From positions 1 through 57,379 of the forward strand of contig JAOMAZ010000006.1 of the NCBI GenBank assembly GCA_028344335.1: a stretch of DNA of 57,379 bases, given 5' to 3'. A model generated the notes under the pieces. That model searched no databases, was not told the DNA's origin, and saw only the letters and a list, made by a program, of their open reading frames with translations. Below are positions 1 to 57,379 of the stretch, in pieces. This DNA is from Deltaproteobacteria bacterium. GTDB lineage: Archaea; Thermoplasmatota; Poseidoniia; Poseidoniales; Poseidoniaceae. Numbering within the stretch: position 1 is the stretch's first letter; each line of letters starts with the position of its first letter. Both the position numbers and the translations under genes were made by a program.

Positions 1-1
1 A

Positions 2-895
2 CCTCTTATTTCTGATATCTATGAATTGGCAACAGAGGCTGCAGATGATGATGCAGTACGTGGACTTTCAATATTAGAGAGGGCAATGAATAGTGGTCGT
101 TTCAAACCTCGCCAACTAAAAAGATTGGTGAATGCTCAACAAGGAGTTTATCAGAACCATCACAAAGAGATTACAGTTCGTCAGCGAAAACATCTTCGCC
201 ACCTTCAGTTGACTCCTTTGGTTCTCATCGACACCAATATTTTGGTAGATTCATTAAAAGAAAGAATTGCTTCGAAACTCGACCTCTCCAGTGATGTTAA
301 ATTGGACCTAATCGGACATCGGCATTTCCACAAAGCAGTGTGGAATCGTAAGGAAAAAGGGATGATAAGGATATTCATGCCTACTATTGTGAGCAGTGAG
401 ATAAGGAATATTGCTTCAGATATTTCACGAGTTCGCCGAATGTTCAGTGATGTACTGGTCAGCGATGAACATTGGAATGAAGTCGTGTCAAAAGAGAAAT
501 TACAAAAAATGGTTGACGAATTAGTTGACTCATTCAAAGATTGGCAGCATCCAAATGTCCGGTTTGAGGAAGAAAGTGAAGATTACCGCGAAGAGTTACA
601 TGAATTCTTATCTGACCACACAGAAGTATACGACCACTTAACCCAACAAAAGAGCATGCATGGGATATTAAGTCGAACTGCACTCGTAGAAGATGATGAA
701 ATTTATCCTGAAGAAAGTGATTTGAAGATAATGTTGCAGGCACGTTCCCTCGCAGAATCACACTTGGATGGGATCGGTTCAATATTAATTGCAAGTAGAG
801 ATGGCGATTTCACATTATTTGCCAGAGCTTTTGAGGAGCGTTTTGGATTTGGTGTTGTCAAGAATGCTCAACAATTGAGATCTTGGGTACGTTGA
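2..895 (+). CDS. PIN-like domain protein, 5' end cut by window edge
   Basis: The reading frame is open from the first bases of the window, so the true start lies upstream; a TTG at 26 is only an internal candidate. About 297 residues are visible. Near residue 75 there is a hydrophobic strand ending in LIDTNILVDSL, the first acidic motif of PIN-family nucleases. Acidic residues follow in the middle, and near the C-terminus comes DGIGSILIASRDGDFTLFA, which fits the last acidic cluster of a PIN fold. The long region between them is rich in charged helices. PIN domains are usually metal-dependent ribonucleases, often toxins or rRNA/tRNA processing enzymes; no antitoxin is visible, but the upstream neighbour is missing. 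The gene is convergent with icd. Family call moderate, substrate unknown. Confidence 0.6.
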   Translation, partial: PLISDIYELATEAADDDAVRGLSILERAMNSGRFKPRQLKRLVNAQQGVYQNHHKEITVRQRKHLRHLQLTPLVLIDTNILVDSLKERIASKLDLSSDVKLDLIGHRHFHKAVWNRKEKGMIRIFMPTIVSSEIRNIASDISRVRRMFSDVLVSDEHWNEVVSKEKLQKMVDELVDSFKDWQHPNVRFEEESEDYREELHEFLSDHTEVYDHLTQQKSMHGILSRTALVEDDEIYPEESDLKIMLQARSLAESHLDGIGSILIASRDGDFTLFARAFEERFGFGVVKNAQQLRSWVR

Positions 896-1013
896 TGCGT
901 TAGAATAACCCTCGCACGTAGTCGAACCCTCCACCTTTTGGTGATTCTGCGAACAAGGTTAACCCAAGCGCATTAAACCGCATATTGTTGAGATTCAAGA
1001 AAAAGATTTGATC
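896..1013. other. Intergenic spacer, nothing identified
   Basis: This 118-nt gap lies between the convergent PIN-like and icd genes. I see no ORF, no tRNA and no obvious hairpin. Transcription terminators for both genes are expected here, but the T-runs are short. Confidence 0.5.
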
Positions 1014-2246
1014 TCACATATGTTCGATGATAGCATCACCGAAGTCGCTACATGAAAGTAGAACAGCATCATCCATTAATCGTTCAAAATCATAAGTAAC
1101 TGTTTTGTTTGAAATTGCTCTTTCCATGCCTTTGATGATAAGATCGGCTGCTTCATTCCAACCCATATGGCGAAGCATCATTTCAGCAGAGAGAATTAAT
1201 GAACCCGGGTTTACTTTATTCTGTCCAGCATACTTTGGAGCAGTTCCATGAGTTGCTTCGAAGATTGCGATTCCAGTGTCGTAATTGATATTGGCGCCAG
1301 GTGCTATACCGATTCCCCCAACTTGAGCAGCCAAAGCATCTGAAATATAATCGCCATTCAGATTCATGGTGGTTAGAACACTGTATTCTGCAGGGCGTAG
1401 GATTATTTGTTGTAACATTGCATCTGCAATCACATCCTTGATTAATATTTCATTGCCGCTAAGTGGATTGGTCATTGTACACCATGGCCCACCATCTACC
1501 TCTGTTGCTCCGAATTCTTCAATGGCGAGGGCATATCCCCAATCTCTAAATCCACCTTCGGTGAATTTCATGATATTGCCTTTGTGAACGATACAAACGC
1601 TAGGTTTGTCATTTTCGATTGCATATTTAATGGCTGCACGAACGATTCTTGCAGTACCTTCTTGACTGATTGGTTTGATTCCTATTCCGCTGCTATTTGG
1701 GAAGCGAATTTTGTCAACCCCCATCTCTTCTTGCAAGAAGTTAATGACTTTTGCAACTTCTTCACTACCTGCCTCCCATTCAATTCCAGCATATACATCT
1801 TCACTATTTTCTCTAAAAATAATCATATCAACTTCATTTGGAGATTTTACCGGACTTGGAGTTCCTGAATACCAACGAACAGGTCGTACGCAGGCAAATA
1901 GGTCGAGGCGCTGGCGAAGAGCCACATTTAGGGAACGGATCCCCCCTCCAACAGGAGTTGTCAAAGGACCTTTAATCGAAACCAATCCAGTTTTCATAGC
2001 CTCAATTGTTGCTTCTGGTAACCATTCTTCAGTTGCATTGAAGGCCTTTTCTCCAGCCAATAATTCATTCCAAAATATCTGCCTTGTACCATGATATGCT
2101 TTGCCAACTGCAGAGTTCACAACAGACTGCATCACTGGAGTTATATCGATGCCAATTCCATCTCCTTCAATGTAATGAACGATTGGATAATCTGGTACAA
2201 GCAACTCACCATCTTGCATGCTGATTGCTATGCCCTTCAGTGTCAT
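1014..2246 (-). CDS. icd: Isocitrate dehydrogenase (NADP-type)
   Basis: Oxidative decarboxylation of isocitrate to 2-oxoglutarate in the citric acid cycle. The 410-residue protein is collinear with bacterial Icd: YIEGDGIG near the N-terminus, the substrate-loop stretch [19 protein letters not shown] containing the phosphorylatable serine of E. coli Icd, [26 protein letters not shown], the metal-binding [16 protein letters not shown] and the cofactor region [12 protein letters not shown]. The ORF extends upstream to 2336, but the extra 30 residues do not resemble the family. The ATG at 2246 (MTLKGIAI) aligns with the usual N-terminus and is preferred. The strong resemblance to the bacterial enzyme suggests transfer from bacteria, which is an inference. 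It is divergent from the OsmC gene. Confidence 0.95.
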
Positions 2247-2344
2247 GGGCGCAGCGACCAACCACTCCTTGATGAACGACTCGGTTAGAATGAGCAAAAA
2301 TGGATTGAGATATGCTCTTGAATAAACACCTTTCATCGAAGGAT

Positions 2345-2740
2345 ATGCAAGCGGAAGTCGTTTGGAACGGTTCGAGTAAAATGACTGGAATTAATCAATC
2401 TGGACAGAAAATAAAGATGGATTGGGAAGATGGACCGAGTCCGATGCAAATCTTGCTACAAATGGTAGGTGCATGTAGCCTTGTAGATGTAGTTCATTCT
2501 TTAGAAAATAAAAGGAGTTTGAAATCAGCAAGTGTCAGTATGGAGGCAGAACGGGCGGAGGAGCCACCACGAAAATTCACCTCTATTCATATGATATACC
2601 ATGTCCATGGAGAAGAGATACCAGAGAAGATGGTGAACCGAGTAATCGAGGCTAGTCATGAGAAATATTGTTCAGTATCGAACACTCTTTCCGATGATGT
2701 AAAAATAACTTGGGAATTACAATTGAATACAAATATGTAA
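2345..2740 (+). CDS. OsmC family protein
   Basis: A 131-residue protein with the OsmC/YhfA-like layout: an N-terminal beta region ([15 protein letters not shown]), then [20 protein letters not shown] with the conserved helix-borne cysteine, and a second cysteine in [11 protein letters not shown]. These two cysteines are the peroxidatic pair of OsmC/Ohr thiol peroxidases, which reduce organic hydroperoxides. The YhfA-like subgroup is less well characterised. The ATG at 2345 is preferred over an upstream in-frame start at 2312, because the extra 11 residues are not family-like and overlap the icd promoter side. It is transcribed divergently from icd. Function is inferred from the family only. 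Confidence 0.85.
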
Positions 2741-2779
2741 TCTCCATAACAATAGTATTGTAGATTATTAACAAAACGG

Positions 2780-2787
2780 AATATAAT
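2780..2787 (+). promoter_or_regulatory. Candidate TATA box for the bat-type regulator
   Basis: AATATAAT lies 30 nt before the ATG at 2817. With the usual archaeal spacing of about 25 nt from the TATA centre to the transcription start, the mRNA would have a very short leader. No Shine-Dalgarno sequence is evident before this ATG, which agrees with a nearly leaderless transcript. Seen by eye only. Confidence 0.4.
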
Positions 2788-2816
2788 TCAAAAGGGCAAT
2801 ACCCGCGTGGTCAACC

Positions 2817-4271
2817 ATGCGGGAAGTTTCAGTACACTGGGGAAGGGCAAGACTTACCTGCGCAAGACTTGACATCATCTTTGACTTTGTGAAGGAAATG
2901 GCGTTTCTCGGTTATGTTGAAAGAAACCGTAACCACATCGACATCATAGTCCAATGTGTATTCACAGAAGGCAGTGAGCCAGATAACCTCAATAATTTGA
3001 TTGCAGGAGTTTCAGTAATTGAAACTCTATCAGCACCAAATTCAGAATGGACTAATGAATGGGTATTGAAATTGCGTTTTGAAGCAGCTAGCAATGATTT
3101 AATTGCAATTCAATTACAAGCAGCATCAGCGAGTATTCAACCTGAAACAGTTTTCAATCAGCAGGGTTTTACTTATGTTATCCGTGGCCCTGCAAACTCA
3201 ATTAAATCAGTTATTACAGCATTTAGACTAATATTAACTCCAGATAAAATGTCAGCGTCTTCTATTCAACCTGCTTCTGTAGTTGAAAATAAACTTGTAT
3301 CGCCTCAACAACTCAAAGTGGTAAAAGGTGCATGGGATGCAGGTTGGTATGAGAATCCAAGAGCTCTTAAAATGTCAGAGTTATCAAGAGAATTAAATCT
3401 TTCAAGATCCACTGTTTCAGAACATTTAGCTAGAGTTGAGACAGAAATGGTCCGTCTACTTCTTGAAGCGGTTAGTGATAAATTAGCAGAAACTTCTCAG
3501 GTAGTTTTCGATTTGGTTGAGTTTTGGTCAAATATCCACCCTTCTGATTTAAAAACCGTTAGAAAAGCAGTTGACCAAGGGAAAGAAGATGGCAAACCCT
3601 TCACCATCACATATAGATTGAAATTGATGGATGGAAGTTACAAATTAATCCGCTCACATTCCCAACCCCAATTTGATGAAAACGGAAAATACCTTGGAGT
3701 TGTAGGCCAATTTGAGGATTTATCTCAAAATAAAGCCATGGGTCATATATTGGAATTATCGATTAACATTGCAAATTCGAAATATTCAGAAGGTCTAGAG
3801 AATATATCTCAATCAGGAAGTTGGCAATGGGATGTTATCTCAGGTGAGGTGACATGGTCACCTTCTCTATTCCCTTTGTATGGTTGTGATGCTGAAAAGT
3901 TCATACCTTCATTGGAGTCTTTCACAGACTTGGTCCATCCTGAAGATATTGAATTCGTTATGAATTCTTTAGGTGATGCAATTCAAACAACCTCAGCATT
4001 GGATTATGTTCACAGGATCATTCGCCCCAGTGATGGAGGAGTCAGAACATTTCGTTGCATCGGAGGAATTTTGACAGATGAACTTGGGGCAGCTACCAAA
4101 GTAATTGGAATCGCTCAAGACATTACTGAACTAAAAGGTGCAAACCTTGCCTTCCAAGAGACGCTTGCTGAGATGAAAGGTGATTTAGATGAATGGGGGG
4201 CATTCGAAGTAAATGCAAAGAGTAGAATAATTACAGTTTCAGAAGCAGCAAGGCGTATGCTTAGAGGTTGA
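2817..4271 (+). CDS. Bat-type HTH regulator with two PAS-like domains
   Basis: A 484-residue protein resembling haloarchaeal bacterio-opsin-activator-type regulators. Residues 1-150 form an alpha/beta region like the N-terminal domain found in HTH-10 proteins. Residues 160-215 carry the bat-type helix-turn-helix, with LSRELNLSRSTVSEHLARVE as the recognition segment. Two PAS-like folds follow: about 228-305, ending in GVVGQFEDLSQNK, and about 325-440, containing GSWQWDVISGEVTWSPSLF, VHPEDIEFV and VIGIAQDITELK, the classic PAS-PAC ending. The order HTH then PAS is reversed compared with many bat proteins. No kinase or receiver domain is present, so it is probably a one-component cytoplasmic sensor and transcription regulator. 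Signal and target genes are unknown. Confidence 0.75.
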   Translation: MREVSVHWGRARLTCARLDIIFDFVKEMAFLGYVERNRNHIDIIVQCVFTEGSEPDNLNNLIAGVSVIETLSAPNSEWTNEWVLKLRFEAASNDLIAIQLQAASASIQPETVFNQQGFTYVIRGPANSIKSVITAFRLILTPDKMSASSIQPASVVENKLVSPQQLKVVKGAWDAGWYENPRALKMSELSRELNLSRSTVSEHLARVETEMVRLLLEAVSDKLAETSQVVFDLVEFWSNIHPSDLKTVRKAVDQGKEDGKPFTITYRLKLMDGSYKLIRSHSQPQFDENGKYLGVVGQFEDLSQNKAMGHILELSINIANSKYSEGLENISQSGSWQWDVISGEVTWSPSLFPLYGCDAEKFIPSLESFTDLVHPEDIEFVMNSLGDAIQTTSALDYVHRIIRPSDGGVRTFRCIGGILTDELGAATKVIGIAQDITELKGANLAFQETLAEMKGDLDEWGAFEVNAKSRIITVSEAARRMLRG

Positions 4272-4277
4272 GGCAAT

Positions 4278-4736
4278 TTACTCTTCTTCCAAAAGTAAAC
4301 CTAAGGATTTCGCAACCGGATTGAGAACCTCCGGCCAGACCAATGTTTCAACTTCAAACTCAGGTTCCCAAACGCCTCTACCAAATTCAAATCCACACTC
4401 CATTCTTTCTGCAGCAGCAAAGACTTCAATCCAAGCCTGCTTGCTAATTCCAGTTCTAAGGGATTGCCTTCCCATGCTTACTAAGTACCGAGGTAATTCA
4501 TCGTCTAAATCTATCAATGAAGTCATCCATTGGTCGAGAGTGGAAGCCCCAGAACCCATTCCACGTGGGATTAAATGAGGAATGACTTGCAAGTGATGTT
4601 TTTCTTCAACAACAGACCTTTGTGAATCTGAAAGTTCAAGGAGATTTTGCAAGTTCTCAAGGAGAATAGCACCTCTTTTCGATAGCCTACCATCACTCCA
4701 AGCCAACTCAAGACCATGTCGGAATAGAATACTCAA
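4278..4736 (-). CDS. Hypothetical helical protein, TerB-like N-terminus
   Basis: A 152-residue soluble protein of unknown function. Its first 45 residues (LFRHGLELAWSDGRLSKRGAILL and following) have the pattern of a short EF-hand-like helical pair seen in TerB-like modules. The same pattern occurs in the C-terminus of the adjacent upstream gene at 4746. The rest is mixed helix and loop with a conserved-looking WEPEFEVETLVWPEVL near the end. The gene begins 9 nt after the upstream gene stops, so the two are probably one transcript and may act together. The TerB comparison is a resemblance by eye, not a firm family assignment. Confidence 0.6.
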   Translation of the reverse strand: MSILFRHGLELAWSDGRLSKRGAILLENLQNLLELSDSQRSVVEEKHHLQVIPHLIPRGMGSGASTLDQWMTSLIDLDDELPRYLVSMGRQSLRTGISKQAWIEVFAAAERMECGFEFGRGVWEPEFEVETLVWPEVLNPVAKSLGLLLEEE

Positions 4737-4745
4737 TGTATCACC

Positions 4746-5384
4746 TCAGTCGTGAAGAACCTGTTTTAATATTTTCAAATGGGTTTCAAAACTAATCCCT
4801 AATTCTCTCCTTTTTCGGGCCATCAAGGCAACTTCGGCTGGGTCCAGTACATCATCTACCCAAACTCCTTCTAAGAGAAACCGGTATAATTCCTCAGGTT
4901 GGGCACGGGGCTTTTCATCCTCCACTTGGACTTTTTCTTCAACCTCTTCTTGTTCAATAGGTTCATCCTCTGTTGCACTTTCTCCTTCAAAAACAATGGT
5001 GTTTTCTGGTCCTTGATATTCATCCTCGTCCATAAAAGCAGCAAGAGCATCGCTAACATTAGTACTAGTTGATGCAACTACATCAGGTCTCGTCGCGCCT
5101 AGTTCTTCAAAGGGGTCAATATCCTCTTCCTCATTGACCCCTGCTTCATCCAAAGGAATGACTGAATCAACAATTTCTTCATTCATTTCCATCATCCCAC
5201 CCATTTCTAAGGTAGTGATGGCTTCACTTTCTCCTTCTGATTCTCCATCCTCGTCATTATCTTCACCAAATGCATCCAATAGTTTGGCACCTCTTACAGC
5301 AGGAGCTGTAGTTGAAACATTTAGTGCCTCAAATGGGTCGATATCATCTTCGTCTTCAGTTGGCTCATCAACAAACATGCTCAT
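4746..5384 (-). CDS. Acidic repeat protein with C-terminal helical module
   Basis: A 212-residue protein that is very rich in Asp and Glu. A short motif, DIDPFEAL or DIDPFEEL, occurs twice, near residues 15 and 88, separated by low-complexity acidic sequence with no predicted fold. The last 50 residues (from ELYRFLLEGVWVDDVLDPAE) form a compact helical module resembling the start of the downstream gene product. Its composition suggests a disordered scaffold that displays two identical peptide motifs. No catalytic motif is seen. It is divergent from the winged-helix protein at 5498 and is first in a two-gene unit with 4278-4736. Confidence 0.6.
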   Translation of the reverse strand: MSMFVDEPTEDEDDIDPFEALNVSTTAPAVRGAKLLDAFGEDNDEDGESEGESEAITTLEMGGMMEMNEEIVDSVIPLDEAGVNEEEDIDPFEELGATRPDVVASTSTNVSDALAAFMDEDEYQGPENTIVFEGESATEDEPIEQEEVEEKVQVEDEKPRAQPEELYRFLLEGVWVDDVLDPAEVALMARKRRELGISFETHLKILKQVLHD

Positions 5385-5497
5385 TCACTCCGAAGGTGCC
5401 TCGCTATCATCCCTCATCAAACCACCCTCTCAAAGTTTGGTCATTTGTCAAACATTTGCACCACCCCTTTGATAGGTATTCTAACCTACCTATCGCT

Positions 5498-6472
5498 ATG
5501 GCAGGAGAGAGAGTGTGGCTATGGAGGGGGCTGCTTCTGACCATGATCTTTTGTGGAATAGCAGGAATTCCCAGCCTACCAGAAAATCTAGATGCTTGGC
5601 AATCAACTGATGAATTGCAAACAGACCTGCTTGAAGATAGCAGTTCTGAAGAACCTTTGGAAGAGCAGTCCAATGAAGAGCAAGCAGAGGGCCAATCAAA
5701 AGAGGATTCAGGGACAAATGATCAAAGCACACAAGACTCAACAGGTGAGCCAGACCAAGGTGATGATGAAAAGGCAGAGTCAGCACCCGCAACAACCCGA
5801 AAGTCGCCTCCTGAATCTGACGAACATGTTGCAGGTGAAAATGTAGGGAAATGGATAATGCCAGCAACTAGAGTAGTAGTCTTGAGTTTAGCAGCCGTCA
5901 TGGCAGTCGGGATAATGGGTACAATGTTGACCGCATTGGCAGCATCTGAAGCAGCTAGAATGAGTTTGATGTTAGCTGTTCTTGGGCCTATTCTTGCAAT
6001 ATCTCAACGTGGAGAGTCTGGAACTTTTACTAAAGGTAGGATTCAAGGCTATATTGAAGCCCACCCAGGTATCCACTTTTCAGCTTTGAGAGATGCCCTC
6101 ACATTGGCAAATGGCGTTACTGCTCATCACCTTCATGTTTTGGAAAAAGAAGGTAGGATAATATCTTGGTTAGATAGCACAAAGCGAAGATTTGCTTCAA
6201 GTGGAATCGACCCAAAGTTGCTATCTAGAATTGAGCAACCAGTTGTTGGAATGCAACAAGCGATTCTTGAAGTTCTTGATTCAGCAGGAAAATTAGGAAT
6301 GAAAAGTGGAGAATTGCGCCTCAAAATGGAAACTTCAAGGCAGTTGATGTCATACCACATGAAACAACTTGATGAAAGAGGGTTAGTGCAGGCAGAAGGT
6401 CGTGGCAAGGCAAGGAAATGGAAACTACTTGAATCCGGTAGAGCATTACTTATGTCAAGTCAGCATCTTTAG
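5498..6472 (+). CDS. Membrane-anchored double winged-helix regulator
   Basis: A 324-residue protein. Residues 1-25 are a signal-anchor or signal peptide; residues 27-105 are a Gln/Ser/Glu-rich linker; residues 113-160 hold one long or two short hydrophobic segments. Two winged-helix domains follow in the C-terminal half, about 168-225 (YIEAHPGIHFSALRDALTL... VTAHHLHVLEKEGRI) and about 240-310 (AILEVLDSAGKLGMKSGEL... LMSYHMKQLDERGLV). The ATG at 5498 is chosen over 5312 because it gives a clean hydrophobic N-terminus and avoids overlap with the divergent gene. The topology implies an outer acidic region and cytoplasmic DNA-binding domains, a one-step membrane sensor. Its stop codon overlaps that of the convergent ftsZ by 4 nt. 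Ligand and targets are unknown. Confidence 0.7.
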   Translation: MAGERVWLWRGLLLTMIFCGIAGIPSLPENLDAWQSTDELQTDLLEDSSSEEPLEEQSNEEQAEGQSKEDSGTNDQSTQDSTGEPDQGDDEKAESAPATTRKSPPESDEHVAGENVGKWIMPATRVVVLSLAAVMAVGIMGTMLTALAASEAARMSLMLAVLGPILAISQRGESGTFTKGRIQGYIEAHPGIHFSALRDALTLANGVTAHHLHVLEKEGRIISWLDSTKRRFASSGIDPKLLSRIEQPVVGMQQAILEVLDSAGKLGMKSGELRLKMETSRQLMSYHMKQLDERGLVQAEGRGKARKWKLLESGRALLMSSQHL

Positions 6473-7599
6473 TTGACAAACTCAATATGTTTTGAACGAA
6501 GTGCTTTCAGTTGAATATTTTCACTTGAGCCATAAATTTGTTGGCTTTTAACGCCAGTTAATACAACCATGACCCTCACCTCATTCCCTGCATCTTCTTC
6601 GACCGCTGCACCCCAAATTATTCTGGCATGATCATTGATTCTTGATTTGATTATTTGGGCTGCAATTTCAGCTTCACCTAAAGTTAAATCAGGACCGCCA
6701 ACGACATTGATTAGTGCACCTTTCGCATCACTGAGGTCTAATTCAAGTAATGGGCTATGTAGAGCCTCCAAGGTGGCTTTTTCTGCTCTATTTTCTCCAC
6801 TGGCCCCACCAATTCCAATCATTGCCACCCCACTACCAGTGCTAATCACAGAACGCAAGTCTTCAAAGTCAAGGTTAACCATTCCATCACATGTCAACAA
6901 GTCAGTAACTCCCTTGATTGAACGAACAAGTAGTTCATCTCCGACTCTGAAAGCAGCAGCAATTGGTAAATCCTTCACACCTTGAATCTCAAGTAGCCTT
7001 TCATTTGGAATAACTATGATTGTATCGCAGTGCTCTCGTAGGCGTTCCAATCCCCATTCTGCATTTTGTCGACGTAGAACGCCCTCTGAATTGAATGGAT
7101 AAGTTACCACTGCAATTGTCAATGCACCTTGCTTCTTGGCCAAACGAGCGATATGGCCTGCAGCTCCTGTCCCTGAACCACCACCCATTCCTGCAGTGAT
7201 AATTGCCAATTGAGTATCTTCTGTAATTTTACTTAAGGTAAACTCACTCTCTAATGCTGCAGCTTCTCCCTTAGTTGGGTCTCCACCCGCTCCACGTCCT
7301 CTTGCACTTCTTCCGATTAAGATTTTTTCTTCTACTTCAGTTAGGAGAAGGGCTTGGGCATCGGTGTTAATGGCATATCCAGTAACATATTTTGATGAAA
7401 ACAACCCTTCACCCCATAGGCGACTGATTGCATTGCATCCTGCACCTCCAACTCCATAAACTCGAATCCTAGGCTGGAGCGTCTCAAGCAACTTACGTAA
7501 TTCGCCATCATTTGCTTTTGAATTTTCATTTTCAGGAGTTATTATTTCTGCAATACCCTCTGCTTCAAGACTCAAAACACGCTCTATCAAGTGCTTCAT
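6469..7599 (-). CDS. ftsZ: Cell division GTPase FtsZ
   Basis: Tubulin-like GTPase that forms the division ring. The 376-residue protein has the nucleotide-binding start VYGVGGAGCNAI, the G-box GMGGGSGTGAA near residue 137 and the catalytic T7 loop NLDFEDLRSVI near 240. These residues place it in FtsZ proper rather than the CetZ branch. A 45-residue, mostly helical N-terminal extension precedes the fold. The ATG at 7599 is preferred to 7629, because the extra decapeptide would reach further into the upstream region of the divergent gene. The C-terminal tail after the fold is short. No other division gene (SepF) is seen nearby. Confidence 0.95.
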   Translation of the reverse strand: MKHLIERVLSLEAEGIAEIITPENENSKANDGELRKLLETLQPRIRVYGVGGAGCNAISRLWGEGLFSSKYVTGYAINTDAQALLLTEVEEKILIGRSARGRGAGGDPTKGEAAALESEFTLSKITEDTQLAIITAGMGGGSGTGAAGHIARLAKKQGALTIAVVTYPFNSEGVLRRQNAEWGLERLREHCDTIIVIPNERLLEIQGVKDLPIAAAFRVGDELLVRSIKGVTDLLTCDGMVNLDFEDLRSVISTGSGVAMIGIGGASGENRAEKATLEALHSPLLELDLSDAKGALINVVGGPDLTLGEAEIAAQIIKSRINDHARIIWGAAVEEDAGNEVRVMVVLTGVKSQQIYGSSENIQLKALRSKHIEFVN

Positions 7600-7732
7600 G
7601 ATACTGATGCGGCCCCTAGCCTCTTTCAAGATGACCCTCAGCGAAGGGGCTTTGAAGGGGATTTCTCAAGTCCTCTACAACTGCGAACAAGGTGGCGTTA
7701 GTATCAAGTCAACGCGAGAGCCGGTTGATTTT

Positions 7733-10700
7733 ATGGGCAGTGGGCGCGGTGCTTTGATTCTGGCGCTACTACTACTATTGGTGCCATTTTCTGCCATTCC
7801 AGTTGTTGCCAATGAAGTGGGAAATGACGATTGGGCCCAAGAAGAATTACCCACCTCTCCTGAAAAAATGGCTCTTTCAGTTTGGCAACCAAGTCTTGCT
7901 TCTGTTATGTGGGATGTAGCCTGGTCCCCCACTTTAGTGGGATCCCCTAGAGATGGCAATGAGATTTCGAAAGATATTGCAGTTGTCGGTTTGGATGGTA
8001 CTCTTAATGTGTGGAATAACAGTGATGGCAGAGTTGTTATGAGGGTTAACCACCATATGCAATTACTCGGGGTAGATTGGCTGGATGATACCCATGTCAT
8101 TACACTCGATCAACGTCATAATTGGGATGTCTACACCTTATTAGATGAAGGATTAGCAAGGCCTCCTGACCTAATTGAGCATCGTTCTGGTCATTGGTCG
8201 AGCAATATGACTGGTATTGAGCAGAATTGGGGGCATGACATGGAAGTTTCAGCCAACGGAACTAGAGTGGTTTTTTGCGGTGGAAGGCCGGCCTCAGGGG
8301 GGGAAATCGTAGTAGTTGATACAGCATATTTACTAGGGCTTTCAACTGAGAAAAACAGCATATCATTACAAACTCCAGACATAGTCAAAGTTTGCAGGTG
8401 GTCAGAAGATGGCACTTCAATTGCTACGATTGAAAGGTCAAGCGGGGGAGATAGTATCCGCATCTATGACTCAGTTACCCTTGAACAAACGACTCTACAC
8501 AATATCGCCACCGGCTCTTCAGGATGGCATTTAGATTGGAAAGGTAGTACTCAATACAGCGTAGCATGGACAAAAAGCAGTGGGGAAAGCGTAGTCTCTC
8601 ATTTTCTTGAAGATGGTCAACTTGAATGGTATAGTCCCTTAGAAGAAAACGTTACCAGAATAGCATGGGCAATTCAGACCGATAGCCTATATGTTGGTTT
8701 ACTGAATGAAGGGCAGGTCCTGAAATTGGATGCAGCTGGAGAAATAGTTGAGAAAAAGGGTTGGCATGCATATCAAAGTTCACGCTCTGATATCAGAGCA
8801 CTAGATATCGATGCTAGTGGATATCAAATGGCAAGCGTTGGCCAAGATGGGACCGTCGTAATTTGGTACATTGCTGATACTGCGGAATTTCGAGGCTATC
8901 CTGCTCATGATTCTAGTATAATGAGGGAGTTTGAAATATCTCCTTCAGAGAGTTTAGTAGCTATCGCCAAAGGTTCTGGCTCTTTGAGCATTAATGACAT
9001 TAAATCTGGAAAAGAAGTACAGTCTTGTGTGCACCCCAATTGGGGAGACTCTAGTCAAGAAGTTCCATATGTGAAAAGTGTCAAATGGTTGGATAATGGA
9101 TTTGGGGGGACAGCAGTTATCGGCTATACAGATGGCTTAATTCAATGGTGTACAGTAGGAGGACATTGGGAGGAGACTTTCGATACTCAAACATTGGGGG
9201 AATACGAAATATTTGGTCGATTGGCAGTCAAAGGCCCAGATATACTTGTCATCACCAGCGTAGCAGATGGTAGCGATTCTTTGACTGGTGGAAAGGTACG
9301 AGTTTTGACTAGAATGGATACTCAAGAATGGGAGGTTGCAAGAACATGGGATTGTGATGACACTTGTTGGGTGATGGAATTTAACATGAATGGAAAATTA
9401 CTTGCTACTGCAGAACAAACGGGAAAAATAAGAATTTGGCAAACCGAAGGTCTTGACCCTTCTGACTGGTTAGAATTGGAAAGTCCACATAGCCATGGAA
9501 ATTATACGGGGGTAGTCGAATGGTCCCCAAGGAGTAACTTACTTCTAAGCGTGGGTTGGGATAAGAGAGTAGTACTATTTGACATCGATAGAATGTCTGA
9601 AGTTTGGAGTAGGTCGATACCCTTTGAAGGATTTTCTGCTGGTTTTTCTTTAGAGGAACCAAAGGTAATCATTGGTGCAGGAATGGCTATGGATTCAAGT
9701 GAAGGAGAAATTTTGATTTATAACGCGAATAATGGAAGCCTGATAGATTCGTGGCCAACAGAAGGAATTCCACGCGGTGTAGCAATTACAGGAATTGCCT
9801 CAACTAAAAGATATATTGCAGCAAATAGTATTGGAGAATGGGCTGTCTGGATGCAAGATACTGACGAGGATGGAAAACCTGATTCAGTTGACTTATGGCC
9901 TGAAGATCCATCTCAATGGGACGATAGTGATGGCGATGGTTATGGAGATAATGAAAATGGAAGCAATGGAGATTCATGCCCTTTTGTTTCAGGGGAAAGT
10001 CTTCATGATAGGTTGGGCTGCTTAGATTCTGATTCAGATGGTTGGTCTGATGCAGACCAAGATTGGCCTCCGCATCCTGTCGGAATTGCTGATGCATTTG
10101 ATCAAGATCCTAGTCAGTGGAATGATAGCGATTCAGATGGTTATGGTGACAATTACTTTTATGATATTATCCATTACTTCCGAGTTAACCAAAGTGGTGA
10201 TGCATTTGCTGATGATTCAAGTCAATGGAGCGATAGTGATGGGGATGGTTGTGGAGACAATCATTCATGGTCTTTGAATGGATTGTGGAGATTAGATATT
10301 GGTGATGCATTTCCAAATGACCCTCATCAATGTAGTGACCAAGATGGGGATGGCTATGGTGATAATTATTCATTTACGATAGGAGCTGATGGGTTGAGAT
10401 TTGAAATGGGGGATGCTTTTCTACAAAACCCACTTGCTTGGTCAGATTTAGATGGAGATGGCTGCCCACCTAATAGCACAGTTGCCAGCGAAATCGATAA
10501 TTATCCAGAAGATGCGAGTAAATGCCAAGGAGACCCAGAACCTTCGTTGCCTGAAAACCTAGACATTTTTGTTACTTCTGATTTCGAACAGTGGAGAGTA
10601 GAAATCTCTTGGCATTCAAGAGGAGAGAATACTGAAATGATTGAAGTTTTCATTATTGAATTGAATGAATCTATCGAATGCGATGAATTATGCATTGGAA

Positions 10701-11209
10701 ATGCAAACCTCTTTTTCAACCCCGCACCAGCAGGATATGTTGACGAATTAAGGTATATCGAACGAAGCGGCCCAACTCGGCTAATTATTGTAGTTAGATC
10801 AACCAATTTGCAGTACTCAACTACCATAGAACAATGGAGTAATCATAGTGGTGAAGAATTACCAGTGGAAATCAAAAATGAAACCGAAAACCCACCTGTT
10901 CCTGAGGAAAATAATTCTGAAAATGAAAGCAATTCAAGTAGCCAAATCGAAGTCAAGTCTGGAAAGTCCGATAATTCATTGTTAGTGTGGGGCGGGGCAG
11001 CCGGGCTGGTACTCCTTATCGGAGCCTCCATCCTGCTATTGAGGCGTCGTGGTTCTGAGGAAATTACTCTCCTCAATGACTCCACATATTCAGAGTTGAG
11101 TCCCATTTCCCAACCCGTCTGCACCCGCTGTGGTGGGACTACTCAAATCGTAGCGCATCAAGGACATGATTTCCATTGGTGTGGAGCCTGTCAACAGTAC
11201 AATACTTGA
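7733..11209 (+). CDS. Secreted WD40 protein with Asp-rich repeats, TM helix and zinc ribbon
   Basis: About 1158 residues. The N-terminus starting at ATG 7733 (MGSGRGALILALLLLLVPF) is a good signal peptide ending near VVAN; the frame is open further upstream to 7598, but those residues look non-coding. About residues 50-705 are WD40-like blades, with units such as TVVIWYIAD, GKIRIWQTEG and KRVVLFDID. Residues 705-930 hold thrombospondin-type-3-like calcium repeats of the DSDGDGYGDN kind. An Fn3-like stretch follows, then a transmembrane helix near 1081-1103 followed by RRR, and a cytoplasmic tail ending in a zinc ribbon (CTRCGG ... CGAC). It is probably a cell-surface beta-propeller; the ligand is unknown. 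Confidence 0.8.
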   Translation: MGSGRGALILALLLLLVPFSAIPVVANEVGNDDWAQEELPTSPEKMALSVWQPSLASVMWDVAWSPTLVGSPRDGNEISKDIAVVGLDGTLNVWNNSDGRVVMRVNHHMQLLGVDWLDDTHVITLDQRHNWDVYTLLDEGLARPPDLIEHRSGHWSSNMTGIEQNWGHDMEVSANGTRVVFCGGRPASGGEIVVVDTAYLLGLSTEKNSISLQTPDIVKVCRWSEDGTSIATIERSSGGDSIRIYDSVTLEQTTLHNIATGSSGWHLDWKGSTQYSVAWTKSSGESVVSHFLEDGQLEWYSPLEENVTRIAWAIQTDSLYVGLLNEGQVLKLDAAGEIVEKKGWHAYQSSRSDIRALDIDASGYQMASVGQDGTVVIWYIADTAEFRGYPAHDSSIMREFEISPSESLVAIAKGSGSLSINDIKSGKEVQSCVHPNWGDSSQEVPYVKSVKWLDNGFGGTAVIGYTDGLIQWCTVGGHWEETFDTQTLGEYEIFGRLAVKGPDILVITSVADGSDSLTGGKVRVLTRMDTQEWEVARTWDCDDTCWVMEFNMNGKLLATAEQTGKIRIWQTEGLDPSDWLELESPHSHGNYTGVVEWSPRSNLLLSVGWDKRVVLFDIDRMSEVWSRSIPFEGFSAGFSLEEPKVIIGAGMAMDSSEGEILIYNANNGSLIDSWPTEGIPRGVAITGIASTKRYIAANSIGEWAVWMQDTDEDGKPDSVDLWPEDPSQWDDSDGDGYGDNENGSNGDSCPFVSGESLHDRLGCLDSDSDGWSDADQDWPPHPVGIADAFDQDPSQWNDSDSDGYGDNYFYDIIHYFRVNQSGDAFADDSSQWSDSDGDGCGDNHSWSLNGLWRLDIGDAFPNDPHQCSDQDGDGYGDNYSFTIGADGLRFEMGDAFLQNPLAWSDLDGDGCPPNSTVASEIDNYPEDASKCQGDPEPSLPENLDIFVTSDFEQWRVEISWHSRGENTEMIEVFIIELNESIECDELCIGNANLFFNPAPAGYVDELRYIERSGPTRLIIVVRSTNLQYSTTIEQWSNHSGEELPVEIKNETENPPVPEENNSENESNSSSQIEVKSGKSDNSLLVWGGAAGLVLLIGASILLLRRRGSEEITLLNDSTYSELSPISQPVCTRCGGTTQIVAHQGHDFHWCGACQQYNT

Positions 11210-11227
11210 GTAGACAAAGGTTTGTGA

Positions 11228-12274
11228 TTAGTCTCTTAGTCCATCTTCGCAGACTTGGTAGATACATTCTCCATCGGGTAAGTTTGGAGAGTCTACTAAG
11301 CGTGCAATTCTACGGCCACCTTTGGCTTTTCGTAAGTATAGACGGAATGTACTTGCGTGCGCAAGGACGTGACCACCGATGGGTTTTGTGGGGTCGCCCC
11401 ACATAGCATCAGGTCGGCTGTGTACTTGGTTGGTTACTAGTATGAGGGCATTGTTTATATCGGCAAGTTGCTTTAGTTCCTTGAGGTGTTTATTCAGTTT
11501 TTGTTGCCTGTTTGCCAACATTCCACGACCTATGTATTCAGCTCTAAAATGGCTGGTAAGGGAATCGACAATTACCATTTTTACGTTGAGACCTTTGGAT
11601 GCTCTCTTGATTTCGTCAACCAGTAGCATTTGGTGTGCAGAGTTATATGCACGGGCTACGTGAATTTTCTTCAATACGGCTTCGGGATCCAAGCCATGTC
11701 CTCTAGCCATTTGGGTTATGCGCTCTGGGCGAAATGTGTCTTCAGTGTCTATGTAGAATACCTCGCCCTCTAAGCCACCTTCTGCAAGTGGCAGAGTGCA
11801 GTTTACAGCTAGCTGGTGCCCGATTTGGGTTTTACCTGAACCGAACTCACCGTAGACTTCCACTAGTGCCTGAGTTTCAAAACCACCACCGAGTAGGTCG
11901 TCTATGGATTGGACTTTGCTTGAAAGTTTCAGTACTTCACGGCGCCTTTCTAAGAGTGCATCACCACTAACGAATCCTCCAATATTGGCCATTTTCTTAG
12001 AGGCCATGATTATTTTTGAGGCTACTGCTTCGCCTAATTCGGCTGATTCTGCTAAGTCTGCCGGAGTCATTACGGCGATGGCTAGGAGTTCTTCATAGCC
12101 AGCATCGCGCAATTTTTCTGCTGTAGCTGGACCTACACCAGGCAAGTCTTCTATGGTTAATTCGCTCATCTCTTCTTCTGTCAACCGCTTCACCTCGGGG
12201 GTAATTTCAATCTCTTCTTCTACCGCCTTGTCAGCGGCGTTGCTTGAACTCTTCGTCTTCGTCTTTGTCGCCAT
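11228..12274 (-). CDS. radA: DNA repair and recombination protein RadA
   Basis: Archaeal RecA/Rad51 recombinase that forms ATP-dependent filaments on single-stranded DNA for homologous recombination. The 348-residue protein starts with a Lys/Ser-rich tail and a helix-hairpin-helix domain at about residues 35-75 ([20 protein letters not shown]). The ATPase core has Walker A GEFGSGKT near 141-148 and a Walker B-like strand [19 protein letters not shown]. The DNA-binding loop region contains [14 protein letters not shown], and [10 protein letters not shown] is followed by [19 protein letters not shown]. Length and order match archaeal RadA, with no intein. It is followed downstream by the convergent WD40 gene and preceded by a divergent-type spacer of about 140 nt. 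Confidence 0.97.
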
Positions 12275-12416
12275 GTATTCTTCACCTGTCGTTGGAATGG
12301 CTTTTTCAGCAACCCTATATGAATGAGGTTAGGAGGGTAGAAAACAAAACTGGAAGTGTAAATAAAAAATAAATGTCAAGCAGTGATACACTTTTTCACT
12401 TTCACTTTACTTTCAC

Positions 12417-13235
12417 TTATTCAGGGCTTGGTGGTTCAGGATTTGGTTCTGACTCTTCTTCTTCATAGACAGTCCATAATTCGCTTGTGACATTGACATC
12501 TTCACTATTTCCACCCGCATCAATATTTATTTCTAAAGTCCACACCGCAGCCTCTGGCGTATTTTGCTGATTTTCCCAAGTTGCAGATTGCCCGTCGCCG
12601 ACCTGTTCGGATTCAGTAGCCATCTCAATTCCACTACCATTTTTCAAAGTCCAAGTAACTTGTACTGTATCTGAGAAAAAAGGACTATCTGGATTCTCGA
12701 CTGTAGATTTCAATTTCAACTGTGCCGGAAACTCAAGGCTGTCGTCATCAGGTGCCAAATCTATTGTTGCATCACTGGGATTTTGAGTACCCGTTTGAGA
12801 ATCACGATGATGTAGGTCTACTCTGAGAGTTAAATCTTGAGATGCCGTATTGTTGTCATCATCTTCTGCCATCAAAGTAGCCTCAAAGATTCCATGAGTT
12901 TGATAGGCATATGTCAATACTGAGTTTTCAGCAGCATCAATACTTACAGTATCCGTTCCATCTCCAGGGGTAAAGGAAAAAGTGACTATATCTCCATTAT
13001 CAGAGTGTGTTTCCCTGAAATCAAAGCTAAATTCTGCACCATCTCTTGAGGTCTGTTGGCCATTATTATGAATCTCCATTATTGTTGCATTTGTTGAATC
13101 ATAGTAGACGACTAAATCCACTAGGCTACCTTCTTCGTAATCTTCTTCACCACTTCCAAGACAGCCTGCCGACATACCAATCAACATCAGGATAATCAGT
13201 CCTGAAGCGCGTATAGTAACCTTAGGCATAGTCAT
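12417..13235 (-). CDS. Predicted lipoprotein with PKD/Ig-like domains
   Basis: About 272 residues from ATG 13235 (a second ATG lies at 13229). The N-terminus TIRASGLIILMLIGMSAGC has a hydrophobic stretch ending in a lipobox-like SAGC, then an acidic linker. The remainder is beta-rich: about residues 45-140 look like a PKD-type fold (FSFTPGDGTDTVSIDA ... YAYQTHGIFEATLMAEDDDN), and 160-255 like a second Ig-like domain. It ends in a Glu/Pro-rich tail. An ORF start at 13316 exists, but the extra residues are not signal-like. It is probably an extracellular lipid-anchored protein with a binding or adhesive role. No enzyme motif was found. Confidence 0.7.
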   Translation of the reverse strand: MTMPKVTIRASGLIILMLIGMSAGCLGSGEEDYEEGSLVDLVVYYDSTNATIMEIHNNGQQTSRDGAEFSFDFRETHSDNGDIVTFSFTPGDGTDTVSIDAAENSVLTYAYQTHGIFEATLMAEDDDNNTASQDLTLRVDLHHRDSQTGTQNPSDATIDLAPDDDSLEFPAQLKLKSTVENPDSPFFSDTVQVTWTLKNGSGIEMATESEQVGDGQSATWENQQNTPEAAVWTLEINIDAGGNSEDVNVTSELWTVYEEEESEPNPEPPSPE

Positions 13236-13320
13236 CGGGAGGGGTGCATGTTGTAATAACCCATTTGTGAGAAACCGACTTAACTCCTGATTACGCCATA
13301 AACAGGTGAAAATCACGAAC

Positions 13321-13328
13321 TAATATAT
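13321..13328 (+). promoter_or_regulatory. Candidate TATA box for tRNA-Met
   Basis: TAATATAT lies about 55 nt upstream of the tRNA 5' end, in the spacer between the lipoprotein gene and the tRNA. Standard archaeal spacing would place the transcription start near 13348-13352 and give a leader of about 28 nt, to be removed by RNase P. Confidence 0.4.
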
Positions 13329-13378
13329 GTCGCATCTGCGCAATCAGGCTCAAGTATAGGAACCGAGCCGCCTTGCTC

Positions 13379-13453
13379 AGCGAGGTGGGGTAGTCTGGAT
13401 ATCCCGTCGGGCTCATAACCCGGAGATCGATGGTTCAAATCCATCCCTCGCTA
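13379..13453 (+). tRNA. Initiator tRNA-Met (anticodon CAT)
   Basis: The sequence folds as a complete cloverleaf. The acceptor arm AGCGAGG pairs with CCTCGCT, leaving discriminator A at 13453. The D arm closes with GGG/CCC. The anticodon loop CTCATAA has CAT at 13414-13416, and the T arm GATGG/CCATC encloses TTCAAAT. The A1-U72 pair together with three consecutive G-C pairs in the anticodon stem (CGGG/CCCG) mark it as the initiator rather than the elongator. No intron is present and CCA is not encoded. Confidence 0.95.
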
Positions 13454-13469
13454 TTCTAATAAAAACTCA

Positions 13470-14273
13470 TCACGACCTTGAAAAAGCGTGATAATCCATA
13501 GTTGGGTTGAGTTTGTCTACAGCCGCAGCCAAGGCGGCGTTTGCCGCTTGTTCACCAGACTCTATTCGCTGAACTTGAACGGATAGATCATTCAACTTAT
13601 CAAGCAATTTAGATCGAACAGGTGTCGGCATACCTGCTGATGCTACTGTCCATGGCATCACTCTTTCAATCAGGGCAGGAATATCTGCAGCCCTTTGGCC
13701 TACTGGTAATAATTGGAAGGACGCCCCATTTCGATTTACACTTCCAGCGGCGTTTAGTGCTGAGGTTAACGCATTACCCAATTTAGTAGACTTTTTCAGA
13801 TGTCCCTTGTTTAGAAATTCAGTAGACAGCGCTTCAATACAAGCTTCAAGGTGATTTGGACGCAATTTGTTGGCCTTGGCAAATCGCGACATTGCCTTGG
13901 AGGTTTTTCCCATCAAGGCTAGCACTCTACCGGCTTGGACTTCGTCATCGGCTTGATGTTCTCGAATTGTTTTTGCAGCCGCTTGATTACCTTCTGAATT
14001 GTGCATTTTTGAAAGTGTTTTTCGCTGTTTCGCTAATTCTTTATTTGCCCCAAAAGAGAGTTTCAACTTTTCAGCTGTTTCAACCCCTCTTATTTCAAGA
14101 ATATTTGCAAAATCTCTCAAGCCTTGTACCAATAGGTCTTGTTTTTCCAAGTTCCTATCCTTTTCAGCCAACATTCTTTCGGTCATTTCTCCAGCCATAA
14201 CTTCAGCCATTTCAAGCCGACCTTCAGAAGCATATCTTCGCATTTGGGTAAGAACTGTGGCAGGGTCACTCAT
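13470..14273 (-). CDS. Hypothetical helical (TPR-like) protein
   Basis: About 267 residues from ATG 14273 (another ATG is 9 nt upstream at 14282). It is almost entirely helical, with TPR-like pairs: ASEGRLEMAEVMAGEMTERML, a coiled-coil-like EKLKLSFGANKELAKQRKTL, and GKTSKAMSRFAKANKLRPNHLEACIEAL, which is close to a true TPR consensus. There is no signal peptide, membrane helix or catalytic motif. It is probably a cytoplasmic scaffold. It lies just downstream of the small Lrp-type protein on the same strand and may share its transcript. Confidence 0.6.
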   Translation of the reverse strand: MSDPATVLTQMRRYASEGRLEMAEVMAGEMTERMLAEKDRNLEKQDLLVQGLRDFANILEIRGVETAEKLKLSFGANKELAKQRKTLSKMHNSEGNQAAAKTIREHQADDEVQAGRVLALMGKTSKAMSRFAKANKLRPNHLEACIEALSTEFLNKGHLKKSTKLGNALTSALNAAGSVNRNGASFQLLPVGQRAADIPALIERVMPWTVASAGMPTPVRSKLLDKLNDLSVQVQRIESGEQAANAALAAAVDKLNPTMDYHAFSRS

Positions 14274-14331
14274 ACCGAACATTTCACAGCCTCAAGACGG
14301 CGTAACAGTTAGCCCTCATCAAAGCGTTGGC

Positions 14332-14589
14332 TTAGGAGCCAGGAGCAGCCGTCAATGTTTTTGTTAGTTCAACTCCGTCGATTGCACGGATGTTGGCAAT
14401 AACAATATTTCCAAGTGAACCGAAATCGCTACACTCAATTTTGGCAAATAAGTCATACTCCCCAAACAGCAACATCGCTTCCTTAACTTCTGGAATCTGT
14501 TTTAATTCTTGTATCACATCTGCTTCTTTTCCAGGCTCTGCCGTAATCAGTACAATTGCGGTGGCCGTCTCAAACCCAGGTCTGCCCAT
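14332..14589 (-). CDS. Stand-alone Lrp/AsnC ligand-binding (RAM) domain protein
   Basis: An 85-residue protein equal to the alpha/beta effector-binding domain of Lrp/AsnC regulators, with no DNA-binding domain. The start TAIVLITAEPGKEADVIQEL, then IPEVKEAMLLFGEYDLFAKIEC and the closing IRAIDGVELTKTLTAA, follow the family pattern, including the GEYD segment. Stand-alone RAM proteins oligomerise and bind amino acids, and may modulate full-length Lrp proteins. It is divergent from the AK6-type kinase gene with a 70-nt spacer. Confidence 0.85.
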   Translation of the reverse strand: MGRPGFETATAIVLITAEPGKEADVIQELKQIPEVKEAMLLFGEYDLFAKIECSDFGSLGNIVIANIRAIDGVELTKTLTAAPGS

Positions 14590-14659
14590 CTAATATCTCC
14601 CGTATCCCCATAGCAAGGGTCAGGTATAATTCTTCAGCCTGATATGGTCTGCCACAGGT

Positions 14660-15214
14660 ATGGTTGTAGGGGGCAAGGGCCAGTTGCCAAAATTAAGACT
14701 CGCCTTAACTGGAACTCCAGGTACTGGAAAAACTGCATTATCAACCGCATTGATGGGCCTTTTTCAAGTCATTGAATTGGAAAAACTTGCTGAAGAATTG
14801 GATTTGTTGGGTGAGGTTGATGATGGTTCAAGGTCATTAGATATCGCAGAACTGGTCAAAAAATTGGACTGGCAAAAACCACATTCATCAATAATCATTG
14901 AAGGGCATCTTTCCCATTTACTTCCAGTCGATGCAATAATAATCATGAGGTGCCATCCAGACGTAGTGGATGCAAGATTATCGGCGCGTTCATATTCGGT
15001 GCAAAAAATACAAGATAATGTGGAAGTCGAAATGTTAGGAGGGCCTTGGTTTGAGATTCCTGACGGAATTCCAGTGTTAGAATTGGATTCAGGCTCTTAT
15101 CCAAGTTCAGAACTTTCGGAAATAGTGGTAGAATGGATTGTAAATGATATGAACCCAAATAGGCCAGTCGAAGTAATGGATTGGCTTGATGATATGGCTT
15201 CAGACCCTTCTTAA
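14660..15214 (+). CDS. AK6/Fap7-type adenylate kinase
   Basis: A 184-residue P-loop nucleotide kinase. Walker A GTPGTGKT is at residues 18-25; SSIIIEGHLSHLLPVDAIIIMRCHP matches the AK6 lid-proximal segment (usually EGHLSHLL); the LSARSYSVQKIQDNVEVEML helix follows. This layout is that of archaeal and eukaryotic AK6/Fap7, which has adenylate kinase activity and acts in late maturation of the small ribosomal subunit. The C-terminus is extended by about 20 residues. The CDP-alcohol phosphotransferase begins 50 nt downstream. Confidence 0.88.
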   Translation: MVVGGKGQLPKLRLALTGTPGTGKTALSTALMGLFQVIELEKLAEELDLLGEVDDGSRSLDIAELVKKLDWQKPHSSIIIEGHLSHLLPVDAIIIMRCHPDVVDARLSARSYSVQKIQDNVEVEMLGGPWFEIPDGIPVLELDSGSYPSSELSEIVVEWIVNDMNPNRPVEVMDWLDDMASDPS

Positions 15215-15264
15215 TAGCCGCAAGGGTCAACAATAGAACGAATCAGGCAGTAGCAGGTGGCAAC

Positions 15265-15972
15265 GTGGCTTTGCAAAATCTAAGGGCCCTTTCTGAGAAG
15301 ATCAGCATTCCTTTAGCGAAGAAATTTTCTTGGATGTCGCCCTTGGCAATAACTTGGTTAACTTTGCCTGTTGGCTTAGCAGCGGCCGCCTTAATGATGT
15401 TTGCAGGTAGAGATTCATATGGAGCGTTGATGCTTTTTGGAGCTGCGGTATTATTGATTATTGCATCTATCCTTGATGGTTTTGATGGTACTTTAGCTAG
15501 GCAAACAGGTCGAGTAACAAGATGGGGCGATTATCTCGATCATACTCTTGATAGAGTATTGGATATTACATGGATGGTTGCTATTGGCTATAATATGGCG
15601 TGGGTAGGCTCAGCAACTTTGGCTTGGTCGGCAGCGATGGCGACGATGTTTGGCTCATATTTGGGAACTCAAGCCCAAGCGGTTACTGGTTCACGCGACT
15701 ATGGTGGTTTTAGCCGGGCTGACCGCCTTGCTGTGACTGGCGCAGGATTAGTAATTGCAAGTTTGCAGATATTAATCGGCTGGAGTGATTTTGGAAGCTT
15801 TCCGACCCCCCTCGCTCATGTGAATTTGAATCCAATGTCGGCAATCTTAATCATAAGTGGAATTGGTGGGATATGGACCTTCTTCAAGCGTTTTTCTCAG
15901 GCTAGAAACAGAATCCAACAACTTGATTTGAATGACCCAGTATCGCAAATTGCTGCATCTTCGGATGAATAA
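15265..15972 (+). CDS. CDP-alcohol phosphatidyltransferase family membrane protein
   Basis: A 235-residue integral membrane protein carrying the full CDP-alcohol phosphotransferase signature: DGFDGTLARQTGRVTRWGDY followed by LDHTLD, giving the four metal-binding aspartates. About five or six hydrophobic helices surround it. Members join a CDP-activated lipid and a polar alcohol, so an archaeal phospholipid head-group step (archaetidylinositol, -glycerol or -serine) is likely, but the alcohol cannot be told from sequence. The start is GTG at 15265; no nearby ATG gives a family-like N-terminus. Confidence 0.85.
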   Translation: MALQNLRALSEKISIPLAKKFSWMSPLAITWLTLPVGLAAAALMMFAGRDSYGALMLFGAAVLLIIASILDGFDGTLARQTGRVTRWGDYLDHTLDRVLDITWMVAIGYNMAWVGSATLAWSAAMATMFGSYLGTQAQAVTGSRDYGGFSRADRLAVTGAGLVIASLQILIGWSDFGSFPTPLAHVNLNPMSAILIISGIGGIWTFFKRFSQARNRIQQLDLNDPVSQIAASSDE

Positions 15973-16157
15973 TTTCAAAATCATTTATCAGCGAGAGTTA
16001 ATCAGGGTCGAACGTCATCAAGAATTCAATGTATTCAGCCAAGCCAAGCACTATATTCAGGGATTTGAAGGACTTTGTTAATCGAATCCGTGACTACGCC
16101 TACGGCGTTATGCTCATAACCACGACAAGGGCACCGGCTTGTGGGGATGAAACGCAA

Positions 16158-19100
16158 GTGACCAGATTCAGGCGCCGTACAAGCCTATTATTGGTGCTAC
16201 TTCTCATCGTGCCGTTGCTACCTTTGCAGGCGGTTAGTGCTTCAAGTCATGAAGATGATTGGATGCTTCAGGCTCAGGATATTTCGGCAGCATTTGAAGA
16301 AAATGGTGAGTCAACAACGGTGTCTTGGAAAAGTATAACAAATACTAATTTTGCCCAAGATCTTTGGAATGCAACTTATCATCTTTATCGCCATGATGAA
16401 GTGATGAACGCAAGTATTATTGCCAATATGACGCCGTTTACATCTGTCGATGCATGTGATTTCGACGACACGGCTAATCCTCTAGATTGTTTAGGAAATA
16501 GGCCGAAGGGACAACATTCGGCAACATTTCAAGTGCCACCAGGAATCAATGCCTCTTACTATTATGCAATAACTACAGAGTTAGGAAATACAACTATAAC
16601 ATCTCCACTAGATTTGGATAAATCAATGATTAGTCTGCCAATACCTGAAGTAACTACTGCTGTACGATCACCGTATTATTTACAGGCGTCTTTCAACCCT
16701 GCAACAAGCAATACCGGTTTATCATGGGTGAATTATAATTCTATTAATCCTGTTTTACCTGAAACTGGACCAGATGCGTATGATATTCATATTTGGCAAC
16801 ACGCAGAACGAATTACTAGAGTATCTGGAGTAACATTACTGACAGGCCATTCTCCAATTGCTACTTTAATTGCAGGAACTAGCTCATATCAAGTTCCTAT
16901 TCCTACTTCTACAAACCGTCAGATGTATTACTCGGTTACATATGTTTTGAATAACTGGATGGCCCCAAATACAACATATGAGGATGTGCGTTTCCTTTCA
17001 GGCAACACCTTAGAAGTTCCAGTCGATGAAGATAACGTTCCACCAAATGCAGTTCAAGGTGTATCAGCTTCTTTTGAATCAGTTGAAGGTTTAGATGGCG
17101 AGGGGTGGACAACCATCACATGGGCTAATGTTTTTGGAGAAGAAGGCGAAAGTTACCGCATTTGGAGAGCAGGTTCTGGGTTTAACAATACGTTTTCAGA
17201 TGGCGTAGAATTGATAGCGACAGTATCAGAAGGTACCAGTTCGTATAACTATACAATTCCACGAGGAAACCTTGGGCCAAGTTTTTACTGTGTAAGTATC
17301 ATTGACTCCTATAGCATTACAAGTTCGGAATTAGTCACATCTTCTTGTTCATCAGTTGTTTTCGAGGACACGTTTGGAAGTTGGGTAAAAGAGCCAACAA
17401 ATGTCAAGGCAGAATATCTTGGTGCGTCAAAGACCAAGGTTTCATGGACTGACCAAATAGGTGCAGAAGGAGAAACTTACAATGTTTGGTGGTCAAGTTA
17501 TCCAGTAGTTGTAACAAACCCAGATAATCCAGTCGAGTTTAGAGATAGTGGAGACCTCCAAAACATGTTCTTATTGGCAACAGTTTCGGATGGTTTTGGT
17601 GAAGTCATCGTCGATGTCCCAGAAGGGATATTCAGAACCCAGTCTTATTATTTCGTAACTTCCGATGCCCGATACGGTCACCTCAATGATACCTATGAAT
17701 ACCGTGGATTAATTCAAAATTATGATGGCCCAGTAACTGAGGATACTCTATCCCCTCTCGTACCTATTGTCAGTGAAGCTAGGATGTATGGAATGACCAA
17801 TGAAATCATCATTACTTGGGTTAACGACGATCAGGAAAACAATGAGGTCTACAGCATTTGGAGGCACCTTGGGGACCCATTCCTAAATGAGAACTCTACT
17901 TTTAGAGCCAATGTATCAGAAGAAAATGGCTGGGAGTTAATGCGTGATAACATTGCTACAGATTCATCAACCCAAACCACCATCATTAGGTCTATCCAGG
18001 TTGATGAAGGTATTCAGAGAAACGCTTGGTACTCTGTTATCGTCAGAGACGAATTTGATAATTTGAATAATGATATGTGGAGCACCCCTGGTAAGAATGG
18101 AGCCTTGGTTAGGGAAGATGCAACCATTGCAACAGCCATTCTACATATCGAAGATTCAACAGGAGCAACCGTCCAAAGTGGAACTCTCCAAGAAGGCTCA
18201 TACCGGTTGATTATCAATGTAAGTGAGGACCTAGAATCAGTGCCGATAGTAAACATCTCTTCTGAACAAAGATTCTTCAATATTGGATTGGGAGAGGAAG
18301 CAAATTTACTATTTGACACACCCCTTGATGATAGCATTGGAGATACATATTATTTGGACTTTGAAATTGCCAACACTGATCAAAACTCATTTGTGTCAGT
18401 CAATATCACATTGGTCGATTCAGTAGGAAACTCCGGAAATATTTCAGTTACAGAATGGAATATTGATGCAAAGTTACCAAATATCGATTTCTATACCCCC
18501 GCTTCTCCAGAACACACTACTTACATGCAGGGAGACCCTATTCTAATCAGTGGTGGCGTCAGTGATGATGTAGGAGTTATCTCGATTGAAATCAGATTCA
18601 TTACAGCTACATCTGCAGGTAGGTGGATAAACATTACAGCATCATCTACCCAATCCGAAGAAGGTTGGGCTTTTGCTTATCCAGTAGCAGTTGGTGACTT
18701 CCCACTAGGAACAGTTAGGGCAGAAGTTAGAGCAAAAGATGCCGCAGGTAATCAAAACACAGCCCAAGTTTCTTTTGCTACTGACGATTGCCACCAGTCA
18801 ATTGAAGGGATAAGTATCTGTGATGGGAAAGAAGGTCAAAAAGACCCCCCTGAAGTAATTTTGGAAAATGTTTCAATGGGCAGTGGCCCATTTTTGTTCG
18901 TTTTCATCCTTGCAGGCATCAACGTTTTCGCACTCATTGTTGTTATCATGACAATTATATCAGTACTTTCAGCACCCCGCAAGAAGAAAGGCGATGATGA
19001 TGAAGGTGATGAATGGATGTCTGAATTCATCGGTACATCAAGCGAACCAGATATGGATTCAATTACTACTGGTGGTAAAAAGGAAGAGAAGCAAATTGTT

Positions 19101-19289
19101 GATGATGACGATGATGAGGAAGACCCATTTGCAGTTAATGAATTAGTTCGTAAAGAACGCCGTAAAAAGAAAGGAACCAAATTGAACGAAGTTAGTGGTG
19201 GTGATGTAAGCATCTTTGAGCATGACGACGATGATGATGATGATGATGGCGGTAAGAAGAAGCGCCGCTCAATTCGCCGCAAGAAGTAA
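16158..19289 (+). CDS. Giant Fn3-like surface protein with TM anchor and poly-Asp tail
   Basis: About 1043 residues. The GTG at 16158 gives an ideal signal peptide (VTRFRRRTSLLLVLLLIVPL, cleavage near VSAS). The frame continues up to ATG 16029 with non-signal-like residues, so the start is uncertain. The exterior is a series of beta-sandwich, Fn3-like units, each with a recurrent EGESYRIWRAG, EGETYNVWW or NEVYSIWRHL strand. A final Ig-like unit contains AEVRAKDAAGNQN. A transmembrane helix (FLFVFILAGINVFALIVVIM) lies about 115 residues from the end. The cytoplasmic tail alternates Lys/Arg blocks with Asp runs, including eight consecutive Asp, and ends RRSIRRKK. It is probably a cell-envelope or adhesion protein. 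Confidence 0.75.
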   Translation: MTRFRRRTSLLLVLLLIVPLLPLQAVSASSHEDDWMLQAQDISAAFEENGESTTVSWKSITNTNFAQDLWNATYHLYRHDEVMNASIIANMTPFTSVDACDFDDTANPLDCLGNRPKGQHSATFQVPPGINASYYYAITTELGNTTITSPLDLDKSMISLPIPEVTTAVRSPYYLQASFNPATSNTGLSWVNYNSINPVLPETGPDAYDIHIWQHAERITRVSGVTLLTGHSPIATLIAGTSSYQVPIPTSTNRQMYYSVTYVLNNWMAPNTTYEDVRFLSGNTLEVPVDEDNVPPNAVQGVSASFESVEGLDGEGWTTITWANVFGEEGESYRIWRAGSGFNNTFSDGVELIATVSEGTSSYNYTIPRGNLGPSFYCVSIIDSYSITSSELVTSSCSSVVFEDTFGSWVKEPTNVKAEYLGASKTKVSWTDQIGAEGETYNVWWSSYPVVVTNPDNPVEFRDSGDLQNMFLLATVSDGFGEVIVDVPEGIFRTQSYYFVTSDARYGHLNDTYEYRGLIQNYDGPVTEDTLSPLVPIVSEARMYGMTNEIIITWVNDDQENNEVYSIWRHLGDPFLNENSTFRANVSEENGWELMRDNIATDSSTQTTIIRSIQVDEGIQRNAWYSVIVRDEFDNLNNDMWSTPGKNGALVREDATIATAILHIEDSTGATVQSGTLQEGSYRLIINVSEDLESVPIVNISSEQRFFNIGLGEEANLLFDTPLDDSIGDTYYLDFEIANTDQNSFVSVNITLVDSVGNSGNISVTEWNIDAKLPNIDFYTPASPEHTTYMQGDPILISGGVSDDVGVISIEIRFITATSAGRWINITASSTQSEEGWAFAYPVAVGDFPLGTVRAEVRAKDAAGNQNTAQVSFATDDCHQSIEGISICDGKEGQKDPPEVILENVSMGSGPFLFVFILAGINVFALIVVIMTIISVLSAPRKKKGDDDEGDEWMSEFIGTSSEPDMDSITTGGKKEEKQIVDDDDDEEDPFAVNELVRKERRKKKGTKLNEVSGGDVSIFEHDDDDDDDDGGKKKRRSIRRKK

Positions 19290-19303
19290 ATGGGGATTGC
19301 CTC

Positions 19304-20437
19304 ATGAGTGAAACCGTAGAATCTATTGAAGAAGGACCGTTTAGTTACAAACCGATTGTTAGCCCTCTTGAAAATAAATTAATGTGGATGCTCTTTGCAA
19401 TACCACTCGCAGTTTATTTTGAATTTTCAGAACAGCACGGCTATGCATTCCTCGCCTCGATGTTAGCAATAATGCCCTTGGCTTGGTTGATGGGAAAGGG
19501 TACAGAGGAAATCGCACTTCGCACGAGTGAATCACTTGGTGGTTTATTGAACGCAACCTTTGGCAATGCAGTCGAAGTCATCATCGCTAGTCTTGCATTA
19601 TTTGCGGCATTTAGTAACCCTGAATTAGCTGAAAATATGATTATAGTTGTTCAAGCATCACTAATTGGCTCAATACTTGGAAATCTGCTATTAGTTCTTG
19701 GTCTTGCTTTCCTATGGGGCGGGCTCAAGCATAAGAAGCAGCAATTTAATTCTCAAGTATCTCAAACAAATGGCTCATTACTCTTGTTGGCTCTAATCGG
19801 TTTAGTTATTCCAGCAGCTTTCGCAGCCGCCAATAAAGGAGTTAGCAATGACTCGATAGTATCTCTTTCACGCTGGACTGCCATTGTATTGTTACTAATA
19901 TATTGTCTAAATATGTTATTCCAATTGAAGACTCATGCAACACTTTACGCCACTGATGGACACCATGATGAAGAATCAGAATTGAATCAAAAACAAGCCA
20001 TATTCTTGCTTCTTATTGCCACTCTATTAGTTGCTTGGATGGCCCATATCCTCGTTGCCTCTATCGAGCATGCCGCTGAGCAATTCAACCTTCCATACTT
20101 GTTCATTGGAGTTATTCTATTGCCATTATTTGGTAACGCAGCTGAGCACATGACAGCTGTTTCTGTAGCACGTAAAGATAAGATGGACATGTCTATCTCA
20201 ATTGCAGTTGGTTCGAGTATCCAAATCGCCTTGTTAGTGGCACCATTTATGGTTCTATTTGGCTGGGCCATGGGAGTTGGGATGAGTTTACAATTCGGGC
20301 TGTTTGAGACGGTAACCTGTTTGGTATCGGTGATGATAACCAATTTCATCATTCAAGATGGAGAATCTAATTGGTTTGAGGGTGTTATGCTACTCGCTAC
20401 TTATCTGATAATAGCGATGGCTTTCTTATACATGTGA
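19304..20437 (+). CDS. Calcium/proton antiporter, CaCA family (CAX/ChaA type)
   Basis: A 377-residue membrane protein with about eleven hydrophobic helices. The two inverted alpha-repeats of the CaCA superfamily are clear: NATFGNAVEVIIASLALF near residue 83 and LFGNAAEHMTAV near 275. The acidic residues in GNAVE and GNAAEH bind cation. A His- and Glu-rich loop (DGHHDEESELNQ) joins the halves, as in CAX proteins. It likely exports calcium in exchange for protons. It begins 14 nt after the calcium-repeat-free surface protein, so co-transcription with it is plausible. Confidence 0.9.
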   Translation: MSETVESIEEGPFSYKPIVSPLENKLMWMLFAIPLAVYFEFSEQHGYAFLASMLAIMPLAWLMGKGTEEIALRTSESLGGLLNATFGNAVEVIIASLALFAAFSNPELAENMIIVVQASLIGSILGNLLLVLGLAFLWGGLKHKKQQFNSQVSQTNGSLLLLALIGLVIPAAFAAANKGVSNDSIVSLSRWTAIVLLLIYCLNMLFQLKTHATLYATDGHHDEESELNQKQAIFLLLIATLLVAWMAHILVASIEHAAEQFNLPYLFIGVILLPLFGNAAEHMTAVSVARKDKMDMSISIAVGSSIQIALLVAPFMVLFGWAMGVGMSLQFGLFETVTCLVSVMITNFIIQDGESNWFEGVMLLATYLIIAMAFLYM

Positions 20438-20445
20438 GCAAAGCA

Positions 20446-21705
20446 TCATTCTAAGCCTTCATAGTAAACTGAAACTGCAGCATCAAGACCTTCGATTGCC
20501 TTGGTCTCATCAACACTCAAGGTTTCTCCGTCTTTACGTATTAATTGACCATCAACCAACATGTCCAAGCATTCAGCATTAGAGAAAATAAGGTTTGATA
20601 GATGACGATTAGATGAAGCACCAAATGGCCGCATTCGGATATCATCGAGATTCCAGGCGGCCCAATCTTTACTTCCTTTTGTGGCAATGGAAAACACCTC
20701 TTTTGCCGGCATCATAGTTGGATCCCAGTGGTCATGTCGCTGAACTAAACTGGAAAGTTTCGCCTCAGCTCGCATGTCCAAACCATTGCCGCTGCTGCCA
20801 CCACCATCGGTACCGATTCGAAGGTCAATTCCAGCATCTTTTACTGCCGACCATGACATAGTGCCACCACAGGCTAATTTCATATTTGATGAAGGACAGT
20901 GAACAGCAGTTACATCGCGCTCTGCCATCATCGAATATTCGCTTTTCTTGACCCAAGATGAATGGGCACAAATTGTGCCTGACCTGAGGAAGTCGATGGA
21001 ATCGAGATATTCAAATGGATACATTCCAGTTTTTTTCTTACAGTCAGCAACTTCCTTGCGAGTTTCTGAAACATGTATATGACACACCGCATCATGCTTT
21101 ACAGCAAGGTCACGGGCCTGCTCCAAAGTTTCTTGTTTGCATAAATAAACGGAATGAGTAGCAATTGCATAATCTATTCTTGGATGCTTTCCATTTCCCG
21201 CTAATAAGCCATCTAATTCCTGTAAAGCCGAACCAGCACTCGGATGTGAAGGTAGGGCCCAATCTGAAACCGGACCGCCAATTAGGCCGCGTAATCCAGC
21301 ATTGTCGAGAACTTCAGCGGTAGTAGCAGGGTAGAAGTACATGTCAGCACAGAAGGAAGAGCCGGTGCGAATCATCTCGGCAGCCCCTGCCGTAGAGCCA
21401 GCCCTTACCATATCGAGTGAGATTCTTTTTTCGGTAGGGAAAATGGCTTTCTCTAACCAATCGGTTAAGGTGAAACCATCACTAAAGTCGCGGGCATTCA
21501 ATTGCATTGCCAAGTGAGTATGCCAATTTTGAAAAGTCCGAGTCAGGAGACGCGATGAACCATCAAGATCCGCCGATACATCTTCATCACCATTGGAAAT
21601 TGACCAATTTCCATCGGCGTGTAATAGAAAGTCACCATGATGAATTACCTGCTCATCATCGATGAGAATGCTGTTGCGGTAGCGCACCGCGTGGTCATCC
21701 TGCAT
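20446..21705 (-). CDS. Amidohydrolase: SAH/MTA/5'-deoxyadenosine deaminase type
   Basis: About 419 residues from ATG 21705; a TTG at 21726 would add seven. The metal-dependent hydrolase motifs are in order: WHTHLAM (HxH), CHIHVSETR, GTICAHSSWV, and GTDGGGSSGNGLDMRAE with the catalytic aspartate. HCPSSNMKLACGG between the last two is typical of the TrzA/MtaD/DadD group, which deaminates adenine of S-adenosylhomocysteine, methylthioadenosine or 5'-deoxyadenosine. It probably belongs to salvage of SAM by-products; exact substrate preference is not decidable. The C-terminal half of the barrel is intact. Confidence 0.85.
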   Translation of the reverse strand: MQDDHAVRYRNSILIDDEQVIHHGDFLLHADGNWSISNGDEDVSADLDGSSRLLTRTFQNWHTHLAMQLNARDFSDGFTLTDWLEKAIFPTEKRISLDMVRAGSTAGAAEMIRTGSSFCADMYFYPATTAEVLDNAGLRGLIGGPVSDWALPSHPSAGSALQELDGLLAGNGKHPRIDYAIATHSVYLCKQETLEQARDLAVKHDAVCHIHVSETRKEVADCKKKTGMYPFEYLDSIDFLRSGTICAHSSWVKKSEYSMMAERDVTAVHCPSSNMKLACGGTMSWSAVKDAGIDLRIGTDGGGSSGNGLDMRAEAKLSSLVQRHDHWDPTMMPAKEVFSIATKGSKDWAAWNLDDIRMRPFGASSNRHLSNLIFSNAECLDMLVDGQLIRKDGETLSVDETKAIEGLDAAVSVYYEGLE

Positions 21706-21762
21706 GGCTTGCGGGCAGGGTTTCAAGGGATGTTGATTGCGGTTGAAAATCTAGGGATTTTT

Positions 21763-23046
21763 CTAAGATTCTTGCACTTCATGCATAATAATTTCAACTT
21801 CAAACTGCATGGCACTTTGAGCCAAACCAGCCAATGCCGGCATACTTCTTCCAGCCAAGAAATTCAAACAAGCCCCACCCCCAGTCGAGACATGCCCCAT
21901 TTTGTCTGCAATACCCATTCGGGCAACCAAAGTAGCAGTATGGCCTCCCCCCATTACAGTATAAGCAGAGGATTCTGAACAAGCATTCAACATTTCAATT
22001 GTACCAAATGCAAAGTCATCCATCTCGAAAACTCCCGCTGGGCCGTTGAGAATGACTGTTCCAGCCTCCTTGATGGCTTTTGACATTTTCAGAGTTGACA
22101 TAACTCCTAAGTCAATCAATGAGGCTTCAACTGGCAATGCAGAGATAGGAGTATCAACTCGGTTTCCACCTATATTTGCAGCCAAATCTTCTGGCATGAT
22201 AATCTGTTTAGGATAGTCCCGAAGTAGGGCTCCAATATTTTCAACAGTTTCATCCCATGCTTCACCTAGTTCATTGCGTAGGAAGGTCTCACTTGGACCT
22301 CCAATATCGATTCCATTACACATGAGGAATAAGTTTGCAACTCCTCCGATAACCCAAATTTGGTCAGTGATTTCAGTCCTCAGCATGTTACTAGCAACAC
22401 CAACCGAATCATCCACTTTGATACCTCCAAGGATGGCGATACAAGGGCGCTCAGGTTGTTCTGAAGCCTTTTGTAAAGCGCGGATTTCTTTATTCAACAA
22501 TTCTCCCGCGACACAAGGAATGGCGTGAGTAAAACCAGTGATTGAGGGACTGTTTCGATGAGCACATGCAAATGCATCGTTAATGAAAACATCAGCAACA
22601 CTAGAGAGTCGAGTGACTATTTGACTATCAAGAAGACTTTCAAAAGTATTATTTTTCATCGATAACTCTTGGGCATCCATTCTGATATTGTTGAGCATCA
22701 GAACATCTCCTATTTCCATTTCTTCTATGGCTGCTAATGCTTTGTCGCCATGGATATCATCAACCCACTTGACTGTTTTTCCAAGGAGTCGCCCTAATTC
22801 ACGGGCATGGCCGAGGGTCCCAGTAAAGTCATCCTTTCCAGGGCGACTTTGGTGTGTCATGATGACCGTTTTTGATTTTGACAACTTTCTCATCGTGGGC
22901 AAAATCCCCTTAATTCTAGTATCGTCCAAGAAGGCCTTGGTGTGAGGATGAAGGGGAGAATTGATGTCTACTCTCAAGAGCACAGTCTTACCCTCGAGGT
23001 GAACCTCGTCCATGGTGATGACCCGTGCCATCTGGGCCTTGCGCAT
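21763..23046 (-). CDS. pgk: Phosphoglycerate kinase
   Basis: Interconverts 1,3-bisphosphoglycerate and 3-phosphoglycerate with ADP/ATP. The 427-residue protein shows VLLRVDINSP near the N-terminus and VIMTHQSRPG. Mid-protein come AILGGIKVDDS and WVIGGVANLFL. The nucleotide-binding end is VILNGPAGVFEMDDFAFGT, with VMGGGHTATLV and HVSTGGGACLNFLAG. The HQSRPG variant of the substrate loop and the general length fit archaeal Pgk. ATG 23046 and ATG 23031 are both possible starts; the second (MARVITMDEVHLEGK) looks closer to the usual N-terminus. The remaining glycolytic genes are not nearby. Confidence 0.95.
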   Translation of the reverse strand: MRKAQMARVITMDEVHLEGKTVLLRVDINSPLHPHTKAFLDDTRIKGILPTMRKLSKSKTVIMTHQSRPGKDDFTGTLGHARELGRLLGKTVKWVDDIHGDKALAAIEEMEIGDVLMLNNIRMDAQELSMKNNTFESLLDSQIVTRLSSVADVFINDAFACAHRNSPSITGFTHAIPCVAGELLNKEIRALQKASEQPERPCIAILGGIKVDDSVGVASNMLRTEITDQIWVIGGVANLFLMCNGIDIGGPSETFLRNELGEAWDETVENIGALLRDYPKQIIMPEDLAANIGGNRVDTPISALPVEASLIDLGVMSTLKMSKAIKEAGTVILNGPAGVFEMDDFAFGTIEMLNACSESSAYTVMGGGHTATLVARMGIADKMGHVSTGGGACLNFLAGRSMPALAGLAQSAMQFEVEIIMHEVQES

Positions 23047-23157
23047 CGCTGATGGTTATCAGGTCTTTCGCCGACAGAACCCCTTGTTGAATCAATATTT
23101 TGATTCGCGAGGCTTTGCAGGGGACCAAATCGCGTCCAAATCGCTTTCAACCCTGCG

Positions 23158-24132
23158 ATGTTTTACCTGATGAGTCGAACGCATGGCAAAACTATGGGGC
23201 GCGAAGTTGATTCTGGCGGAATTGAAGGCGCCCGTAAACGTGCAAATACCGCCACCAGTTCGTTTGGTGTTTCAAAACGAGAAGGGCATGATTCAACGCA
23301 GTATTATGCTGGGCGGATGTATCAGGGATTGAACTGTGAACATGATACAGGAAAAGCCAATCCGCTGCCTGCAGATAGAGAGAATGTCATACTTTGCGCC
23401 GATAGTCGAAACATCGATATTCCCGACAATACGGTACACCTGATGGTCACATCTCCACCCTATAATGCGAGTAAGGATTATGATGAAGATCTCTCTTTAC
23501 AAGAATACCTAACCTTGCTTAGAGATGTTTTCACAGAATGTCATCGAGTCCTCGTTCCAGGCGGTAGGGCGATTGTCAATGTGGCAAACTTGGGACGTAA
23601 GCCATACATCCCACTTTCTAGTCATATTAACAATATCATGCAAGATCTTGGTTTTTTGATGCGTGGAGAAATTATCTGGAATAAAGCAGCATCGGCGGGC
23701 AGTAGTTGCGCTTGGGGCTCCTACAAGAGCGCAAGCAACCCATGTCTACGAGATATTCATGAGTACATTTTGGTATATTCAAAGGGTGAGTACAAGTTAC
23801 CTCGGACTAAAAAAGAGCGTGCTGAAGGTAGAGATGATAGCATCAGTAAGGAGGATTTCATCGCGCAAACAAAATCCATCTGGTCATTTGCTACCGAATC
23901 TGCAAAGAGAGTCAAACATCCAGCTCCTTTTCCAGTAGAATTACCACGTCGCTGTATCGAGATGTATTCTTTCACTGGTGACATCATCCTAGATCCATTC
24001 CTTGGTTCTGGAAGTACTGCCATTGCAGCCATCAGAACAGGACGAAAATATATTGGCGTAGATATATCTGAGGAATATTGTCAAATTGCTCAACAACGAA
24101 TCGCAGAAGAATTAGTAATTCTCAAGCATTGA
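23158..24132 (+). CDS. Orphan beta-class DNA methyltransferase
   Basis: A 324-residue AdoMet-dependent methyltransferase. The catalytic motif TSPPY is at about residue 98, and the AdoMet-binding FxGxG motif (DPFLGSGSTAIAA) near 277 follows it, so the order is beta-class. TSPPY points to N4-cytosine or N6-adenine methylation. Between them are GRKPYIPLSSHINNIM and RGEIIWNKAASAGSSCAWGS, characteristic of a widespread solitary archaeal and bacterial group. No nuclease gene is adjacent on either side, hence orphan; a regulatory or repair-marking role is possible. The first 80 residues are poorly conserved-looking and may be a specificity or start-site artefact; ATG 23170 is an alternative. Confidence 0.85.
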   Translation: MFYLMSRTHGKTMGREVDSGGIEGARKRANTATSSFGVSKREGHDSTQYYAGRMYQGLNCEHDTGKANPLPADRENVILCADSRNIDIPDNTVHLMVTSPPYNASKDYDEDLSLQEYLTLLRDVFTECHRVLVPGGRAIVNVANLGRKPYIPLSSHINNIMQDLGFLMRGEIIWNKAASAGSSCAWGSYKSASNPCLRDIHEYILVYSKGEYKLPRTKKERAEGRDDSISKEDFIAQTKSIWSFATESAKRVKHPAPFPVELPRRCIEMYSFTGDIILDPFLGSGSTAIAAIRTGRKYIGVDISEEYCQIAQQRIAEELVILKH

Positions 24133-24174
24133 CTCACGTAGTCTTCATCAGATAGCAGCCCTTGGCAAGGTTTG

Positions 24175-25398
24175 ATGTCGTGGTCTGAAGATACCTTATC
24201 AGGTCCTGAAGGCGAGGACTGGAGAGTTCCTGTCTCCGAATTGGAGGAACGCCAAAACAACTTTGCAACCCTTCTAAGGGAAGCAGAAATCGAAGCAGCT
24301 CTAATCCAAAATCCAGTAGATTTGTACTATTTTGCAGGGGGCAGACAGAATGCTTCATTGCTCATCCCAGCCGATGAAGACAAAACATCAACTCAATTTG
24401 TGCGCCGCTCATTGAGAAGAGCAAAATATGAGGCAGGGGGAGATGATGCGCCGCATCAAGTTGAAGCATTTCCTCGTATGAAGGAATTTTCCAGCGCAAT
24501 TAGCTGCACTCCGGCTCTTCAATCTGGTAGTATCCCCTCCTCATTTGCCGATAGGTTCAGCAGTGCCCTTGGAGTCGGTGGCGACTGTACCAACCTTGTT
24601 CATCAGCAACGAGAAGTGAAGTCAGAATGGGAACTAGAAATGATGCGCTGTGCAGCAGAAACCCAACTTGAGATGTTCAATGCTTTGGCAGAGTATGGCA
24701 AAGAAGGAATGAGTGAATTGGAATTGGTTGCCAAGGCAGAAACAATATCCAGAGAAGCAGGTTTTGGCGGCAATATCAACTTGCGTAGATTTCCAATGCA
24801 ATGTGATAGAGGCGTCATAGTTTCGGGAAGAGCCGGAGGAATCCCTTCATTTTTTGACGCAGCAGTTGGTGGAACAGGACCATATCCAGGGGCTGGAATG
24901 GGGGCAGGGTTCAGCAAAATCAAGGCTGATGAACCAGTCTTAGTAGACCTTCTTCATAGTCATAGAGGCTACCTTATTGACATGACTAGAATGTTTGTTG
25001 CAGGCTCACTGTCTCAACAATGGCAAGATAGGTTGGATGATATGTTAGCGGTCAAGGACACAGTAGTCGATGTGCTAAGTAACGGAGAAAGTTGTTCAGA
25101 GGCTTGGAATCAAGGCCATACTTTAGCAGTTGAACTTGGACATGAAGAACATTTGATGGGAATGAAGCCCGATCAGAGCAACTTCCTTGGCCATTCACTT
25201 GGTCTTGAATTGGATGAAAGCCCAGTTGTAGCAGCAGGCTTTGATAGGCCTATGAAACCGGGGATGACCATGGCAATTGAACCCAAGGTAGTTCATCCAG
25301 AAGGCAGCATTGGCAGTGAGGATACCTGGGTAATGACAGAGATGGGGATGGAACCTTTGTCAGCCGATGGGGCCTTCCCTTGGCTGCATCAATGGTGA
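24175..25398 (+). CDS. M24 family metallopeptidase (Xaa-Pro aminopeptidase-like)
   Basis: About 407 residues with a creatinase-type N-terminal domain (VSELEERQNNFATLLREAEI, ALIQNPVDLYYFAGG) and a C-terminal pita-bread domain. Metal ligands are visible: VLVDLLHSHRGYLIDMTRMF gives two aspartates, NFLGHSLGLELDE a histidine, MAIEPKV and GSEDTWVMTE two glutamates. This is the M24B pattern of Xaa-Pro peptidases, which remove N-terminal residues before proline. The ATG at 24175 directly follows a TTG at 24172 and is the better start. It is followed closely by the histone-fold gene. Confidence 0.88.
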   Translation: MSWSEDTLSGPEGEDWRVPVSELEERQNNFATLLREAEIEAALIQNPVDLYYFAGGRQNASLLIPADEDKTSTQFVRRSLRRAKYEAGGDDAPHQVEAFPRMKEFSSAISCTPALQSGSIPSSFADRFSSALGVGGDCTNLVHQQREVKSEWELEMMRCAAETQLEMFNALAEYGKEGMSELELVAKAETISREAGFGGNINLRRFPMQCDRGVIVSGRAGGIPSFFDAAVGGTGPYPGAGMGAGFSKIKADEPVLVDLLHSHRGYLIDMTRMFVAGSLSQQWQDRLDDMLAVKDTVVDVLSNGESCSEAWNQGHTLAVELGHEEHLMGMKPDQSNFLGHSLGLELDESPVVAAGFDRPMKPGMTMAIEPKVVHPEGSIGSEDTWVMTEMGMEPLSADGAFPWLHQW

Positions 25399-25419
25399 GC
25401 CACTTCTTCAGCCACCTTC

Positions 25420-26238
25420 ATGGAGGTGGAAGTTCCGCAGCCGTCTATGGCGAAACCATGGTCGACCAGCCATATCGGCTTTCTTGCTGGTGAATTTACA
25501 GAACTGCGCATTTCTGCTGATGTTAAAGAACAACTTGTCAAATTGATGTTGGCAGAATTAGACCGGCTAGTTCCAACCATGGAAGATGAAACTATTGAAA
25601 ACCATCCAGAACGAAAAACCCTAGACGACCCACAAAGAACTCGTCTCAATTACAACCGGACCCGCGAGTTGATGATTGAACGCATTTCAAAACTGGAATC
25701 GGTAGGCTCAGCAGCAGTACAACGCGGAATTGACGACCTTGAGACATTTCTGTCCAATACTATCCGAGCAGCCTCAGAAGCAGCAGCGGTTGATCGTGTT
25801 GGGACTATCAAACCCCGGCACCTCCAGAAAGTCGTCAAACTACAAGATGATGGAGTCGATATTGCAAAAGCAATGCCATCTCCAGAAGATGATTCCTTAT
25901 CAGAAGCAATGGATAGCAGAGCCAATGTATTGACGCCAACTAGTCTGAGAAGGATGGCCAAACAATTCGCTGAAATGCCAGTTACAGATGCAGCCATAGA
26001 AGAATTACTAGCGCTATATTACGATGTGGTTGAGCAAACTGAAGCGGGAATAAGAGAATCAATAATGCTAGGAAATAGTGCAGAAGGTTTCATTCAAAGA
26101 TTATCAGAAATGAAATCATTGATGATGCTTGGTTGGATGAAAAGAATGCTAAAGAGAAGTGGAGAGTATGCAAGAGAGCGCGGTTACAAACGTATCGATA
26201 TTGAGCAGGTTGTCCACCTCGATGCTTTCCAAATCTAA
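25420..26238 (+). CDS. Putative double histone-fold protein
   Basis: A 272-residue protein with no signal peptide. Residues about 97-141 (VGSAAVQRGIDDLETFLSNT and following) align without a gap, over 45 positions, to archaeal histone helices 2 and 3 as I recall HMfB, including the conserved TIK before the last helix (VGTIKPRHLQKVV). A second unit begins near 170 (LTPTSLRRMAKQFAEMPVTD), matching histone helix 1 and the start of helix 2. It is interrupted by about 25 extra residues and ends with ARERGYKRIDIEQVV. The first 70 residues are separate and helical. Two folds in one chain would make an internal histone dimer. The role could be DNA packaging or a transcription-factor-like subunit. Confidence 0.6.
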   Translation: MEVEVPQPSMAKPWSTSHIGFLAGEFTELRISADVKEQLVKLMLAELDRLVPTMEDETIENHPERKTLDDPQRTRLNYNRTRELMIERISKLESVGSAAVQRGIDDLETFLSNTIRAASEAAAVDRVGTIKPRHLQKVVKLQDDGVDIAKAMPSPEDDSLSEAMDSRANVLTPTSLRRMAKQFAEMPVTDAAIEELLALYYDVVEQTEAGIRESIMLGNSAEGFIQRLSEMKSLMMLGWMKRMLKRSGEYARERGYKRIDIEQVVHLDAFQI

Positions 26239-26304
26239 AGCCTCTGCTTCTAATACAAGCCTTCATAGGTGATAATCAAATCGCCGGAGCAGGGAGAGAT
26301 ATCC

Positions 26305-26832
26305 ATGGGTAACATGATTGGAAAAGACGCACCAGAGTGGGCAACCACCGCATACGTAGACGGCGAGAAAACACTAATGAGTAGTGAAGATATGGCAGGG
26401 AAATGGTACTTAATTTACTGGTACCCACTTGATTTCACATTCATCTGCCCAACTGAGATTGTTGGTTTTGAAGCACTCAAAGATGATTTCGCAGATGACG
26501 ACATCACTGTTATCGGATGCTCAACTGATTCTTGGTTCAGCCACAATGCTTGGTTCGCTGATGAAAACATCTTCCCCGGAGGAGTTACTCACCCAGTACT
26601 AGCAGACACAACTCACAGTGTAACAAAGAAATTCGACATGATGAACAAGGCCATGGGCGTTGGTTTCCGTGGAACTGTTCTAGTTGACCCAGAAGGCAAG
26701 GTGCAGATGTACAGCATCAACGGCATGGATGCAGGCCGCAGTCCAAATGAGATCTTACGCACTTGCCAAGCAACCCAGTCCGGCGGACTTTGTGGCGCTG
26801 ATTGGAAGAAGGGCGATGGCTTCGCAGCCTGA
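26305..26832 (+). CDS. 2-Cys peroxiredoxin (AhpC/TSA family)
   Basis: A 175-residue thiol peroxidase that reduces H2O2 and organic peroxides. The peroxidatic cysteine is Cys48 in DFTFICPTEIVGFEAL. A resolving cysteine is at 163 in GLCGADWKKGD, with an extra cysteine at 153. RGTVLVDPEGKVQ is the expected conserved strand. The ATG at 26305 has a GGGAGAG sequence about 6 nt upstream and is preferred to the earlier in-frame codon at 26269. It is immediately followed by a thioredoxin-like gene that is likely its reductant. Confidence 0.93.
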   Translation: MGNMIGKDAPEWATTAYVDGEKTLMSSEDMAGKWYLIYWYPLDFTFICPTEIVGFEALKDDFADDDITVIGCSTDSWFSHNAWFADENIFPGGVTHPVLADTTHSVTKKFDMMNKAMGVGFRGTVLVDPEGKVQMYSINGMDAGRSPNEILRTCQATQSGGLCGADWKKGDGFAA

Positions 26833-26834
26833 AT

Positions 26835-26841
26835 AAGGAGG
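26835..26841 (+). promoter_or_regulatory. Strong Shine-Dalgarno deciding an AUC start
   Basis: AAGGAGG sits directly after the peroxiredoxin stop codon and 7 nt before ATC at 26849. It is the best ribosome-binding site in this area, yet no ATG, GTG or TTG follows in the right window in any useful frame. It therefore argues for initiation at the ATC codon of the thioredoxin-like gene. Confidence 0.65.
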
Positions 26842-26848
26842 AATACCC

Positions 26849-27172
26849 ATCGAAATTCTCGATGGCAAGAGTTGGGAGGATTTCCTCTCAACAGGAACAG
26901 CATTGCTGATGCTCGGCAAGACTACTTGTGTTGCTTGCAATGAGTGGACAAGTGAATTGGATGGTTGGGAATCAACCCACCCACAATTGAAGGTTGCCAA
27001 GATTTTACTTGACCAACCCGGACTTGGTAGATTCAAAATTGCCCATCCTTGGGTAGCTGAAGTCGACATGCTACCATGGAATGTCCTATTTATCGATGGT
27101 GAAATCAGCAAGCAGTGGGCTGGTAGCGGCACCAGCCGACTCGAGAACAGATTAGCCAGAATTATTGGTTGA
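26849..27172 (+). CDS. Thioredoxin-like protein, apparent AUC start
   Basis: The thioredoxin fold is readable from ATC at 26849: (M)EILDGKSWEDFLSTGTALL, then LGKTTCVACNEW with the redox pair Cys27-x-x-Cys30, and VDMLPWNVLFIDGE containing the pre-proline strand. The total is 107 residues. The only canonical start in frame after the preceding stop (26834) is TTG at 26903, which would remove the first strand and helix. A strong AAGGAGG lies 7 nt before ATC. Downstream of peroxiredoxin it probably supplies electrons to that enzyme. The CVAC active site is unusual compared with CGPC of thioredoxin. The 3' end overlaps the convergent gene by 11 nt. Confidence 0.8.
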   Translation: MEILDGKSWEDFLSTGTALLMLGKTTCVACNEWTSELDGWESTHPQLKVAKILLDQPGLGRFKIAHPWVAEVDMLPWNVLFIDGEISKQWAGSGTSRLENRLARIIG

Positions 27173-27446
27173 GAGCTTTAGTCCAGCGATTTGCTGCTGG
27201 CACACCCATAACTTCGATGTGAACATTGTCAATACCTTTTTTCTTGGCTAATTTTGTTCGCAAGGAGACCAAGTCAAGAAGGCAACAGGGACATTGTGAG
27301 CGACTTGGTTCTATTGCCACACGTAGCAAACCATCATTCAAGTCTACAGCCTTAATATTCAATTCATTCTGACCATGTGGATCAGGCCATGCCTTCAGTA
27401 GAGAAGCAACTTGGAGTAGACTAGCCCGCCGCTTCTTCTCGCTCAT
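27162..27446 (-). CDS. Small MIP18/DUF59-like protein
   Basis: A 94-residue protein. The pattern of a helix, WPDPHG, two strands (LLRVAIEPSRSQCPCC) and a long helix (LLDLVSLRTKLAKKKGIDNV) then a last strand (HIEVMGV) follows the MIP18/PaaD-like fold, where a conserved Cys sits at the SxxCP position. Members assist iron-sulfur cluster assembly. Here the site has three cysteines (52, 54, 55). The assignment is a fold-level resemblance. ATG 27446 is used; 27464 would add six residues. The gene follows xseB, whose stop overlaps its region, so it is probably the last gene of the xseA-xseB unit. Confidence 0.55.
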   Translation of the reverse strand: MSEKKRRASLLQVASLLKAWPDPHGQNELNIKAVDLNDGLLRVAIEPSRSQCPCCLLDLVSLRTKLAKKKGIDNVHIEVMGVPAANRWTKALNQ

Positions 27447-27460
27447 AGCCTCACCACTCA

Positions 27461-27661
27461 TCAATCGTCGTTTGATTGCTCCGCTTCCTCGACCGTCAAT
27501 TTCCGAAGGCTTCCTTCAGCCTTCTCCAATTCCTTACTACATTCGGCAAGTAATTTCTTACCTTCTTCAAATAAGGCAAGAGTTTCCTCTAATTCACTTT
27601 CTCCAGTATCGAGCATTTGCACGATTTCTTCTAATCTCTGTATTCTTTCGTTATATTTCAT
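27461..27661 (-). CDS. xseB: Exodeoxyribonuclease VII small subunit
   Basis: About 66 residues from ATG 27661. The helical hairpin pattern YNERIQRLEEIVQMLDTGES and ETLALFEEGKKLLAECSKEL is the XseB signature (usually LExxVxxLExGxLxLExxLxxFExGxxL). XseB binds in several copies along the helical arm of XseA and is needed for activity. A GGAGG lies 9 nt upstream within the 3' end of xseA, and the start is 1 nt after the xseA stop, so translation is probably coupled. Confidence 0.9.
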   Translation of the reverse strand: MKYNERIQRLEEIVQMLDTGESELEETLALFEEGKKLLAECSKELEKAEGSLRKLTVEEAEQSNDD

Positions 27662-27662
27662 A

Positions 27663-28853
27663 TCAATCATCCTCCAAAGGTGCAACGGATAATTCTCCGT
27701 CGTGGAATTGTAATTTCATTGTTGATTGACTTGCAGCAGCAGCAGCAGTGCGAATGACCATGCCATCCTCACCCTTAACCATGCTATAACCGCGTTTCAA
27801 AACGGCATGTGGATTGGTGAATTCAAGCACTGTGGAATAGCGTTGTAGCCTTTGGCGCTCAGCATTAAACCGAGAAGTAGTCAGGCGGGTCAAGATATTA
27901 TTCAGCATTAACAATGATTCTCGAGCCTTCCCCATGCCGATGAGAGGGGCAGAAGCAAGACGCAGTTTGAGGTTGTATAATCTCTCTTTTCGCCGAGATA
28001 ACCAGCGATTCAAACCGCCTTCCAACCTGCTACTGAACTCATCAAGCATGATATCATGGTCACCACGTATTGGGATGACCATCTCCATAGCATGGGTAGG
28101 AGTTGCAGCACGATGGTCTGCCACTAAGTCAGAAACTAGGTGGTCGGATTCGTGTCCAACTGCTGAAACGATGGGTACTGGTGATTCAAGAATAGCCTCG
28201 ATTACCGGTTCCAGATTGAACGACCATAGGTCCTCAGGACTGCCACCACCTCGACCAACCACTACAACTGAAGGAGAAAGAGTATATGCAGCCCTCAGCG
28301 CTCTTGGCAGAAGTGAATGAGATTCTTTACCCTGTACGACAGTTTCTATGACAGTACAACGAATATCAGTCCATCTTTCGTCACGTATTCGCAACATGTC
28401 CGAGAGAGCGGCTGAACCCGCTCCAGTAACAATGACAACATGTTTAGGAACTGTAGGCAAAGGTCGTTGAAGCAGGTCCAGAGAGCCATTTACTTGTAAT
28501 TTATCAATTAATTTTCTCTTCATTTCTTCAAGCAAGCCAATATTTGTCGAGGCCCTTAGTTGTTCAACTTGAAGTTGAACTCGTCCTTGAGGTGGATAGA
28601 GGTCTACTGAGGCGATGATCAAAACTTCCATTCCATCCTCTAGTCCATCTGGGAAATGCATTGCTTTGCCGCGCCAGGCCACACAATCCATTTTTCCATC
28701 CTCGTCTTTCAGAGAAAAGTAAGCGTGGCCGCTGGCTGCAACTCGGTATTGCGTTAATTCACCTTTTACCGCTACATTCCTGAATTGTGAGTTACGAAGC
28801 AGGTCGCGCAAGGCATGGGCCAGTTTTCCTACCCTCCATGTATCGCTCATCAC
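27663..28853 (-). CDS. xseA: Exodeoxyribonuclease VII large subunit
   Basis: A 396-residue nuclease subunit. An N-terminal OB-fold (VAVKGELTQYRVAASGHAYF, SLKDEDGKMDCVAW) is followed by the catalytic domain, with VIVTGAGSAALSDMLRIRDER, VVVGRGGGSPEDLWSFN and VSAVGHESDHLVSDLVADHRAATPTHA, all diagnostic of XseA. A coiled-coil arm and a short C-terminal domain with LKRGYSMV complete it. It degrades single-stranded DNA from both ends. The protein is a little short compared with about 450 residues in E. coli. Exonuclease VII is essentially a bacterial enzyme, so this is a probable ancient transfer. Confidence 0.95.
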   Translation of the reverse strand: MMSDTWRVGKLAHALRDLLRNSQFRNVAVKGELTQYRVAASGHAYFSLKDEDGKMDCVAWRGKAMHFPDGLEDGMEVLIIASVDLYPPQGRVQLQVEQLRASTNIGLLEEMKRKLIDKLQVNGSLDLLQRPLPTVPKHVVIVTGAGSAALSDMLRIRDERWTDIRCTVIETVVQGKESHSLLPRALRAAYTLSPSVVVVGRGGGSPEDLWSFNLEPVIEAILESPVPIVSAVGHESDHLVSDLVADHRAATPTHAMEMVIPIRGDHDIMLDEFSSRLEGGLNRWLSRRKERLYNLKLRLASAPLIGMGKARESLLMLNNILTRLTTSRFNAERQRLQRYSTVLEFTNPHAVLKRGYSMVKGEDGMVIRTAAAAASQSTMKLQFHDGELSVAPLEDD

Positions 28854-28888
28854 ACTGCCACCGTTGTCAGGGGTTCATCAACTGCGCG

Positions 28889-29245
28889 TTAAGCAGATGT
28901 TGGAATTGCACCGGCTGCCCATATCCCAATACCATAGGCAAGAATAGTACATAGAATCCCAACAGAAAGAGCTGGAATAAATTCCCAACCCCGCCCCAAT
29001 AACCAGGGAAGAACCGCAAATAATGCCAATGACGGCAATACCAACCAAAGAATGGAATGCGAAAACTCAGCCACTTTATCTACATCACCAGAGTCTCTCC
29101 ACAACCAAATAATTGCCATAATAGAGGTTAGAGGTAGCGATATTAGGAGCGCCCCAAAGAGGGATTTTGATTTCGCCAATTCACTCGCAGCAACAATGAT
29201 TGCGCCACTAAAAACACCTTTTCCAATCAGACCAAGCCAAGCCAT
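28889..29245 (-). CDS. DUF3147 family membrane protein
   Basis: A 118-residue protein with four predicted transmembrane helices. SGAIIVAASELAKSKSLFGA, LLISLPLTSIMAIIWLW and the short hydrophilic DSGDVDKVAEFS followed by ILWLVLPSLALFAVLPWLL are the typical DUF3147 pattern. Function is unknown in the family. ATG 29245 is preferred to GTG 29254. It is divergent from the membrane protein at 29279, with a very short intergenic region. Confidence 0.75.
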   Translation of the reverse strand: MAWLGLIGKGVFSGAIIVAASELAKSKSLFGALLISLPLTSIMAIIWLWRDSGDVDKVAEFSHSILWLVLPSLALFAVLPWLLGRGWEFIPALSVGILCTILAYGIGIWAAGAIPTSA

Positions 29246-29278
29246 GGTACCCACTAAAGGTACTCACATTCAAAATTT

Positions 29279-29986
29279 ATGCTAAGCGATGAGATGAAAA
29301 TAGGTGACAAACACGCAGTTGATATGAGCAAGCGACTTATTCGGCGCATTTGCTTTAGCGGGGGTATCATGTTACTAGTTCTCTGCCAGTTGAATTTTCC
29401 TTGGGTTGAGGATACAGAAGTGGCGCCAACAGGTGAAGACCCAGTCAAAGGAAATGGTACACTTGGAATCAGCCAAGACCCTTGGCAATGGTCAACAACA
29501 CAGAATTGGGAGAACGGTGAACGAGAGACTTTGATTCGTTCTGCTCGTGCTTGTGAACACCCAAGTATGCAAATAGATGTTGCATCTAATGATGACTTCG
29601 GTACAGCAAGATATAACTTGGGAGAAGGAGACTGCGAGGCAGTTGGTTCTGGAGGTAGGATTTCTGGATACGGCATTTGGGGAGTGCTGATGTTTTCATT
29701 TGGCTCATCATTTTTGGGGTATATTGGAGGGCGTCGAGCAATTCGGACAAGCCGATTCATTGTCGCATTAGGAGCAATTGCCATTCTCATTTGGTGGTAT
29801 ACTTCATTTCCTTTCATGCAAGAATATCCAGAGGTTGACCCCTTAGGAGATGGAAGGACATTATTCCTAGATATGGAAATTGCTGAAGGATTTTGGATGG
29901 CTTGTGCTGGAACAGGTTTAATCCTGCTAAACGTGTTATTGATGGGGCCGAGAAAACGTATAGTTGTGGATGATGAAGACTGGTAA
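29279..29986 (+). CDS. Hypothetical membrane protein with extracytoplasmic loop
   Basis: A 235-residue protein that I do not recognise. One hydrophobic helix near residues 26-42 is followed by a 90-residue polar segment containing two cysteines (ACEHP and GDCEAVG) that could form a disulfide. Three further helices start near 128 (GYGIWGVLMFSFGSSFLGYI). The C-terminus GPRKRIVVDDEDW is charged and probably cytoplasmic. Nothing suggests an enzyme. It stands alone between the divergent DUF3147 gene and a convergent RDD gene. Confidence 0.6.
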   Translation: MLSDEMKIGDKHAVDMSKRLIRRICFSGGIMLLVLCQLNFPWVEDTEVAPTGEDPVKGNGTLGISQDPWQWSTTQNWENGERETLIRSARACEHPSMQIDVASNDDFGTARYNLGEGDCEAVGSGGRISGYGIWGVLMFSFGSSFLGYIGGRRAIRTSRFIVALGAIAILIWWYTSFPFMQEYPEVDPLGDGRTLFLDMEIAEGFWMACAGTGLILLNVLLMGPRKRIVVDDEDW

Positions 29987-30057
29987 CTAGCTATGTATGA
30001 AGGCTAGCGTTAGCAGCGACCCACTGAATCTCCTTTGTATCGGTTCAATTTGGAAAA

Positions 30058-30873
30058 TCATTGAGCCCAATTGTCCATGCCTTTCTTTACAACTAAGGTT
30101 CGAGCGATGAGATCTTGATTCGTTTGCTTGTGGTCAGTCCAAAGTTGTGCTAAGTATCCGAATCCAAACGTAATGATTATCAGAAAAATCAAAGCATGTC
30201 GTTTGAGTGCCTTCTTCTTTGAAATTCTGTTCCCGTCATAGTCTGTAACAACCAACCCAAAGAGGCGTTTTCCTGGTGTTGCTTGCCATGATGAGGCATT
30301 GAAGAGAACAGGGTAAAACAGGCCAATAATTAGGAACAATTCGCCGGAAGAAATTCCAACCATTTCAAGGTTCAAGAGCATACTTGGGATACTAATCAGC
30401 AACAAATCGATCAAAAGAGCACAGGTTCGTGGTATAAATCCTGCAAAACGCCCTCTCTCTTCTCGAGAACCCCCCACTCCCTTGTAGACCATTTTATTTG
30501 GATATCCAAATTCATTAACACCAAATTGCGTCCTTTTCTTTTCTTCATTTGATTGAGTGTTGATTTCCTCCCAATCAATTTCAATATTTCCTTCTGTATA
30601 AGCGACTATACAATGTTGAACGAAACCAGAAAAATTAGGCATCTCTTTGGTGACTTCATTGAGTTTTTCATCAATAGAAATTGTTTTCTTTTTTTTGCTT
30701 TCACCATCGCCATTCTTTGATTGAGTGTTGATTTCCTCCCAATTAATTTCAATATTTCCTTCTGTATAAGTGACGATACAATGTTGAACGAAACCAGAAA
30801 AATTAGGCATCTCTTTGGTGATACCATTCAGCCCTGCATCAATAGAAATCGTCTTGTTCACTTTATTGCTCAT
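30058..30873 (-). CDS. Tandem ribbon-helix-helix-like units fused to an RDD membrane domain
   Basis: A 271-residue protein. Residues about 6-54 and 62-110 are near-identical copies. Each starts with a strand KTISID, a helix with LN..TKEMP and a helix NFSGFVQHCIV.YTEG, then a tail EI.WEEINTQS. The strand-helix-helix order with NFSxFV resembles archaeal ribbon-helix-helix DNA-binding proteins; the tail is extra. After a linker, residues 138-260 are an RDD domain, with FAGFIPRTCALLIDLLLISI containing the Arg and Asp, WQATPGKRLFGL and three or four hydrophobic helices. Downstream of it on the plus strand is a convergent gene. Membrane-tethered DNA binding is inferred. Confidence 0.65.
   Translation of the reverse strand: MSNKVNKTISIDAGLNGITKEMPNFSGFVQHCIVTYTEGNIEINWEEINTQSKNGDGESKKKKTISIDEKLNEVTKEMPNFSGFVQHCIVAYTEGNIEIDWEEINTQSNEEKKRTQFGVNEFGYPNKMVYKGVGGSREERGRFAGFIPRTCALLIDLLLISIPSMLLNLEMVGISSGELFLIIGLFYPVLFNASSWQATPGKRLFGLVVTDYDGNRISKKKALKRHALIFLIIITFGFGYLAQLWTDHKQTNQDLIARTLVVKKGMDNWAQ
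30551..30687. repeat. Direct repeat, copy 1 of 2
   Basis: This 137-nt stretch is repeated 168 nt downstream (30719-30855) with few differences, which are concentrated at the end nearest the second helix-forming codons. It encodes the second ribbon-helix-helix-like unit of the RDD protein. High identity at DNA level, including synonymous sites, indicates a recent duplication or gene conversion. Confidence 0.85.
30719..30855. repeat. Direct repeat, copy 2 of 2
   Basis: Second copy of the repeat that begins at 30551, offset by exactly 168 nt (56 codons), so the frame is kept. It encodes the first ribbon-helix-helix-like unit. Confidence 0.85.
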
Positions 30874-31032
30874 GATTGCCCATTAGCGGATGATAATTAA
30901 GCATGGTTGCGTATGTATGGAGATATGTATTGTAATTTCATCAGATTATCGACTTTGGGCAAGCAAAGGGTGTATCCGAAACCCCACTGCATTTCTTATG
31001 CAATACAATGGGCCTTCCTCATTCAAAGGCTT

Positions 31033-31215
31033 CTATTCATCTTCTATGACAGGTAAGTTTCTTCTACGGCGTTTTGCGTTGTTAGTTTGGCGTTCTTCAA
31101 CTTCTGCTAACTTACTAAGGATTTTCTTTCTCAATGCCCAGATAATGATTGCAATGGCAATGAAGTTAAAGGTGAATAAACCCCATTCGGTGCTCCCCCA
31201 AGTTGATATCGCCAT
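31033..31215 (-). CDS. Small single-pass membrane protein
   Basis: A 60-residue protein with one transmembrane helix (GLFTFNFIAIAIIIWALRKK) followed by a strongly basic segment (KRRRRNLPV) and an acidic tail, so the C-terminus is probably inside. It lies 13 nt after the ferredoxin stop on the same strand, which supports it being a real gene. No family is recognised. Confidence 0.55.
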   Translation of the reverse strand: MAISTWGSTEWGLFTFNFIAIAIIIWALRKKILSKLAEVEERQTNNAKRRRRNLPVIEDE

Positions 31216-31228
31216 CTTCCAACCTCTG

Positions 31229-31519
31229 TTAGAGCGGTGCTGTTAGGTCGATTGATACATTACCTTCGGGAATTCCAATACAGGTTAGGCGTGCTCCTTC
31301 TCCGACAAGATATTCATCTAAACCAGGTGGCAGTGGGTCATCCAATGGGATGATACCTTCGATGAGGCGAACCATGCATGTTCCGCAAGTTCCAGAAGTA
31401 CAATTGGTAGGAATTTCAATTCCAGCATCTTCAGCTAATTCCACAACCGTGGAAACCCTATCGACTTGTGCCGTTCCAAGAAGGATGCTGCCTCTGAAGA
31501 AGCGGATCACGTCTGGCAA
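31229..31519 (-). CDS. Plant-type [2Fe-2S] ferredoxin
   Basis: A 96-residue ferredoxin with the cluster ligands Cys40, Cys45, Cys48 and Cys80 (NCTSGTCGTC ... RLTC), the CX4CX2CX31C pattern of plant-type domains. The segment LIEGIIPLDDPLPPGLDEYL between the third and fourth cysteine fits the fold. It carries electrons in the cytoplasm; no partner oxidoreductase is adjacent. It ends just before a small membrane protein and lies downstream of the HhH/zinc protein. Confidence 0.92.
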   Translation of the reverse strand: MPDVIRFFRGSILLGTAQVDRVSTVVELAEDAGIEIPTNCTSGTCGTCMVRLIEGIIPLDDPLPPGLDEYLVGEGARLTCIGIPEGNVSIDLTAPL

Positions 31520-31528
31520 ACAATCGCC

Positions 31529-32617
31529 TCATCTATCTTCGTAGCGGGTCCAACGACCTGTTTGTTTGTTGAAGTATAGCCCAGCCTTCTTCATCCACTT
31601 GTTGAATTTAGTTGCTCCAGCCCCTGTCCTTAGGATGAAATCTTCACGGTCTTCTTGGGCTTGGATGTAGCCCTTGGCTGCTAAAGTCTGGTCAATCCAG
31701 TCGTTGATTGACATCAGTCCACCAGCAAGACTGCTTGCCTCTGTAGCTGCTGCCATCTGATCGGCAGTTGCTCCAGTCTTTTCCATGTCTTTGATAATTA
31801 ATTGGCTAACAGTTGTGAAGTCCTTGCTCGCAGGTTTAGCTGGAACAGATTCTCGTGGAGGCTTATTTTCATCGATTACTATTCTTGAACCATTTTCGAA
31901 AACACCATCTACAACATCTCCCAGTGCAGCAGTGAATGGAGTTTCACAATCCCAGCAAATGAAAGACCAATTATCTACATCATCCGGGTTTCTACAGGAA
32001 CGTGGGTCTAATTCATCACCACATTCAGGGCAAGCATGGAGAACTAGTTTTGGAACCATCAATCTTCTGAAATCAACAATATCTTGAGGAGTTCCTACTA
32101 GGTCCAGCATCTCATGGTCTCTTGCTGCTTCTAATCCACGAGTTTCTAATTGGTCTCGAATCTTTGATTTCTGGTCATCCTTAGACTCATCGTAGAGGTT
32201 GTTTTCCAGTTTAACGATTAATTCAACAGTTTTACCGAGTCTATTCATGACAATTTTTTGGTTTCTGAAAGCATCTACCCTTGCCAACTTCAAGCGGTCC
32301 TTTTGCTCGGCGAGGTCTGCTAAGATGTCTTTTTGTTCACGGCGGAACTTTTGCTCCTCAATTTTGCTGCTCTTCTTTCGTTCTGGGGCTAGAACTTTTG
32401 CTAGGTAGCGTTCTTTACCGTGAGATTGAGGACCAGCCTTGATTATGGTGAGCACACCTTCTGCGATATCGGCTTTGAGACCGTAATTATCAACAAGTTG
32501 TGATTTGTCAATTTTCTTTAAATCTCCAATTTTCAAACCGGCGTCGGCTAAATGCATAGCCGTAGTATCATCAATTCCTCTGCGAAGCAGAGCCAAATAG
32601 GTGTCCTTCTTTGCCAT
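31529..32617 (-). CDS. Unknown protein with HhH-like, coiled-coil, zinc-ribbon and C-terminal domains
   Basis: A 362-residue cytoplasmic protein. Residues 1-60 look like a helix-hairpin-helix region (LLRRGIDDTTAMHLADAGLK). Residues 75-150 are a charged coiled coil. Residues 195-230 form a zinc ribbon (CPECG ... CWDC). The C-terminal 90 residues are compact, with ILRTGAGATKFNKWMKKAGL and a final strand pair ending in GRWTRYEDR. Nucleic-acid binding is inferred from these modules and from the position directly downstream of ksgA in the information-processing cluster. I recognise no named family. ATG 32617 is chosen over GTG 32626. Confidence 0.6.
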   Translation of the reverse strand: MAKKDTYLALLRRGIDDTTAMHLADAGLKIGDLKKIDKSQLVDNYGLKADIAEGVLTIIKAGPQSHGKERYLAKVLAPERKKSSKIEEQKFRREQKDILADLAEQKDRLKLARVDAFRNQKIVMNRLGKTVELIVKLENNLYDESKDDQKSKIRDQLETRGLEAARDHEMLDLVGTPQDIVDFRRLMVPKLVLHACPECGDELDPRSCRNPDDVDNWSFICWDCETPFTAALGDVVDGVFENGSRIVIDENKPPRESVPAKPASKDFTTVSQLIIKDMEKTGATADQMAAATEASSLAGGLMSINDWIDQTLAAKGYIQAQEDREDFILRTGAGATKFNKWMKKAGLYFNKQTGRWTRYEDR

Positions 32618-32679
32618 GAGTCCCACCGATGCGGGTCAAGCCGAGGGGGGGACCCTATGTGAACCCCGCGATATATGAT

Positions 32680-33588
32680 TTAGTCGTGAAGTGCGTACAT
32701 CCAACCCGCTATTGCTAACCATGCTTCCAAATCGAGTTGTTCTGGACGTGCCTCTTCCCAACCTAAAGGCAGACCTTCTTTTTCTGGCTTTAGCAATAAT
32801 TGCTTTGCAGTAGTACGGTATCCACTTGAGTGCCATCCCTTTACTCTAGAAATTCTCTGTGGAGACTGCAGTAATCTGTTGCGCATTTTTTTGCGGCGTT
32901 CTTCAAAAGAAGTTGAAACAATCAACCTTGCCAGTCTTGGATTAGGTCTTGGAATCCCATTTTCCATCCTATTAATTGGATTATCGGGAGTCAACCTTAC
33001 AAGTCTACTCTGAACCTTTGGTTGGGGTTTGAATGCATGAGGTGAAACTTTGAGGTCCATTTCTGTTTTCCATTCCATTGCAGTAACCATGCCCAGAGAA
33101 CCACGGCTACTTTGCCCCTCACTCATACATAATCTGATAGCAAATTCTTCTTGCAAGAGTAAAACCATGGTATGAATATTGGCGTATTGGCGTTGGTGTT
33201 GGGCCAATTTGTCAAGTAGGGGACTTGAAATTTGGTAAGGAATATTTGCTACTACTGCTGTTAAATCTAGAGGGATTTTAAATTTCAGAGCATCAGCATT
33301 TACGAGGTTGAGTTTTTCATGAGAGAATATATTCTGTAGATGCTCAAAGGCTACTTCATCAAACTCCACCGCAGTTACTTTTGCTCCACTTTCTAGAAGT
33401 TTTGCAGTCAGGCTACCAGACCCTGGGCCTACTTCCAATACGTGGTCATCAGGTCCAAGATTGCCAAGTCCAACTGCTCTATCGAGAACTGAATCGTCCA
33501 ACAGGAAATGCTGACCGAGGTCCTTATCTGCTTGGCGAAGAGCAAGAAGAGATTCAACCAATTCAGAGGTCGTCTGAGACGACACCAA
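32680..33588 (-). CDS. ksgA: 16S rRNA dimethyladenosine transferase KsgA/Dim1
   Basis: Dimethylates the two adjacent adenosines in the 3' hairpin of 16S rRNA during small-subunit assembly. The 302-residue protein has KDLGQHFLLDDSVLDRAV, AdoMet motif LEVGPGSGSLTAKLL, ALKFKIPLDL, catalytic VANIPYQISSPLL and the C-terminal FEERRKKMRNRLL helix. The start is TTG at 33588 or GTG at 33585; a GGAGG lies just upstream and overlaps the end of the DUF655 gene, so the two are translationally coupled. The neighbourhood (rpl21e, rpoF, DUF655, ksgA) is the conserved archaeal cluster. Confidence 0.95.
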   Translation of the reverse strand: MVSSQTTSELVESLLALRQADKDLGQHFLLDDSVLDRAVGLGNLGPDDHVLEVGPGSGSLTAKLLESGAKVTAVEFDEVAFEHLQNIFSHEKLNLVNADALKFKIPLDLTAVVANIPYQISSPLLDKLAQHQRQYANIHTMVLLLQEEFAIRLCMSEGQSSRGSLGMVTAMEWKTEMDLKVSPHAFKPQPKVQSRLVRLTPDNPINRMENGIPRPNPRLARLIVSTSFEERRKKMRNRLLQSPQRISRVKGWHSSGYRTTAKQLLLKPEKEGLPLGWEEARPEQLDLEAWLAIAGWMYALHD

Positions 33589-34167
33589 TCACACCTCCTG
33601 ACGGAGAAGTAAGTCAACTAAGCGAGGTTCAATTTTGCTGTCTGAGATTTCTTCAGCCATTCTTTCAGCCAGCAATGTAGCACTGTCTATGCTGCAAGAT
33701 GAGTCAAGGGATGCAATGTCTTTCCACCCCTTTCGTCCACGAGTGTCAACCATTTCTCTTGCTTTACTTGGACCGATTCCAGAAAGCAATTCAAAGGCGT
33801 GCATCTTCAAGGACAAGTTTCCTGCCCTGTTGAAGAATGAAAGGAATGCATCAGGAAGATCAGCGATAATTTCAGTAATAACCACTGACAGGTTGCTTTT
33901 TGACATATTTGACAAATCACGGTATCGAGTCATTCCTAGTGGCTCTGCAATGCCTCCTCTTTGGTTCACATCACTACCGAAATAAACTCTTGAACCAATA
34001 ATCTGCTTTTCTGCACCGGGTCTTTCACGAAGACGAATTAAGTGAAGTTTATTCTCGCTAACAGCGAAGATTACACCACTTCCAGAATGCTCAAGCACTC
34101 TTGCCCATTCCTCTCCTTCGAGGGGGTCAACGTCTTCACGCCCGGCACCTGTTCTTCTTGGTTGCAT
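33589..34167 (-). CDS. DUF655 family protein (OB-like plus HhH)
   Basis: A 192-residue protein. The N-terminal half (RVLEHSGSGVIFAVSENKLH ... IIGSRVYFG) is an OB-like barrel, and the C-terminal half has a helix-hairpin-helix, FELLSGIGPSKAREMVDTRG, characteristic of the archaeal DUF655 family. It is a probable RNA- or DNA-binding protein and almost always sits between rpoF and ksgA. The ATG at 34167 follows GGAGGGG with 6 nt spacing, which decides against ATG 34182 and TTG 34197. Exact role unknown. Confidence 0.88.
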   Translation of the reverse strand: MQPRRTGAGREDVDPLEGEEWARVLEHSGSGVIFAVSENKLHLIRLRERPGAEKQIIGSRVYFGSDVNQRGGIAEPLGMTRYRDLSNMSKSNLSVVITEIIADLPDAFLSFFNRAGNLSLKMHAFELLSGIGPSKAREMVDTRGRKGWKDIASLDSSCSIDSATLLAERMAEEISDSKIEPRLVDLLLRQEV

Positions 34168-34198
34168 GTTATTCCCCTCCATTGGGGATTGAATCAAA

Positions 34199-34558
34199 TC
34201 ATTCTACACCGATATGTTGGCGGACGATATCAATCATCTGCTCAATTTCTCCAGCATCAACGGCGATTCTCTTGCTGGCTAGAACTGCTCTAACGTCATC
34301 CGCATGAATTGGCATCATTTCTGCTAACTTAGCAGAAATTTCGGGGTATTTAGAAATCTTCTCAATTTCTGAAAAAGCCTTAAACATCTCTTCGAAAATT
34401 TTTGTTTCGGTCTTGAAACCATTACGGTTGGTACTCGCAGCCCACTCAGCATGCTGAAGTGCAAGTTTTTGTTCGTAAGTTAGGAAACCACGACGTTCTT
34501 GAGTATCTACTAAGGTGTCGCGTACGCTTGCAAAGTCTAGGAATGTCTCATCACTCAT
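34199..34558 (-). CDS. rpoF: DNA-directed RNA polymerase subunit F (Rpb4)
   Basis: A 119-residue subunit that pairs with RpoE (Rpb7) to form the polymerase stalk. Its start VRDTLVDTQERRGFLTYEQK and the later helical HRDC-like region (ISAKLAEMMPIHADDVRAVL) with EIEQMIDIVRQHIG at the end match archaeal Rpb4. ATG 34558 is used rather than TTG 34561. Adjacent to rpl21e as in most Archaea. Confidence 0.93.
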   Translation of the reverse strand: MSDETFLDFASVRDTLVDTQERRGFLTYEQKLALQHAEWAASTNRNGFKTETKIFEEMFKAFSEIEKISKYPEISAKLAEMMPIHADDVRAVLASKRIAVDAGEIEQMIDIVRQHIGVE

Positions 34559-34567
34559 CAAATCGCC

Positions 34568-34858
34568 TCAGTAAATTGGTCGTAGGTGCTCTGGGCGAGC
34601 TACTACGGTTTTGGCCATGTTTCCATCTTTGAATTCTACAACCCAAGCAACACCTTGTTTGCCTGAAATTCTACCGGTACGACCTTGGAATCTGCGATGT
34701 GGCATACCCATTTGTTGGCCACCATCTAGAACGATTGCTACGATGTCTCCGACTTCGTATTGGTGCATAACACGGGTAATATTTAGTCGGCCGCGCTGGC
34801 TTTTACTACGGCGTAGAATACTGCGTGTGCCTTGTCTTTGGCCCTTGCTTCTCCTCAT
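34568..34858 (-). CDS. rpl21e: Large ribosomal subunit protein eL21
   Basis: A 96-residue basic protein. RRSKGQRQGTRSILRRSKSQ is the conserved N-terminal tail, followed by the SH3-like barrel: YEVGDIVAIVLDGGQQMGMP, HRRFQGRTGRISGKQGVAWV and the end RPEHLRPIY. It binds 23S rRNA near the 5S region. ATG 34858 begins MRRSKGQ; the frame continues to 34888 with unrelated residues. It is the first gene of the rpl21e-rpoF-DUF655-ksgA unit. Confidence 0.97.
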   Translation of the reverse strand: MRRSKGQRQGTRSILRRSKSQRGRLNITRVMHQYEVGDIVAIVLDGGQQMGMPHRRFQGRTGRISGKQGVAWVVEFKDGNMAKTVVARPEHLRPIY

Positions 34859-34945
34859 GCTTAACACCTCGATGCTCACTTGGAGCAAGCCGCCGACCTG
34901 CCCGGCCCATTTAAGCGCGCCGACGCGCCATCTCGGGCTGCCTCC

Positions 34946-36493
34946 TCAATCTGCATGAATATCTGCAACATCTAACCACATCACTTCACAGCGAGCCTCA
35001 AGAAGCCCGGACACGCTTGGGTTTGTTCTTCCCCCGTCTCCGTGCACGGTTTCCTTGACATAAGTTCCAGATTCACAGCGCAGATTTACTTCCACTTCCG
35101 GTACTCCATCGATGATTTCAACAGTGATTTCTGAAACTGAAATAACGCTTCTTTTGCGGACTTTATCTGCTCTTCTATGAGCAACACGCTTTGGTGTGCG
35201 TTGGTCAAGCACGCAACCTTCCATCCCTTCAAGAATTTCTGTAATGGTTTTTACATCCGGGAATTCAGTTGTTTTTCCTTCCAATCTTTCAATAAGATCA
35301 GCCTTCTTTCCACTTTTCTTCAAACCTTTCTCAATACATAGAGATTCCAATTCAGCTTTCTTCATCGCCTTGTAATCTCTATCTTCATTCTCATCTAGGG
35401 AATGCATTCGAAAACGAATCCGGTAAGATTTCTCAGCCGGCGTATCCTTGATTCTTACTACCTCAGTTCTTTGTGAACTTCTCATGTTATCTACTTCGAT
35501 TGCTCCATCAGACCCATCGTTGATTGCTGCCATTGCTATATCCATGTTGATATTTCGTTTCTTTGGGTTTTTCATTTCGATGACAAATGGCCGTCCTCGG
35601 CCTAAGCATCGGACATCAATATCTTCTCTTCCCATGCCATGGAAGGCATGGTCATCAGCCTCGAATAGTGGCAATAATGGGTCTCCAACCAAGGATTGAA
35701 CTGAATGCTGATATTGTTGTCCAGTACCGTCACATTTCTTGCAACCTCTACCCTTACAAGACCTACAAGGCCAGCGTGTTTGTGGCACACCACGCTCCAA
35801 TTTTCGATAACGACCATAGATATGATGGCTTCTAATATCGAGGTTAACATTCATCGTTAGAAGGTCAATTAAGGCTAATATCTCGGGTTTTTCGTTGACT
35901 AAACCAATACCAGAATCTAATTCACGGAGGCATTTTGCAACTTGATCCATTAGTGAGGCCTTCAGAGGTGCTGAACCTGCAGCACCGAAACGCTTTCTCA
36001 ATTGGTCTTCACTTTCAGTTTGGTCCTTTGGAAATTGTGCACCCAATTGTAAGCGGCTGAATTCATATCCTTCCAGTCCACTCATGATGACTTTTGCAAG
36101 TAAAACTGATTCTTCGAAAAGATTTTCGCAAAATGGGCACCATTCCTCTCGGCTCCGTGCTCCGACCATATTGCTGTCTCGCTCTTCAACTTGGGTTCTC
36201 AATTCAGCACCGACCTTTACCATTTCTTGACCGATGAGTGAGCGCCCACCTAAGCGACCAAGGCAATAATTACAGGCTCCGATTCTGACTAAATGTTTCA
36301 GTCCACCAGGGGCTGGTGCAGGGGGTATTTCTTGCAAGTGGGTGTCTAATTGGTCTGGTGATTCCCATTCCTCTTCTTCTGTATTACTTTCTTCGATTTC
36401 TAAATCGTTCCATAAGTCCAAGTCAGTATTGCCGAATCCGGAATCAGCGAGAGTTTCCCATTCTTCCTCATCAGTGTCATTCTTGTCAGCCAT
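34946..36493 (-). CDS. pus10: tRNA pseudouridine synthase Pus10 with SAP-like insertion
   Basis: Makes pseudouridine 54 and/or 55 in the tRNA T-loop. The 515-residue protein has an acidic 60-residue tail, N-terminal zinc cysteines (CNYCLGRLGG and CPFC), a region with a further Cys-rich loop (CRSCKGRGCKKC) and the catalytic segment GREDIDVRCLGRGRPFVIEM, whose second Asp (about residue 293) is the nucleophile. KSYRIRF, RTPKRVAHRRADKVRKR and YVKETVHGDGGRTNPS complete the fold. At about 370-405 a SAP-like motif (KAELESLCIEKGLKKSGKKA, DLIERL) is inserted between the two lobes. Archaeal Pus10 usually lies near rpl21e, as here. Confidence 0.92.
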   Translation of the reverse strand: MADKNDTDEEEWETLADSGFGNTDLDLWNDLEIEESNTEEEEWESPDQLDTHLQEIPPAPAPGGLKHLVRIGACNYCLGRLGGRSLIGQEMVKVGAELRTQVEERDSNMVGARSREEWCPFCENLFEESVLLAKVIMSGLEGYEFSRLQLGAQFPKDQTESEDQLRKRFGAAGSAPLKASLMDQVAKCLRELDSGIGLVNEKPEILALIDLLTMNVNLDIRSHHIYGRYRKLERGVPQTRWPCRSCKGRGCKKCDGTGQQYQHSVQSLVGDPLLPLFEADDHAFHGMGREDIDVRCLGRGRPFVIEMKNPKKRNINMDIAMAAINDGSDGAIEVDNMRSSQRTEVVRIKDTPAEKSYRIRFRMHSLDENEDRDYKAMKKAELESLCIEKGLKKSGKKADLIERLEGKTTEFPDVKTITEILEGMEGCVLDQRTPKRVAHRRADKVRKRSVISVSEITVEIIDGVPEVEVNLRCESGTYVKETVHGDGGRTNPSVSGLLEARCEVMWLDVADIHAD

Positions 36494-36572
36494 TCTACAT
36501 CACCGCATACCATCTTCTCGGGGTAGAACCCTGCAGAAGACAAAATAGCGGGTAGGCCATCAGTTGAAGAAA

Positions 36573-39500
36573 CTACTCTTCTTCAGGAATCGGTTTTTCT
36601 GGTATCAAACCAATGGCTGCGGTAGTAAGAACCATGCTCGCGAATAAAGACAGGATAATCATTAGAGCGCTGAATAAACCAAAGGATGCGAACAAGCCCA
36701 TCGGTGAAGAAGCGATGAGAAGGAACCCCGTTGCATCGCTTGCAGCACTTCCCACCAGAGCAAGGCCACTAGCCCCACCGATAGCATACAAAGCAGCCTG
36801 CCGATTGGCCCCAGAACTTCTTTCCTCTCGGTAGCGTTCTGTTACGTGAATACAATAATCGATACCAACGCCTAGCGAAATCGCAGCGATAGCAACAGTC
36901 ACCAAATTAAGCGAATAACCGAGGATATAAATCAGCCCGTAAAGCCAAACCACCACTAGCAAAATTGGAACTGTAGTTAACAATGCATGAGTTAAGGAAC
37001 GGAATCCCCACCATAACATCAAAATAATGAAAATAATTCCCAATAGCAAACTGGATTGCATCTCTTCTTGCATTGAACTTGAAGCAACATAGCGAGTTAT
37101 CGGACGTTCGGTCCACATTACCCATGAAACAGGCTCATCCTCGCTAAAAGATGACAATCTTTCTCGTATTGAATCAGCAGCAGATAGATTGGCGAATGGA
37201 CTCAGATCTTTTTCTAACTCTTTTAGTGCCGGTCCCATCGAAGGGAAATCCTCTGGTTGAGTTATTCCAAACCTCAACAACATACGTTCGTAAATTGGAG
37301 TTTTATTATCAATTGTCAGCCAAGGTCTTGAAGCGTTGAGTTGCTGTTCGGGATATATGTACAATGCTACTACTGAAGGGGGAATTTCTGGGACGGTATT
37401 ACTAGCCGGAACCCCGTAAACACTGACAAAACCATAGAAGAAAAGTAAGCAGCCCTTTTTGGATAAATCAGGAGTTGGAATAACTCCAGTAGTCGAGGGG
37501 CAGTTGACTCCATTATCAACTTCAGAAGAATTCCATCCAGCTGCTTCGAATGGTGTTGAATTTTCAGCCATAGAGGCGATGGTGAACCAGATTATCTCGT
37601 CGATTGCATTGATGTCGACTTTACCACTTGGAGTTCTTGTCAATTTAGCATCGAAGCCATCTTCGGTTGCATTCATGTTGATACGAGCCTCTTCAATGGC
37701 TGCGAATACCCGCGGGTCAGCAACATCACCTTCGACTAGAATTGCTGCTGGCTCTCCTTCTTCCGTGAATCTCTGTTGAATTAGGTTAACGCCAATGGCA
37801 AAATCAGAACTTTCATCCAAGAAATCCTCGACTTTGAAATCACCCTCGAGGGAAGCCATTCCAAATGCTGCAGGAATAGTAACTAATAGTGCTAGAACTG
37901 CTATGATGAATCGATTTGGTTTGGCTGCCGAATTTACAGCAGTCCATTCCAACCAACTCTTTGGAATTAAATGCAATTGGTCATCGCGCTCTTCTTTCAA
38001 CTTCTCACGCTTTTCTAACCATTCATCAAATGATAAACGAACCAGTGGAGCCCAAATTCCAGTCAGCATAAAAGCACAAGCAACCCCAAGTCCAGCCTCT
38101 AAACCAAATGAACGAAGAGCAGCAATATCAGAGAACAGATTCGCGCTAAAAGCCGCGATTGTCGTCATAGATGTCAGCATTATCGCTCGGCCAACTTTGG
38201 CAACAGTTACCTCGGCTGCTTTGTGTGGGCTTTTACCCAAACCTCTCTCTTCTTTGTAACGATGCAATGCGTGTAGGCTATCATCGATTCCTAGAGCGAG
38301 AATTAGAATCGGCAGTAAGTTAGAAAATTGACTGCGGTGAATCAACTGGATGCCACTCCAATTACCAAAATTCGAAACATGACCGATTGCCCCTTGCATC
38401 CAGAGAAGTGAAAGTATCAATGCGCCGCCAACAATCGCCACATCAGAAAACCGACGTAGACTAGCCCAAAGCAGCACAGTAATTGCAATACCCATCAAAA
38501 TTATCAACCATAATGAAGATTGTATTTCACGATTTACTTCGATATTAACTCCATCACCAATCGATAGGCTGATGACATGATTATCGGTTGTACGAATGAC
38601 CCCCTCAAGGTGGAGCATCGACCATTCTGCAGCACAAGGCTGAGACATCTGAGAACAAATACTCCCGTTATAATGAGGTGGACGTAGTTCAAACTCCCCG
38701 TCAACAAGGCGGTACCCCCCAATGTTCAATTCCCCATCCACGAAACGAGGCTCAGTTAATTGAGTAGAATCTTTCCAAACAAAAGTCCAACCAGCTTCTT
38801 CCATTTGTTTCTTATCTAGTTGAATCAATAACCAAGAAGAAGTTGAACTCCATCTGCCATGGCTACCCTCGGAATTAACCGCAGGTGAAGATGAATCTTC
38901 AACCCACTTTCTATCGAGAGATAGCCAACGCAAAAAAGCGCCATCTGAATTTGCCGCCATCCTTACCGCCGCCATATCGATATGGCTTTGAGTAAGATTG
39001 GCATCATCAAATGAAAGACATTCGAGACTTCCGCAATCAGACCAATTTGTCGCCGGAGGAATTGGACCCCATGGCGAATTTCCCCCTCTAGTAAGAATTG
39101 AATCATTACTCATGAAACTACGCAAAATATCGACTAGGCTGAGTACCCCATCAGTATTTCCACCAGTTACATCATCAACTAAAGGTTTGAGATATGAACC
39201 GAGAGTATGGCTCCTAGCAGTTTCACCTTTCAGATCGATTTCTCTTAGTGCGGTAAGATTTAGGATCCCTCCATTTTCATAGGTCTTTGAAAAATCAGCC
39301 ATTTCTGATGCTTCTGGCCGGTTTGTTACATCAGGTGAACCATCTTCTAGTAAAGAAGCAGGTGTGAAGCCTTGTTCTATCAATGAAGGGTCTCTTATTC
39401 CAAGAACATAACCAATAACCTGTTCAGTGGATTGAAATTCTTCGTCAATTACTTCTTGGGCTAATATTTCAGGTGAATCCATTTCATAGGATTCCATATC

Positions 39501-39635
39501 AATGGGTTCCAAGGCCGATAATACACCGGGAATCATCAGTAATGTAATGGCAATAACAACGAAGTGGACCTTGCGCTTTCGTGGGATTACCCAGCGCGCT
39601 AGGCTAGACCAATCACTTTTGGCAGAATCCCCCAT
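36573..39635 (-). CDS. MMPL/RND-family exporter with two sterol-sensing-type halves
   Basis: A 1020-residue membrane protein. It has one helix near residues 25-42 followed by a large outer domain to about 380, then five or six helices with the MMPL signature ALGIDDSLHALHRYKEERGL. A second outer domain follows, then a C-terminal set of helices with SLGVGIDYCIHVTERYREER. The paired GIDxxxH/GIDYCIH motifs provide the proton-relay aspartates. Such proteins export lipids, hopanoids or hydrophobic compounds; the substrate here is unknown. It is single copy with no periplasmic adaptor, as expected for a monoderm archaeon. Confidence 0.85.
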   Translation of the reverse strand: MGDSAKSDWSSLARWVIPRKRKVHFVVIAITLLMIPGVLSALEPIDMESYEMDSPEILAQEVIDEEFQSTEQVIGYVLGIRDPSLIEQGFTPASLLEDGSPDVTNRPEASEMADFSKTYENGGILNLTALREIDLKGETARSHTLGSYLKPLVDDVTGGNTDGVLSLVDILRSFMSNDSILTRGGNSPWGPIPPATNWSDCGSLECLSFDDANLTQSHIDMAAVRMAANSDGAFLRWLSLDRKWVEDSSSPAVNSEGSHGRWSSTSSWLLIQLDKKQMEEAGWTFVWKDSTQLTEPRFVDGELNIGGYRLVDGEFELRPPHYNGSICSQMSQPCAAEWSMLHLEGVIRTTDNHVISLSIGDGVNIEVNREIQSSLWLIILMGIAITVLLWASLRRFSDVAIVGGALILSLLWMQGAIGHVSNFGNWSGIQLIHRSQFSNLLPILILALGIDDSLHALHRYKEERGLGKSPHKAAEVTVAKVGRAIMLTSMTTIAAFSANLFSDIAALRSFGLEAGLGVACAFMLTGIWAPLVRLSFDEWLEKREKLKEERDDQLHLIPKSWLEWTAVNSAAKPNRFIIAVLALLVTIPAAFGMASLEGDFKVEDFLDESSDFAIGVNLIQQRFTEEGEPAAILVEGDVADPRVFAAIEEARINMNATEDGFDAKLTRTPSGKVDINAIDEIIWFTIASMAENSTPFEAAGWNSSEVDNGVNCPSTTGVIPTPDLSKKGCLLFFYGFVSVYGVPASNTVPEIPPSVVALYIYPEQQLNASRPWLTIDNKTPIYERMLLRFGITQPEDFPSMGPALKELEKDLSPFANLSAADSIRERLSSFSEDEPVSWVMWTERPITRYVASSSMQEEMQSSLLLGIIFIILMLWWGFRSLTHALLTTVPILLVVVWLYGLIYILGYSLNLVTVAIAAISLGVGIDYCIHVTERYREERSSGANRQAALYAIGGASGLALVGSAASDATGFLLIASSPMGLFASFGLFSALMIILSLFASMVLTTAAIGLIPEKPIPEEE

Positions 39636-39669
39636 GTACCCTCCTCAAGGGTAAGTGTTTTGAAATGAT

Positions 39670-40581
39670 TCACAAACCAGAATCCTTCAAAGATTTCAAA
39701 GCCTTGATTTGTGCCTTTGATAAATCCTCATTTTCTAACAATACCAATTCAAGGTCGAGGTGGCCACTATCATAACCCATTCCGGCCATTCGGCGGCGAT
39801 CACCAATTCGGGAATCAGTCTTTATCGTTAAATTACCAGATTTACCTGATGGAGTACTAATTTTTACCTTTCCACCTAGTAACAACATACTGTAAGGAAC
39901 TTCAACAGTTTGAATCAATGAATCATTTTCCCAACGTCGCCCTTCACCTGGATCGATTCGAATAATCAGATGAGCATCACCAACCTGCCCACCTTCAGGA
40001 TGTTCATGGCCCATTTTTCGCAAGCGAATAGACAAACCATTCTTTGCTTTGGCTGGAATATTAACATTCACTTTCTTACTTTCGCGTGTCATGTTACCGA
40101 TATGTCCACGAGTTAACCGAGTAAAGGAAACTGGTCTCTTTCCCCCTTCCAACGCTTCATCCATAGTTAAATCGAGATGAATTGTTAGGTCCTTGCCTTT
40201 TTGTGGTTCACGAGGAGCTTGTTGGGCATGGCGGGGTCTAGCCCCTCCGCCACCAAACATCTGTCCAATCATATCTTCGATGCCACCACCGCCTCCGAAT
40301 GGATTTCCTCCGCCAAATGGGTTGTTTCCAGCAAAGGGATTTCCACCCCCCCCGAACATATTTCTCATCTGACTTTCTTCGTCGTATTTTTTCCGTGTCT
40401 CAGTTGAACCGATCATATCTCCTGCTTCTTGAATCCGCTTGAAACGCTCTTCTGCGGCCGAATCACCGGGGTTTCTATCGGGATGGTATTGGCGGGCTAA
40501 CTTGCGCCAAGCACGTTTGATCTCAGCATCACTGGAGTCTTTTCCAACTCCAAGAGTAGAATATGGGTCGATGTTTGCCAT
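39670..40581 (-). CDS. DnaJ-family co-chaperone (CbpA-like, no zinc domain)
   Basis: A 303-residue protein with an N-terminal J-domain (DPYSTLGVGKDSSDAEIKRA) carrying His33-Pro34-Asp35. A Gly/Phe-rich linker follows (FGGGGNPFAGNNPFGGG), then two C-terminal beta-sandwich domains, with VNIPAKAKNGLSIRLRKMGH and VPYSMLLLGGKVKISTPSGK. The CxxCxGxG zinc domain of classic DnaJ is absent, so it is class II. It stimulates an Hsp70 ATPase, which is not encoded in this window. It is divergent from secE. Confidence 0.92.
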   Translation of the reverse strand: MANIDPYSTLGVGKDSSDAEIKRAWRKLARQYHPDRNPGDSAAEERFKRIQEAGDMIGSTETRKKYDEESQMRNMFGGGGNPFAGNNPFGGGNPFGGGGGIEDMIGQMFGGGGARPRHAQQAPREPQKGKDLTIHLDLTMDEALEGGKRPVSFTRLTRGHIGNMTRESKKVNVNIPAKAKNGLSIRLRKMGHEHPEGGQVGDAHLIIRIDPGEGRRWENDSLIQTVEVPYSMLLLGGKVKISTPSGKSGNLTIKTDSRIGDRRRMAGMGYDSGHLDLELVLLENEDLSKAQIKALKSLKDSGL

Positions 40582-40660
40582 GCGCTTCAGAACACGGCTG
40601 AGGGTCGACCATGATGAACCCGACGTTTATTCTACAGACTGCGTTAGCCTTCCGTCGCGG

Positions 40661-40666
40661 TTAAAT
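40661..40666 (+). promoter_or_regulatory. Candidate TATA-like element for the secE-spt5 operon
   Basis: TTAAAT in the context GCGGTTAAATGGAG, 39 nt before the secE ATG. A very similar GCGATTAAATAGGG lies before rpl11, which supports a shared promoter type. By eye only. Confidence 0.35.
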
Positions 40667-40704
40667 GGAGAGGGCAGGTCGCATGGCAAGCCCGAGGTTC
40701 TACC

Positions 40705-40986
40705 ATGTCGGATAATAATCATTTAGAAGAAGGTTCAGAGCGAACTTTCGAGGATAAAGTACAGGCTACACAAGACCGTATTGAGGCGGGTTTTCGCCGC
40801 CTTGGAAGAGGGTCCTGGGCCCGTATCCTAAGGATGGCTCGCAAGCCAACAAAACAGGAATTCAAGCAGACAAACATTATCTGTGGAATAGGTTTGTTTA
40901 TTCTTGGCTTCATCGGCTTCGTTATTCTAGTTATTATGGACAATGCAGTTCCTGGATTCTTCGAATGGATGGGAATCGGTTACTGA
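40705..40986 (+). CDS. secE: Preprotein translocase subunit SecE (Sec61 gamma)
   Basis: A 93-residue protein with a hydrophilic start and one amphipathic segment (SWARILRMARKPTKQEFKQT). A single C-terminal transmembrane helix follows (ICGIGLFILGFIGFVILVIM). This is the archaeal Sec61-gamma plan and the KPTxxEF sequence is its conserved core. Position directly before spt5 and the stalk ribosomal genes confirms it. The N-terminus is about 30 residues longer than the usual 60-residue archaeal form. Confidence 0.9.
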   Translation: MSDNNHLEEGSERTFEDKVQATQDRIEAGFRRLGRGSWARILRMARKPTKQEFKQTNIICGIGLFILGFIGFVILVIMDNAVPGFFEWMGIGY

Positions 40987-40996
40987 GGTGAATTAA

Positions 40997-41950
40997 ATGA
41001 GTGATTCATATGTTGCCTTTGTTAGGCATGGCGAGAAATTATTGTTACTTTGCAGGTCAGATTCAGATCCTGACTTCGCAGACCATTGGGATGGGGTTTA
41101 TGGTGTTGGGATAGATGAAGAGGAAGTCATCGGCAGAGTAGTCGAATGTACTGGTATTCCAGCAGAAAGTCTGACTGCAGTTAGGTACGCTCCTGCTAGA
41201 GGAGTATCCATGGGAAATAGGTTGACTGACATGACTCCTTGGTTAGTAGTTTCAGATACTGATGATGTTATTCCTGGCGGTCTTTATGTTGAGTACCAAT
41301 GGATCGATCCTGGAGATATTGTCATCGACGACAGAGAACACAGCACTACACGCAACCTCTGTTATACAGAAGACCGTGAAGGTGGACACGTTGACCGCCT
41401 TCTTCGCGATATGTATGGCGATGTTTCTTCTTACCTTTATGTCGTTAAAACTGGAATTGGATCAGAACAGAGAGTAGCTGTTGAGATGCAAGCGCGCTTG
41501 AGTGGTTCAGGTTCACTAGCAATGATTCAAAATGAGATTTTTGCAATTCTCCACCCCCCTACTATGCGTGGATATGTGATGGTTGAGTCAAGTGCTCGAC
41601 ACCACGTTGAGCGTCTAATTGGTCGCACCGGAGGTAGAGACCGCAAGACAAGAGGAGTCATGCTCTCCACTCCAATCAAGAACGCCAAGGCGGTACTTGG
41701 CGGACAAAACTCTGCTGAAGCACCATTGTTAGATATTCTACCTTACTTGGAACCAAAGGCAGTGACTTCTGGAATCGAAGTCGGCTGTATCGTCGAGATC
41801 ATCACTGGCGCCTTCAAGGGAGAGAAAGCCCGTGTTGTTAGTGTCGCAGAATCCAAGGAAGAAGTGTCCATGGAATTATATGAAGCCGACATCCCAATGA
41901 CCCTAAACATGCGTGGAGACCACGTTAGAGTCATTGAGAGGGTGGAGTGA
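40997..41950 (+). CDS. spt5: Transcription elongation factor Spt5 with N-terminal Nudix-like domain
   Basis: A 317-residue protein, about twice the usual archaeal Spt5. Residues about 145-250 form the NGN domain (SSYLYVVKTGIGSEQRVAVE ... PPTMRGYVMVESSARHHVER), and 255-317 the KOW domain (GCIVEIITGAFKGEKARVVS ... MRGDHVRVIERV). The added N-terminus has the strand order of a Nudix fold: YVAFVRHGEKLLLLCRSD, WDGVYGVG, VIGRVVECTGIP, and YQWIDPGDI. The Nudix box is degenerate: only one of the REUxEE acidic residues survives. So it is probably a binding rather than catalytic domain. Second in the secE operon. Confidence 0.88.
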   Translation: MSDSYVAFVRHGEKLLLLCRSDSDPDFADHWDGVYGVGIDEEEVIGRVVECTGIPAESLTAVRYAPARGVSMGNRLTDMTPWLVVSDTDDVIPGGLYVEYQWIDPGDIVIDDREHSTTRNLCYTEDREGGHVDRLLRDMYGDVSSYLYVVKTGIGSEQRVAVEMQARLSGSGSLAMIQNEIFAILHPPTMRGYVMVESSARHHVERLIGRTGGRDRKTRGVMLSTPIKNAKAVLGGQNSAEAPLLDILPYLEPKAVTSGIEVGCIVEIITGAFKGEKARVVSVAESKEEVSMELYEADIPMTLNMRGDHVRVIERVE

Positions 41951-41975
41951 AAACCCAATTATGCCGCGCGGCGCG

Positions 41976-41983
41976 ATTAAATA
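41976..41983 (+). promoter_or_regulatory. Candidate TATA box for the rpl11-rpl1-rpl10-rpl12 genes
   Basis: ATTAAATA follows a GC-rich GCGCGGCGCG and lies 53 nt before the rpl11 ATG at 42037. It would permit a separate ribosomal-protein transcript in addition to readthrough from secE-spt5. Confidence 0.4.
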
Positions 41984-42036
41984 GGGTAGTCAAGTCGGCC
42001 GAATGCCCACGTCCGTAGGCAAAGGAAGTGAATGAC

Positions 42037-42315
42037 ATGCCACAACCCTGGACTTCAAAACTCATCATCAAGGCTCTTGGTGTTGAGAAGTGCAATGGAA
42101 GCATGGATGCAGCTACCGAAAACCTCCCACTGGAGAAGGCTATCGAGGTAGCCAAACAAAAGGCGGGAGAAGGACACCTAACAGGTGCTGACCTCAAGGC
42201 TCAGACCAGAGAGGTCATCGGAACTTGTGTTTCGATGCGTGTTAAGGTGGATGGACTGTGGCCAAAAGAAGCATTGGAGGTAATTTCCAACGGAGATTGG
42301 AATGACCGCTTCTGA
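42037..42315 (+). CDS. rpl11: Ribosomal protein uL11, C-terminal domain only
   Basis: From ATG 42037 there are 92 residues, compared with about 160 for archaeal uL11. They align end to end with the rRNA-binding C-terminal domain: PWTSKLIIKALGVEKCNG, LEKAIEVAKQKAG, LKAQTREVIGTCVSMRVKVD and PKEALEVI. The N-terminal domain with PPLGPxLGPLGVN is absent. Only 86 nt separate it from the intact end of spt5, so there is no room for it. A GTG at 42028 would add three residues. It lies in the normal place between spt5 and rpl1. The domain kept is the one that folds the GTPase-centre rRNA; the missing one contacts elongation factors. Confidence 0.88.
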   Translation: MPQPWTSKLIIKALGVEKCNGSMDAATENLPLEKAIEVAKQKAGEGHLTGADLKAQTREVIGTCVSMRVKVDGLWPKEALEVISNGDWNDRF

Positions 42316-42335
42316 AGCCATCACGGACCGCGGGA

Positions 42336-42355
42336 GAGGTGGTGAAAGCCACTTC
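42336..42355 (+). promoter_or_regulatory. rpl1 leader hairpin, candidate L1 autoregulatory site
   Basis: GAGGTGG and CCACTTC form a 7-bp stem (one G-U pair) around the loop TGAAAG. It is flanked by GGGAG just upstream (42332-42336) and by GTGAAATA at 42369-42376 immediately before the rpl1 ATG. The GGGAG ... GTGAAATA pair resembles the L1-binding region of 23S rRNA as I recall it, and L1 is known to repress its own mRNA. AGGGGTGA also serves as Shine-Dalgarno, so part of the match may be coincidental. Confidence 0.4.
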
Positions 42356-42378
42356 GCCGACCGCAGGGGTGAAATATC

Positions 42379-43023
42379 ATGCAAACAAAAATTAGTCAAG
42401 CAATAAAAGACGCTGTTGAAGCGGCACCTAAGCGTTCTTTCGTCGAGAGTATCGACATGGCATTCACAATTCGTGATGTCGACTTGAAGAACCCAGCCAA
42501 CCGTATTCAAGAGGAAGTTCGTCTTCCTTCAGGTCGAGGCAAACAAATCTCAATCGCTATGTTTGCATCTGCTGATGCAGCAGTCAAAGCCAAAGCAGCC
42601 GGAATCGTGGTCATAGATCCATCTAGCATCGAAGAATTGGGAAGCGACAAGACCAAGGCCAAGAAAATGGCAAAGAAGTATGATTACTTTCTTTCAGAAG
42701 TTCCTCACATGGGACTCATCGGACGCTACCTCGGTGTAGTTTTAGGACCTCGTGGTAAGATGCCACGACCAGTCCCTCCAAATTTAGATCCAGCAATGAT
42801 TGCAAAGGGTCTTGAGAGCACCGTTATGGTTCGTAGCCGTGATAGAATAACCTTCCACACTTCAATTGGCACTCTCAGCCAGACTGAAGATGAGTTGATT
42901 GAGAACGCTATGACCGTCTGGACTCGTGTTATCACTAAGTTAGAACGTGGTGCAGGAAACATTCGTTCGCTCCATATCAAGACCACAATGGGTCCATCGC
43001 ACAAGGTGGAGGTGATTTTCTGA
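42379..43023 (+). CDS. rpl1: Ribosomal protein uL1
   Basis: A 214-residue protein of the large-subunit L1 stalk that also regulates its operon in many Archaea. FVESIDMAFTIRDVDLKNPA, RLPSGRGKQISIAMFAS, the second-domain YFLSEVPHMGLIGRYLGVVLGP, RGKMPRPVPPNLDP and the end LHIKTTMGPSHKVEV are family hallmarks. It has the length typical for Archaea. Its stop codon overlaps the presumed AUU start of rpl10, and a strong SD for that gene lies inside its last codons. Confidence 0.97.
   Translation: MQTKISQAIKDAVEAAPKRSFVESIDMAFTIRDVDLKNPANRIQEEVRLPSGRGKQISIAMFASADAAVKAKAAGIVVIDPSSIEELGSDKTKAKKMAKKYDYFLSEVPHMGLIGRYLGVVLGPRGKMPRPVPPNLDPAMIAKGLESTVMVRSRDRITFHTSIGTLSQTEDELIENAMTVWTRVITKLERGAGNIRSLHIKTTMGPSHKVEVIF
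43008..43015 (+). promoter_or_regulatory. Strong Shine-Dalgarno deciding an AUU start for rpl10
   Basis: GGAGGTGA inside the last codons of rpl1, 7 nt before ATT at 43023. It is a near-perfect match to the anti-SD and has no other gene to serve. No ATG, GTG or TTG is in frame before ATG 43134, so it supports initiation at ATT (or CTG at 43020). Confidence 0.65.
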
Positions 43024-44036
43024 TTCCAAAGGTATCACCATGGAAGAAAGATACTGTTGCAGACCTGAAGGAACTAATTCAGGGTGGCAGCACACTAGGA
43101 GTCATCGATATTCACGGAGTTCCTGCTGGAGCAATGTTGGGAATGCGTAAGGATCTTCGCCAGACCATGGGTATTCAAGTCGCAAAGAAGCGCTTGATGC
43201 GTCGCGCTTGGACAGAGTCTGGATTTATTGAAGAAGACCTTGAAGCTCTCTTCGATGGCGCAGTCCAACCTGCAATCATCAGTGCGGCTGATATGAACAG
43301 TTTTGATTTATTCAGGGAATTAAAGAAGACCGAAGCCGGCCGTGCTGCTAAACCAGGAGACTTTGCACCTCACGACATTGTCGTCGAGAAGCAGGATACA
43401 GGCATGCCTCCAGGACCGATAGTTGGAGAATTGAACTCTGTCGGAATACCTGCAAAAATCATGGGCGGTAGCGTCCACATCCAAAAGAAATTGACTGTTC
43501 TAAAAGAAGGCGAAGAATTCGAGGGAGACCTTGGAATGCTTCTTTCTAAGATTGGTATTAACCCAATTGTTACTGGCCTACGTTTATGCGGTACCCTTGA
43601 AGATGGTACAGTCTTCAATCCAAAGGTTTTGGATATCGATATCGAACAGTTCGAGAGCGATCTCATCGGAACAATGGCTGGTGCTTTCAACCTCGCCTGC
43701 AACATCAGGTGGTTCACAACTCAAACTACACCAACACTAATCTCCAAGGCGAGCAGCGAGGCACTAAGCGTCGCTCTCGAAGCAGGAATTGCAACCAGCA
43801 AGACCCTGCCCTTGTTGATATCCCGTGCAAACGCCCATGCCTTGGGCGTTGCTGGACTACTCGACTCCGATGCTATGGATGACGACCTGCGCTCATTATT
43901 GGGTGCAGCTGTCGAAGCAGCAAGCGCTGCTGCGGCCGTCGCCGAGACAACTGAGGAAGCCCCTGCCGAGGCTGACGAAGAAGAGGAGGAAGAGGAGGAT
44001 GCCGAGTTCGAAGGACTTGGTAACCTATTCGGCTAA
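43023..44036 (+). CDS. rpl10: Ribosomal protein uL10 (P0), apparent AUU start
   Basis: Read from ATT 43023, the protein has 337 residues and begins (M)PKVSPWKKDTVADLKELI, which aligns position by position with archaeal uL10 N-termini (MAHVAxWKK). IDIHGVPAGAMLGMRKDLRQ is the conserved rRNA-binding strand. The first canonical codon in frame, ATG 43134, would delete 37 conserved residues. VGIPAKIMGG, the central insertion, an Ala-rich helix and the acidic C-terminus ending EFEGLGNLFG are typical. uL10 anchors P1 dimers at the stalk base. The start overlaps the rpl1 stop by one base. Confidence 0.93.
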   Translation: MPKVSPWKKDTVADLKELIQGGSTLGVIDIHGVPAGAMLGMRKDLRQTMGIQVAKKRLMRRAWTESGFIEEDLEALFDGAVQPAIISAADMNSFDLFRELKKTEAGRAAKPGDFAPHDIVVEKQDTGMPPGPIVGELNSVGIPAKIMGGSVHIQKKLTVLKEGEEFEGDLGMLLSKIGINPIVTGLRLCGTLEDGTVFNPKVLDIDIEQFESDLIGTMAGAFNLACNIRWFTTQTTPTLISKASSEALSVALEAGIATSKTLPLLISRANAHALGVAGLLDSDAMDDDLRSLLGAAVEAASAAAAVAETTEEAPAEADEEEEEEEDAEFEGLGNLFG

Positions 44037-44062
44037 ATAAATAAAAAATGAGGTGAATATGA

Positions 44063-44356
44063 ATGGAGTACGTATATGCTGCAATGTTGTTGCACTCTGC
44101 TGAGAAAAACATCGATGAGGACGCTGTTAGTGCCATACTTGGCGCTGCTGGTGTCGAAGCTGACAATGGCCGTGTAAAGGCACTTGTCGCTTCGCTTGAT
44201 GGCGTTGACATCGCTGATGCGATGGCAACTGCTGTTGCTGCCCCTGCCGCTGCTGCCCCCGCTGCCGCTGCTTCTGCCCCAGTTGAGGCAGAAGAAGAGG
44301 AAGAGGAAGAGGACGCTGGCGCAGGCTTCGAGGGACTCGGATCCCTGTTTGGCTGA
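44063..44356 (+). CDS. rpl12: Ribosomal protein P1 (archaeal L12)
   Basis: A 97-residue acidic stalk protein. The dimerisation domain [20 protein letters not shown] is followed by a long Ala-rich hinge and an acidic tail ending FEGLGSLFG, the elongation-factor-binding peptide shared with the uL10 end. AGGTGA precedes ATG 44063. It closes the stalk operon. Confidence 0.97.
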
Positions 44357-44373
44357 ACGCAACATCAAACGCA

Positions 44374-44407
44374 CAGGCAACTGCCTGGTTGATTCCCACG
44401 ATGTGGG
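44374..44407 (+). other. Two tandem hairpins after rpl12
   Basis: CAGGCA-AC-TGCCTG (44374-44387) and CCCAC-GAT-GTGGG (44395-44407) are two perfect short inverted repeats directly downstream of the rpl12 stop. They lack a following T-run, so a processing or stability element fits better than a terminator. The rest of the spacer to 44530 has no ORF I can support. It includes a longer possible stem, GGTGCG (44421) with CGCACC (44469), followed by AGAACA. Confidence 0.45.
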
Positions 44408-44530
44408 TTCAGCGAAAGCAGGTGCGCGCGTTATGCTGTAAGCTAGTTGGGCAACCTCACCATAGGTTCGCACCAGAACACAGTTTGTTTCCACACTGCT
44501 TAGAAGCACATTCAGTGTGCAAGGAAAACA

Positions 44531-45076
44531 GTGGCTCGAAAGAAAGTCCGTGGTGTATTAGAAATCGCCACTTGTATTCCACCGGCAGGGCTTGTTAGAG
44601 CACTGCGAGAGTTGGTCCAAGAAGCCGCTTGGAAATTTGAAAGAAAGGAAGGCAGCCGGATGGTTGACCGTTTTGCTATTATCATGCCATTGACCACTTC
44701 TGCAAGGAGCATTGGCGTCAATATCCTATCCGGCCCTTACAAAGGACTTCAATTCACAGCATGGTCACACATAGAGGGTAGTTCAGGAGCTATCCATAAA
44801 GTAGAATGGAGAGTTCCAAAACAAATGGACCCAAGAGATTTTCACATTATTGTCAGACATTGGGTAGTCAAATTACCACGTGCGCCATGGAAATGGACCT
44901 TTAGAGAACGCTCTAGACTTGGCTATCTTTTGCCCACATATCGTCGTTCAAAACGTTCTTTCACATCTTTGGGGATCCCAACGAATAAGGGTGATTGGCC
45001 TGAATCTGGGAAAGAATTAGGCAATTGGCCACCTGAAGAAATGCATACAAAGCCTACTTTTTTTGAAGAAGAATAA
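44531..45076 (+). CDS. Hypothetical basic protein
   Basis: A 181-residue protein from GTG 44531. It is rich in Arg, Lys and Trp. It opens with RKKVRGVLEIATCIPPAGLV and has a beta-rich middle (DRFAIIMPLTTSARSIGVNI, FTAWSHIEGSSG) and a very basic APWKWTFRERSRLGYLLPTY segment. No membrane helix, metal motif or known family. The composition is compatible with an RNA-associated role next to ribosomal genes, but this is only a guess. It begins 174 nt after rpl12 and may be separately expressed. Confidence 0.6.
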   Translation: MARKKVRGVLEIATCIPPAGLVRALRELVQEAAWKFERKEGSRMVDRFAIIMPLTTSARSIGVNILSGPYKGLQFTAWSHIEGSSGAIHKVEWRVPKQMDPRDFHIIVRHWVVKLPRAPWKWTFRERSRLGYLLPTYRRSKRSFTSLGIPTNKGDWPESGKELGNWPPEEMHTKPTFFEEE

Positions 45077-45128
45077 CACCGTCACTTAAGCGAAAGGCAC
45101 TCATACTCCCTTCGACTCCCCGAGGCTA

Positions 45129-45818
45129 ATGGATTTCCAAAAGTATACTTCAAATCCGCTGTTCATGACTAATGCAGCCTTTATTGTAGTTTTCATGCTA
45201 GTATTCCCAGGATATTTCGCCTATACGGCTGGCGGGGATGGTTCAAAGTTAGTTGATCCACTTTCTGAATCAGGAAGTTGGATGGTTTCATTCGCAGAAA
45301 GTGAAACCGAATACTCAGAAGATATGATTCTTGGAGATGGAGATTCAGAAGAAACTCTGTACCTTGTTGAAGTAGAGGAATTTCATAATATAGCAAAAGT
45401 GGAAATAAGCCTTGCTTGCCAAGATAACGATGACCCTGGTCCTGGATTTACTGACCGAGTTAGTGCCTCTACCGACTTATCTTCGATTACTGGAATGCCT
45501 GATGACCAATCAGACCAAAGCGCCTGTGGTGGAGGGGGCGGAGGCGGAGGCGGTGTAGCCATCAATTTTGTTTGGAATTTTGTAGATAATTATGATGGAT
45601 TAGAATATGTGGCAGAAGACCTTTCTATGAACGATATCCGCGCTCAATGGTCCGATAATGGGAGCGGCCGTGGAGATTGGTCAACAACAGTTGAAATGGA
45701 GATAAACTCGCCCGGACCAGGACCAATTGGTGGAGCTGTGGATGATAGCGAGGAAGTCACAATAACATGGAAAATCACAACTTTTAAACTCGTGATAATG
45801 TCGCATGAAGAGTCATAA
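45129..45818 (+). CDS. Hypothetical membrane-anchored extracytoplasmic protein
   Basis: A 229-residue protein with one N-terminal hydrophobic helix (NAAFIVVFMLVFPGYFAYTA) and no cleavage site that I can name, so the rest is likely outside. It contains an acidic beta-rich region, two cysteines (SLACQD and SACGG), a run of nine glycines near residue 134, and a second beta region ending KITTFKLVIMSH. It is convergent with the phosphohexomutase gene, with a 2-nt gap. No recognised family. Confidence 0.6.
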   Translation: MDFQKYTSNPLFMTNAAFIVVFMLVFPGYFAYTAGGDGSKLVDPLSESGSWMVSFAESETEYSEDMILGDGDSEETLYLVEVEEFHNIAKVEISLACQDNDDPGPGFTDRVSASTDLSSITGMPDDQSDQSACGGGGGGGGGVAINFVWNFVDNYDGLEYVAEDLSMNDIRAQWSDNGSGRGDWSTTVEMEINSPGPGPIGGAVDDSEEVTITWKITTFKLVIMSHEES

Positions 45819-45820
45819 AC

Positions 45821-47248
45821 TTAGGCTTCTGATAGCAACTTAGTCAGGTCGATATGCGACCCTGCTAACTCTTCCACCTTTTGCATAATGATAACCAGTG
45901 ATTCTTCATCGATGGCTTCCGCTCGCATCACCAATACCTCTTCCGTATTGGACCGGCGACAGAGATACCAGCCGATGTAATGCCCATCATCATTGAGGAA
46001 TCGGGCTCTAACCCCATCTACTGTGATGCACTCCAATCCATCGCCCCTCAAAGATTCTTCAACTGCTGAAACTACTCCTTCCTTGTCTTCTTCTGCACAT
46101 GGAACTTTGACTTCACCTGTAGTAGGAAGACCGGGGACCATTCTATCGAGTACTTGACCAAAAGTACCATTGCCGATATTTGCAACTTCACAAAGAAGCC
46201 TTGCTGTATTGTATAATGAATCATCAAAGCCATACCAACCGGCATCGGCAAGGAAAATGTGCCCACTCATCTCAGCAGCAATGACTGTCTCAGGATGTTG
46301 TGCCAAGTGTGCCTTCATGAATGAGTGTCCGGTTCTTGCCATCACGGGAATGCCACCAAGAGCGATTATTGCATTCTCAACCGACATTGAGCACTTCACA
46401 TCATAAACAACTGAACGTGCTTCTTCACTTTCTTCACTGCGCTTAGCAAGAATCGATTCTGCGATAAAGGGGATTAAGCGGTCTGGATGGATGAAGCGGC
46501 CAGTCTCATCAACAACTCCGATTCTATCTCCATCTCCATCAATACCAATTCCAAGTTCAGCACCGACTTCTAGTACTTTTGCAGCAAGGTCAACCATATT
46601 GGCTGGGCGCGTAGGGTCTGCAGGGTGATTAGGTTCCGCAGCATCCCAATTTGTGTACAGAGTTGTTGCCTCTACATCAAGTCTTGAAAGCAACCTTTCC
46701 ATGAATGGGCCCGCTACTGCATTGCCACAATCGACTACTACTTTGACTGGGCGAGACGGCTTTCCTGCGGATTCTAAAATGTTAGATATCCAGTTTTCTT
46801 CATGAAGAGTCTCGACAATCGAGCCTTCACCATTATTGAATTCACCAGCTAGGAATACTTCCTTCAATTCTTGAATTCCTTCTCCTGCCAAGGGCAGGTT
46901 GCCTCTACAGATTTTGAATCCATTATGAGTGGGCATCGGTAAATGGCTAGCAGTGACCATGCAACCGCCACCAACAGGTAAATTCCACACTGAATGATAA
47001 AGGCCACCAGTAGGGAGGATTCCCAAATCGAATACCTTCACTCCTGATTCGCTCAATCCCTTCATCAAGGCAGCTGCATATCCAGGTGAGGTATCACGAA
47101 TATCGCGTGCAACTGCAAAAGCCTCCAATTCAAGATAGGTTGCAAGAGCACGACCAAGGCGTTCTGCAAACTCTTCGCTCAAGTCAGTTCCTGAAAGACC
47201 ACGGATGTCATAAGCCTTGAAACAATGAAGCGGCCAATCACTCGTCAT
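45821..47248 (-). CDS. Phosphomannomutase/phosphoglucomutase
   Basis: A 475-residue alpha-D-phosphohexomutase. The catalytic phosphoserine loop is TASHLPMPTHNGFK near residue 100, a variant of the usual TASHNP. The metal loop GIDGDGDRIGVVD lies near 242, the sugar-binding AEMSGHIFL near 327, and the phosphate-binding domain is C-terminal. It interconverts hexose 1- and 6-phosphates, feeding nucleotide-sugar synthesis for surface glycans. The start at ATG 47248 is preferred over GTG 47260. Substrate choice (mannose or glucose) cannot be settled from sequence. Confidence 0.9.
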   Translation of the reverse strand: MTSDWPLHCFKAYDIRGLSGTDLSEEFAERLGRALATYLELEAFAVARDIRDTSPGYAAALMKGLSESGVKVFDLGILPTGGLYHSVWNLPVGGGCMVTASHLPMPTHNGFKICRGNLPLAGEGIQELKEVFLAGEFNNGEGSIVETLHEENWISNILESAGKPSRPVKVVVDCGNAVAGPFMERLLSRLDVEATTLYTNWDAAEPNHPADPTRPANMVDLAAKVLEVGAELGIGIDGDGDRIGVVDETGRFIHPDRLIPFIAESILAKRSEESEEARSVVYDVKCSMSVENAIIALGGIPVMARTGHSFMKAHLAQHPETVIAAEMSGHIFLADAGWYGFDDSLYNTARLLCEVANIGNGTFGQVLDRMVPGLPTTGEVKVPCAEEDKEGVVSAVEESLRGDGLECITVDGVRARFLNDDGHYIGWYLCRRSNTEEVLVMRAEAIDEESLVIIMQKVEELAGSHIDLTKLLSEA

Positions 47249-47343
47249 GTTCTGCGCCACCCGTCATTCTGTTTCAAGGACACTGTCAAGTGGTTTTCAC
47301 TTTTCGACTCTCTGTTGGACTTTGAACAAATCATTTGCTAGAA

Positions 47344-47526
47344 TTATTTTCTCAACCAAGCAACTACAAACAATCCAATACTCAAGAATACAAACCACTC
47401 AAGAAGTAAGTCTTGCCAAACTGACACTGCTGTTATTGCAGTAAAAGTTGGTACAGTGTAGAGAAGTAATTTTGGCCAAGTCAACAAGCCCTTTGGAACT
47501 TCATCGATATAGGGAGAGCCTGGCAT
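47344..47526 (-). CDS. Small membrane protein
   Basis: A 60-residue protein with two hydrophobic segments (LLLYTVPTFTAITAVSVW and LLEWFVFLSIGLFVVAWL), starting at ATG 47526 just past the RidA stop. The position at the end of the ridA transcript supports it. No family recognised. Confidence 0.5.
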   Translation of the reverse strand: MPGSPYIDEVPKGLLTWPKLLLYTVPTFTAITAVSVWQDLLLEWFVFLSIGLFVVAWLRK

Positions 47527-47528
47527 AT

Positions 47529-47912
47529 TCACTCACAACAATTTGAATCAACGGCTTGGACTACAATTTCCACCTTTGCAGCAGCGGGTAATGCTGCGGC
47601 CTCAAAGGCAGCTCTTGCTGGAGCGATTGCAACACCCTCTAGCCATGTAGCATAGACATCGTTCATGGCTGCGAAATCATTGATATCATCGAGAAGAACT
47701 TGAACAAAGCAAGCATCACCTTTGCTCAAACCAGCAGCAGCCAGCAGCGCATCGACCTTCTTGAGGCTAGCTTTTGTTTGCGATTTAATGTCATCACCAG
47801 CCTCGGGAGCAATTTGACCAGATAACCACAAAACCCCATTTGATTTCACTGCTGGACTATATGGTCCATAGACCGTTGCGCCTTCAACTTCGACTCTTTC
47901 CTTGTCCGCCAT
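47529..47912 (-). CDS. RidA family protein (reactive intermediate deaminase)
   Basis: A 127-residue protein with the RidA/YjgF pattern: GPYSPAVKSNGVLWLSGQIA near the N-terminus, VQVLLDDINDFAAMNDVYAT, APARAAFEAAALPAAAKVEI (the conserved Arg of the active site) and VQAVDS at the end. These trimeric proteins hydrolyse enamine or imine intermediates such as 2-aminoacrylate. ATG 47912 is used. It is divergent from the DUF354 gene. Confidence 0.93.
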   Translation of the reverse strand: MADKERVEVEGATVYGPYSPAVKSNGVLWLSGQIAPEAGDDIKSQTKASLKKVDALLAAAGLSKGDACFVQVLLDDINDFAAMNDVYATWLEGVAIAPARAAFEAAALPAAAKVEIVVQAVDSNCCE

Positions 47913-47964
47913 GACACTGCGAAGCAAGGTTGCTGTTTAATGTCAGGCCTTTTGTCGGCAATAT

Positions 47965-48927
47965 GTGAAAGTACCAACATGTTGGGTCCTTGACCATCCA
48001 GCCCATGTTCAAATCCTTGCAGGATTCATCCGTGGAGGAAGTACTTCAGACATCATCATCGCTTGTGAACGCCAAGAAGTAGCCCAACTTTTGGATGCCT
48101 CCGAAGGAATCATACCGCGTCGAAGAATGATTTGGGTCCCTAGGCCGGTTGGTCGAGTAAAAGAAATCAAGGCGGGTAAGAGATTGTTGAAAGTTGTCAA
48201 GGAATTGAAAGGATGTAAAATCCAACGTATAGTTGTCATTGGCGCAGCAGTGGAATTATGGGCAGCAAAGAAAGTTGGCATAACTGAGCGCTGGTACATT
48301 AGTGATACTGAAGTCAACCACCTTGCACACTCATTGGCTTTGAGGCATGCAACACAGGCGCTCTTACCCCAACATTGGGATCAGGATTTAGATAACCACT
48401 TTCTTTCAAAGTTCAAAGGCAAAGTTAGCAGATATGATGGCCTACATGGGCACATCCACCTCCAGCCAGGACTTCGTCCAACCCAAGTATCAAACCCACC
48501 AAGGATTTTGCTCAGACGCTTACAAGGAGGAGGAATTCATGATGATGACGAAATCTTAGCAATCCCAGATTCTTTATTGGAAGGAGTCGAGGTGACCACT
48601 GCAGATGAAAATGAAGTAGGATCACCGTGGAACCTACCATCTTCCCTGAAATCATATGATGGTGTCATCACCCAAAGTGTAACCCTTGCAAGCGAAGCGG
48701 CCATCCAAGGCGTGCCGACATTGTTGCTGACTAAAGCAAAGCGCGGATTCTTGAACGAATTACAAAAAATGGGCTTACCATTACATATCGAAAATGGTGA
48801 AACTATTGAGGAATCACATCTTGAATGGCTGACAGGACTGCATTTAACAGATACTATCGACTCCAAAAAATGGCCAAAAACTCGTCATCAATGGTCAAAG
48901 ATATTCGGCGATTATTTCCAACTTTGA
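47965..48927 (+). CDS. DUF354 family protein (glycosyltransferase-like fold)
   Basis: A 320-residue protein. The start VPTCWVLDHPAHVQILAGFI is the DUF354 signature (usually DLDHPAHVHFF). GAAVELWAAKKVGI, YISDTEVNHLAHSL and YDGLHGHIHLQPGLRP are further family segments, and the C-terminal half has VITQSVTLASEAAIQGVPTL, resembling the donor-binding loop of UDP-GlcNAc 2-epimerases and MurG-like enzymes. It is probably involved in surface glycan synthesis. The start is GTG 47965. Confidence 0.8.
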   Translation: MKVPTCWVLDHPAHVQILAGFIRGGSTSDIIIACERQEVAQLLDASEGIIPRRRMIWVPRPVGRVKEIKAGKRLLKVVKELKGCKIQRIVVIGAAVELWAAKKVGITERWYISDTEVNHLAHSLALRHATQALLPQHWDQDLDNHFLSKFKGKVSRYDGLHGHIHLQPGLRPTQVSNPPRILLRRLQGGGIHDDDEILAIPDSLLEGVEVTTADENEVGSPWNLPSSLKSYDGVITQSVTLASEAAIQGVPTLLLTKAKRGFLNELQKMGLPLHIENGETIEESHLEWLTGLHLTDTIDSKKWPKTRHQWSKIFGDYFQL

Positions 48928-48937
48928 AGAGCCCAAA

Positions 48938-49390
48938 TCAGGTTAACATACTAACAACTTCATGATGGTCAAAGGCCCAACATTCTGCTGGTAATCCAAG
49001 ACATTCATCGAGGTCAAACCAAGCAGCATCTACAGCATCATCTCCTGCAATGGGTTCGGCATTTGCACTGACTAAGTAGACGATTGTTACCACATGTTTA
49101 CGAGGGTCTCTAGCAGGGTCTCCGCGTACACATAGAACTTCAACTACCTCGCCAACAATGCCGCATTCTTCCTTTAATTCACGAATAGCAGCATCTTCAG
49201 GGTCCTCATTATAATCAACAAAACCACCAGGTAGTGCTAATTTCCCTTTTGATGGTTCCATCCCTCTAGTTATCAGTAAAACTTGCAATTTCCCATTTAC
49301 TACTCTTGTGCAAGCAGAATCAGCAGCCAGTGAAGGGTTGCGATAACCATCAGCAGCAGGACTTGGTAAAGGTCGTCCAAATTCATCCAC
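48938..49390 (-). CDS. Nudix hydrolase
   Basis: A 150-residue protein with a complete Nudix box, GGFVDYNEDPEDAAIRELKEECG, in which the Gly, the RELKEE acidic cluster and the following Gly fit the consensus. It hydrolyses nucleoside diphosphates linked to another group; the ADP-ribose or dinucleotide type is suggested by overall length only. It follows uppS by 3 nt on the same strand. Confidence 0.92.
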   Translation of the reverse strand: MDEFGRPLPSPAADGYRNPSLAADSACTRVVNGKLQVLLITRGMEPSKGKLALPGGFVDYNEDPEDAAIRELKEECGIVGEVVEVLCVRGDPARDPRKHVVTIVYLVSANAEPIAGDDAVDAAWFDLDECLGLPAECWAFDHHEVVSMLT

Positions 49391-49393
49391 TAA

Positions 49394-50173
49394 TTACTCA
49401 CCGAACCTACGTCTCCTAAGTTGATAATCATTAACAGCCTTGAGGAAATCACGGCGTGAAAATGAAGGCCAGAACACATCGCTGAAATATAATTCAGAAT
49501 AGGCACTTTGCCAAAGTAAGAAATTTGAAATTCTTTCTTCCCCACTTGTTCGAATAACTAAGTCGGGGTCAGGCATATGACTAGTCCACAAGCGTTTGCT
49601 GACCGCGGTTTCATCGATATCTTCCAATGAGATATCTCCATCTGCATGATCCTTTGCTAATTGGCGAATAGCTCGAACAATTTCCTCTCTACCCCCATAT
49701 GCAAGGCATACTGTGAAGGTGAAATTATCATAATCTTCAGTGGCTCTTTCGGCATTGTCAATAGCATCGTTAACTCTTTTTGGAAGTAATTCACGGCGTC
49801 CAATAATCTGGACTTTAACTCCGTTTTCGTGAATTTTAGAATCTTCGGCTATTTCGTTTAGCCCTTCAACATACAAATCATATAGGCCCTTCAATTCTTT
49901 TTTTGTTCTACTTGAAAGGTTCTCAGTAGACAATGCATAGACCGTCATATATTCGATTCCAAGTTCTAAAACCCAGTCCATGACATTCTTCAAAACTTGT
50001 TTTCCTTTGCGGTGGCCGGTTTGAGTATTCATCGCCTTGCTCCAAGCGAAGCGGCGGTTTCCGTCCATGATGAAGGCGATATGTTGGGGTAGAGTTAGTT
50101 TGCGAACATCCTCTTCAAGGCGGGCTTCAATGCGCGCCCCGAGGACTTCACCAACCTTCTCACTCAGGCCCAT
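49394..50173 (-). CDS. uppS: cis-Prenyltransferase (undecaprenyl diphosphate synthase family)
   Basis: A 259-residue enzyme that extends prenyl diphosphates in cis for the glycan carrier lipid. HIAFIMDGNRRFAWSKAM carries the catalytic Asp, GHRKGKQVLKNVMDWVLELG follows, VYALSTENLSSRTKKE is conserved, and VIRTSGEERISNFLLWQSAY with ELYFSDVFWPSF holds the substrate-binding residues. In Archaea the product carries sugars for N-glycosylation. A structured stem-loop immediately upstream may be its leader. Confidence 0.95.
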   Translation of the reverse strand: MGLSEKVGEVLGARIEARLEEDVRKLTLPQHIAFIMDGNRRFAWSKAMNTQTGHRKGKQVLKNVMDWVLELGIEYMTVYALSTENLSSRTKKELKGLYDLYVEGLNEIAEDSKIHENGVKVQIIGRRELLPKRVNDAIDNAERATEDYDNFTFTVCLAYGGREEIVRAIRQLAKDHADGDISLEDIDETAVSKRLWTSHMPDPDLVIRTSGEERISNFLLWQSAYSELYFSDVFWPSFSRRDFLKAVNDYQLRRRRFGE

Positions 50174-50177
50174 TTAG

Positions 50178-50235
50178 GTTGCACCGGGTCTGCTGGAGGT
50201 GGGATGTCCACTTGAGGGCATCCCCGATGCAACCG
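50178..50235 (-). promoter_or_regulatory. Imperfect stem-loop leader before uppS
   Basis: GGTTGCA (50178-50184) pairs with TGCAACC (50229-50235). Past one mismatch there are four more pairs, giving an imperfect 11-bp stem with a loop of about 34 nt. It lies between the AT-rich restriction-modification pair and the uppS start. A competing inner pairing, GGGATG with CATCCC, is possible. It is too short for a tRNA and has no T arm. It may be a leader RNA structure or a terminator for the restriction gene. Confidence 0.4.
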
Positions 50236-50257
50236 GCAGTTTCTGGGAAGGTTTTTC

Positions 50258-50806
50258 TCAGTATTTCTTCCAATTCTTTTGGTAAGTTTTAGTATCACCA
50301 ATAAAAATTCGGTCATGTTCATTGAATTTAGTTTTTAATTCAATAAATCTGTGAAGCTTGGCTGACATAGAGTCCCCGTCTAGAATGTTGATAAAAATAA
50401 TTTCAGTATCAGGATTATCTTTTAGAAATACAAATTGACATTTAATGAAATGATACAGTTCTCTAATAGTCCTAGTTTGCCCCCCTCCTGTTCCAATTAC
50501 CATTTTAAAATTGTATAAGTATTCTTTTTTATTGACAATCCGACCATCAAAATCTTCAGACCAATCTAATTCATCATCTCTTGTTGACGGCCGCGTTAAT
50601 TCCATCATGGTTGCGTTATCAAGATTTAAACGCAGATTTGTTTTTTCACATTTTTTCCCTGTAATTTGTTCAACACAAAGGCGTTGCCAATTTTCATTTG
50701 TCATTGAACTTGCTCCACCCATGAATTTACCTTTTGATAAGGTTTTGTGTCTCCAATCTTTTGTCATCTCTGAACCAGAGACAATATCTCCTAAATCTGC
50801 AGTCAT
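50258..50806 (-). CDS. Putative type II restriction endonuclease
   Basis: A 182-residue protein directly after a methyltransferase, overlapping it by 4 nt. WSEDFDGRIVNKKEYLYNF with KMVIGTGGGQTRTIRELYHF resembles the core of PD-(D/E)xK restriction enzymes, in which the acidic ED and the later strand carry the metal ligands, and the QTRTIRE segment is common to several type II families. The size and basic surface fit a homodimeric endonuclease. The recognition site is unknown. AT-rich codon use differs from neighbouring genes. Confidence 0.7.
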   Translation of the reverse strand: MTADLGDIVSGSEMTKDWRHKTLSKGKFMGGASSMTNENWQRLCVEQITGKKCEKTNLRLNLDNATMMELTRPSTRDDELDWSEDFDGRIVNKKEYLYNFKMVIGTGGGQTRTIRELYHFIKCQFVFLKDNPDTEIIFINILDGDSMSAKLHRFIELKTKFNEHDRIFIGDTKTYQKNWKKY

Positions 50807-51876
50807 GTAAATAAGAACAAGGACTTTTTTGTTTTAATTGTATTGTTGTAGGCGCGATTAAAAATTTTTCTCGCCAATTTGTAGTCAAGCCTTCTTCTTC
50901 TTTTACCATCTTTGGTATTACCCATGAAAGCAGTCAGAAAAACGTCCTTGGTCTTGCCGCGATAATCATCGATAATACGATTGGCTCCAGCAATAGTTTC
51001 ATCCAAAACCTCCCCCTCAAGTTCAATTTCGATATAGGTCAAATGTCTGCTGCTGACTTTAATATTGGATCTATCATAACCTAATTCTTCACCTCGACAA
51101 AACTTGATTCGCATCGAACCATCTTCACGAGTTCCATCAACTGCTCTAAAACCAAGAGTACCATTTTTATCATTGAATTTCATCGGTGTTAATTTATTTG
51201 GACCACGACTAAATTCATCATGTTCTTTTTTCATCTCTGAGTATGTTCCTAATAATTCATCATTCTTCCAGACTTGTTGTTTAGGATTGGACTTTGAAAA
51301 AACCATAACGCAGACCGGATGTTCGGTATCATCGAAAGGATTTTCTTCAAGAATTGTAATCGAGTGAAGTTTGTCTTTCCACTTTGGAAGGTCATCAAGG
51401 TCTTGGATCCCTGATTCAGGAACAATCCAAATGGATTCTGAATATGTCTGCAGTACTTTGTCAATTGCGAATTTGAAAAGGTCATCAAGTACTCCTAATT
51501 GCCCAATATCAATTCCAGGAATTGCTCCCGGTTCAAAATATGAGACCATTTTTGATTTCATCCGTTTTGCAGAGTTCTTTGCTAAGTAAGGAGGATTAGT
51601 TAATACAAATGCATTTTCATATCTTTTTACCGACATTATTGAATCGTTTTTTTTCCAGCCATTTTTCTGACATATTTCTTTGTCAATATCTAGTCCGATT
51701 TTTTCAAACCCTAATTCCTCTGCAACTGAAAGTAAGTGCCCATCCCCAGCAAATGGGTCAACGCAATGAGTGTATGAATTTGCAAGAGATTGGATGTGTT
51801 CTTTGATGTGCGGTCTTAACCAAATGGATTGTTTGGTGAAGTATTGGCCGAGTTCACGTTTACTCTCGACTGCCAT
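50803..51876 (-). CDS. Adenine-specific DNA methyltransferase (type II R-M)
   Basis: A 357-residue enzyme. RELGQYFTKQSIWLRPHIKE matches the N-terminus of several type II N6-adenine methyltransferases, DPFAGDGHLL is the AdoMet motif I, and TNPPYLAKNS is the catalytic NPPY motif of the gamma class. The C-terminus is the target-recognition part, with IKVSSRHLTYIEIELEGEV. The AT-rich composition and overlap with the nuclease gene make a complete restriction-modification unit. Confidence 0.88.
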   Translation of the reverse strand: MAVESKRELGQYFTKQSIWLRPHIKEHIQSLANSYTHCVDPFAGDGHLLSVAEELGFEKIGLDIDKEICQKNGWKKNDSIMSVKRYENAFVLTNPPYLAKNSAKRMKSKMVSYFEPGAIPGIDIGQLGVLDDLFKFAIDKVLQTYSESIWIVPESGIQDLDDLPKWKDKLHSITILEENPFDDTEHPVCVMVFSKSNPKQQVWKNDELLGTYSEMKKEHDEFSRGPNKLTPMKFNDKNGTLGFRAVDGTREDGSMRIKFCRGEELGYDRSNIKVSSRHLTYIEIELEGEVLDETIAGANRIIDDYRGKTKDVFLTAFMGNTKDGKRRRRLDYKLARKIFNRAYNNTIKTKKSLFLFT

Positions 51877-51951
51877 GCAATACCTGTGGCGGCGTCCCTA
51901 CTTGAGGCATGCGATGAGTTGACATTGAAGTAGCATTTCGAGGGGGTGAGA

Positions 51952-53064
51952 ATGATGAGTGAAAAGGAGGTCAGGTCGGCTGAGTGGTTCCCTTCGGGAA
52001 TTGCAACAGAAGTATCATCTTTGGATGGTGCACCGAATGGCTTCAGCACTTGGAGAATTTCTACTTCTTGGGGTTCCTTTGATGCCCTTCACCTTGAGGA
52101 TTTAGAAGCTGCATTAAAAGGGGAAATATGGGGTAATTTACCAGAAAAACGGCGAATCATCCATTTACCATTCACTTCAAAGATAGAGAACTCACAGCAA
52201 CTTCCTCAAGAGAAGCCTTGTGGTGGAATCAAATATCAAGATAGGGATTTACTATTATTTTTTGAAGGTGAATCAAGAGGATACTCACTCCTTTCAGGTT
52301 TCCAAGAATCACCGGTTGAAACTGCTTCAGCATTGGGTACATACTTGGGGAAATCCGCAGCATTGATGATGCAGAAAGTTTCAATGAATAATGATCAGGA
52401 AAACTGGAATGCCCGTTTGAAGGTCATTGAAGACCGCTTGAAAACTGAGACTTTGTGGCGCGCTTCACACGCTCCTGAAACTCGAGGCACGATAACATAT
52501 CGACATTTGAGGCCTGAACATATTCGTATTGAAAATGGAGAAATTATCTTTGAAGGAGTTTGGGGAGGGATTGAATCAGTTATTTTGGAGATGACAGATT
52601 ACCGCCCCGCAATATCCGACCTCGGGGCTGCAATCGCCTTATTGTACGAACATTGCCAAGACTCATTTGATGATGCATTGCATGCTTTGCTTGCATCATG
52701 GCGCAGTCATGCACCTACTTCATTACACAATAAAAGAGCAGTTGATGCTCATCGTGGAGGCTTACATATTTGGGTATACGAAGCCATGTTAAACCGAATG
52801 TTGATGGCAAGGGCGATGGGTGATGAAGAACCGCTCTTTGTCAGGAAATATCTTGGCGAAGTTTCACACCTCCAAGCAGGTATGTTTCGTGCTCGTAGTT
52901 GGTCGGCTCTTTCCCTGCTTTGCTATGCTAGCGGCGGCATTGTTTTGGGTGCTTATTTATGGGATTATCTTAGCCCTAGTAATCTGTTATTATTTCCTGC
53001 TTTTTTGCTTGGCGGTTGGTGGTTTAAACGGATGTATAGAAATCAAGCACCGACTTATTGGTAA
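51952..53064 (+). CDS. Kinase-like (APH-fold) membrane protein, probable pseudokinase
   Basis: A 370-residue protein. The central segment YRHLRPEHIRIENGEIIFEG then DYRPAISDLGAAIALLYEHC mimics the catalytic and metal-binding loops of aminoglycoside-phosphotransferase-like kinases (HGDxxxxN and DxD). But the usual GD is replaced by RP, and the Asn equivalent by His. Residues 100-165 contain a helical region that could be the N-lobe end. Two hydrophobic helices close the protein (LSLLCYASGGIVLGAYLW and LLLFPAFLLGGWWF). ATG 51952 or 51955 follows a GGGGGTGAG. Kinase fold is inferred; activity is doubtful. Confidence 0.5.
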   Translation: MMSEKEVRSAEWFPSGIATEVSSLDGAPNGFSTWRISTSWGSFDALHLEDLEAALKGEIWGNLPEKRRIIHLPFTSKIENSQQLPQEKPCGGIKYQDRDLLLFFEGESRGYSLLSGFQESPVETASALGTYLGKSAALMMQKVSMNNDQENWNARLKVIEDRLKTETLWRASHAPETRGTITYRHLRPEHIRIENGEIIFEGVWGGIESVILEMTDYRPAISDLGAAIALLYEHCQDSFDDALHALLASWRSHAPTSLHNKRAVDAHRGGLHIWVYEAMLNRMLMARAMGDEEPLFVRKYLGEVSHLQAGMFRARSWSALSLLCYASGGIVLGAYLWDYLSPSNLLLFPAFLLGGWWFKRMYRNQAPTYW

Positions 53065-53118
53065 CAGCGCCGGCGCGACGCCTTCAAATGCGAAACGGGG
53101 GTCGAGGACACGTTCACC

Positions 53119-55293
53119 ATGTCACAACATTCCGTTCCGATGCGACAGAACAATGCAAGAGCCATGCTAGTAATGCTGTTTTTGGTTCCATTGATGATGT
53201 CAGGTGGGATAGCAGTAGCAGCGACAAATGTAACTACAGAAAATGCCCAAGGAGAGCCTACTGAACTTGTTCCGACTGATATTTGGTCAAATGATTATGC
53301 CAATGAAATATATCCTTGGGCCGAGTCTGATGAAGATACTCTTCAATTCAAGGCCTATCATGATTATGAATCGATGCGAACAAGAATGCAGTACCTCGCT
53401 TCTCGAAACCCTGGTTTTATTGAATTCCATGAAGGATTGAATGGTGGCGAGAATGCTCGCGGAGAGCAAACCGACAGTAATTCCTACATGGGATGGTATT
53501 ACAATAATCCAAGTCCTTGGGTTAAAATAACTGGTAATGTGCAAGGTGGAGAGTGGAATGCATTCAATGATGACCATGGAAATTACGAAGACCGACCAGA
53601 CATAATGCTGGTTGGAAACCATCATGCTCGAGAATGGATGTCCTACGAAGTCCCAATGTTTTTCCTTGAAACAATCGCTTATTATTACGGCGCAGTCGCA
53701 GTCGACAATGACGGCGATGGCCGTTCAGACGAAGACCCATGGGGAGATAGCAACGGAGATGGAGAACTCGATGATGACGGCGATTGTCTTTCTTTGAATA
53801 CCTCATATCAGGACAGCAACGGAGACGGCCAAAGTTGTGGGCCAGGCGACCTCGGGGTTGACGAGGATTTCTCAGAAGTTTGGATTACGGATTTGATTAA
53901 TAGCCGTGAAATTTACTTAATACCAATGTTGAATGTTGATGGTAACATCTACGACCGTGAGGTGTATAGTGGCGAGAATGCTTGGGAAGATAGTCCACGT
54001 AGCGGTTGGAGAAAGAATCTCAGAGACAATACCGTTACCGGCATTACTCCCATTCCAGACCTTGATGAAGAAGTTGACCCAAGTTGTGATGGAGTCGACC
54101 TCAATAGAAATTATCAATTTGAATGGGGGGCGCCATTAGGGGCTACAGGACCACTTGTTCCTGGAATGTGTTATGCCGGGCCTGCTGGTGCTAACAATGA
54201 TGTTTACAATGGGCCAGTCGATACCGTTGACCAAGATGGAGATTTGAAATTGAATGAAGACCATGTCGATGGAAAAGATGACGATGCTGATGGATTACTG
54301 GATGAGGATTGGCTGGGTGGAAACTCTGAACCAGAGACTAAATTCATACAAGACCTTACAGAAATGAATGATGATAATCAAGATGGGGCATCAGAATTTG
54401 CTGCAACTTTGACTTGGCACTCCTTTTCGGAATTAGTCCTATACCCGTGGGGGCACTGTACTGATTGCCAATCCCCAGATCATGACCAATTGATTTACCA
54501 TGGAAATGTAATGGCTGAAATGACTGGATATGAGAATATGCAATCTTCCGACCTTTACCCAACAAGTGGTGATTTCTGTGATTGGCATTATGGTGTTCAC
54601 AACTCCTATTGCTACACCATTGAGATTGGAAACAACTTCCACGAGCACCCTGATGATATCGACCATATCGCTTCGCTTAACGTTGGAGCAGCATTTTACA
54701 TGCTAGAAATCGCTGATAACCCAAGAGAGAGGGCAGATTTGGAAATTGCTGGTATGCCACAGAAACAACACATAATGATTCCAGATAACGTAACAATCCC
54801 AGAATCTGGTGCAATTCCAATCGACGTTTGTATCGACCGTTATTTCCCTTGGTCAAACCGAAGCGAAGTAAGTAATGTGATTTACAGAACAGTTACTCCA
54901 AATCGTCAGCAGTCTGAGTATGGGCCACGGGAGTGGAGTGCAGAATCATGGCAGAGTATTGGTTTGGATACTACCGGAGAAACCTGCAAATTACTCGACG
55001 GAAGCAATGGAACAACACTCAGGGCAGAGGTTCCGGTGGATGATTATTTAACTGGACAATTACATTACAAGTCAACGCTTGGTACACTTTCGGGCGCTTT
55101 CCCATACACCTATCCTGCCGATAGTAAATATCACGTATTGGAATTCCCGTATAGAGCACCATTTGGCTCTCTTAGTTCGAGTATTATGCTCTTCTTAGTT
55201 GTCGCAGCAGCGGTATGGGGAGGACTTGGTTTAGCTTTACAATTAATGATGAAGGGTCCAGAGGACTCAACTCTAGAGGAAATAGAGCCCTAA
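53119..55293 (+). CDS. Secreted M14 zinc carboxypeptidase with calcium-type insertions
   Basis: A 724-residue protein. Residues 15-40 are a signal peptide (ARAMLVMLFLVPLMMSGGIA). The peptidase core shows LVGNHHAREWMSYEVPMFFL (zinc ligands His and Glu), GVDLNRNYQFEWG (Arg-binding), ATLTWHSFSELVLYPWG (third zinc His) and YTIEIG (catalytic Glu). Three Asp-rich stretches (DNDGDGRSDEDPWGDSNGDG, DQDGDLKLNED, DDDADGLLDED) interrupt it and look like calcium loops. A beta-rich C-terminal domain and a transmembrane helix (SIMLFLVVAAAVWGGLGLAL) anchor it. It would digest extracellular peptides for uptake. Confidence 0.9.
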   Translation: MSQHSVPMRQNNARAMLVMLFLVPLMMSGGIAVAATNVTTENAQGEPTELVPTDIWSNDYANEIYPWAESDEDTLQFKAYHDYESMRTRMQYLASRNPGFIEFHEGLNGGENARGEQTDSNSYMGWYYNNPSPWVKITGNVQGGEWNAFNDDHGNYEDRPDIMLVGNHHAREWMSYEVPMFFLETIAYYYGAVAVDNDGDGRSDEDPWGDSNGDGELDDDGDCLSLNTSYQDSNGDGQSCGPGDLGVDEDFSEVWITDLINSREIYLIPMLNVDGNIYDREVYSGENAWEDSPRSGWRKNLRDNTVTGITPIPDLDEEVDPSCDGVDLNRNYQFEWGAPLGATGPLVPGMCYAGPAGANNDVYNGPVDTVDQDGDLKLNEDHVDGKDDDADGLLDEDWLGGNSEPETKFIQDLTEMNDDNQDGASEFAATLTWHSFSELVLYPWGHCTDCQSPDHDQLIYHGNVMAEMTGYENMQSSDLYPTSGDFCDWHYGVHNSYCYTIEIGNNFHEHPDDIDHIASLNVGAAFYMLEIADNPRERADLEIAGMPQKQHIMIPDNVTIPESGAIPIDVCIDRYFPWSNRSEVSNVIYRTVTPNRQQSEYGPREWSAESWQSIGLDTTGETCKLLDGSNGTTLRAEVPVDDYLTGQLHYKSTLGTLSGAFPYTYPADSKYHVLEFPYRAPFGSLSSSIMLFLVVAAAVWGGLGLALQLMMKGPEDSTLEEIEP

Positions 55294-55303
55294 GGTGAAT
55301 AAC

Positions 55304-57001
55304 GTGTCTCAATCAGATCAATTTAGTGGCCGCATAGGTTTAATTTTCGCATCTATTGGTGCAGCAATTGGAACTGGAAATATTTGGAGATTCCCACGTA
55401 TGGTAGGGGCAAATGGGGGGGGAACATTCCTTATCCCATGGTTAATTTTCCTCTTTGCGTGGTCGATTCCACTGGTAATTGCCGAATTCGCTCTTGGTAA
55501 GCGTAGCCGTACTGGAACTATTGGAACATTCCGAATATTTGCTGGCAAGAAATTCGCTTGGATGGGGTTGTGGACAGCATGGATTTCCACCGCTATTGGA
55601 TTTTACTATGCAATCGTTGCAGGTTGGTGCATGAACTATTTCCGCCTTGGTTTCACCGGTGGATTAACTGATGTCGATACTGCTGAAGTATGGAATGGAT
55701 TCTTGCAATCTGGAACACAAGTCATATTTTTCCAATTCTTGGTCATTGCCATCACTATGCTGGCAATATGGAAAGGTGCAAAAGCAATCGAGAAAGTTAA
55801 CGTCATAATGATGATAAGTCTCTTTTGCTTACTATTCTTAGCACTTGGACTGTCGCTTTGGATGGATCTTCAAGATGGTAGCCTTGATGGATTCCTTTTC
55901 ATGTTCACAGTGGACCCTGCAAAATTAAGCGACCCTGAAATTTGGATAAACGGTTTATCCCAATCTGCATGGTCTTGTTCTGCAGGAATGGGCATGGCCA
56001 TCACTTATGCGGTCTACATGCGTAAAGATGAGGATACCGTTCTCAATGCATTCACCATGGGATTGGCGAATAATAGCATCTCAATTATCGCCGGATTAAC
56101 AGTTCTCTCAGCAATCTTCGCTGTCGAGGCTGATCCAATAGCAACAGTTTCTCAAGGCTCTTCAGCAATTACCTTCCTTGCCCTTCCATCAGTATTCGCA
56201 CAAGCCCCAGGGGGAGCAGTTGGTGCTTGGTTCATGATGTGGGTATTCTTCCTAGCCCTAACATTCGCGGCATTGACAAGTATGATTTCTACGGTTGAGT
56301 TATGTGTGCGAAACTTCGTTGACCACGGCTATGAACGTAACCGTGCAGTTGCAATCACCAGCGTCATGATTTTCATCCTTGGACTTCCAAGCGCTGTATT
56401 ATGGATTAAATTCGATGCAGATGGAATTGCATTCCCACAGTTTTTGGAAGTCCAAGACCACATTTGGGGCTATGGATTAATGTTCAGTGGATTATTCATC
56501 GCCTTTTCAATCTGGAAATATGGATATATGCGCTGGCGCTCATTGGTTGAATCAGGTGAAGGAGAGCCTGGATTTTCAGGTTATTTGAGACAAGGAGTTT
56601 CGGCTTTCCGTGATGATTTCATCAATACCGGAGACAATGATATGTGGGTAGGTCGTTGGTGGGATGTTGTCATGTACATCTTCTTCCCAGTATTGTTCAC
56701 AGTCTTGATGGGTTCCTACTTCTTTGATATGGCGGCTAATGTTCATGACCCTTGGAATCCAGCCAATCCACATGGCATAACAATCATCTTGCTCTTTTGG
56801 GTAATTGTTGCAACGTTATTCCTTGCCGTTAACAAATACTTGATTGCAAGACCTCTCTATCGAAACCTCCCAGAAGGTGCAGATTGTGATATCTCAACTT
56901 TGCCTGGTGGCGATGATGAATTAATCGTAGAAGTTGGCGAAGCTGCTCCTGGATGGGAGCACCTAACTAGTGGTGATATTCTAGAGGCTGAAGCAATTTG
57001 A
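55304..57001 (+). CDS. Sodium-dependent NSS-family transporter (SNF)
   Basis: A 565-residue symporter with the LeuT-fold signature IGLIFASIGAAIGTGNIWRF in helix 1 (sodium and substrate site) and about twelve helices. SAWSCSAGMGMAITYAVYMR is the helix 6 unwound region and FAALTSMISTVELCVRNFVD is helix 8. It imports amino acids or similar small amines with sodium. Its first GTG at 55295 is 2 nt after the carboxypeptidase stop, but GTG 55304 follows AAGGTGA and gives the better spacing. It is co-transcribed with the secreted peptidase, which fits uptake of released amino acids. Confidence 0.92.
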   Translation: MSQSDQFSGRIGLIFASIGAAIGTGNIWRFPRMVGANGGGTFLIPWLIFLFAWSIPLVIAEFALGKRSRTGTIGTFRIFAGKKFAWMGLWTAWISTAIGFYYAIVAGWCMNYFRLGFTGGLTDVDTAEVWNGFLQSGTQVIFFQFLVIAITMLAIWKGAKAIEKVNVIMMISLFCLLFLALGLSLWMDLQDGSLDGFLFMFTVDPAKLSDPEIWINGLSQSAWSCSAGMGMAITYAVYMRKDEDTVLNAFTMGLANNSISIIAGLTVLSAIFAVEADPIATVSQGSSAITFLALPSVFAQAPGGAVGAWFMMWVFFLALTFAALTSMISTVELCVRNFVDHGYERNRAVAITSVMIFILGLPSAVLWIKFDADGIAFPQFLEVQDHIWGYGLMFSGLFIAFSIWKYGYMRWRSLVESGEGEPGFSGYLRQGVSAFRDDFINTGDNDMWVGRWWDVVMYIFFPVLFTVLMGSYFFDMAANVHDPWNPANPHGITIILLFWVIVATLFLAVNKYLIARPLYRNLPEGADCDISTLPGGDDELIVEVGEAAPGWEHLTSGDILEAEAI

Positions 57002-57013
57002 TGAGGTTGACGG

Positions 57014-57379
57014 ATGTTATTCATCGTCAAAGTATTACTTTGGGCTTTGGTTGGCTCGATACTCTTGATACCTCTAGTTAGATGGTTTTGGAAATATTGG
57101 GATGCACCTAGTAAAGAATCTAGAGAATTTATTGCTGAATTAGAGGTTGAACAACAGGAAAAAAAAGTTTGGCAAGAAGCGGAGGAATACGAAGCCGCAG
57201 TTCAAAAAGTCAAGAAAAAATGGACTAAAAGCGAAGTCACTGTCCCGCTTGAAGCGGAGGAAAAATCTGCTGCAATTGAAGTATTACTTGGAAGTGAAGA
57301 AACAACCAAAGAAATTGATGAAACACAAGCAGGCCCTAGTGCCCCTCCAGACCCAATAGCTGCTGCTGCTGCAAAGCAA
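57014..57379 (+). CDS. Membrane-anchored coiled-coil protein, 3' end cut by window edge
   Basis: Opens at ATG 57014, 12 nt after the transporter stop, and stays open for 122 codons to the window edge. An N-terminal hydrophobic helix (LFIVKVLLWALVGSILLIPL) is followed by charged helices likely to form a coiled coil (EFIAELEVEQQEKKVWQEAE, EYEAAVQKVKKKW) and then an Ala/Pro-rich segment. The frame is in line with the transporter operon and has plausible codon use. Function unknown; possibly an accessory protein of the transporter. Confidence 0.65.
   Translation, partial: MLFIVKVLLWALVGSILLIPLVRWFWKYWDAPSKESREFIAELEVEQQEKKVWQEAEEYEAAVQKVKKKWTKSEVTVPLEAEEKSAAIEVLLGSEETTKEIDETQAGPSAPPDPIAAAAAKQ

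Follow-up and report, generated by a model that had tools for sequence, protein, structure and literature searches.

Ribosomal protein uL11 without its N-terminal domain across the archaeal order Poseidoniales

Described forms of uL11

To our knowledge, ribosomal protein uL11 is universal, and its N-terminal domain (NTD) is regarded as a constant part of cellular ribosomes. Elongation, release and stress factors make contact with the NTD, which also supplies one half of the site where thiopeptides bind. Laboratory uL11-null mutants such as the bacterial L11-minus strains have ribosomes that work without the NTD, and the isolated L11 C-terminal fragment (L11-C76) binds the 58-nt RNA of the GTPase-associated centre (GAC). 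In the systems described elsewhere, uL11 binds rRNA through its C-terminal domain (CTD) and reaches translation factors through its NTD; in yeast, GPLG mutants of the NTD show poly-Phe synthesis of 9-32%, meaning that the NTD matters for elongation, and yeast without uL11 (rpl12a rpl12b) is slow-growing but alive (PMC9122527). Given the defects of the GPLG mutants, it is not obvious that the NTD could be lost free of cost.

In comparing the uL11 of Poseidoniales (Marine Group II, MGII) to the two-domain protein (PF03946 plus PF00298; NF002232), the same rRNA-binding CTD, the same spt5-uL11-uL1-uL10 position and a single copy per genome are seen, but the whole NTD is missing, including the factor-contacting GPPLGP/GPLG helix, and the changes Gly-to-Arg at residue 68 and Gly-to-Cys at residue 19 are fixed. 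Judged by its sequence, the protein is homologous to uL11 yet fails the two-domain definition of the family. L11-C76 is alike in showing that a lone CTD is enough to bind and stabilise H42-H44, but it is an experimental construct, whereas the CTD-only uL11 of Poseidoniales is a natural full gene product. The likeness to uL11-null mutants (yeast rpl12a rpl12b, PMC9122527) is that ribosomes work without the NTD, but those mutants are impaired and have lost the whole protein, whereas the Poseidoniales form is natural, keeps the CTD and has its NTD loss fixed in two families.

The uL11 locus in the window

The window, which is the whole stretch of DNA that was analysed (57,379 nt), carries the following features around uL11.

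40997..41950, + strand: Spt5, with NGN and KOW domains in its C-terminal half (PF03439, PF00467)
41951..42036, + strand: spt5-uL11 intergenic stretch of 86 nt, non-coding, promoter-like sequence and leader in place of NTD codons, conserved across Poseidoniales
41976..41983, + strand: TATA-like box ATTAAATA within gcgATTAAATAggg
42024..42031, + strand: Shine-Dalgarno-like motif GGAAGTGA before the ATG at 42037
42037..42315, + strand: uL11, C-terminal rRNA-binding domain alone (PF00298, NF002232, hhalign)
42379..43023, + strand: uL1 (PF00687, E 8.1e-46)
43020..44036, + strand: uL10 (P0) (PF17777, E 4.1e-15)
44063..44356, + strand: P1 stalk protein (aP1/L12) (PF00428, E 2.5e-12)

The uL11 ORF (42037-42315, plus strand) encodes 92 aa from an ATG, or 95 aa if translation began at the in-frame GTG at 42028. 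The RNA-binding CTD, PF00298, is matched over profile positions 2-69 of 69 (E 3.6e-11; 43.7 bits against a cut-off of 21.4), and the Pfam search returned no match in this protein to PF03946, the NTD with its GPPLGP motif. Against NF002232, the profile of the archaeal full-length uL11, it aligns only to positions 71-157 of 164 (E 1e-16) and fails the full-length equivalog test, scoring 61.4 bits where the cut-off is 162. Solved archaeal uL11 chains are aligned from residue 68-71 onward, a 72-residue uL11 chain (6by1_CI) being among the structure-chain matches, and hhalign pairs the protein with residues 69-156 of the uL11 of family f3, a sister-order family that we take to be MGIII, at 40% identity. 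The N-terminus, MPQPWTS, falls exactly at the NTD/CTD linker. An AlphaFold model of the 92-mer rests on a shallow alignment and has a mean pLDDT of 49, which is too poor to use and gives no structural confirmation.

As the spt5 stop ends at 41950, 86 nt remain before the uL11 ATG, where about 200 nt would be required for the approximately 66-70 absent NTD codons, and no NTD motif is present in any frame of this stretch. The sequence-only reading of the locus, a uL11 without its N-terminal domain 86 nt after Spt5 in an otherwise normal stalk operon, is borne out by the match to PF00298 alone, by the NF002232 alignment limited to 71-157 and by the order spt5-uL11-uL1-uL10-P1, in which Pfam shows nothing unusual in uL1, uL10 or P1. 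uL1 adjoins uL11 in most Poseidoniales loci.

Distribution in Poseidoniales and Thermoplasmatota

The survey of Poseidoniales covered 194 genomes from 22 genera and two families, 34 of the genomes being at least 90% complete. PF00298 was present in 169 of the 194 genomes and in 22/22 genera; PF03946 was found in no genome (0/194), in none of those at least 90% complete (0/34) and in no genus (0/22). Both domains were detected in 14/14 control genomes. Roughly 13% of the Poseidoniales genomes gave no uL11 match at all, presumably through contig gaps, which is unproven. The protein is 91-101 residues long in Poseidoniales and begins at the interdomain linker, with N-termini of the form MPxPWTS or MSDNWTS in most of family f1 and MSxRNETPH or MSDNWT[SA] in family f2.

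In a phylum-wide search with NF002232, all 79 Poseidoniales matches were partial (E 1e-13 to 1e-21), and outside the order 195 of the 197 Thermoplasmatota genomes with a match exceeded the full-length cut-off. On re-examination, the two genomes below it (G349 and G403) still hold the NTD part of the profile. In G349, which is 72% complete, uL11 is split (C35:3012-3288) into an NTD piece (2-51) and a late CTD piece (109-160); the two are read in different frames and lack the part between them, which probably reflects a sequencing or assembly mistake. Family f3, whose order is sister to Poseidoniales within one class, has a full-length uL11 in 6/6 genomes (profile positions 2-158 or 2-159), its start directly adjoining the spt5 stop. 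The lineage comparison of uL11 lengths that the sequence-only reading had proposed is in its favour, and a full-length uL11 at the same position in close relatives, which would have refuted it, occurs in none of the Poseidoniales genomes. With this sharp boundary at the order and the full-length protein in f3, a single loss of the NTD on the Poseidoniales stem would be the simplest reading.

It had also been suggested that the missing domain is supplied elsewhere, possibly by a separate uL11-NTD ORF, and no such ORF was found in Poseidoniales by PF03946 (194 genomes) or by a clade-tuned NTD profile (36 genomes). The latter, built from 13 Thermoplasmatota NTD sequences and searched at E up to 5, returned nothing better than E 0.07 in the 36 Poseidoniales genomes and about 1e-37 in the f3 controls. 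A standalone or relocated NTD was accordingly rejected, the only candidates being isolated chance matches (E 0.07, 0.2 and 1.1) in unrelated places. A protein of the same fold without sequence similarity to the NTD cannot be excluded.

Selection on the CTD and its ribosomal partners

Purifying selection on the uL11 CTD is strong, pairwise dN/dS being 0.02-0.09 where dS was unsaturated and computable. This selection, the intact ATG, the Shine-Dalgarno-like motif and the TATA-like box identify the short uL11 as a functional gene and not a pseudogene. Numbering by the window protein, residue 68, which lies within the GT(C/A)xSMG motif of the CTD, is Arg in 51/51 Poseidoniales sequences versus Gly in 36/36 others, and residue 19 is Cys in 49/51 versus Gly in 36/36. 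Further clade-fixed changes in the CTD are Asn at 20 and Glu (or Asp) at 28.

The loops and tips of 23S rRNA H42-H44 that face the NTD are unchanged in Poseidoniales (GAC region compared across 23S loci L118-L136), which excludes the loss of the rRNA target; these loops carry what we take to be A1067 and A1095 (E. coli numbering, 58-nt fragment). U1083G is the sole Poseidoniales-specific change in H42-H44, seen in all Poseidoniales sequences against the outgroups and one f3 sequence. In place of a usually conserved G-C pair, presumably 1091-1100 in E. coli numbering, Poseidoniales share a U-A pair with one f3 (MGIII) sequence, and since f3 has a full-length uL11 this change is unrelated to the NTD loss. 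Binding of the uL11 CTD to H42-H44 is inferred from a target rRNA that is present and conserved.

In aEF-2, 17 sites are fixed in the clade, including 685, 696 and 697 near the C-terminus; they are mostly conservative, spread out and not concentrated in domain V, and clear compensation in aEF-2 was rejected on these grounds. uL10 keeps its extended, protuberant insertion domain across the order as well as its acidic C-terminus, and has clade-fixed changes at K57, W64, P84, R108 and G172; no new domain was found in Poseidoniales uL10.

The proposed GTPase-associated centre

Very probably, the Poseidoniales ancestor lost the uL11 NTD and its descendants use a CTD-only protein in a reduced GTPase-associated centre. 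The truncation, its extent, the absence of a detectable NTD elsewhere, the purifying selection and the conserved promoter-like sequence are observed directly; the presence of uL11 in the ribosome as a lone CTD and the way in which factors still bind are inferred, with neither a ribosome structure nor a proteome available for Poseidoniales. Of the two possibilities raised by the sequence-only reading, a lineage-specific reduced GTPase centre is the one supported, because the truncation is order-wide and fixed. As rRNA binding falls to the CTD and factor contact to the NTD in other systems, and as yeast remains viable without uL11, a centre made of the uL11 CTD, rRNA, uL10 and P1 is most likely, its ribosomal part being inference.

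By this mechanism, the NTD would have been lost after the split from the sister order (f3, taken as MGIII), leaving the uL11 of 91-101 residues in all examined descendants with a match, and a promoter and leader belonging to uL11 itself would now occupy the former place of the NTD codons. The CTD may still bind the H42-H44 rRNA of the centre and keep it folded; the uL10-P1 stalk, together with rRNA tips that are unchanged, would receive aEF2, aEF1A and aRF1, and no mobile NTD clamp would close on the factors. R68, C19, N20 and E28 of the CTD, the uL10 changes and possibly 23S U1083G are candidate adjustments to this state. Against this reading, only a small number of fixed differences exist in aEF-2, uL10 and rRNA, and they do not cluster where the NTD is known to make contact.

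A centre that has instead been rebuilt, with the NTD replaced by a new protein or by co-adapted uL10, aEF-2 and rRNA and with factors gated otherwise than in the ribosomes studied so far, is unlikely. In its narrower form, the space of the NTD and its factor-contacting role would be taken by a protein or extension that is either unrelated to it or too diverged to be recognised. The functional importance of the NTD elsewhere (PMC9122527), the clade-fixed positions of uL10 and the 17 sites of aEF-2 with their C-terminal members are all compatible with such a substitution, which nevertheless has no NTD detectable by sequence at lax thresholds and no new uL10 domain to rest on, and most of the aEF-2 changes are conservative and scattered along its sequence, leaving it rather improbable.

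A selective cause has also been considered, in which losing the NTD, instead of following from drift or streamlining, allowed evasion of thiopeptide-type inhibitors whose site lies between the NTD and H43-H44. Mutations in the uL11 NTD give thiostrepton resistance (PMC3347575), and with the rRNA half of the drug site unchanged, losing the protein half could suffice; however, there is no evidence that Poseidoniales meet such compounds and nothing computed separates this cause from neutral loss, so that little credence can be given to it.

The region upstream of uL11

The upstream region was compared in 51 Poseidoniales loci of both families and in 80 named GTDB loci. Of the 51 loci, 49 have a TATA-like box (TTAAATA or similar) at a distance of 47-64 nt before the uL11 ATG; of the 80 named loci, 79 have one upstream, its distance being 56-63 nt in 78. 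A GTCG leader motif is present in 51/51 loci and a Shine-Dalgarno-like motif before the ATG in 50/51. No GPPLGP-like motif occurs within 900 nt of uL11 in the 51 loci, and no NTD core motif was found in any frame anywhere in the 80 named loci. In genus g5, one or two extra small genes that encode no NTD are present between spt5 and uL11; at locus L010 (473-1397) these are two genes for small predicted membrane proteins.

A non-standard upstream start, giving a uL11 that includes a diverged NTD, could be imagined from the in-frame ORFs that extend upstream in some loci (up to 143 aa, and 610 in one). This is barely credible, as the frame is closed six codons upstream of the ATG in the window (locus L001), the extensions cannot be aligned, contain the TATA-like box and leader and lack an NTD motif, and conservation at the linker covers both the ATG and the Shine-Dalgarno-like motif. 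A hidden NTD in the long upstream frames, including the 610-aa frame of G092, was rejected, these being non-homologous and without the motif.

The genome of the window is only 57% complete, so that the absence of the NTD there would by itself prove little, but an assembly or binning error or a deletion local to one genome has next to no chance of being correct and is already refuted, as the CTD-only structure is found in 169 genomes of 22 genera, recurs in independently assembled MAGs, in named GTDB Candidatus Poseidoniales and Poseidoniaceae records and in what are, judged by their names and by titles without a MAG tag, single-cell genomes (AH-287-P07, AH-273-O19 and AG-333-I22), and has conserved promoter-like sequence in place of the NTD. 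The assembly deletion that would have undone the sequence-only reading is thereby excluded.

Implications

Poseidoniales appear to have permanently lost a ribosomal element that is regarded as common to every cell. Among the open-access papers examined, none describes a natural lineage with a CTD-only uL11 or an NTD loss in Poseidoniales/MGII, reports elsewhere not being excluded, and L11 is not mentioned in the two main MGII genome papers. As free-living and globally abundant ocean archaea, Poseidoniales are a natural experiment on the purpose of the NTD, in which it could be tested which factor contacts are dispensable, how GTPases can be recruited by the stalk and rRNA alone, and what compensates. 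The loss predicts intrinsic thiopeptide resistance, and it is inferred that genome-quality marker sets containing Ribosomal_L11_N would undercount Poseidoniales.

Neighbouring features

Spt5 of Poseidoniales is extended at its N-terminus by about 140 residues (window 40997-41440, residues 1-148) that are absent from f3 (MGIII) and the other Thermoplasmatota loci examined and have no Pfam match. Residues ~1-105 are modelled as a Nudix fold, with confidence of 72-94 for most of residues 1-100 and ~62 at 61-80; Foldseek matches are to MutT/NudI/RppH (E ~1e-5 to 1e-4), including 3grn MutT (E 1.1e-5, probability 1.00, TMt 0.62). In the alignment, the catalytic Nudix box GX5EX7REUXEEXGU is not met, the sequence being GxxDxxEEVxxRVSExTGI without the REUXEE glutamates. 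The extension is predicted from this model to be a degenerate, order-specific Nudix-fold domain that has lost its catalytic box; a move of the uL11 NTD into it was rejected, the fold being Nudix. The literature search gave no paper that connects Spt5 with Nudix in such a way.

Between uL11 and uL1, a GC-rich, hairpin-prone leader of 63 nt (42316-42378; GTGG-TGAAAG-CCAC) is possibly a uL1 autoregulatory site; Rfam gave no regulatory RNA above threshold, and the leader was without a match. At 43020-43025, the uL10 of the window has no ATG, GTG or TTG near its conserved N-terminus, and appears from inference to start at a CTG overlapping the uL1 stop (ttCTGA); its relatives have TTG, GTG, ATG or CTG at this position.
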